NCBI GenBank assembly: GCA_017302505.1
Contig: JAFLDH010000018.1
Location: forward strand, 1-32,137
Direction: 5' to 3'
DNA from: Burkholderiales bacterium
Lineage (GTDB): Bacteria > Pseudomonadota > Gammaproteobacteria > Burkholderiales > Burkholderiaceae_C
DNA length: 32,137 nucleotides
Shown here: positions 1 to 32,137 of the stretch, piece by piece
Position numbering within the stretch: position 1 is the first letter of the stretch
Layout of the letters: each line of letters starts with the position of its first letter
Translations under genes and position numbers: made by a program
Notes under the pieces: generated by a model
Databases searched by the model: none
Seen by the model: the letters and a program-made list of their open reading frames with translations, nothing else
What the model was told of the DNA's origin: nothing

Positions 1-627
1 GAGGTGCAGCGCATGCTGCAGGAGCGGCAGCGCGCGATGCGCGCGCTGTTCGCCCAGGCCGGGCGGGCCGACCTGGGCGCGCTGCGCATCGTCGAGGTGG
101 GCTGCGGCAGCGGCGGCAACCTGCTGGAGCTGCTTCGCATGGGCTGCCAGCCGCAGCACTTGGTGGGCATCGAGCTGCTGCCGGAACGGCTGGCGCAGGC
201 CCATGCCGTGCTGCCCGAGGCGGTGCAACTGATCGGCGGCGATGCGCTGCAGGCGCCGATCGCGCCGTCCTCGATGGACATCGTCTACCTGTCGACGGTG
301 CTGTCTTCGCTGCTGGACGATGCCTACCAGCGGCGCCTGGCCGATGCGCTGTGGGGCTGGTTGAAGCCGGGCGGCGCGGTGCTGGTCTACGACTTCACGG
401 TGAACAACCCGCGCAACCCCGACGTGCGCGGCGTGCCGCTGGCCCGGCTGCGCGCGCTGTTTCCGCAGGCCCGCATGCATCATCGGCGCGTGACGCTGGC
501 CCCGCCGCTGGCCCGCGCGGTCGTGCGGTTGCACCCCAGCCTGTACGAACTGGTGAACACGCTGCCGCTGCTGCGCACCCATGTGCTGGCCTGGCTGCAG
601 AAGCCGGCCACGGCGGCTGACCGATAG
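1..627 (+). CDS. Class I SAM-dependent methyltransferase (5' end cut by window)
   Basis: The reading frame is already open at base 1, so the true start may lie outside the window; a GTG at 4 and an ATG at 13 are internal candidates. Visible protein is about 207 residues. Counting from the GTG at 4, a Rossmann motif I (EVGCGSGG, residues 31-38) is followed by an acidic IELLPERL strand and a late WLKPGGAVLVYDF stretch, the usual post-motif III of class I methyltransferases. The acceptor cannot be read from sequence. It lies 18 bases upstream of an aminotransferase gene on the same strand and probably belongs to the same unit, so sugar or lipid-linked sugar methylation is plausible. Family assignment is firm; substrate unknown. 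Confidence 0.8.
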   Translation, partial: EVQRMLQERQRAMRALFAQAGRADLGALRIVEVGCGSGGNLLELLRMGCQPQHLVGIELLPERLAQAHAVLPEAVQLIGGDALQAPIAPSSMDIVYLSTVLSSLLDDAYQRRLADALWGWLKPGGAVLVYDFTVNNPRNPDVRGVPLARLRALFPQARMHHRRVTLAPPLARAVVRLHPSLYELVNTLPLLRTHVLAWLQKPATAADR

Positions 628-645
628 ACTGCTCGCCAACCTGCC

Positions 646-1818
646 ATGAAGCCTGCCTTCCTGCCCTTTGCCCTGCCCGACATCGGCGACGAGGAAATCG
701 CCGAGGTGGTGGACACGCTGCGCTCGGGCTGGGTGACCACCGGGCCGAAGGCGGCGCGCTTCGAACAGGCCTTCGTCGACTTCCTGGGCGATGCATCGCT
801 GCAGGCGGTGGCCGTCAATTCCGCCACCGCCGGCCTGCACCTGGCGCTGGAAGGTCTGGGCATCGGCCCGGGCGACGAAGTCATCACGACCACGCACACC
901 TTTACCGCCACGGCCGAGGTGGTGCGCTACCTGGGCGCGGACGTGCGGCTGGTGGACGTGGACGCGACCACGCTGAACATCGACCCGGCGGCGGTGCAGG
1001 CGGCGATCACGCCACGCACGAAGGCGCTGATCCCCGTGCACTATGGTGGGCTGGCGGCCGACATGCCCGCGCTGCTGGCCATCGCCCGCCGGAATGGCCT
1101 GAAGGTGGTGGAGGACGCTGCCCATGCGCTGCCCGCCACCTGTGGAGGGCGGCTCGTGGGCACGCTGGACAGCGATGCCACGGTGTTCAGCTTCTATGCC
1201 AACAAGACCATTACGACCGGCGAAGGCGGCATGCTGGTCACGCGGGATGCTACGCTGGCCCGACGGGCCCGGATCATGCGGCTGCACGGCATGAACCGCG
1301 ATGCCTTCGACCGCTACACCGCGCAGGTGCCCAGCTGGTACTACGAGGTGGTGGCGCCGGGCTTCAAGTACAATCTGGGCGATATTGCCGCCGCGCTGGG
1401 CTTGCAGCAGCTGAAGAAAGCGCAGGCCTTCCAGCAGACGCGCCAGCGCATCGCCCAGGCCTACGACGCCGGGCTGGCCGGGTTGCCGCTGCAGTTGCCG
1501 GCTGCGCCGCCGCCGGGCGAGCAGCATGCGTGGCACCTGTATCCGGTGCGCCTGACCGACGCCGCCGGCATCGGCCGCGACGCGCTGATCGAGGCGCTGT
1601 TCGCGCGCGGCATTGGCTGCAGCGTGCACTACATCCCGCTGCACCGGCACCCCTACTGGCGCGAGCGCTATGCACTGCATGAGTCCGATTTCCCGCGCAG
1701 CGATGAGGCCTACCAGCGGCTGATCAGCCTGCCGATCTACACCCGCATGCAGCCGGCCGACGTGCAGCGCGTGATCGACGTGCTGAACGAGGCGCTGGCC
1801 GCGCCGGCGGCGGCGTGA
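646..1818 (+). CDS. DegT/DnrJ/EryC1/StrS family PLP-dependent sugar aminotransferase
   Basis: A 390-residue protein of normal family length. It opens with the nucleotide-sugar aminotransferase signature ([11 protein letters not shown], then [10 protein letters not shown]). It has VEDAAH at 155-160, whose aspartate contacts the PLP ring nitrogen in this family, and [13 protein letters not shown] around the Schiff-base lysine K187. Such enzymes transfer an amino group to a 4-keto (sometimes 3-keto) nucleotide sugar. The nearby PglC-like transferase and WbpM/PglF-like dehydratase suggest a UDP-4-keto-6-deoxy-HexNAc substrate, giving a bacillosamine-type 4-amino sugar. That is context inference; ArnB-like chemistry cannot be excluded. 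No acetyltransferase follows it. The next gene starts one base after its stop. Confidence 0.88.
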
Positions 1819-1819
1819 A

Positions 1820-2425
1820 GTGGCCAAGCGTACCTTCGACCTGGCCGTGGCGGCGCTGCTGCTGCTGCTGCTCTCGCCGCTGATGGCTGCCCTGGCTGCC
1901 TGGATCAAGCTGGACTCGCCCGGGCCGGTGTTCTTCCGGCAGACACGGGTGGGCCGGCACGGCGTGCCCTTTCGCATCCACAAGTTCCGCACGATGGTGG
2001 CCGATGCGCCGCGCCGCGGCGGTGCGCTGACGGTGGGCGCCGATGCGCGCATCACCCGCGCCGGCGCCTGGCTGCGGCCACGCCGCCTCGACGAGCTGCC
2101 GCAGCTGATCGATGTGCTGCAAGGCACGATGAGCCTGGTGGGCCCGCGGCCCGAGGTGCCCGAGTACGTGACGCACTACCCGGAGGGGCTGCGCGCCCAG
2201 GCGCTGGCCACGCGGCCCGGCATCACCAGCCCGGGTGCGCTGGAGTTCCTGGACGAGGCCACGCAACTTGCCCGCGCCGCCGACCCGGAGCGCGAGTACA
2301 TCGACGTGATCCTGCCCCGCAAGGTGCAGCTGGCCGCCGACTATGCGCAGCAGGCCAGCCTGCGCACCGACCTGGCGGTGCTGTGGGCCACGCTGCGCCG
2401 GCTTCTGCAGGGGAGTGGGTCGTGA
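1820..2425 (+). CDS. Undecaprenyl-phosphate sugar-1-phosphate transferase (monotopic PGT, PglC/WcaJ family)
   Basis: A 201-residue short-form bacterial sugar transferase. The N-terminal hydrophobic hairpin (residues 8-28, with a leucine run coded by CTG repeats) is followed by the SPGPVFFRQTRVG and HKFRTM signatures, the catalytic Asp-Glu pair in RLDELPQL (D91-E92), and SLVGPRPEVPEYV. It is predicted to move a sugar-1-phosphate from a UDP-sugar to undecaprenyl phosphate at the inner face of the inner membrane, the first step of a repeat unit. The GTG start lies one base past the aminotransferase stop. There is no long N-terminal membrane domain as in full WcaJ/WbaP. Its sugar is probably the product of the neighbouring dehydratase and aminotransferase. 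Confidence 0.9.
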   Translation: MAKRTFDLAVAALLLLLLSPLMAALAAWIKLDSPGPVFFRQTRVGRHGVPFRIHKFRTMVADAPRRGGALTVGADARITRAGAWLRPRRLDELPQLIDVLQGTMSLVGPRPEVPEYVTHYPEGLRAQALATRPGITSPGALEFLDEATQLARAADPEREYIDVILPRKVQLAADYAQQASLRTDLAVLWATLRRLLQGSGS

Positions 2426-4380
2426 GCGCGCCGAGCCCCTGGCACCGGCTGGACCTGCTGCTCGCGCGGCTGCGGCCACACCGCGAGCCGTTGTCGTTGC
2501 TGGCCGATGCGCTGGTGATCGTGGCCTGCTGGAACATCACCTACCTGTTCCGCCTGGGCTTCGAGCGCTGGCTGTCGGCGCGGCCCAGCTACGACAGCCT
2601 GGTGCTGACCGGTGTGGTGGTGGCTTACCTGGCGGCCTTTGCGCTGCTGCGCGTGCCGCAGAGCATGTGGCGCTTCAGCGGCTTTGGCGAGGTGAAGCGG
2701 TTAACGCTGGCCTGCGCGCTGGCAGGCTGCGTCAGCGCGGCCGTGGTCATCGGCCTGGGTCTGGCCAAGGTGCCGCGCGCGGTGCTGACGCTGCACCCGG
2801 TGATCACGCTGATGGGTGCGATCGTGGTGCGCATCGCCTATCGCATGCTGTACGAGCATGCACGCTCGCGCATCACCGGTGGCAGCACCGAGATCCGCCG
2901 CGCGCTGGTGATGGGCGCGGGCGATGCGGCGCGCTGGCTGCTGGCCGGCATCCACGCACAGGGCTGGACGGTATTGGGGCTGCTGGACGACGACCCGGCC
3001 AAGCTGCACTCGCGCATCGCCGGCGTGCAGGTGCTGGGCCCGCTGCAGGCGGTGCGCGACCGGGCCGTGCGCGGCGCGGCCACGCACATCGTGGTCGCCA
3101 TGCCCTCGGCCACGCCGGCACAGCGCCGCCGCGCGCTGGAGCTGGCCGCCGCTACCGGGCTGCCGGTGCTGACGGTGCCCAGCGCCGCGGAGCTGTCCGA
3201 CCCGAATCGCCGCAACCCCCGGGTGCGCGACATCGAGCCCGAAGACCTTTTGGGCCGCGAGCCGGTGCAGCTCGACGAAGCCGGCATCGGCGCCACGCTG
3301 CGGGACAAGACGGTGCTGATCACCGGCGCCGGCGGCAGCATCGGCAGCGAGCTGTGCCGGCAGGTGGCGCGCTTCCAGCCGGCGCGGCTGGTGCTGTACG
3401 AGCTGAGCGAGTTCAACCTCTACACCGTCGAGCAGGACCTGAGCGAGGCCTTCGCCGACCTGCCGCTGGTGCGGCTGATCGGCGACGTGAAGGACCTGGG
3501 CCACCTGCGCCAGACCTGCACGCGATGGCGGCCGCAGGTGGTGTTCCACGCGGCGGCGTTCAAGCACGTGCCGCTGATGGAAGAGGAAGGCAACGCCTGG
3601 GCGGCGCTGCGCAACAACACGCTCGGCACCTACCACGCGGCGCAGGCCGCGGCCGAAGCGGGGGCGGAGCGCTTCGTGCTGATCAGCACCGACAAGGCGG
3701 TGAACCCGACCAACGTGATGGGTGCCACCAAGCGCGCGGCCGAGATGGTGGTGTCGCAGATGGCGGCCGACCATGCGGGTACACGCTTCATCGCCGTGCG
3801 CTTCGGCAACGTGCTGGGCTCCAGCGGCAGCGTGATCCCGAAGTTCAAGGAGCAGATCGAACGCGGCGGCCCGGTGACGGTGACGCACCCGGAGGTCATC
3901 CGCTACTTCATGACCATCCCTGAGGCGGCACGGCTGGTGCTGCAGGCCGCGGCCATCGGCGAAAGCGGCCAGGTGCTGGTGCTGGACATGGGCGAGCCGG
4001 TGAAGATCGTCGACCTGGCCCGCGACCTGATCCGCCTGGCCGGCCATGCGCCGGAGGAGATCGCGATCGAATTCACTGGATTGAGGCCTGGGGAGAAGCT
4101 GTACGAGGAGTTGTTGGCCGATGAGGACCAGACCGTGCCGACGCCACACCATCGCCTGCGCGTGGCACATCTGGAATCACGGCCGCGACCATTGGATGAA
4201 CTGCTTCGCATGCTGTCCGGTGCCCAACCGCACGCGCTTGGCGGCGAATCGGCGCGCCAGCTGCTGCAGCGGGCCGTTCCCGGCTATCGCTGCACACCGG
4301 GGCCCGCGGCGGACACTTCGTGCAGCCAGCCTTCGAGGGCCGACACGAGTGAGCTGCGGTCGAACTCGCGCAGCGCATAG
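2422..4380 (+). CDS. Membrane-bound nucleoside-diphosphate-sugar 4,6-dehydratase/epimerase (WbpM/PglF/CapD type)
   Basis: Predicted 652 residues from a GTG whose bases overlap the previous stop (GTGA); GGGGAG sits 6 bases upstream and decides this start over an in-frame GTG at 2383. Order of parts: four or so N-terminal membrane segments (about residues 15-130), a first Rossmann-like domain (MGAGDAARWL), then the catalytic SDR domain with ITGAGGSIGSEL near 297-308 and STDKAVNPTNVMGATK near 421-436. The Met-x3-Lys in place of Tyr-x3-Lys is typical of WbpM-like enzymes. It likely makes UDP-4-keto-6-deoxy-HexNAc (UDP-QuiNAc or bacillosamine route). Odd point: the last 30 or so residues (after VPGYR) run into the convergent glycosyltransferase gene and look like read-through tail rather than conserved protein. 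Confidence 0.9.
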   Translation: MSAPSPWHRLDLLLARLRPHREPLSLLADALVIVACWNITYLFRLGFERWLSARPSYDSLVLTGVVVAYLAAFALLRVPQSMWRFSGFGEVKRLTLACALAGCVSAAVVIGLGLAKVPRAVLTLHPVITLMGAIVVRIAYRMLYEHARSRITGGSTEIRRALVMGAGDAARWLLAGIHAQGWTVLGLLDDDPAKLHSRIAGVQVLGPLQAVRDRAVRGAATHIVVAMPSATPAQRRRALELAAATGLPVLTVPSAAELSDPNRRNPRVRDIEPEDLLGREPVQLDEAGIGATLRDKTVLITGAGGSIGSELCRQVARFQPARLVLYELSEFNLYTVEQDLSEAFADLPLVRLIGDVKDLGHLRQTCTRWRPQVVFHAAAFKHVPLMEEEGNAWAALRNNTLGTYHAAQAAAEAGAERFVLISTDKAVNPTNVMGATKRAAEMVVSQMAADHAGTRFIAVRFGNVLGSSGSVIPKFKEQIERGGPVTVTHPEVIRYFMTIPEAARLVLQAAAIGESGQVLVLDMGEPVKIVDLARDLIRLAGHAPEEIAIEFTGLRPGEKLYEELLADEDQTVPTPHHRLRVAHLESRPRPLDELLRMLSGAQPHALGGESARQLLQRAVPGYRCTPGPAADTSCSQPSRADTSELRSNSRSA

Positions 4381-5531
4381 GCACGTCCACGTTGCCCCAT
4401 GTCCTGGCGCGTCGGGGCCGGCAGGTCCATCAGGCGAGCCACCGCCTGGGACAATGCCACCGCGTCGCCCGCGGGCGCAGTGAAGCCGGCCCCGGACTCC
4501 TCCACGATGCGTGCCCCTTCGCCGTCCAGCATGGCCAACACGGGTCGCCCTGCGGCCAGGTAGCTTTGCACCTTGCCCGGTACAGTCAGTGCGAAGACCG
4601 GATCGGCCTTCAGCGAAACAAGCAATGCGTGTGCGCCGCTGAAGAATGCAGGCATTCGCTGAGGTGCGTGACGTCCGAGCAACAGCACATGGTCCTGCAG
4701 GCCACGTCGTGCGATGTCGGCGCGCAGTGCATCCAGAGCCCGTCCATCGCCAACGACCAGCCAGCGCAGGGTAGGCCGCTGGTCGCGCAGCAGCGCTGCC
4801 GCCTCGACCACCGCCGGGAAGTCCTGAGCCTCGCCGACGTTGCCAGCGAACAGCACATTGAAGCAGTCGGCTACTGGCTTCAGTTCAGGTGCCGGAGTCT
4901 GCTCGTCTGCCGCATCGGCAAATTCGGGCTCGATCCAGTTCGGGAAGTAACGGATCTGCGAAGGCCGCCCTCCCCAATGCTCGACGTTGGAGGCAAAGGC
5001 CTTCGAGGCGATCAGCACACGTTCGCACCGGCGGTAGATGTAGCCCACCAGCCCACCGACGACCGCCAGCAGGCGCGGAGAACGCACGACGCCTACCGCC
5101 GACAGCGTGTCGGGCCAGAGGTCGAGCACCCACATCACCAGTGGCGCGCGCTTCAGCCGGCACAGCCACAATGCCGGCAAGGCGGCGGTGACAGGCGAGG
5201 TCTGGAACACGAAAATCGCGTCGAAGCGTCGTCCACGCAGTTTCCAAGGGCCCAGCGCCAGACCCCAAAGAACGAAGCTCAGGTAGTTTCGTACCAGCGC
5301 CACGGCGCCGCGTCCTCGTGGCCGCAATGGCAGTCGCAGCACATCGGCGCCGGCCCAGTGTTCATAGGCCCCCGGATTGGACAGATAGTCCGGGAAGACG
5401 ACACCATCCGGGTAGTTGGGGCGGCCGGTCAGCACGGTCACCTGGTGACCGCGGGCCACCAATTCGGACACCAGGTCGTTGATGCGGAAGTTTTCAGGCC
5501 AGAAATACTGGCTGACGACCAGCAGGCGCAA
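4284..5531 (-). CDS. wbuB: WbuB-family GT4 glycosyltransferase (probable L-FucNAc transferase)
   Basis: A 415-residue GT-B enzyme. The N-terminus LLVVSQYFWPENFRINDL and the TGRPNYPDG stretch are hallmarks of the WbuB group, whose E. coli O26 member transfers L-FucNAc. The C-terminal nucleotide-binding part has LAAGRPVLAMLDGEGARIVEESGAGF spread over residues 325-350. The start is TTG (5531-5529), because no ATG or GTG fits the conserved N-terminus. It follows the fnlC gene by 14 bases, so donor synthesis and transfer of L-FucNAc are probably coupled in one operon; this supports, but does not prove, the donor. Its last 97 bases overlap the 3' end of the convergent dehydratase gene. It is the last gene of the long minus-strand unit. 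Confidence 0.85.
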   Translation of the reverse strand: MRLLVVSQYFWPENFRINDLVSELVARGHQVTVLTGRPNYPDGVVFPDYLSNPGAYEHWAGADVLRLPLRPRGRGAVALVRNYLSFVLWGLALGPWKLRGRRFDAIFVFQTSPVTAALPALWLCRLKRAPLVMWVLDLWPDTLSAVGVVRSPRLLAVVGGLVGYIYRRCERVLIASKAFASNVEHWGGRPSQIRYFPNWIEPEFADAADEQTPAPELKPVADCFNVLFAGNVGEAQDFPAVVEAAALLRDQRPTLRWLVVGDGRALDALRADIARRGLQDHVLLLGRHAPQRMPAFFSGAHALLVSLKADPVFALTVPGKVQSYLAAGRPVLAMLDGEGARIVEESGAGFTAPAGDAVALSQAVARLMDLPAPTRQDMGQRGRAYALREFDRSSLVSALEGWLHEVSAAGPGVQR

Positions 5532-5545
5532 GGACGCGGCGTCCG

Positions 5546-6679
5546 TCAGTCGGGCTGTCGCCAGACCACGCGGCGCACGTAGTCGGTATAGCTGATCAGA
5601 ATGCGCAGCACCTTGTCCGACACATTGGGCATGCCGTAGTCGGCCACTGGCCGCAAGCCCCTTTGCGAGCCTCGCGGCTGCTCGGCCAGAACTGCGAGGC
5701 CTTGGCGCACACGGTCTGCATCCAGTCCGACCATCATCACTGCGCCTTCTTCCATGCCTTCTGGACGCTCGTGCGCCTCGCGCAGGTTCAGCGCCGGGAA
5801 ATTGAGGATCGACGATTCCTCGGTGATGGTGCCGCTGTCCGACAGCGCAGCCCGCGCGTGCATCTGCAGATGCACGTAATCGTGGAAACCCAGCGGCTTG
5901 AGCAACTGAACGCGCTCGTCGAAGCGTGTGCCAGTGGCCTCGATCCTCTTGGCGGTGCGTGGGTGGGTGGAGACGATCACCGGCAAAGCGTGTTCGCGCG
6001 CCAGCAGGTCCAGCAGTGCCGCCAGCTTGGCGAACTGCCGCGGCGATTCGATGTTCTCTTCGCGGTGGGCGCTGACCACAAAGTACCTTCCCGGTTGCAA
6101 GCCCAACCGCTGAAGCACGTCCGAGGCGTCGATGCGTGCGCGGTTGTGGGCCAGCACCTCGGCCATGGGGCTTCCTGTCTTGATCACGCGGTCCGGTGGC
6201 AGGCCTTCGCGCAAGAGGTACTCACGAGCGATGTCGCTGTAGCAGAGGTTGACGTCGGCCACGTGGTCGACGATGCGACGATTGGTTTCCTCGGGAACAC
6301 GCTGGTCGAAGCAGCGATTGCCGGCCTCCATGTGAAAGATCGGCACCTGGCGGCGCTTGGCAGGAATCACCGACAGGCAACTGTTGGTGTCACCCAGAAC
6401 CAGCATTGCGTCCGGCGCTTCGGCAGCGAGCACGTCATCCACCGCAGCGATGATCCGGCCGATGGTCTGCGCAGCAGAGCCGCCCGCACTGTTCAGGAAG
6501 TGATCGGGTTTGCGCAGTCCCAGGTCATCGAAGAACACCTGATTGAGTTCGTAGTCGTAGTTCTGCCCGGTATGCACGAGCACCTGTGTGCAGTGCTCGT
6601 CCAGCCGCTGCATCACGCGTGACAAGCGAATGATCTCGGGCCGGGTCCCGACCACAGTCATGACCTTCAGGCGCGTCAT
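5546..6679 (-). CDS. fnlC: UDP-N-acetyl-L-fucosamine synthase (2-epimerase, FnlC/WbjD/CapG)
   Basis: A 377-residue WecB-like non-hydrolysing 2-epimerase. GTRPEII (11-17), GDTNS (96-100), HMEAGNR (116-122), PEETNR (129-134) and SAHREEN are visible. The HMEAGNR...FD..VPEETNR form is typical of the FnlC/WbjD branch rather than of WecB itself. It performs the last step to UDP-L-FucNAc, inverting C2 of UDP-2-acetamido-2,6-dideoxy-L-talose (UDP-L-PneNAc). The ATG overlaps the fnlB stop (ATGA), so translation is probably coupled. Position after fnlA and fnlB gives the complete three-enzyme pathway, which makes this assignment much safer than sequence alone would. Confidence 0.92.
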
Positions 6680-7788
6680 GGCACCACCTTCATTGCCACC
6701 GTGTCCGGCCTTGCACGGTCAAAGATCTCGTTCGCCCAGAGCATGACGATCAGGTCATCATCGCCGATGTTCGTGATGTCGTGCGTCCAACCCGGGATGG
6801 TTTCGACGACCTTGGCTTCCCCGCCCCTCGTGATGATCTCGGCAGTGGCTCCCGTGTCCAGCTGGCGGAAACCGAAACGTGCCGTGCCCTGCAAGACCAG
6901 GAACTTCTCGCTCTTGGTGTGGTGGTAGTGGCCTCCCCGGGTCACTCCCGGGTGGGCCGTGAAGTAGGAGAACTGGCCGCAGTCTGGCGTCTTGAGCATC
7001 TCCACAAACTCGCCGCGTGCATCGCCATGACGGGGCAGTGCGTAGGCAAATTGGTGTGGGGGAAGGTGGCTCAGATAGGTCGCATACAGAGCCCGGGTGA
7101 GCCCTGTGCCCACCGGCGGGCTGATCAGGCTGGTGCGGCTTTGGGCGAAGCCCTGTAGCGTGGCTGCCACCTCGCCGACGCTGCTGGCGTACTCGGGACC
7201 GACCTGCAGCTGCACCACGCCAAGCGGGGGCGAGCGCAGCAGCGCCATGAAAGCATCGATGACATCGTCGACATAGACCAGCCGCAGCGGCGAGGTGGGG
7301 TCGTGAATCGTCAGGGGCAGTCCGTTTGCCACCTGATGGCAGAACGTGGCCACGGCCGAGTTGTAGAACGGACGAGCCCATTTGCCGAACACATTGGTCA
7401 GGCGCAGCAGCGCCACGGGCGAGCCAGTGGCTTCACCATGGGCACGCAGACGCTCTTCGGCAGCGAGCTTGCTGCGGCCGTAGGGGTTATCCAGCGCGGC
7501 CTGTGTCGACGATGCGAAGACCACCACAGCGCGATGGCCGGCCGCGGCGAGCACATCACACACCCGGGACGTGAAACCAGCGTTGGTGCGAGTGAACTCC
7601 GCGGGATCTTCGGGCCGGTTGGCACCGGCCAGGTGAAACACGAACCGGGCCTGGCTCAGTGCAGCGACTACGTCGGCATCGCTGCTGTCGTGCGTCAGGC
7701 AAGTGACCCCGTTCTGAGCCAGCTCCCGCAGCCGCCACTGCAAATGGCGGCCGATGAAGCCCGATGACCCGGTAATGACGATGGACAC
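6676..7788 (-). CDS. fnlB: UDP-2-acetamido-2,6-dideoxy-L-talose-forming reductase with C-terminal cupin (FnlB/WbjC/CapF)
   Basis: A 370-residue two-domain protein. The N-terminal SDR domain carries GSSGFIG (7-13) and Tyr103-x3-Lys107 (YGRSK). The C-terminal cupin has [11 protein letters not shown] (286-296) with metal-ligand histidines. This SDR-plus-cupin architecture is specific to CapF/WbjC/FnlB, the second enzyme of UDP-L-FucNAc synthesis: the cupin epimerises and the SDR reduces the 4-keto intermediate with NADPH. The start codon is GTG, one base after the fnlA stop, and the stop overlaps the start of fnlC. No disruption is visible. Confidence 0.93.
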
Positions 7789-7789
7789 T

Positions 7790-8824
7790 TCAGTCTTCCG
7801 GCAAGGCGTCTTCGCCTCGCACGATGCGTTGCATGAACGGCAGCTTCAACAGCAGTGCCTTCATGCCCTCCACGTCGAGGCGCTGAGTGTTGTGTGAGTT
7901 GTATTCCTCACCCAGGTTGAGGCGCGGTTCACCTTGCTCGACGAACTTGGCGTAGTTCAGGTCCCGGCCATCCGGCGGTACCCTGTAGTAGTCGCCCAGG
8001 TCGTCGGCCTGCCACAGCTCCTCGCGGCTGAGGAGCGTTTCGTAGAGCTTCTCGCCATGGCGCGTACCGATCACCTGAATCACATGGTCAGGCCGACGCA
8101 TCAGCTCGCACAGGGCCTGCGCCAGCACGCTGACCGTGGCTGCCGGTGCCTTCTGCACGAAGATATCTCCGTTGCGGCCGTGATCGAACGCATAGAGCAC
8201 CAAGTCGACCGCGTCGTCCAGCGTCATCATGAACCGTGTCATGGCCGGGTCTGTGAGGGTCAGGGGTAATCCGGCGCGCAGTTGTTCGATGAACAACGGG
8301 ATCACCGAGCCGCGTGATGCCATGACATTGCCGTAACGCGTGGCGCAGATGGTCAAGCCGCTCGAATCCAGGTCGCGTGACATCGCGACCATGACCTTCT
8401 CCATGAGCGCCTTGGACATGCCCATGGCGTTGATCGGATAGACGGCCTTGTCCGTGCTCAGGCACACCACACGCTTGACGCCCGTGCGCAGCGCGGCATC
8501 GAGCACGTTCTCGGTGCCGAGAATGTTCGTACGAACTGCCTGCATCGGGTGGAACTCGCACGATGGAACCTGCTTCAGCGCCGCCGCGTGGAAACAGTAA
8601 TCGACACCTCGCATTGCGGCGGCCACGCTGCGCGCATCGCGCACGTCGCCAACGTAGAAGCGCAGCTTGGCATTGCGGTACAGGCGCCGCATGTCGTCCT
8701 GCTTCTTCTCGTCGCGACTGAAGATGCGAATCTCGCGCAGGCCAGAGCCGAGAAAGCGTCGTGCCACGGCGTTGCCGAAAGAGCCGGTGCCGCCGGTGAT
8801 GAGGAGGACCTTGTCGTCGAACAT
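7790..8824 (-). CDS. fnlA: UDP-GlcNAc 4,6-dehydratase (5-inverting) FnlA/WbjB/CapE
   Basis: Predicted 344 residues from ATG 8824, the usual FnlA length; the open frame upstream is the shadow of the preceding gene. GGTGSFG (11-17) binds NADP, and STDKAVYPINAMGMSK (123-138) gives the Thr/Met/Lys active-site arrangement (M134-x3-K138 instead of Tyr-x3-Lys) known for CapE/WbjB. SFE-type substrate contacts are suggested by KQVPSCEFHP. It converts UDP-GlcNAc to the 4-keto-6-deoxy intermediate with C5 inversion, committing carbon to UDP-L-FucNAc. It starts the fnlABC set and lies 25 bases after the preceding GT2 gene. There is no strong Shine-Dalgarno sequence. Confidence 0.93.
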   Translation of the reverse strand: MFDDKVLLITGGTGSFGNAVARRFLGSGLREIRIFSRDEKKQDDMRRLYRNAKLRFYVGDVRDARSVAAAMRGVDYCFHAAALKQVPSCEFHPMQAVRTNILGTENVLDAALRTGVKRVVCLSTDKAVYPINAMGMSKALMEKVMVAMSRDLDSSGLTICATRYGNVMASRGSVIPLFIEQLRAGLPLTLTDPAMTRFMMTLDDAVDLVLYAFDHGRNGDIFVQKAPAATVSVLAQALCELMRRPDHVIQVIGTRHGEKLYETLLSREELWQADDLGDYYRVPPDGRDLNYAKFVEQGEPRLNLGEEYNSHNTQRLDVEGMKALLLKLPFMQRIVRGEDALPED

Positions 8825-8849
8825 GCGTAGGGCTGGTGTCGCGGGCCAC

Positions 8850-9584
8850 CTATTGTCGTGCATCGTGCAGGCGCCGCCGGACCTCGAGCAGGGCGCGCGC
8901 AAACAGCCAGCGTGAGTGCAGCTTGCGACGCATGGGCCGATTCGAGCGCGTGACGTTGTGCGCGTGGATTCGACGCGCAAGCGTGTCTTCGTCCAGATGC
9001 ACGATGACACCCGCGGCATTGGCGAGTTGCGCGATCCACAGGTCGTGCGACTCCACGTAGGCCGGGATCGGCAAAGCCAGATCCAGGAAATCGCGGCGCA
9101 AGGCCATCGCACAACCGAAGTAGCTGCGGCGTCCCGCGAAGATGCCAGCGATGTTGGCCATGCCGCGGCGCGAGTCGGCAGCACGCAGGCGATGCGCCGG
9201 AAACTGCATCGACTGACCTTGAGGATCAATGTGCGAGAAATTGCCAGCCACCACCGCGGCGCCGCTGACTTGCAGCGCCTGCAGCATGCGAGATACGCGG
9301 CCCGGCAGCCAGACGTCATCCTGGTCGGCCAGGAAGATCACCTGACCACGCGCCAGTCGCATGGCTCGCTCGAAAGTGCGTACATGCCGAAGGTTGCGTT
9401 CGTTCCTGTGAACGTGCAGTCGGGAGTCGCTCCACGATTGCAGCAGCGCCAACGTGTCGTCGCGCGAGCCATCGTCGACCACCACCACTTCGTCGTCGGG
9501 GCCGAGTTGGGAGAGTATCGACTCCAACTGCTCGGCAAGATAGGCCGCGCCGTTGTATGTGGCCATACAGACACTCACACTCAT
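8850..9584 (-). CDS. GT2 family glycosyltransferase
   Basis: A 244-residue GT-A fold enzyme. The N-terminus VSVCMATYNGA, VVDDGSRDDT at 35-44 and the metal-binding DQDD at 87-90 (FLADQDDVWLP) define GT2. It resembles O-antigen rhamnosyl/galactosyl type transferases that are cytoplasmic and peripheral to the inner membrane. Donor and linkage cannot be read. It begins 4 bases after the stop of the preceding GT2 gene and comes just before fnlABC, so it is an assembly enzyme for the same repeat unit. ATG start at 9584; length is at the short end of the family but complete. Confidence 0.87.
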   Translation of the reverse strand: MSVSVCMATYNGAAYLAEQLESILSQLGPDDEVVVVDDGSRDDTLALLQSWSDSRLHVHRNERNLRHVRTFERAMRLARGQVIFLADQDDVWLPGRVSRMLQALQVSGAAVVAGNFSHIDPQGQSMQFPAHRLRAADSRRGMANIAGIFAGRRSYFGCAMALRRDFLDLALPIPAYVESHDLWIAQLANAAGVIVHLDEDTLARRIHAHNVTRSNRPMRRKLHSRWLFARALLEVRRRLHDARQ

Positions 9585-9588
9585 CGTT

Positions 9589-10323
9589 TCAGCCCTTGAA
9601 CCAACGCTTCAAGCGGTGATACGCAGGGTGCAAGGCCAGCACGGCCAGCAACTGCATGCGGGTGGCCCGTCCGAACAGGTGATCGATCGCGTACTTCTGG
9701 CTGGTTGTCTGCAGGCCGGCGGACACGCCACGCACATCGATGCAGGCCAGCGTGCGCTGCAGCACCACCCGGCGCACGTCTGGACAGGCCAGCAGACTGC
9801 AAAAGAACAGGTAGTCGGCCGTGCTGAAGCCTCGGGCACTGACATAACCGCCGAAGCGTTGGTGCAGGCTGCGGCTGTACAGCACGGCTTGGTGGTTGAA
9901 GTAGGCGCGCTCCGGTGCCGGCGTGCAAAGCACGCGCCGCTCGTCTGCTTCAAGCCTTTCCCAGGCGCCAAAGACCACCTGTTCCACGCCGGGTTGTGCC
10001 ACGGCCAATGCGGCAGCCAATGCATCAGTGTCGGCAAAGACGTCGCCGCAGTTCATCATCAGCACGTACTCGCCGCGGGCCAAGGTTGCGCCCTTGTTCA
10101 TCGCGTCGTAGATGCCGCGGTCTGGCTCGGATACGAAGCGTGCAATGGCTGAACCATAGCGCTGCACCACGGCCTGGGTGCCGTCGGTGGAGCCGCCGTC
10201 GACGACCACCGCTTCGAACTCCGCACCACGCTGGCTCAGCACGGAGTCAAGGGTACGTGCAATCTGCGTCGCACCGTTGTAGACGACCGTGATGATGCTT
10301 GCGCGTGGACTTGCCGGCGTCAT
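9589..10323 (-). CDS. GT2 family glycosyltransferase (WcaE-like)
   Basis: Predicted 244 residues from ATG 10323; a longer open frame upstream is only the shadow of the polymerase gene. ITVVYNGATQIARTL opens the protein, VDGGSTDGT lies at 41-49, and SEPDRGIYDAMNKG at 65-78 is the hallmark of the WcaE-like GT2 group. NCGD at 91-94 takes the place of the usual metal-binding triad. FNHQAVLYSR is a further conserved acceptor-side motif. The donor is unknown. The gene starts 14 bases after the polymerase-like gene and is followed after 4 bases by a second GT2 gene. Confidence 0.87.
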   Translation of the reverse strand: MTPASPRASIITVVYNGATQIARTLDSVLSQRGAEFEAVVVDGGSTDGTQAVVQRYGSAIARFVSEPDRGIYDAMNKGATLARGEYVLMMNCGDVFADTDALAAALAVAQPGVEQVVFGAWERLEADERRVLCTPAPERAYFNHQAVLYSRSLHQRFGGYVSARGFSTADYLFFCSLLACPDVRRVVLQRTLACIDVRGVSAGLQTTSQKYAIDHLFGRATRMQLLAVLALHPAYHRLKRWFKG

Positions 10324-10337
10324 GGCGAACGGTGGGC

Positions 10338-11531
10338 TCAGAAGAAACTCGACAGCATGAGGGGGGTTGGCCTCAGATACGCCCCGCCTTCGCCCGCCGC
10401 GAACGCGGCCACCTTGTACAGGAGCAGCACATTCAGAACCACAGGCAAGAGGCCGCGTGCACGATGTGCAAACATTTGCCAGACGATGAAGCCCGTGGCC
10501 ACCGAATGCACGATCAGCGTGGTGCGCAGCGAAGCCAAGGGAATTGGCAGCAGCATGAAGTGCACCGCGCCGGTCATCCAAGGCAAGACCAGCCATGGCC
10601 GTGTGGCCGGATCCGGCCGCAGGCGGCAGGCCAGCAGCGATACCAGCGAAAGCAGTCCGAGCACGACCACCATGCGAAGTGAGCCGATGTCGGCATCCGC
10701 CGAGGCATCCTCTTGGTCGACGTAGTACTGCAACTTGTCGGCTACCGCTTGCGGAACGATGTCGAGCGCAGCGAGCAAGGGCACGAAGTAGAGGCGCAGT
10801 ACCAGCATGGCGCCGAGGATGGCCAGCCATCCAAGCCAGCCCCGGCGTGCCAGCAGCCAGAGCGCATAGAAAGGCAGCGCGGTGAGATGAAGGCTCGATG
10901 CCAGCGCCAAGAACAGCCATCGTCGAGGCCGAGTTGCCGCGCCAAAGGCAAACAGCAGCACGATGAGCGACAGGAACTGCCGGGCCAGCTGCGTGGCGAA
11001 GTAGATGTTGAGCAGCACCAGGCAGATGCCGACCAGCGCCGGGGTCGTGCTGCCTTGTGCGCTGCCTGGCCTTGTCTCCGCCCACAACCACATCGACAGG
11101 CTCGCGGTCAGCGCAAGGCAAAACATCAGACCATTGACGCTGAGCGGCGGCAGGAGCCACGACCAGACCCACATCAGCAGTGGCAGTGTCAGCTCCAGGC
11201 CACCACCGAAATGGGTCAGCCAGTAAAGGTCGCCAGCCGCGAGTTCACTGTAGATCTCGTGATACACAAAGATGTCTGCCGACGGATCATCGGGATCGAG
11301 TGGCCGGGACCCCGCCATGATCGCCAGCGCGATGGCGGTTGCAAGCCCAAGTATCCATCGCGCCTCTCGTGGCGTGTGCGCGGGCAAGTTGATCAACAGG
11401 AATGCGCACAACGCGAACGATGCCAGCGGCGACAAGCCCAGCAGCAACACGGCAACAACCGAGAGCACAAGCTCTGTCCGAACGCCGGTTGCTGGTGGCG
11501 TAGGGTTCAGGGCGATGGGCTGGGCGGTCAT
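10338..11531 (-). CDS. Polytopic membrane protein, EpsG-like; candidate O-antigen polymerase (Wzy)
   Basis: A 397-residue protein rich in hydrophobic segments (about ten). After the second or third segment comes a polar stretch with D86-x3-Y90 and H91EIY, then LARQFLSLIVLL (R184-Q185) and ASSLHLTALPFY (H215). This pattern is typical of EpsG-family polysaccharide polymerases. Wzy proteins are poorly conserved, so the call rests on topology, these sparse motifs and context: the locus has one Wzx, one Wzz-like protein and no other polymerase candidate. It would join lipid-linked repeats at the periplasmic face of the inner membrane. A membrane glycosyltransferase is the main alternative. Confidence 0.68.
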   Translation of the reverse strand: MTAQPIALNPTPPATGVRTELVLSVVAVLLLGLSPLASFALCAFLLINLPAHTPREARWILGLATAIALAIMAGSRPLDPDDPSADIFVYHEIYSELAAGDLYWLTHFGGGLELTLPLLMWVWSWLLPPLSVNGLMFCLALTASLSMWLWAETRPGSAQGSTTPALVGICLVLLNIYFATQLARQFLSLIVLLFAFGAATRPRRWLFLALASSLHLTALPFYALWLLARRGWLGWLAILGAMLVLRLYFVPLLAALDIVPQAVADKLQYYVDQEDASADADIGSLRMVVVLGLLSLVSLLACRLRPDPATRPWLVLPWMTGAVHFMLLPIPLASLRTTLIVHSVATGFIVWQMFAHRARGLLPVVLNVLLLYKVAAFAAGEGGAYLRPTPLMLSSFF

Positions 11532-11558
11532 CTGCGGCGGGCCGGCATGTGCCAGTTT

Positions 11559-12329
11559 TCAGAGGCGAGTGAAGTGGTAGTAGCCGTCGTCCAGACGCAA
11601 TGCGCGGAAGACGGGATTGTCATAGACCCGACTGGGATGGAATCGCACAGGCAGTGGGCGCAGGCCTGCAGCCCGCGCCAGGCGCAACATCGCGGCGCGG
11701 CTGAGCATGTTGACGTGTTCATCGGCTTCAGTGAACACGTTGAGTTGGGGCCTGCTGACTCGGGCGCGAACCCAACTCGATCGCCCAAGGGCGTCGCGCA
11801 GCCAGTCCAGCGGCGGAACCGCGACCACCATCAATCCGTCGTCGCTCAACAACCCGGCCGCCAAGCGCAGGAACGGCAAAGGATGAAGAATGTGCTCCAA
11901 CACGTTGTCGACCAACACCAGGTCGTACTGGCCATTTGTCTGTTCGTCCAGGTAGCCCGTCGCCACGTCCAGGCCTCTTTGCCGGGCGTGTTCGGCCAGG
12001 TACCGGTTGGGCTCCAGGCCGCGCGCCTGCCAGCCATGGGCTGCTGCCAGCTCCACCGAAAATCCGATCCCTGCGCCTATGTCGATGAATCGTCCGGGTT
12101 CGCGTAGGCTGGCCAGGTGTTCGAACAGGCGTGCGTAGCGGGCACGGATCGGTGCTGCGTGGGCCATGTAGTAGCCCGTCAGGTCGACGGCGTCGTAGTC
12201 GACCGGGCCGCCATCCGACCAGTAGGCGCGGCAGGTGCGGCACCGATACACCGGCACGTCGATGCCATGACGACTGTTGTGCAAGTCGAAGGCCTTGCAC
12301 GTCGTCCCGCCGCAGGCGCGACAGTTCAT
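11559..12329 (-). CDS. Class I SAM methyltransferase with N-terminal four-cysteine motif
   Basis: A 256-residue protein. Two Cys-x2-Cys pairs (C3/C6 and C30/C33) probably bind zinc in front of the methyltransferase fold. Motif I is DIGAGIG (83-89); LVDNVLEHILHP is the usual motif around the middle strand, and VVAVPPLDW the later strand. Related proteins in sugar clusters include C- and O-methyltransferases, and substrate cannot be chosen from sequence. ATG at 12329 overlaps the stop of the preceding FkbM-like gene (ATGA), so the two proteins are probably made together. The next gene, the Wzy candidate, begins 27 bases later. Confidence 0.83.
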   Translation of the reverse strand: MNCRACGGTTCKAFDLHNSRHGIDVPVYRCRTCRAYWSDGGPVDYDAVDLTGYYMAHAAPIRARYARLFEHLASLREPGRFIDIGAGIGFSVELAAAHGWQARGLEPNRYLAEHARQRGLDVATGYLDEQTNGQYDLVLVDNVLEHILHPLPFLRLAAGLLSDDGLMVVAVPPLDWLRDALGRSSWVRARVSRPQLNVFTEADEHVNMLSRAAMLRLARAAGLRPLPVRFHPSRVYDNPVFRALRLDDGYYHFTRL

Positions 12330-13276
12330 AGCCGTTCTTCGCGACCGGTTTCCACATCGACGACAGGCAGCCCTTGCAGCAGCTGCAATTGCCGATGTGC
12401 AGGTTCAAAACTCAGATGCCCGTGCGGGTCGCGGCTCTCGCGATAACTCGAGGGCGCGTAGGCCTGCTCCGCGCTCAACACCTGAAATCGATCGGTGACC
12501 AGATCGTTGCGCAGGTAGAAAGCATTGTTTCCGGCGCTGTTGGTGCCGACCAGCGAGTAGCCGCGCTGCCGCGCCAGCAGCGTCATGGCCGCCAGCGAAG
12601 CGCCCCAGTACAGATGGCTTGAATGGGCCTTGGAGCGCTGGAAATCCGGCCTGTAGGGCACTGTCAGTGCGCGGATCGGCCCAAACACTGCGTTGTACTC
12701 GCACACAAGTATCCGCGGCGTGAAACCCGTGATGGCCTGCAGGACGTGGAAGTCATTGCCGTCCAGATCGATCGACAAAATGCCCAGATCCGGACCGAAG
12801 CCACTTTTCGCCAGCAGTTCGTTGATGTTGTCGCGGGTGACGAAGGCTTCGATCGCATTCAACTGGTGCTGCCAGTAGAAGGGCGCCGACTTCATGCGTG
12901 CGATGTTTGCCGCGGATCCATCAATGACAAAGCCTTGCCAATTGTCCTTTGTCATCAGGTACCGACAGTTCGATTCGAAGAAATCCTCGACGCCGAACTC
13001 GATGAAGTTGCGGTGGGCGATCGGAACGATCTGGGTCAGGTGCTGCAGGATGCCGTCCTCGCCCCACTGCGAGAAGACCTTGAACTCGTAGTCCTGCAGG
13101 TTCGTTGACGTGCGACCTGCATTCAGGGTGGCCAGGATGCGACCTTGGTTTACCTTCACCTGATCGAGCTTTTCGTCGATGAGGCCCACCCGATTCAGCG
13201 TGTGCTTCAGTTTCTTGACGAGGGTGATGGGGGAAATCATCTGGAGGACCCTTGCACTTGGGATGATCGTCGGCAT
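12326..13276 (-). CDS. FkbM-like / SAM-methyltransferase-fold protein of unknown substrate
   Basis: Predicted 316 residues from the ATG at 13276, which overlaps the upstream stop as TGATG; ATG 13288 and ATG 13240 are alternatives. A basic N-terminus with a short coiled-coil-like stretch (residues 20-55) precedes a Rossmann-like domain: SQWGEDGIL (69-77), FIEFGVED (91-98), IDGSAAN (118-124) and SIDLDGND (168-175). FkbM enzymes have a similar acidic strand (KIDVEGAE type), but motif I here is EFGVED rather than DVGAN, so it is a distant relative at best. I have seen such proteins in glycan clusters as putative methyltransferases. Function is not established. Confidence 0.72.
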   Translation of the reverse strand: MPTIIPSARVLQMISPITLVKKLKHTLNRVGLIDEKLDQVKVNQGRILATLNAGRTSTNLQDYEFKVFSQWGEDGILQHLTQIVPIAHRNFIEFGVEDFFESNCRYLMTKDNWQGFVIDGSAANIARMKSAPFYWQHQLNAIEAFVTRDNINELLAKSGFGPDLGILSIDLDGNDFHVLQAITGFTPRILVCEYNAVFGPIRALTVPYRPDFQRSKAHSSHLYWGASLAAMTLLARQRGYSLVGTNSAGNNAFYLRNDLVTDRFQVLSAEQAYAPSSYRESRDPHGHLSFEPAHRQLQLLQGLPVVDVETGREERL

Positions 13277-14502
13277 CAGGGCCAACATGCCCGCCGTTGC
13301 GCGTAGCCGGTGAGCACGGATTCAAGAGTGCGCCGTCGCGCATCATCGTCGTCCAGCATCGACAGCACCTTGGCGACCTGTTCGGCGTCGACCCGCGGCT
13401 GTCCGGCGCGGCGTGACAGTACTAGCGCATGCAAGGCGTCGGACAGCGTGGCAGGGTCGGCCAGATCGATCCCGTACACGACGTCACTCAGGCCGCTGGC
13501 CGCCGCCAGTACCGATGGGTAGACCACCGGAGTGCCCAGTCGCAACGCCTCCAGCGGTGGCAGGTTCGTTGGGCCGAAGTAGGTTGGCATCACCAACGCC
13601 AGAGCCTGACTGTAAAGAGGAGCCATCAACGTGTCCGGCACGAATCCGGCAAGGTGAACATGGCCGATCAGACCCAGTGATTCGGCCATTGATCGAACGT
13701 GCGCCTGCGTGCCTCCAGCATCTCCACCGGCAAAGACCGCATGCAGTTGGACGTTGTGCCGTTGCTTCAGCAGCGCCATGGCCTGCAAGACGTAGACGTG
13801 GTTCTTGTGGGCCCAGAACTGAGCGGGATAGAACACATAGTCGCCGTCAATGCCGAATCGAGCGCGGATGTCCACGTCGGCAACGTCACCTGCGGACGGT
13901 GCGGTCTGCATCGAAGGCGACGACCTCAACACGCGCACCCGCGCCGGGTCTAGCGCATAGCGTCGCACGAGATTGGCGGTACCGAGTTCGGAGTCGCTGA
14001 AGACGGCCACAGCCTTGGGAAGTACATCTCGGTAGTACTGCTCCCGCTTCTCGAACTCACGGTCTGCGCGGACCTCCGGAAACTCGAGTTCATCGCGGTG
14101 ACAGAGGTCCCATACCGTCAACAGGAAGTTGGTCCGTTCCAGGTCCAATGCCAGGTCGCTCGGCGACGTGAAGTAGACCAGGTCGACGCCAGCATCTTCG
14201 AATGCGCGCTCGAAGCCATTGGCCCCAAACAACCGGCGTACTCTTCTCAGCAACCCTGGCCGGCGAACCCTTCTTCGGACCGACAGCATCGCTTCGGCGA
14301 CCCTGCTCAAAGGCACCAGGACGGCAGACAGCCCCAGGCTGTTCAAGAGGTCCTTTGTCTCGGCATGCGGCGTGAAGGCAGTGACCGACCAACCAGGCAG
14401 GCACAGACGAGTGGTCAGAAGGGCGGCGTTCAACGATTGTTGATAGCCGCCACCGGCGTGCAGGCGTTCCGAGACGAAAACGCCCAACTTGAACTGCCGC
14501 AT
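13276..14502 (-). CDS. GT4 family glycosyltransferase
   Basis: Predicted 408 residues from ATG 14502, where the conserved GT-B N-terminus begins (KLGVFVSERL, then AGGGYQQSL at 16-24). An ATG at 14595 would add 31 charged residues that look unlike the family. The C-terminal half has YPAQFWAHKNH, LAGFVPD and the acidic PTYFGPTNLPPLEALRLGTPV motif that binds the nucleotide-sugar phosphate in GT4 enzymes. The donor is unknown. A 76-base gap separates it from the methyltransferase before it, the largest gap inside the minus-strand unit; its stop is TGATG-coupled to the FkbM-like gene. Confidence 0.85.
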   Translation of the reverse strand: MRQFKLGVFVSERLHAGGGYQQSLNAALLTTRLCLPGWSVTAFTPHAETKDLLNSLGLSAVLVPLSRVAEAMLSVRRRVRRPGLLRRVRRLFGANGFERAFEDAGVDLVYFTSPSDLALDLERTNFLLTVWDLCHRDELEFPEVRADREFEKREQYYRDVLPKAVAVFSDSELGTANLVRRYALDPARVRVLRSSPSMQTAPSAGDVADVDIRARFGIDGDYVFYPAQFWAHKNHVYVLQAMALLKQRHNVQLHAVFAGGDAGGTQAHVRSMAESLGLIGHVHLAGFVPDTLMAPLYSQALALVMPTYFGPTNLPPLEALRLGTPVVYPSVLAAASGLSDVVYGIDLADPATLSDALHALVLSRRAGQPRVDAEQVAKVLSMLDDDDARRRTLESVLTGYAQRRACWP

Positions 14503-14578
14503 CGTGGGCTGGTCGCTCAAGCGTCGATCCTTCGCGCTGCGCCTCGCTCGATGCGGGCGTCGAGTCGGCTCGTCGAGA

Positions 14579-15334
14579 TCATCGCTTGACTGCAATCACC
14601 GTTCCCGTCCAGGCGTCGAAGCCCAGCGGTTGGTGGCTCTGGCAGCGGTACGCACCGACGATCTGCAATCCGTGAGCAGCCGACAAGCCTTGCAGCTCTG
14701 GCAGGAAGAGGTAGCGCATGCGATGCGTCTCCTCGAAGCGATGCACGGCTTGCGTGGCCTGCTCGGTCAGCAGGATTCGATAGCGGACGTCAACGCAGTT
14801 CTCGTTGGGAAAGAAGATGGGCTCTGCGATGCGCAGCACTGTAGAGCTTTCGTTCGACATCTCCTTGACACGGACCACCGGCCGGTCGCTCAGGACGCCT
14901 GGTCCATACCAAAAGTCGAAGACGAAGGCACCCCCGCTTCGCAGATGGACCGAGGCGGTCGCGAACGCGCGATCCAGGTCTTCGTTGCTGCTCTGGTAGC
15001 TGAACACATGGAAGAGGGAGACCACGGCGTCGAAGCGCCGGTCCAGTCTCAGCGCACGGACGTCAGCGACTTCGAACGCATGGCCTGGCAATGCAGCGAA
15101 GCGCTCCACCGCCTGTCGCACCATGGGCTCGCTGAGGTCCACGCCATGCATTCGAAATCCGGACGCCGCGAAAAGCTCGGCGTGGCGTCCGGTTCCACAG
15201 CCCAACTCGAGCATGTCGCCGCCATGTATGCCTGCAGCCGACAGAAGTTTCAATACATAGTCTGCTTCGCCTGCATAGTCCTTGTCCTTGTAGAGCAGGT
15301 CGTAGTAGGCCGCGTAGGCGTCGAAGACTTTCAT
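14579..15334 (-). CDS. Class I SAM methyltransferase, DesVI/TylM1-like (probable amino-sugar N-methyltransferase)
   Basis: A 251-residue protein. The N-terminal AYYDLLYKDKDYAGEADY, ELGCGTG at 43-49, GVDLSEPMV, FDAVVSLFHVFSY and the SGGAFVFDFWYGPGV stretch match, in order and spacing, the layout I recall for DesVI/TylM1 enzymes, which N,N-dimethylate amino groups of dTDP-amino-hexoses. The ATG overlaps the stop of a perosamine-synthase-like aminotransferase (ATGA), and a cupin precedes that. The simplest reading is N-methylation of the 4-amino group just installed. Membership of the methyltransferase superfamily is certain; the N-methyl assignment is inference, and O-methylation remains possible. 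Confidence 0.82.
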   Translation of the reverse strand: MKVFDAYAAYYDLLYKDKDYAGEADYVLKLLSAAGIHGGDMLELGCGTGRHAELFAASGFRMHGVDLSEPMVRQAVERFAALPGHAFEVADVRALRLDRRFDAVVSLFHVFSYQSSNEDLDRAFATASVHLRSGGAFVFDFWYGPGVLSDRPVVRVKEMSNESSTVLRIAEPIFFPNENCVDVRYRILLTEQATQAVHRFEETHRMRYLFLPELQGLSAAHGLQIVGAYRCQSHQPLGFDAWTGTVIAVKR

Positions 15335-16458
15335 GACAGGATCTGGCGCAATGCGATGGCGGATCTTTCGATCTGTTCCGGTCTGAGCGCCATGCCCGAT
15401 GGGAGGTAGAAGCCGCGCCGGGCGATGCGCTCGGCCACCGGGTGACGGTCGTCTGCGAACAGCCCCATGCGGCGAAACACGGGCTGTTCGTGCATCGGCC
15501 AGAAGAACGGCCTGGTCCCAACGCCCAGTCGGGCCAGGCGGGACATCGCCTCTGCGGCGTCAAAGTCGACGGAATCCTTCAGCACCAATCCGAAGACCCA
15601 ATAGATGCTGCTCGCATAGTCGGTCTGTGCGGGTGCCAACTCGATGTCCACCAGATCCCCAAGCAGGTCCCGGTAGCGCGCACCCATGGCGCGCTTGCGG
15701 GCCGCGAACTCGTCCAGTCGTTCCAGTTGAGCCAATCCCAAAGCCGCCTGCAGGTTGGTCATGCGGAAATTCCAGCCAAGCTCTTCGTGCACAAAGCGTC
15801 GTCCAGCCACGAAGCACAGGTTGCGCAGGCTGCGGCAACGCTCGGCCAACTCGTCGCTGTCGGTGACGATCATGCCGCCCTCGCCAGTCGTCACATGCTT
15901 GTTCGGGTAGAAGCTGAAGGTGCTGATATCGCCGAAGCTGCCGCAGGGTAGTCCCTTGTAGGTCTGCCCGTGCATCTCGGCGGCGTCTTCGATGATGGCC
16001 AGCCCGTTCTCCCTCGCAAGTTGCATCAACGGGTCCATGTCGACCGGCAGCCCGTAGAGATGCACGGGCATGATGGCTCGGGTGCGCGGTCCAATGCGTG
16101 CCCGCACCTGATCCACGTCCATGTTCCAGGTGTGTGGGTCGCAATCGACGACCACCGGGACCGCACCTGCGCGTACCACCGCCGCAGCGCAAGAGATGAT
16201 CGTGAAGGTGGGCAATATGACCTCGTCGCCAGGCCCCAGTCGAAGGGCGGCCACTGCCGCATCCAGCGCGACCGATCCATTGCATACCGCAATCCCGTGC
16301 TTGCGTCCCACTCTGCGGGCGAAGCGCTGCTCGAACTCCGCGACGAACGGACCCTCGGACGAGATCCAGCCGGTGTCAATGCATTGGGCCAGATAGGCCT
16401 TCTCGTTGCCGTCCAGCAGGGGTTCATTGACGGCGATGAACTCGCTGCTCGTCGTCAT
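15331..16458 (-). CDS. per: GDP-perosamine synthase-like aminotransferase (DegT/DnrJ/EryC1/StrS)
   Basis: A 375-residue PLP enzyme. FIAVNEPLLDGNEKAYL, TGWISSEGPFV, EDAAEMHGQTYKG and GDISTFSFYPNKHVTTGEGG (Schiff-base lysine K187) follow perosamine synthases (RfbE/Per) closely in wording and spacing. It should aminate GDP-4-keto-6-deoxy-D-mannose with glutamate to give GDP-perosamine. The needed ketosugar comes from gmd, present at 21861-22982. The start overlaps the cupin stop and its stop overlaps the next methyltransferase start (both ATGA). No N-acetyl- or N-formyltransferase is nearby. A different 4-keto-6-deoxy substrate is the alternative. Confidence 0.8.
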   Translation of the reverse strand: MTTSSEFIAVNEPLLDGNEKAYLAQCIDTGWISSEGPFVAEFEQRFARRVGRKHGIAVCNGSVALDAAVAALRLGPGDEVILPTFTIISCAAAVVRAGAVPVVVDCDPHTWNMDVDQVRARIGPRTRAIMPVHLYGLPVDMDPLMQLARENGLAIIEDAAEMHGQTYKGLPCGSFGDISTFSFYPNKHVTTGEGGMIVTDSDELAERCRSLRNLCFVAGRRFVHEELGWNFRMTNLQAALGLAQLERLDEFAARKRAMGARYRDLLGDLVDIELAPAQTDYASSIYWVFGLVLKDSVDFDAAEAMSRLARLGVGTRPFFWPMHEQPVFRRMGLFADDRHPVAERIARRGFYLPSGMALRPEQIERSAIALRQILS

Positions 16459-16886
16459 GACACCACCCGAATCTGTGCGGCAGGTACCGGTGCAAAGCGC
16501 GTCTTGTCGGCTTCACCCGCATACGGACCTTGTTTGACCTCGACAATCTCAGTCGGCTCAAGCATCTCAAAGCCATGTCCGCCATAGGCCAACAGCACCA
16601 CGTCGCCCGCCTCCAGGATACGGCTCTCGATGTAGTGCTGGTCCTCGGCGTAGAAGTCGATGCGCAGGCGCCCCGAACGAATGAACAGAACCTCCTTCGT
16701 GTACTGCACCTGGCGTTCGACGGCGTTGTGCACATGCGGCGCGATGACGTAGCCCGCCGGTCGATTCATGTAGGCGAGTTGCTGCGAAAAGTCATCTGGG
16801 GTGAAGAACTCGATGCCCTCGGCCCGATGACTTCGTCCGAGAATCAGGGCCAGCAGTTTGCCCTCGTGCGTCAGCTTTGTGATCAT
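16455..16886 (-). CDS. Cupin-fold protein, probable sugar-nucleotide modifying or binding
   Basis: Predicted 143 residues from ATG 16886, with AGGA about 6 bases upstream; a longer TTG-initiated frame is less likely. The single cupin barrel has PHVHN (H51, H53), a following acidic/Gln stretch, KEVLFIRSGRLRIDFY, LEAGDVVLLAYGGHGFEM with H104. These are standard metal-ligand positions. Such small cupins occur in O-antigen clusters as epimerase-, isomerase- or formyl-related accessories, and no reaction is established for this type. It is ATGA-coupled to the perosamine-synthase-like gene, which suggests action on the same sugar. Function is unassigned. Confidence 0.75.
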   Translation of the reverse strand: MITKLTHEGKLLALILGRSHRAEGIEFFTPDDFSQQLAYMNRPAGYVIAPHVHNAVERQVQYTKEVLFIRSGRLRIDFYAEDQHYIESRILEAGDVVLLAYGGHGFEMLEPTEIVEVKQGPYAGEADKTRFAPVPAAQIRVVS

Positions 16887-16911
16887 GGTTCCGTCCTGCA
16901 GCCTGTGTCGA

Positions 16912-17862
16912 TCAGCGACCAAACAGTGAGTAAATCATCTGCCGCAACTGCCCTCGGGCGGTGCGATGCGACCTGAAGAATTCGACGATCGCAGCCCGAG
17001 CTTCTGGTGAAGCTTCAACCCGGATGTCGGCGACATGCACTGGTGTGGGCGACAGCGACACCGTGAAGATGTCGGAGTCCTCGCCATGAGTGCCGGAGGC
17101 ATCGTTGCCGATGTTTCGCACCAGCGAACGTCCTGGATACAAGGTCAGCAAGGAGTCGAGAAAACAGGACGCGTGCCATCGCACCGCCCAAGAGTCATTC
17201 CGGCCCTGAACCTGTTGGCTCAGCATCCACGTGAACGGATAGGTGCCGTCGTAGTCGAACTGCCGAGTCAACCCTTGCGCTTTGAGCCTGGACAGCAGCC
17301 CGGCGCCATCGGCATCGAAGTGTCGCCAAGCGCGTGACCAAGTGGCCCAACCCCAGCAGTCTGCACCGCGAAGGAAAAACGTCTCCGGCAGCAACTGCCT
17401 AGTCGGATAGACATAGCCATGCACTGAAGCGACGCGTGGATCGTCACGATAGCGGACGAGCGCTTCATTCATGAAACGCAGGAAGTGCGGCGAAAGCTCC
17501 AGATCGTCCTCGAGCACGATGACGCGTCCGTGTTCGGCCACGATCTGGCTCACACCGTCCACAATGGAGCGCGCAAGTCCGAAGTTGCGCTCCCGATAGA
17601 CGCGGCGCACCGAACGGAATCCGGAGACCGAATCGACGAAGTGGCGAACCTGTTGAACCCCTGCCTGGTGTTCCTCGCGGCGAGCGGCGTCGCAATAGAA
17701 GGTGACGTCGGTGTCTTTCGCTTCGGGGTTGGCAAGCAGCGACTCAACGCTGCGCCGAAGGTGTTCTGCGCGAGCGTACGCAAAAACAGCGACGGGAGCA
17801 CAGCCCGAATCGCTGATCCGGCTTGCCTCGTCGCGACGTGAATCGGCGGTTCCCACTGTCAC
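16912..17862 (-). CDS. GT-A type glycosyltransferase
   Basis: Predicted 316 residues from GTG 17862, which overlaps the preceding stop (GTGA) with AAGGA about 8 bases upstream; the open frame further upstream belongs to the neighbour. CAPVAVFAYARAEHLRRSVESLL opens the catalytic part, spread over residues 21-43, then RNFGLARSIVDGV and the metal-binding VLEDD at 116-120 followed by SPHFLRFMNEAL. WGWATWSRAW is another conserved patch. This is the GNT-I/GT2-like family common in O-antigen clusters. Donor unknown. It lies 25 bases upstream of the cupin gene. Confidence 0.83.
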   Translation of the reverse strand: MTVGTADSRRDEASRISDSGCAPVAVFAYARAEHLRRSVESLLANPEAKDTDVTFYCDAARREEHQAGVQQVRHFVDSVSGFRSVRRVYRERNFGLARSIVDGVSQIVAEHGRVIVLEDDLELSPHFLRFMNEALVRYRDDPRVASVHGYVYPTRQLLPETFFLRGADCWGWATWSRAWRHFDADGAGLLSRLKAQGLTRQFDYDGTYPFTWMLSQQVQGRNDSWAVRWHASCFLDSLLTLYPGRSLVRNIGNDASGTHGEDSDIFTVSLSPTPVHVADIRVEASPEARAAIVEFFRSHRTARGQLRQMIYSLFGR

Positions 17863-18710
17863 GACGCCGTCCTTTGGCGAGGCATCGCCGTGCGAAGCAG
17901 TGTGCGTGCGAAGCGCAGCCAGATTCTTGCCAACTGCCCCGGCACCGCAGTCCAGGGGCACGCCATCAGCACAAACGCGCTCCATTGCATCGGATTGAAC
18001 TTGGCGCGGTTGGAGAGCGCTTGCCGCCAGAGTTCTCGAACGGAACCGGCGGATGGCGAGTCGATGCCTGTTGCCGAAAGGTCCATCTCCAGTCTGAAAC
18101 GGTCATCGACCATCAGACGTGCGCCTTGACGCTGGAGACGCAAAGTGAATTCGTAGTCACTCAGGTAATGTGGAAGCCACCGAGGCCGGAAACCGCCACT
18201 GCGCTTGAAGGTGCCCATGGTCATCAGCAACCCACGGGTGGACAAGCAGTTCGGCACTTCCCGTTCGCGGGCGGGTCGAAAGTCCAGCCTGCGAAGATCT
18301 GCGACAGCGCCCCGGTCCACTTCGCCAGCAACCGGGTCCAAGCCAATGGCCTGCACGCAGGCACGGCGGTTCTCGGACAGCACTCGAAGGCCTTGTTCGA
18401 AGAAGTCCGGAGCGATCTTCACATCGTCGTTGATGATCAGGACAGCATCGTTCTCGGCGCTGGGCTTGTCCTGCAAGTGCACATAGGCAAGCTGAAGCGC
18501 ACCAGCCCACCAAAGGTTGCCGCTTCCCTTCAAGACGACAAGGCGCGTGTCGCCGATGCATGCCCGCACGCGCGCCACGGTGTCGTCGGTGCATCCGTCG
18601 TCGACGAGGATCAAACAGTATTCGGAATGCGTCTGCTTCGCCGTGGCCGCGGCAAAGGCTTCGCTGATCGCCGCACGGTTGTGCACTGGAACGATGACGT
18701 GCAGCATCAT
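17859..18710 (-). CDS. GT2 family glycosyltransferase
   Basis: Predicted 283 residues from ATG 18710, which overlaps the stop of the methyltransferase before it (ATGA); a second ATG follows directly. LHVIVPVHNRA, VDDGCTDDT (36-44), GNLWWAGALQLAY (from 64) and the metal site NDDV (94-97) mark a GT2 enzyme of the rhamnosyltransferase-like branch. STRGLLMTMGTFKRSGGF and HYLSDYEFTLR are conserved downstream acceptor-binding motifs. The donor cannot be fixed; dTDP-rhamnose is attractive because rfbC and rfbD are in the same unit, but this is speculation. Its stop overlaps the next glycosyltransferase start (GTGA). Confidence 0.87.
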   Translation of the reverse strand: MMLHVIVPVHNRAAISEAFAAATAKQTHSEYCLILVDDGCTDDTVARVRACIGDTRLVVLKGSGNLWWAGALQLAYVHLQDKPSAENDAVLIINDDVKIAPDFFEQGLRVLSENRRACVQAIGLDPVAGEVDRGAVADLRRLDFRPAREREVPNCLSTRGLLMTMGTFKRSGGFRPRWLPHYLSDYEFTLRLQRQGARLMVDDRFRLEMDLSATGIDSPSAGSVRELWRQALSNRAKFNPMQWSAFVLMACPWTAVPGQLARIWLRFARTLLRTAMPRQRTAS

Positions 18711-19693
18711 TCGGCCTGCTTGCGGAAAAGGTAGACCGAGTTGTCGCCGATTCGCAGCGAATCGGTCAATCGTGTCAACACGGCATTGGCGCCCAGGCGA
18801 TCGAGGTAGCTCAGCAAACGAAGTGCGACGCGTTGTCCGGTCGTGCGATTCCGGCGAGGCAGCCAGTAAGCCGATGGCTCGCCGCTCCGCGGATAGGTGA
18901 CGAGATGGCCCCACTGGAAGCCCAGCCACGCGGCTGGCGAAACCGTCACGTGCCGCTCCAGCGAAAAACCCGCTTCCTCGGCGATGCGCTGCATCGAGTC
19001 CTGGCTGAAGAACTGCAGGTGATACGGTGCGTGCCAATGAATCCAGCGGCCTCCGAACAGCTTGGCGCCCCATCCATCCGCATTGGGGGTGCTGAGCACC
19101 AGCAAACCGCCTGGCCGGAGTACCTGATGAATGCCGCGGAGCACCCGCCCGGGCTCAGATACATGTTCCAGGACCTGGTCGAGTGTGACCACATCGAAGC
19201 TCGCAGGTGCGTAGTGGGCCGCATCGAACAGCCCGTGCCGCACTTGCAGGCCATGGCGCTCGGCCACTCGAAGGATATTGGCGTCGGCTTCCACGCCGTG
19301 GGCGTCGCACCCGCGGGCGCGGTGATAGCCCAGGGACTCGCCAAATCCGCAACCTATGTCGAGCACGCGCACATTGCGCGGAACCCAGCGGAATGCGTTG
19401 GCCCGACGACCGTGCCACCAAGCATCGAAGCCATCGGACTCTTCGGGTGGAGACCACGCATCCAGGTCAAAGCTCGAGCGTGGATAGTACCGGGTGTACA
19501 GGTCTGCAATCTGCTCGTCAGACATCCGGGCATCGAGGCTGCGATGTCCGCACGAGTGGCAGCGCAGCAGTTCGAAGTCCCCAGGAAAGCCATAGCGGTC
19601 ATCGTGCAGCCTACGCTCGGGCAGCGACGCTTCGCCGCACACGACACATTGCCGAATCGGTGTGCTGTCGTTCGGGCTGGCGTTGGATGTCAC
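18707..19693 (-). CDS. Class I SAM methyltransferase with N-terminal four-cysteine motif
   Basis: Predicted 328 residues from GTG 19693 (GTGA overlap with the FkbM gene stop). Two Cys-x2-Cys pairs (C16/C19, C45/C48) suggest a zinc ribbon, followed by motif I LDIGCGFG (111-118), TLDQVLEHVSEPG, VLRPGGLLVLSTPN and a C-terminal segment with HWHAPYHLQFFS that is conserved in this Methyltransf_23-like group. It is a second, clearly different member of the same architecture as the gene at 11559-12329. Neighbours on both sides are a FkbM methyltransferase and a glycosyltransferase, so the acceptor is probably the growing lipid-linked glycan or a nucleotide sugar. Confidence 0.83.
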   Translation of the reverse strand: MTSNASPNDSTPIRQCVVCGEASLPERRLHDDRYGFPGDFELLRCHSCGHRSLDARMSDEQIADLYTRYYPRSSFDLDAWSPPEESDGFDAWWHGRRANAFRWVPRNVRVLDIGCGFGESLGYHRARGCDAHGVEADANILRVAERHGLQVRHGLFDAAHYAPASFDVVTLDQVLEHVSEPGRVLRGIHQVLRPGGLLVLSTPNADGWGAKLFGGRWIHWHAPYHLQFFSQDSMQRIAEEAGFSLERHVTVSPAAWLGFQWGHLVTYPRSGEPSAYWLPRRNRTTGQRVALRLLSYLDRLGANAVLTRLTDSLRIGDNSVYLFRKQAE

Positions 19694-20484
19694 GCCGACT
19701 CCCGCTCGAAGAACACGTTGTACAGGCGATCGTGATGTTCGGCCCGGAATTCGACCATGCTGCCGCCGACGAGTACCCGAGCCCGATAGCCACGAGACTT
19801 CATCCAAGTGCAGACTTCGTCGATCGACGTGCCGAAGGCCTGCAGGTTCTGGTTGTACAACTCGACCAGCACCAGCCGAGGCCGGCGGCTCGCTCCGAAA
19901 AGCCCTACGGCACCCTGCAGAACGCGAAGCTCGGCGCCTTCGACGTCGATCTTCATCACGTCGGGCACGATGTCTCCGGCGGCTTGGCAGTAGCCGTCGA
20001 GCGTGGTGGCTTCGCACTCGAAGCGCCGAACCTCGGCCTTTCGACCCGTGTCGATCATTGACGAGTAGGCGCTGTCGGCAGCCAGCGAGAAGGTGACACG
20101 TCCAGGCTGGTCGCTGACGCACTTGCGCACCACCTGCACGTTGCTCACCTGGTTCAAGTACAGCGAGACCTGAATCAAGCTGGCATTCAGGTCGATCGGC
20201 TCAAAGGCGTGAATCTGCGCCGTGGGATGCGATCGACCCGTGGGGACGCAGTAGGCTCCCACATTGGCCCCAACGTCGAACACCGTGTCGTTGTCGCGTA
20301 CGGCCGACAGAAAGTGTTGCAGGTCTTCGGTCTCGAATTCGCCGAGCGCCATGTTTCGGCCCACGTCCTCGTGGGGCCGCACGAGCATGTTGCAACCCAT
20401 GAAGCGGGTCTGCACGACGGGAGGGCCCAATCGCAATTGACGAGCTGCAAGGCGTCGGCGGTACTGCGAAACGATCGAAGGCAT
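19690..20484 (-). CDS. FkbM family methyltransferase
   Basis: A 264-residue protein. FDVGANVGAY (from 69), IHAFEPIDLN, then KIDVEGAELRVLQGA and LVLVELYNQN are the core FkbM motifs. FkbM enzymes O-methylate hydroxyl groups, and many in glycan loci methylate sugars. ATG 20484 lies 24 bases after the flippase stop, and the gene is GTGA-coupled to the next methyltransferase. There are no membrane segments or signal peptide, so it should act in the cytoplasm. Which sugar hydroxyl is methylated cannot be read. Confidence 0.88.
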   Translation of the reverse strand: MPSIVSQYRRRLAARQLRLGPPVVQTRFMGCNMLVRPHEDVGRNMALGEFETEDLQHFLSAVRDNDTVFDVGANVGAYCVPTGRSHPTAQIHAFEPIDLNASLIQVSLYLNQVSNVQVVRKCVSDQPGRVTFSLAADSAYSSMIDTGRKAEVRRFECEATTLDGYCQAAGDIVPDVMKIDVEGAELRVLQGAVGLFGASRRPRLVLVELYNQNLQAFGTSIDEVCTWMKSRGYRARVLVGGSMVEFRAEHHDRLYNVFFERESA

Positions 20485-20508
20485 GGTGGCTGGGGCCTGC
20501 AGTCAGGT

Positions 20509-21864
20509 TCAGTGGCGTGCGCCAAGCGACTTCGCCGCACGCCAGGGCGCGGTGAGGGTGCGCATCATCAGTACGAAGTTGCGCCTGGCACGAGGAAACA
20601 GCAATTGGATCGGCAGCAGGCCGATTTGCGTGACTACCGTGGCCCAGGCAGCGCCGAGCGCGCCGTGATCCGGTATCAGCAGCAGATTCAGGGTGACATT
20701 GAGCGCGGCGCCTGCGGCTGTGTAGTAAAGGCCATAGCGCTGCAGTCCTTCGGCCAGGAGCCAGCGACTGTGCACCACCGACAGCGCCACAGCGATGCCC
20801 GCCCATGCCTGCACCTGCAGAACGCTAGTGGCTTGGGCGTAGGCCGAACCGTACAACATGGGCACGAAGATCGGTGCGAGCGCCACGATGAGCAGGGCGA
20901 CGCCAATGCCCATCCACGCCATCAGATCGTACAGACGCTGCACATAAGCCTCGTAGACAGCCTCGCCTTCTGCGCGGCGCGCGACGATGACCGGAAAGGC
21001 GGCCGTGGCGATGGAGATGGGTATGAAATACCAGACCTCGGCGATGCGAAGCGCTGCGGAGAACTGACCCACCTCTGCATCGCCGACCATGGCGGCCAGC
21101 ATGACTTGATCGACGCGCATGTAGATCACCACTGCCATGCTGGACAGGATCAGTGGCCAGCTTTCTCGCAGCAGCATCCGTGCGGTCGGACCGTGCCATC
21201 GCCAGCGCAGCTGCGCGTCGTTGTCGCGCACCCATGCGCGCCAGAGCAGGAGCGCGGCCAGCGCTGCTTCGATGACCAACGTGGCTCCAAACCACGCAAT
21301 CGGTGCGTCAATTGCCAACAGCGCCAGACGCAGAAGCATCGCCGCCATGTAGGCAATGTTCGCCGCCACAACGGATGGTCTGGAATGCATGCGTGCCTGA
21401 AAGTGGTAATCAAGCACCTGGGAGGTCTGGAACACCAGCATCGCTGCGTTGCAGGCCACCAGCAAGACAGGTAGCGCCTCGTCGGGCCGAATCCAGGCCA
21501 TCAGCAGCGTGGCCAGCACGGCGAGCGAGGTGGCGGCAGCCAGGCGCATCAGCATGGCGGTGCCGAGCAGCGCTCCTGCGTCGGCGCCTTCTCGTACAAG
21601 TTCGCGGACCAGCACGCCGTCCATGCCCAGCATTGCGACGGCACCAAAGAAAGCCACGAAGGCGATCGTGTAGTTCCAAACACCAAAGGCCTCTGGACCG
21701 AAATGGCGTGCCAGCCAGACCGTGACCACGAGACCCAGGCCCAGCCTGACCACCTTGTCGCCGATCAGCCAGGCCGAGTTGGTGGCCACGCGTCGGATCG
21801 ACATGCCGGACCCCGCCATCGCGTGCGTTGGTGTGACCGGCGGTGTTCGGGAGGCCAGGCTCAT
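20509..21864 (-). CDS. wzx: Wzx-type flippase (MOP superfamily polysaccharide transporter)
   Basis: A 451-residue polytopic protein with about 12-14 hydrophobic segments. The N-terminal [20 protein letters not shown] and [15 protein letters not shown] patterns, [19 protein letters not shown] at the middle, and the [14 protein letters not shown] repeat are typical of Wzx/RfbX. It should flip the finished undecaprenyl-diphosphate-linked repeat across the inner membrane. The first 20 residues are polar and an internal ATG (residue 16 or 21) is a possible true start, but ATG 21864 overlaps the gmd stop (ATGA). It is the only flippase in the window. Confidence 0.9.
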
Positions 21865-22982
21865 TCGTGGTGGTCGTATGCCTTGAAGCCCGCCTGCCGG
21901 ATGAGGTGGTCGCGGCTGGCTGCCTGGAAGTCGGCTTCAACCATCTCGCGAACCAGCTCATCGAAGCCAACCTTGGGCACCCAGCCCAGCTTGGCCTTGG
22001 CCTTGCTCGGATCACCCAGCAGCGTTTCCACCTCCGTGGGACGGTAGTAGCGTGGGTCCACCCGAACCACCACCTGCCCTGGCTGCACCCGGGCGCGTTC
22101 GCCAGTCACGGCACGCACCGTCGCTGTCTCCTTGTCACCGTGGCCCTGGAACTCAAGCTCGATGCCCAGTTCTGTCGCCGCCGCTTGAACGAACTGCCGC
22201 ACGCTGTACTGCACCCCCGTGGCGATGACGAAGTCTTCGGGCTGCTGCTGCTGCAGCATCAGCCATTGCATCTCAACGTAGTCCTTGGCGTGGCCCCAGT
22301 CGCGCAGCGCGCTCAGGTTGCCCAGGTACAGGCAATCCTGCAGGCCCAGCGCGATGCGCGCCATCGCCCGCGTGATCTTGCGGGTGACGAAGGTCTCACC
22401 GCGCAGCGGGCTCTCATGGTTGAAGAGGATGCCGTTGCAGGCGTACAGGCCATAAGCCTCGCGGTAGTTGACGGTGATCCAGTAAGCGTAGAGCTTGGCC
22501 ACCGCATAGGGGCTGCGAGGGTAGAAGGGCGTCTTTTCGGTCTGAGGCACTTCCTGCACCAGACCGTACAGCTCGGAGGTGCTCGCCTGGTAGAAGCGCG
22601 TCTTCTTCTCCAGCCCCAGGATGCGGATCGCCTCCAGGATGCGCAGGGTGCCGATGCCGTCGGCGTTGGCGGTGTACTCCGGTGTCTCGAAGCTCACCGC
22701 CACGTGGCTCATGGCCGCCAGGTTGTAGATCTCGTCCGGCTGCACCTGCTGGATGATCCGTATCAGGTTGGTGCTGTCGGTCAGATCACCGTAGTGCAGC
22801 ACGAAGCGCGGGTGGTCGACGTGCGGGTCCTGGTACAGGTGATCGATGCGGTCGGTGTTGAACAGGCTCGCCCGTCGCTTGACACCGTGAACCACGTAAC
22901 CTTTGTCCAGCAGCAGTTCGGCGAGGTAGGCGCCATCCTGGCCGGTAACGCCAGTGATCAGGGCTACTTTGGGGGAAGTCAT
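21861..22982 (-). CDS. gmd: GDP-mannose 4,6-dehydratase
   Basis: A 373-residue SDR enzyme of standard length. GVTGQDG (11-17) binds NADP; the active site reads T135, E137 (STSELYG), Y159 and K163 (YAVAK); [10 protein letters not shown] and [16 protein letters not shown] are Gmd signatures. It makes GDP-4-keto-6-deoxy-D-mannose, the shared precursor for GDP-L-fucose (fcl, directly upstream) and GDP-perosamine (per, in the same unit). Start and stop both overlap neighbours by ATGA. A run of four glutamines (LQQQQPEDF) near residue 240 comes from CAG repeats and is in frame. No GDP-mannose-making genes (manB/manC) are in the window. Confidence 0.96.
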
Positions 22983-23938
22983 GCGGTTCCTTCGCGTTGC
23001 ACGGGTGAGTTGTCCTGCCGGAATGGGGCGGATGCGTAGGCCTGCGCGATGCCTTCGCGCAAGCCGGTCCGAGCACGCCAGCCCAATGCAGCCATGCGGC
23101 TGACATCGAGCAGCTTGCGCGGCGTGCCGTCGGGTTTGCTGTGGTCGTAGACGATCCGTCCGCGGAATCCGACCACGTCCATCACCGCTTCGGCGAGTTC
23201 CCGAATGGTCACGTCCTGCCCGGTACCCAGGTTCAGCAGGGCGCCGTCGTAGCCGCGCTCCATCAGGAACACACAGGCATCGGCCAGGTCATCCACATAG
23301 AGAAACTCGCGTCGCGGCGTACCGCTTCCCCAGACCACGTACTCCGCATCGCCACGAGCCTTGGCCTCGTGTGCCTTGCGCAGCAGGGCGGGCAGCACGT
23401 GGCTGTTGGCCAGGTCGTAGTTGTCGTTCGGGCCGTACAGATTGGTTGGCATCACGCTGACGTACTGCCGGCCATACTGGCGCTGATAGCTCTCGCAGAG
23501 CTTCACGCCAGCGATCTTGGCGATGGCATAGGGCTCATTGGTGGCTTCAAGGGGCCCGGTCAGCAAGTACTCTTCCTTGATCGGCTGCGGGCAATCGCGC
23601 GGGTAGATGCAACTGGAGCCCAGGAACATCAGCCGCTGCACTCCCGCCAGGTGAGCGCCATGGATCAGGTTGTTCTGGATTGCCAGGTTCTGGTACAGGA
23701 AGTCAGCTCGGTATTGATCGTTGGCCTGGATACCCCCCACCTTGGCCGCGGCGATGAAGATGTAGTCAGGTCGCTGGTCAGCCAAGAACGCGTGCACGGC
23801 GCGTTGGTCCAGCAGGTCCAGCTCGGTGCGGCTGCGCAGCACCAAGTTGTCATAGCCGCCTGACTGCAGCCGGCGCACGATGGCGCTTCCGACCATGCCT
23901 CGGTGACCGGTAACGAAGATGCGGGCATGGCGGTCCAT
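22979..23938 (-). CDS. fcl: GDP-L-fucose synthase
   Basis: Predicted 319 residues from ATG 23938, which overlaps the regulator stop as TGATG; AGGAAAG lies just upstream and excludes the longer start at 23956. GHRGMVG (11-17), the S108/S109/C110 site in GSSCIYP, and Y137-x3-K141 (YAIAK) match Fcl/WcaG catalytic residues; [12 protein letters not shown] and NSHVLPALL complete the pattern. It epimerises C3/C5 and reduces C4 of the Gmd product to GDP-L-fucose. It is followed by gmd with ATGA overlap; in most loci gmd comes first, so the order is reversed here. Confidence 0.95.
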
Positions 23939-24327
23939 CAGGCACTTTCCTTCCATTGCGGCGTGTCTGCCAGTTCGTCGCGCAGCGAGACGATGGTCTG
24001 GCGCAGCTGCTCGAATTCGGCTTCCTTGCGCGAAAGGAAGGCCCTTGTCAGGCGCACCTTCTCACGCAATCCACTGGGCGTCAGCACGTAGGCATAGGCC
24101 AGCTTGTTGTCACTGCGGCGGAAGTTGCCAGCCTTCACGAGGCCTTTGTCGAGCAGCGAGTGCAAGACGTAATGGGCCTTGCCCAGGCTCAGCCCCAGTG
24201 CTTCGGACAGCTCGCGCTGCGACATCTCCGGGCGCTGCTCGAGCAGGCGCAGCACGGCCAATCGCGCCGCTTCGGCGTCGCCGGGTTGAGGTTGCAAGGC
24301 CGCAGGGACTTGAGGCTGTTCAATCAT
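23938..24327 (-). CDS. MarR family EPS-associated transcriptional regulator
   Basis: Predicted 129 residues from ATG 24327. A winged helix-turn-helix (SQRELSEALGLSLGKAHYVLHSL, about 36-58) with a wing through FRRSDNKLAYAYVLTP (69-84) is followed by a C-terminal helix rich in charged residues (about 86-120) suited to dimerisation. This matches the MarR-type regulators named for exopolysaccharide loci. It probably controls the genes around it. The start codon lies at the centre of a perfect palindrome (24316-24334), and a TACAAT box lies 11 bases before the ATG, suggesting autoregulation. The ligand is unknown. Confidence 0.87.
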   Translation of the reverse strand: MIEQPQVPAALQPQPGDAEAARLAVLRLLEQRPEMSQRELSEALGLSLGKAHYVLHSLLDKGLVKAGNFRRSDNKLAYAYVLTPSGLREKVRLTRAFLSRKEAEFEQLRQTIVSLRDELADTPQWKESA

Positions 24328-24334
24328 TGAACAG
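24316..24334 (-). promoter_or_regulatory. Palindromic operator candidate over the regulator start codon
   Basis: The 19 bases read CTGTTCAAT-C-ATTGAACAG on the plus strand, two perfect 9-base arms around one base. On the minus strand the centre base is the G of the ATG at 24327-24325. Length and symmetry suit a MarR dimer; binding by the encoded regulator is inference. Confidence 0.6.
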
Positions 24335-24337
24335 GCG

Positions 24338-24343
24338 ATTGTA
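24338..24343 (-). promoter_or_regulatory. Possible -10 box (TACAAT) for the MarR-type regulator
   Basis: Read on the minus strand the hexamer is TACAAT, 10 bases before the ATG. A start site about 7 bases downstream would fall inside the palindrome, so a bound dimer would block initiation. I see no convincing -35 hexamer at 16-18 bases upstream, so this is weak. Confidence 0.35.
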
Positions 24344-24365
24344 GGCCCTGCTTGCCACCCCTCCT

Positions 24366-24917
24366 TCAGTCGAAATGCGGGCTTTCCGCGAAGAATGGCG
24401 CTGAGGCGTCGCGGGCCGTCAGCACCGGGGCCTGACCGATGGTGGGCCACTCGATACCCAGCGCCGGGTCATCCCAGCGAATGCACCGCTCGGTCTGAGG
24501 AGCGTAGTAGTCGGTGGTCTTGTACAGGAAGTCGGCCCCGTCCCCGGTCACCAGGAAACCATGCGCAAGGCCGGGCGGCAGCCAGACCATGCGGTGATTG
24601 CTGCCACTGAGGCTGATGCCCGCCCAGCGGCCAAACGTCGGGCTGCTGCGCCGCAAGTCGACGGCCACGTCGAACACTTCGCCCTGGGTGACCCGCACCA
24701 GCTTGCCCTGGGCATGCGGCGGCAACTGGTAGTGCAAGCCCCGCAGCACGCCATGGGCCGAGCGCGAATGGTTGTCCTGGACAAAGCGCACCTCCGAGCC
24801 CAGCGCCTCGTCGAACGCGCGAGCGTTGTAGCTCTCCATGAAGAAGCCGCGCGCATCCCCAAATACCTTGGGTTCCAGGATCAGCATGCCTTCGATGGCG
24901 GTCTTCAGGATCTTCAT
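24366..24917 (-). CDS. rfbC: dTDP-4-dehydrorhamnose 3,5-epimerase
   Basis: Predicted 183 residues from ATG 24917, the normal RmlC length; a TTG at 24950 overlapping the rfbD stop is the alternative. The cupin-type fold shows GDARGFFMESY, the catalytic H62 in VLRGLHYQ, VAVDLRRSSPTFG, WLPPGLAHGF and Y132 in DFLYKTTDYY. It epimerises C3 and C5 of dTDP-4-keto-6-deoxyglucose on the way to dTDP-L-rhamnose. rfbD is directly upstream, but rfbA and rfbB are not in the window. The regulator gene follows after 38 bases. Confidence 0.95.
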   Translation of the reverse strand: MKILKTAIEGMLILEPKVFGDARGFFMESYNARAFDEALGSEVRFVQDNHSRSAHGVLRGLHYQLPPHAQGKLVRVTQGEVFDVAVDLRRSSPTFGRWAGISLSGSNHRMVWLPPGLAHGFLVTGDGADFLYKTTDYYAPQTERCIRWDDPALGIEWPTIGQAPVLTARDASAPFFAESPHFD

Positions 24918-24946
24918 GAGGGTTTCGTCGGGTCGGTTGGCTGCGG

Positions 24947-25840
24947 TCAAGTCAGGACCTCATGCAGCATGCGCTCAACGCCGCTGCGCCAGTCGGGCAA
25001 GCGCAAGTCGAACTGCTCGCACAGCCGCCGGGTGTCCAGCCGTGAGTTGAGTGGACGCTGGGCCGGTGCGGGAAACGCACTGCTCGAGACCGGCACGATG
25101 GCCTCGTCGCTCACTCGCAAGCTCTGGCCCAAGCCACGGGCGACGCGGACCACGTGTCGAGCGTAGCCGTGCCAGCTGGTTTCGCCGCTGGCCGCGGCGT
25201 GGTAGGTGCCGGCCAAGGCCGGTTCCGCCTGCACCCTGCGCAACGCATGGGCGGTCAGGTCGGCCAAGAGATCTGCGCCCGTGGGCGCGCCCACCTGATC
25301 GTCCACCACCTCCAGCCTGTCGCGGCTGGCCGCCAGTCTGAGCATCGTGCGGGCGAAATTGCCGCCGCGGGCCGCATACACCCAGCTGGTTCGCAGAATC
25401 AGATGCCTGCAACCGCTGGCGCGGATGGCCTCCTCGCCGGCCAGCTTGGTGCGACCATAGACGTTGAGCGGGGCCGGCGTGTCGTCCTCGCGCCAAGGGC
25501 GCTGGCCGGAGCCATCGAATACATAGTCGGTGCTGTAGTGCACCAGGCAAGCTCCCAGCGTCGCTGCCTCCCGGGCGATGGCCGCCGGCGTGTCTGCGTT
25601 GATCGTCTGGGCCAGCGCCGGCTCGCTCTCTGCCTTGTCAACTGCCGTATGGGCAGCGGCGTTCACGATCACCTGTGGGGCAATCGCACGGACGGTGGCA
25701 GCCACCTCCGCCGGCCGGCTGAAGTCGGCCGGCCACTGCGTGCTGTGCACGTCCAGAGCAACCAAGTCACCCAGCGGCGCCAGCGCCCGCTGCAGTTCCC
25801 AGCCGACCTGGCCATTCATTCCCAGCAACAGGATCTTCAT
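24947..25840 (-). CDS. rfbD: dTDP-4-dehydrorhamnose reductase
   Basis: Predicted 297 residues from ATG 25840, where the conserved MKILLLGMNGQVG begins; an upstream start at 25858 would add six residues. It has the dinucleotide site GMNGQVG (7-13), T104-D105-Y106 in HYSTDYVFDG, and Y128-x3-K132 (YGRTK), all RmlD hallmarks. It reduces the C4 ketone to give dTDP-L-rhamnose. It lies 32 bases after the chain-length gene and 29 bases before the rfbC ATG. The gene looks intact. Confidence 0.95.
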   Translation of the reverse strand: MKILLLGMNGQVGWELQRALAPLGDLVALDVHSTQWPADFSRPAEVAATVRAIAPQVIVNAAAHTAVDKAESEPALAQTINADTPAAIAREAATLGACLVHYSTDYVFDGSGQRPWREDDTPAPLNVYGRTKLAGEEAIRASGCRHLILRTSWVYAARGGNFARTMLRLAASRDRLEVVDDQVGAPTGADLLADLTAHALRRVQAEPALAGTYHAAASGETSWHGYARHVVRVARGLGQSLRVSDEAIVPVSSSAFPAPAQRPLNSRLDTRRLCEQFDLRLPDWRSGVERMLHEVLT

Positions 25841-25872
25841 GTCAGCCCGCGATGCCACGGCGGTGCCACGCC

Positions 25873-26994
25873 TCAGCGGGTAGCCTGTGGCGAGCCCTGA
25901 CGCCAGGCGTGTCGCAACAGGATGACCATGCCGATGAGCAACAGGCTCATCAGCGTAGCAATCACGGCGATCAGTCCCCGTTTGGGCTTACTCTTGTACT
26001 CGGGCGGCGTCGCCGGATCGACCACCTGGATCAGCGCTCCCTCGCGACTCTCGTCGACACGCGCAATCTCGTATTGCCGCGCGAACAACTCGAAGAGCGT
26101 CTCGCGGTACTTGTACTCGCGGTACTTGGATACGTAATCCGGTCCAGCGCTTGAATCGGCCGCCTGCTCCAGGCGTGCCAGCTGGGACCGCAATGCCGTG
26201 ATCTGTGACAGCTGCCGTTGCAGCTCGGGTGAATTCTCGGCCAGCGTTGCGCGCATCACCTGGGCACGCACTTCGGCGGCGGTGATTTCGGCACGCAAGC
26301 GGGCGTAGCCCTCGGCCGCCGCCTTGGGCTCGGCGCGCAACGCCCCCAGGTTGAAGCCGCTGGCCTGGAGGTCGTCCTGCGCTTTGGCCAACTGGTCGCG
26401 CGCGTCCTTCAACTCCTTCTCGAAGAACGCGCGGCGTTGCTGGGCTTCGCTGACCGCCAAGACCGAAGTCAGGCGCCGCAACTCCTCGACATAGGCATTG
26501 GCCAGATCGGCGGCGCGCGTCGGGTCCGGGTCATCGACTTCGACGCTGATCAGTCCGTCCTTCTTGCCCACTGCGATGCGGCTGGCCTGGGCGAGCGTCT
26601 GTCGCGCCGCAAAGCGGTACTTGGCTTCGTACACCTGCTGCAGCTTGAACTGGTCGACCAGCCGATCCTGTACCGTGACGCTCTGCAGTAGCGCGACGTA
26701 CTGGTCGGCCGGGCTGCGAATGGATGCGCCCACACCGGCCAAGCCCGCAAGCCCACCGAGCGAGCTCAGCGCAGCGGCAAGGCCGCTTTGCTGCTGCTGC
26801 GGTGGCAGGAAGGATGTGCGCGCGGTATAGATGGGCGTCATCAGGAAAGACACCCCCAGCGCGATCACACCGACGAGAAGCGAGCCCAGCAACCAAGGCT
26901 TCCAATGCGTGACCAGCGGCCTCAGCAGGTCCACCAAGCCCGGTAAAGGGTCCGTGGTTGCCGGTGTGCCGGGAGATGGCGCTTCACTCATCAT
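25873..26994 (-). CDS. Wzz-type polysaccharide co-polymerase / chain-length determinant
   Basis: Predicted 373 residues from ATG 26994, which shares one base with the upstream stop (TGATG). Two membrane helices (about 34-53 and 340-361) enclose a periplasmic region with long coiled-coil-forming segments (EKELKDARDQLAKAQDDL). The proline-rich PATPPEYKSKPKRG just before the second helix is the Wzz/PCP signature. There is no C-terminal tyrosine-kinase domain, so this is a PCP-1 or GumC-like short form rather than Wzc. It should set polymer length with the Wzy candidate and link to the SLBB export protein encoded just upstream. An in-frame run of four glutamines (PPQQQQS, near residue 66) is a local oddity. 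Confidence 0.9.
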   Translation of the reverse strand: MMSEAPSPGTPATTDPLPGLVDLLRPLVTHWKPWLLGSLLVGVIALGVSFLMTPIYTARTSFLPPQQQQSGLAAALSSLGGLAGLAGVGASIRSPADQYVALLQSVTVQDRLVDQFKLQQVYEAKYRFAARQTLAQASRIAVGKKDGLISVEVDDPDPTRAADLANAYVEELRRLTSVLAVSEAQQRRAFFEKELKDARDQLAKAQDDLQASGFNLGALRAEPKAAAEGYARLRAEITAAEVRAQVMRATLAENSPELQRQLSQITALRSQLARLEQAADSSAGPDYVSKYREYKYRETLFELFARQYEIARVDESREGALIQVVDPATPPEYKSKPKRGLIAVIATLMSLLLIGMVILLRHAWRQGSPQATR

Positions 26995-28991
26995 CAGTTG
27001 GTCAGCGTGACCAGCGCCGCCACACCCAGCGCAAACTGCGCCAGGATCTGAGTCCAGTCCTTCGCCCACTGCACGAAGGTGGTCTTGTCGAGTTCCTCCG
27101 GAACGAACAGGGTATCGCCCGGCAACGCGGGCAAGGTCTCGAAACTGGAGCGCAGGCCACTGCCCCAACCCGATTCCTGCAGGTTGCTGATGACCGTGCC
27201 GTTGGCGCGCAGAACGAAGGTGCTGCCGGCGTCGGCGCCACGCGTCGGGCCACCGGCCTGCCGCAGGTAATCCGACAGCGTGCGACCATCTTCACGCAGG
27301 TAGCTTCCGGCGTTGAACACGCTGCCGAACACGCCCACGCTGGTGGGCACGGGCGGCACGAACAGGCGGTCGCCGTCTTCGAGCATCAGGTTCGGCAGCT
27401 CGCGGCTGTCCGGGGGCATCTGCAGAACCACCCGACCCGTGGGCTTGATGGCGCGAAGCTTCTCGATCAGGCGCGCGGTGGCCGCGGCTCGTCCGGCCTG
27501 CGCCGCAGCTTCGTCCGCGCTGGTGATGCGCTGTGTCGACGACGACAGAGCAATCTCGGTCTCCAAGCTGCGCAATGCGCGATCGTAGTTCTCCTGCTGC
27601 GAGCGGCGCACGCTTTCGCGGGTGAAGTCGGTGCCGAACACGAAAGCGCCCGTGGTCAGGCCCCCGGCCGCACGCAACGCGTCAGCCACCGTGCTTTCCG
27701 GTGGCAGCAAGTAGTAGCCCGGGCGGGCCACTTCGCCTTCGACGCGCACACGCTTGTTCTGTCGCTGCGACGGCGTCGCCAAGCTGACCGCATTGAACGC
27801 GCGCAGCACGTCGCCGCTGCGCAGCGGCGTCTGGGCGGCGGCATTCATTTCCACCTGAACCACCCGCACGGTGCTACGCTCGTCCACGCGCTCCAGAACC
27901 AGCCGGCTGGTGTCTGCAACGGCCGAAAAGCCACCCGCCATTCGCATTGCATCGACGACCGTCTCGCCGGGCTTGAGCTCGAAGATGGCCGTCTGGTTGA
28001 CGCTGCCGATCACGCCCACTTGGGGGCCGATGGGCCCCACATGGATCACGTCATCCGCCTGCACCTGCAGGTCGGCGTTCCGATTGCCGAACAGCAGCAG
28101 GTCGTAGAAGTCCAGCTTCGACACCAGCTTGCCCTGCCGGCGCAACTGGATGTCCCGGAAGCTGCCGGAGGCCGACGGCCCGCCGGCTCGCACCAGGGCC
28201 TGCGCCATGCCCGAAAGTGCGTTCACCGTGTAGGCCCCGGGACGAGTCACGAAACCGGTGACGAACACCCGCACGCCGCGCAACTGACCCAGCGAGACAC
28301 TGAGCTGAAAGTTGCGGTAGTTCTGCGAGATTCGCTGACGCAGCAACTCAGGCAAGTCGCCATAGCGCACGCCGGAGACCATCACCGCGCCCACCCGAGG
28401 GATGGTGATTCGTCCTGATCGGTCGACGAACAGGCGCAGATCGGCGTCGACGGAGCCCCACACGGAAATGGCGATCTCGTCGCCGGGAGATACGAGATAG
28501 TCCGGCGGCACCAGGGGGCTGAAGTCGACGATGTCGCGTTCACGGCCCGTGGCCATCATCGCGTCTGCGCCCAGTCTGCGAATGCGCAGGGAACTGTCGG
28601 TGTTGAACTCCTGGCCCGGAAAGGCCAGCCGGTTCACATAAAGCTCGAATTCGCTCGGCGGCTGTGCCCTGCGAACAGCCCTCTCCAACTCCAGCCGCTC
28701 CTCGATGTCGATGTCCCGTCCGGTGGCGCTGCGCCGTGCCCGGCTGTCGAGCGAGGTGCCGTTGTTCAGTTCTGGCGCGCGCAGCTGTCGGGGGCCGGTC
28801 GGATCGCGCGTTTCGGTGTCGATCGTCACCGAGATCGACTCGCTTTGGCTCTCGGTGCGCAGGTCACCCGTCTGGGCCAAGGTCTGACCCGCACCCACGA
28901 GCATGGCCAGCGTCACCAGCACCCGACCTAGACGGACGATCCCGTTGAGGCATGGTTGAAGGCAGGATAACAAGGTGCTGGCGAATGGCAT
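26994..28991 (-). CDS. Polysaccharide export outer-membrane protein, multi-SLBB (Wza/GfcE-related)
   Basis: A 665-residue protein, well above the 380 or so of classical Wza. It has a Sec-type signal (hydrophobic core about 22-36, likely cleavage near TLA-Q at 39/40). The Poly_export domain begins at PPDYLVSPGDEIAISVWGS (from 162) and is followed by several SLBB repeats (RVFVTGFVTRPGAYTV, VGVIGSVNQTAIFELK, VRVEGEVARPGYYLL, VGVFGSVFNAGSYL). A hydrophobic segment ends the chain (ILAQFALGVAALV). No lipobox follows the signal core. It should form or gate the outer-membrane exit. It is the first gene of the minus-strand unit, divergent from the WecA-like gene; no clear Shine-Dalgarno was seen. Confidence 0.9.
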   Translation of the reverse strand: MPFASTLLSCLQPCLNGIVRLGRVLVTLAMLVGAGQTLAQTGDLRTESQSESISVTIDTETRDPTGPRQLRAPELNNGTSLDSRARRSATGRDIDIEERLELERAVRRAQPPSEFELYVNRLAFPGQEFNTDSSLRIRRLGADAMMATGRERDIVDFSPLVPPDYLVSPGDEIAISVWGSVDADLRLFVDRSGRITIPRVGAVMVSGVRYGDLPELLRQRISQNYRNFQLSVSLGQLRGVRVFVTGFVTRPGAYTVNALSGMAQALVRAGGPSASGSFRDIQLRRQGKLVSKLDFYDLLLFGNRNADLQVQADDVIHVGPIGPQVGVIGSVNQTAIFELKPGETVVDAMRMAGGFSAVADTSRLVLERVDERSTVRVVQVEMNAAAQTPLRSGDVLRAFNAVSLATPSQRQNKRVRVEGEVARPGYYLLPPESTVADALRAAGGLTTGAFVFGTDFTRESVRRSQQENYDRALRSLETEIALSSSTQRITSADEAAAQAGRAAATARLIEKLRAIKPTGRVVLQMPPDSRELPNLMLEDGDRLFVPPVPTSVGVFGSVFNAGSYLREDGRTLSDYLRQAGGPTRGADAGSTFVLRANGTVISNLQESGWGSGLRSSFETLPALPGDTLFVPEELDKTTFVQWAKDWTQILAQFALGVAALVTLTN

Positions 28992-29132
28992 GCGATGCGC
29001 TCTTGGAGCGAGGGGCGGTCGATTCGTGCGGGCCAGCCGAGGGCGCGCGAACCCCCCACCGCGTGGTCAGGTCGGAAAGGCCGGCATTCTAGCGACCCGT
29101 CTGCGCGCACCCGCGTCGATAGAATTCATTCC
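28992..29132. promoter_or_regulatory. Divergent intergenic region, likely promoters of both transcription units
   Basis: This 141-base gap separates the long minus-strand polysaccharide unit from the plus-strand WecA-like gene, so it should hold promoters for both. Two TAGAAT hexamers are seen: on the minus strand at 29091-29086 (leader of about 90 bases to the export gene) and on the plus strand at 29120-29125. Neither has a good -35 at normal spacing. I saw no JUMPstart/ops element and no copy of the MarR-type palindrome. Confidence 0.4.
29120..29125 (+). promoter_or_regulatory. Possible -10 box (TAGAAT) very close to start codon
   Basis: GATAGAAT ends 7 bases before the ATG at 29133. If used as a -10 element, transcription would start at or next to the ATG and give a leaderless or nearly leaderless mRNA, which fits the absence of a Shine-Dalgarno sequence. 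No -35 is evident. Confidence 0.3.
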
Positions 29133-30224
29133 ATGCTGATCTTGATCGTGGCCTTTGCAGTGTCACTTGTCATGACATTGCTGGCGCTGCGTTCAGCGAA
29201 GGCGCACGCGCACCTGGCGCACGACAACGACCTGTCGGGCCCCCAGAAGTTTCACGCCAACCCGGTGCCGCGCATTGGAGGCCTGGGCATCGTCGCCGGG
29301 CTTCTGGCCGGCGCGTTGGTGTTGCTCTTGCGTGACCCGCCGGCCGGCGTTCAAGCCTGCGTGTTGCTGGCCTGTGGGCTGCCGGCCCTGGCGGCCGGCC
29401 TGGCCGAAGACCTGACCAAGAGCGTCAGTCCCGCTCGCCGCCTGTTGGCCACGGCGGTTTCCGCCGGCCTGGCCGTCTGGCTGCTGGACGCAGCGATCCG
29501 CTATACCGCCATTCCCGGCCTCGACTGGATCGTCTCCTTCCCGCTTGGTGCGGCGCTTGCAACGGTTTTTGCCGTGGCCGGTGTGGCCAATTCGATCAAC
29601 ATCATCGATGGCTTCAACGGCCTGGCGTCGATGTGCTGTGTGCTGATCCTGCTGAGCCTGGCCTACGTGGGCTTCCAGGTCGACGACCTGTTGATCGCCT
29701 GGCTGGCCCTGGCAGGGGTGGGTGCCGTGCTCGGCTTTTTTGTCTGGAACTTCCCGGCCGGGCTGATCTTCCTGGGCGACGGTGGTGCCTATTTCATGGG
29801 CTTCTACATCGCCGAGCTGGCCATCCTCCTGCTGCTGCGCAACCCGACCGTTTCGCCGATGTTCCCGCTGCTGCTGTGCATCTACCCGGTGTTCGAGACC
29901 CTGTTCTCCATCTACCGGCGGCGCTTCCTGCGCTCGATGCCGCCCAGCATGCCCGACGGCATCCACCTGCATTCGCTGATCTACCGCCGCGTCATGCGCT
30001 GGGCGGTCGGCAACCGCAGCGCCAAAGCAATGACCCGGCGCAATTCGATGACCTCGCCCTACCTGTGGCTGCTGTGCATGTTGGCGGCCATCCCGGCGGT
30101 GCTGTTCTGGGACAACACGCCTGTGCTGGCCGCCCTGATCGTGCTGTTCGGCGTGAGCTACGTGGCGCTGTATTGGCGCATCGTGCGCTTCCGGGCGCCG
30201 CGCTGGATGGTGTTCAGGCGCTGA
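29133..30224 (+). CDS. MraY/WecA-family undecaprenyl-phosphate sugar-1-phosphate transferase (polytopic PGT)
   Basis: Predicted 363 residues from ATG 29133; the open frame upstream is intergenic. About ten or eleven membrane helices carry the family loops: PQKFHANPVPRIGG (37-50), GLAEDLTK with E92-D93 where MraY/WecA have Asp-Asp, NSINIIDGFNGLA (153-165), GDGGAYFMG (215-223) and a HLHSL version of the HxHH loop (278-282). It should move a HexNAc-1-phosphate (GlcNAc, FucNAc or QuiNAc) to undecaprenyl phosphate. The Glu-Asp pair and changed histidine loop put it in a side branch rather than E. coli WecA itself. It is the second initiating enzyme of the locus. Confidence 0.87.
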   Translation: MLILIVAFAVSLVMTLLALRSAKAHAHLAHDNDLSGPQKFHANPVPRIGGLGIVAGLLAGALVLLLRDPPAGVQACVLLACGLPALAAGLAEDLTKSVSPARRLLATAVSAGLAVWLLDAAIRYTAIPGLDWIVSFPLGAALATVFAVAGVANSINIIDGFNGLASMCCVLILLSLAYVGFQVDDLLIAWLALAGVGAVLGFFVWNFPAGLIFLGDGGAYFMGFYIAELAILLLLRNPTVSPMFPLLLCIYPVFETLFSIYRRRFLRSMPPSMPDGIHLHSLIYRRVMRWAVGNRSAKAMTRRNSMTSPYLWLLCMLAAIPAVLFWDNTPVLAALIVLFGVSYVALYWRIVRFRAPRWMVFRR

Positions 30225-30240
30225 GCCCCAGGGCATGGGG

Positions 30241-30246
30241 GATAAT
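30241..30246 (+). promoter_or_regulatory. Possible -10 box (GATAAT) close to helicase start
   Basis: GATAAT lies 9 bases before the helicase ATG at 30256, again without a Shine-Dalgarno sequence and without a clear -35. Same layout as at 29120-29125. Confidence 0.28.
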
Positions 30247-30255
30247 CCCTGTTGC

Positions 30256-31716
30256 ATGAACGAAACACCCACCGCTGACGCCGAAACCGTCACCCCCGCT
30301 GCGCCGGCGCCGCTGTTCAGCAGCCTGCCGCTCGATGCCAAGCTGCTGCGCGCCGTGGCCGACCAGGGCTACGCCTCGATGACGCCGATCCAGGCCAAGG
30401 CCATCCCGATCGTGCTGTCCGGCCGCGACGTGATGGGCGCCGCCCAGACCGGCACCGGCAAGACTGCCGCCTTCTCGATCCCGCTGCTGCAGAAGATGCT
30501 GCGCCACGAGAACGCCAGTGCCTCGCCGGCGCGCCACCCGGTGCGCGCACTGGTGCTGGCGCCCACCCGCGAATTGGCCGATCAGGTGGCCGCCAACATC
30601 CTGGGCTATGCGCGCCACACCAAGCTGCGCACGGCGGTGGTCTTCGGCGGCATCGACATGAAGCCGCAGACCCTGCAGCTGAAGGCCGGCGTCGAGGTGC
30701 TGGTGGCCACGCCAGGCCGTCTGCTCGACCACATCGAGGCCAAGAACTGCGTGCTCAACCAGGTGGAGTACGTGGTGCTGGATGAGGCAGACCGCATGCT
30801 GGACATCGGCTTCCTGCCCGACCTGCAGCGCATCCTGTCCTACCTGCCCAAGCAGCGGCAGACGCTGCTTTTCTCGGCCACCTTCTCGCCGGAAATCCGC
30901 CGCCTCTCGCAGAGTTACCTGCAGGATCCGGTGGTGGTCGAGGTGGCGCGGCCGAACGCCACTGCCACCACGGTGGAGCAGCATTTCTACAACGTGGGCG
31001 ATGACGACAAGCGCCGCGCGGTGCGCCAGGTGCTGCGCCAGCGAGAGCTGTCGCAGGCGCTGGTGTTCGTCAACAGCAAGCTCGGAGCCGCCCGGCTGGC
31101 ACGCTCCTTCGAACGCGACGGCCTGAAGACCACCGCGCTGCACGGCGACAAGTCGCAGGACGAGCGGCTGAAGGCGCTGGACGCCTTCAAGCGGGGCGAG
31201 GTCGAGGTGCTGGTGGCCACCGACGTGGCTGCGCGCGGGCTGGACATCGCCGACTTGCCCGCGGTGTTCAACTTCGATGTGCCCTTCAACGCCGAGGACT
31301 ACGTGCACCGCATCGGCCGCACTGGCCGGGCCGGTGCGTCCGGGCTTGCCGTGACGCTGGTGGCGCGCGACGACCTGCGCTTGGTCGGCGACATCGAGAA
31401 GCTGATTAAGAAGAAGATCGAGCTCGAGCCCTTCGAATTCGAGGACGACCGCCCGCGCCGTCCGCCGCGGCGCATGGCAGACGACAGCGAGCCGCGCGCG
31501 ATGTCAGAGCGGACCTACGAGCCTGCCTACCGCCGCCCGCCCGAGCCGCGGCCCAAGGATCCGTTCTTCGACCAGCCCTACGAGCCCTCCGGCAGTGGCA
31601 CGCCGGCGTGGGAAGCGTCGAAGACGGCTGCCGCGCCAGTGGCACGACCGGTGGCCTCGCCCAACATCCGCAGCAAGAAGAAGACGGCGGCGCTGCTCGG
31701 CGGCACGCCCGGCTGA
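30256..31716 (+). CDS. rhlE: DEAD-box ATP-dependent RNA helicase, RhlE-like
   Basis: Predicted 486 residues from ATG 30256; an ATG at 30235 would add seven residues. All helicase motifs are present: Q motif (Q46), AQTGTGKT (63-70), PTREL (103-107), TPGR (152-155), DEAD (176-179), SAT (207-209), ATDVAARGLD (321-330) and HRIGRTGR (351-358). After the core, a proline/arginine-rich low-complexity tail ends in a lysine-rich patch, as in RhlE-type proteins that bind RNA through basic tails. The role is RNA remodelling (ribosome assembly, decay, cold response). It is a housekeeping flank, not part of the sugar locus. Which RhlE paralogue it is cannot be told. Confidence 0.92.
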   Translation: MNETPTADAETVTPAAPAPLFSSLPLDAKLLRAVADQGYASMTPIQAKAIPIVLSGRDVMGAAQTGTGKTAAFSIPLLQKMLRHENASASPARHPVRALVLAPTRELADQVAANILGYARHTKLRTAVVFGGIDMKPQTLQLKAGVEVLVATPGRLLDHIEAKNCVLNQVEYVVLDEADRMLDIGFLPDLQRILSYLPKQRQTLLFSATFSPEIRRLSQSYLQDPVVVEVARPNATATTVEQHFYNVGDDDKRRAVRQVLRQRELSQALVFVNSKLGAARLARSFERDGLKTTALHGDKSQDERLKALDAFKRGEVEVLVATDVAARGLDIADLPAVFNFDVPFNAEDYVHRIGRTGRAGASGLAVTLVARDDLRLVGDIEKLIKKKIELEPFEFEDDRPRRPPRRMADDSEPRAMSERTYEPAYRRPPEPRPKDPFFDQPYEPSGSGTPAWEASKTAAAPVARPVASPNIRSKKKTAALLGGTPG

Positions 31717-31733
31717 GGTCTGCCCTCAGCCGG
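31709..31733. terminator. Perfect 10-bp hairpin spanning both convergent stop codons
   Basis: CCGGCTGAGG, a 5-base loop TCTGC, then CCTCAGCCGG. The helicase TGA (31714-31716) lies in the left arm and the methylase stop (TGA on the minus strand, 31728-31726) in the right arm. No T-run follows on either side, so it is not a canonical intrinsic terminator, but it could end or protect both transcripts. Confidence 0.5.
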
Positions 31734-32137
31734 CCTGGAAGCAGAACACCGCCGGCACCCGGTCGGGCATCGGCTGCGGCCGGCGCCGCCAGCCGGCCAC
31801 GCGTTCGCTGCGGGTCCAGCCCTCTGGCAGACTCAATCCGCAACTGACGGACAACCGGGTGTCTTCGGCCAGTGTGTCCAGCAACGCCTGCAGCAGCGCG
31901 GCGTTGCGATAGGGCGTCTCGATCAGCACCTGGGTCTGCCCGGCCCGCCGCGACAGCGCCTGCAGCTCGCGGATGCGTGCGCTGCGCAGTGCGGCCTCTT
32001 GCGGCAGGTAGCCGACGAAAGCGAAGCTCTGGCCATTCAGGCCGCTGGCCGCCAGCGCCAGCAGCAGCGAGCTGGGCCCGGCCAGCGGCAGCACCGGCAC
32101 GCCCAGCGCATGCGCCTGGGCCACCAGCAGGGCGCCC
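31726..32137 (-). CDS. RsmI-like SAM-dependent methyltransferase (tetrapyrrole-methylase fold), N-terminus outside window
   Basis: The frame is open to the window edge, so the 5' part is missing; 137 residues are visible. VPVLPLAGPSSLLLALAASGLNGQSFAFVGYLP and the IETPYRN loop are characteristic of the YraL/RsmI group, whose main member 2'-O-methylates C1402 of 16S rRNA. The sequence ends without the C-terminal extension of full RsmI and resembles the shorter paralogue found in Burkholderiales, so the exact substrate is uncertain. It is convergent with the helicase gene, 9 bases apart, with a hairpin across the junction. Confidence 0.82.
   Translation of the reverse strand, partial: GALLVAQAHALGVPVLPLAGPSSLLLALAASGLNGQSFAFVGYLPQEAALRSARIRELQALSRRAGQTQVLIETPYRNAALLQALLDTLAEDTRLSVSCGLSLPEGWTRSERVAGWRRRPQPMPDRVPAVFCFQAG

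Follow-up and report, generated by a model that had tools for sequence, protein, structure and literature searches.

A conserved GTTCA-N5-TGAAC dyad at the predicted promoter of EPS-associated MarR regulator genes: a candidate operator for autoregulation

In an exopolysaccharide gene cluster of a Burkholderiales bacterium the start codon of a MarR-type regulator lies at the centre of a perfect palindrome, raising the question of whether the symmetry marks an operator of the regulator itself, a hairpin in its mRNA or a coincidence of the coding sequence. In the window (the whole stretch of DNA analysed, 32,137 nucleotides) the palindrome is formed by CTGTTCAAT (24316-24324), a central C (24325) and ATTGAACAG (24326-24334), with 9/9 paired arm bases; the ATG of the regulator occupies 24327-24325 of the minus strand, and the centre base of the palindrome is the G of this ATG. 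Direct reading and a repeat search thus confirmed what the initial annotation had described, namely a 19-bp palindrome with the regulator ATG at its centre and a TACAAT hexamer just upstream (minus strand, 24343-24338). The genome scan that it had proposed was also run: the 19-mer, with any base at the centre and up to three mismatches, was found at a single place in the 5.5-Mb genome, and in the window it matched once, with 0 matches expected from shuffles, both counts being those of a search for a sequence already seen and not for any palindrome.

By itself the symmetry is unremarkable in this window. Perfect palindromes with 9-bp arms and gaps of 0-10 number 11 here, including two that are nested, whereas 20 first-order Markov windows average 3.45 and never exceed 6. 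Those with arms of at least 9 bp include, besides the one at the regulator, inverted repeats at 5857-5876, 18747-18765, 20167-20193, 27812-27829 and 31709-31733. Weak matches to GTTCA-N5-TGAAC (at most two mismatches) are also commoner than expected, with 20 in the window (one perfect, four with one mismatch) versus a shuffle mean of 8.29 and no shuffle reaching 20, perhaps because of codon usage. With 11 such palindromes present, the symmetry alone proves little, and the cheapness of palindromes in the window is the point in favour of a coincidence by which the first codons, ATG ATT GAA CAG, would happen to mirror the leader. It is the conservation of GTTCA-N5-TGAAC across species that makes the case.

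The regulator is a member of the MarR_EPS family, scoring 138.9 bits against TIGR04176 (curated cut-off, 88). Its winged helix is of the MarR type by sequence (PF01047, 30.7 bits with a cut-off of 24.6; PF12802, 32.2 bits with a cut-off of 27), the best domain match being HTH_24 (37.9 bits), and sequence matches in the PDB are led by transcription factor E (E 0.0005), followed by the MarR protein CouR (E 0.082). A structure model built from 38 sequences (37 of the 67 listed locus proteins plus the window protein) reached a mean pLDDT of 80.6 and a pTM of 0.61, with helices at residues 18-31, 37-44, 48-62 and 72-81 and a long C-terminal helix at 84-121; the recognition helix is likely to correspond approximately to residues 48-62. 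Residues invariant in the 38 sequences include Q37, R38, S47, G49, K65, F69, K75, Y78 and Y80. A Foldseek search with the model returned nothing at E ≤ 0.001; among the 50 matches listed, the alignments with Lrp-type HTHs span about 45 residues at mostly close to 2.3 Å, and MarR chains superpose at rmsd values above 12. The whole-chain MarR fold is defined by its N- and C-terminal dimer helices. Thus, it is the DNA-binding domain that makes the regulator MarR-like, and the part that forms the dimer may be different.

Polysaccharide export and nucleotide-sugar genes are the neighbours of the regulator (table 1; the name fcl is taken from the initial annotation and from context). In many Burkholderiales loci the gene is found inside a row of the type wza-wzz-marR or wza-wzz-rmlD-rmlC-marR-(fcl-gmd), with varying upstream neighbours, so that the dyad would there be an internal promoter-operator.

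Table 1. Position of the palindrome, of the predicted promoter element and of the genes discussed in the text, in window coordinates.
Feature	Position	Strand	Remarks
19-bp palindrome	24316-24334		Direct reading and repeat search
Conserved core GTTCA-N5-TGAAC, here GTTCA-ATGAT-TGAAC	24318..24332	-	Perfect in 78/90 loci
-10-like hexamer TACAAT	24338..24343	-	5 nt upstream of GTTCA, 10 nt upstream of ATG
MarR_EPS regulator (TIGR04176), 129 aa	23938..24327	-	Profile match; ATG inside dyad
rmlC-type dTDP-4-dehydrorhamnose 3,5-epimerase (PF00908)	24366..24950	-	Upstream neighbour in row
fcl-type gene, NAD-dependent epimerase family (PF01370)	22979..23956	-	Downstream neighbour
gmd, GDP-mannose 4,6-dehydratase (PF16363)	21861..22982	-	Downstream
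Polysaccharide export protein (PF02563, SLBB; Wza type)	26994..28991	-	Upstream, same-strand row

Relatives of the locus were gathered with the HMM in 100 related genomes and with peptide patterns and tblastn in species genomes (73 loci). Four loci were dropped (L012, a second copy of the own locus L001; L025, a fragment; L095, at a contig edge; L083, a copy of L002) and six weak HMM matches without a tblastn match (L021-L024, L026, L027) were left out, yielding 90 non-identical loci that include the window and also L020, whose gene is cut by the contig end (79.3 bits). The comparison of orthologues had been set beforehand as the refutation test of the proposed operator, and in it the core was kept although the start codon changes position: 78/90 loci (77/89 without the window) have a perfect GTTCA-N5-TGAAC between -300 and +30 nt of residue 22. 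This count could be biased toward the site by MIEQPQVP, a peptide pattern (of six used) that spans the first codons. Less exposed to such bias are the HMM samples, where the matched stretch starts well inside the protein: the core is perfect in 13/18 loci over the cut-off in the HMM-only sample, own genome included, and in 9/12 further non-duplicate short loci of a second HMM sample, limited to the matches delivered as loci (L124, L125 and L128 were dropped as copies and L136 for missing upstream DNA), leading to 87/102 loci for the 90 and the 12 together. Cluster representatives carry the core in 48/60 cases at 80% protein identity, 33/44 at 70% and 18/28 at 60%, a decreasing share that counts against the operator reading. 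Spacers of 0-4 and 6-12 were found in 0 or 1 of the 90 loci each, and 20 shuffling rounds yielded no site.

The core stands out from its surroundings. Among protein pairs less than 60% identical (2,921 pairs) most flanking columns are 18-39% identical, with maxima of 0.46 in the -10 region and 0.53 beside the dyad, the ten core bases being identical in this comparison by selection of perfect sites. The flanking bases are a pyrimidine at -1 in 76/78 loci and a purine at +1 in 77/78 (both in 75/78), and the conserved unit of the putative site is YGTTCA-N5-TGAACR. Pairing past the core is not kept: the inner spacer pairs are complementary in 32/78 and 26/78 loci, and the two nearest flanking pairs in 36/78 and 29/78. 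Thus, of the palindrome as initially proposed, the GTTCA-N5-TGAAC core stands as the unit and the full 19 bp do not, since the outer and inner pairs vary. The coding coincidence, the probability of which is negligible, can be considered refuted by the conservation of the core with a single spacer length, by the unpaired flanks and by the in-frame ATGs, which occur inside the core in different registers (+5, +6, +9) or not at all.

Twelve of the 90 loci miss the perfect site within the scanned range. Three of them have it with one mismatch (L009, L049, L075), L004 has a perfect spacer-4 form, and in L054, L063 and L064 a perfect N5 site is found 0.7-1.9 kb upstream, 5' of a NusG/RfaH-like gene that precedes the regulator. 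The remaining five (L007, L015, L019, L074, L088) have neither a perfect or one-mismatch N5 form nor a perfect N4 form within 300 nt, and no perfect N5 form farther out in the locus DNA; by eye, L015 shows a degenerate N4 form adjoining TAGAAT. Among the 12 further HMM loci, L127, L131 and L134 are without the core. The recognition helices of L007, L015 and L019 resemble those of carriers, and no clean split of recognition helices between loci with and without the site emerged, so that the identity of the binder is not proven by covariation. Four loci (L043, L046, L047, L066) are titled Bacteroidia, Verrucomicrobia or Geobacteraceae while the regulator and its upstream region look like those of Rhodocyclaceae or other betaproteobacteria, and they are possibly mis-binned contigs.

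The position of the dyad was then compared with those of start codons and of promoter-like elements in the 78 loci with a perfect core. Counted from the start of the dyad, the first in-frame ATG or GTG falls inside it in 21/78 loci, at 13-50 nt in 47/78, and beyond 50 nt or nowhere in 10/78. The best hexamer 0-12 nt upstream deviates from TATAAT by at most one mismatch in 38/78 loci (4.5% of shuffles) and by at most two in 72/78 (about 30% of shuffles), with a gap to GTTCA of 7 nt in 39/78, of 2 nt in 15 and in the range of 0-11 nt in the rest. An exact TTGACA is found 17-18 nt further upstream in 23/78 loci (hand count). Because the distance to the start codon varies while a -10-like hexamer close upstream is usual, a promoter operator lying over the transcription start is supported as the best reading of the dyad. 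The earlier proposal of an operator covering the transcription start, the first codons or both gains support from the 78 conserved loci and from the adjoining -10-like hexamer, the promoter itself being predicted.

The same data bear on the alternative reading of the symmetry, that of an RNA hairpin over the start codon hiding the ribosome entry site of the regulator. The stem is indeed present in the predicted fold of the region and an in-frame ATG lies inside the dyad, at +5, +6 or +9, in 16/78 loci. However, the regional fold is not unusually stable (z -1.25, with 26/200 shuffles folding as well), no in-frame ATG or GTG is found within the dyad in 57/78 loci, including the 10 in which the nearest one downstream is missing or farther off than 50 nt, and the ten core bases stay constant instead of changing in pairs, with the pairs outside the core not kept. 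Furthermore, the dyad directly follows the -10-like element and part of it may escape transcription. Such a start-codon-sequestering hairpin, which had been offered in the initial annotation as a second reading, is thus weak and appears highly improbable.

A second alternative concerns the sign of regulation. MarR_EPS may bind the dyad, in agreement with the operator reading on the identity of the binder, and the site may yet serve, instead of repression, activation or the halting of polymerase that comes from upstream in the operon (a roadblock). The location of the gene within a row like wza-wzz-(rmlD-rmlC)-marR in many Burkholderiales loci would fit with this possibility, as would the window promoter, in which no recognizable -35 element was found (the best candidate, AGGAGG, has 4 mismatches to TTGACA). 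On the other hand, a site just downstream of the -10 element is in the typical position of a repressor site, and the dyad follows a promoter with an exact TTGACA in the 23 loci mentioned above, so that an activator or roadblock function is considered unlikely.

The operator also seems to accompany the promoter, as suggested by RfaH-like genes and by leaders bearing an ops-like element. In L054, L063 and L064 the dyads (L054:1137, L063:2287, L064:2289) precede genes identified as NusG/RfaH-like by a NusG Pfam match (L054 and L063) or by tblastn (L064), and the first codons of the L054 gene lie within the dyad, which contains an ATG in frame with that gene. The motif GGCGGTAGC, which we take to be that of the JUMPstart/ops element of RfaH antitermination, is present in the 400 nt that precede the regulator domain in 9/90 loci (L009, L010, L053, L056, L069, L073, L074, L075, L088), and an RfaH-like match was obtained in eight of the loci L001-L100. 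In the five of the nine loci that have a perfect operator (L010, L053, L056, L069, L073) the dyad is 5' of the ops-like element. An operator at the promoters of RfaH-like genes and of ops-bearing leaders would connect repression with antitermination in the control of polysaccharide operons. In the window no exact ops element was found, the two one-mismatch matches being reached also by 27/100 shuffles, and the own genome yielded one NusG-domain protein; thus, the RfaH/ops layer seems to be absent here.

How far the action of the regulator extends was estimated from the distribution of GTTCA-N5-TGAAC in whole genomes. The own genome (5.5 Mb, 552 contigs) contains three such sites. The 18 carriers (17 over the cut-off and G045) contain 54, of which 13 are at the regulator and 41 elsewhere (2.3 per genome), compared with 67 (2.5 per genome) in 27 of the 77 genomes without an HMM match, all these totals being hand sums; no excess of non-regulator sites was found in the 18 carriers over the 27 non-carriers. 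The pyrimidine and purine flanks are present in only 1 of 21 non-regulator sites (21 of the 41, from 20 hand-picked stretches). A wider regulon was rejected on these grounds. Because carriers show no excess of sites elsewhere, a local regulator that would act on its own operon is the simplest reading. One of the other own-genome dyads (L101, G000:C13:25597-25611) is followed, some 80 nt downstream, by a secreted-looking protein that has no Pfam match and carries a PEP-CTERM-like tail (VPEP...); the flanks of this site are A..T and not Y..R, and it may be a chance occurrence. The remaining one (L103) is at or near the nusA-infB junction, with gene names assigned by eye.

A second use of the GTTCA half-site, which was unexpected, emerged in f87, one other family of the phylum. 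The TIGR04176 model matches open frames of 690-705 codons in 14 of its genomes, with scores above the cut-off in 7 and below it in 7. The one that was translated (L137) comprises an N-terminal winged helix, a PUA-like domain, ATP-sulfurylase and APS kinase, the latter cut by the locus end. In all 11 of the 14 matches that were delivered as loci (L137-L147, from G481, G479, G413, G407, G334, G433, G304, G233, G279, G322 and G166) GTTCA-N4-TGAAC is found 55-77 nt upstream of the domain, and the perfect N5 form is absent; the 11 loci form 4 clusters at 70% identity, with the N4 form in all of them. In 13 of the 14 matching genomes a strict 16-mer version of the N4 form has 0-2 places each; of the 9 places in total, by coordinates, 7 (from 6 genomes) adjoin the fused gene and 2 are elsewhere. 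By eye, L141, L143 and L145 show a second N4 copy some tens of nt further upstream. That GTTCA half-sites recur here, with a spacer one base shorter, supports the view that proteins of this domain family recognize GTTCA.

The fused proteins also bear on the possibility that a DNA-binding protein different from MarR_EPS uses the site on the same operons. Some loci have a MarR_EPS gene without the site, and binding by MarR_EPS is something that we infer. However, the site accompanies MarR_EPS genes in several orders and classes, carriers do not accumulate it elsewhere in comparison with non-carriers, and the same half-sites precede genes that encode a fused relative of the domain, making a different binder quite improbable.

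Taken together, the dyad is very probably the operator of the MarR_EPS regulator itself, which would block an internal promoter until a signal releases the dimer. With this assumption, a dimer of the winged-helix protein would bind GTTCA-N5-TGAAC, the half-sites of which are 10 bp apart (approximately one helical turn), and, the site being just downstream of the -10 element and over the expected transcription start, the bound dimer would block RNA polymerase. Repression would silence a predicted internal promoter for the regulator, fcl, gmd and the genes farther downstream, and a signal linked to polysaccharide synthesis would release the dimer, the sugar or lipid of the initial annotation being a guess at its nature. 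Transcription starting 6-9 nt after the -10 element would produce a leader of a few bases; because the start codon is inside the operator, 10 nt after the -10 hexamer, the window mRNA is predicted to be almost leaderless.

From the sequence comparisons, the mechanism would be that of an ordinary MarR-type autorepressor, with an operator that is new and of a known kind. MarR, MexR and OhrR are MarR-family autorepressors, and the present system resembles them in the small winged-helix protein, in the half-sites about one helical turn apart and in the location at its own promoter. It differs from them in the GTTCA half-site, in the modelled C-terminal part, which is one long helix (84-121), and, in the window, in the start codon inside the operator. 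The MexR operator reportedly is GTTGA-N5-TCAAC, which would have the same geometry and one changed base per arm; a literature search for this MexR site found nothing. In the literature searched no paper was found with the GTTCA-N5-TGAAC motif in several spellings or with the accession TIGR04176, and no described operator for the family to which the window protein belongs was retrieved. In the available portions of the papers, an EPS-associated MarR regulator is mentioned in a remark on expression (PMC10599003) and as a row in a table of acylated proteins (PMC8007912), and 'marr' occurs only as an author name in the reference list (PMC1569441).

The finding provides a defined candidate DNA target for a little-studied family of exopolysaccharide-cluster regulators and makes the family testable, and a single 17-bp probe should serve many species. 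A tentative extension, which is possible but held with less than even confidence, is that one winged-helix family with a GTTCA half-site comprises both free EPS repressors, with an N5 spacer, and repressors fused to PAPS-forming enzymes, with an N4 spacer. If this were true, the fused ATP sulfurylase/APS kinase would be a trigger enzyme that regulates the gene encoding it, and the free and the fused branch may both respond to a related activated-nucleotide signal.
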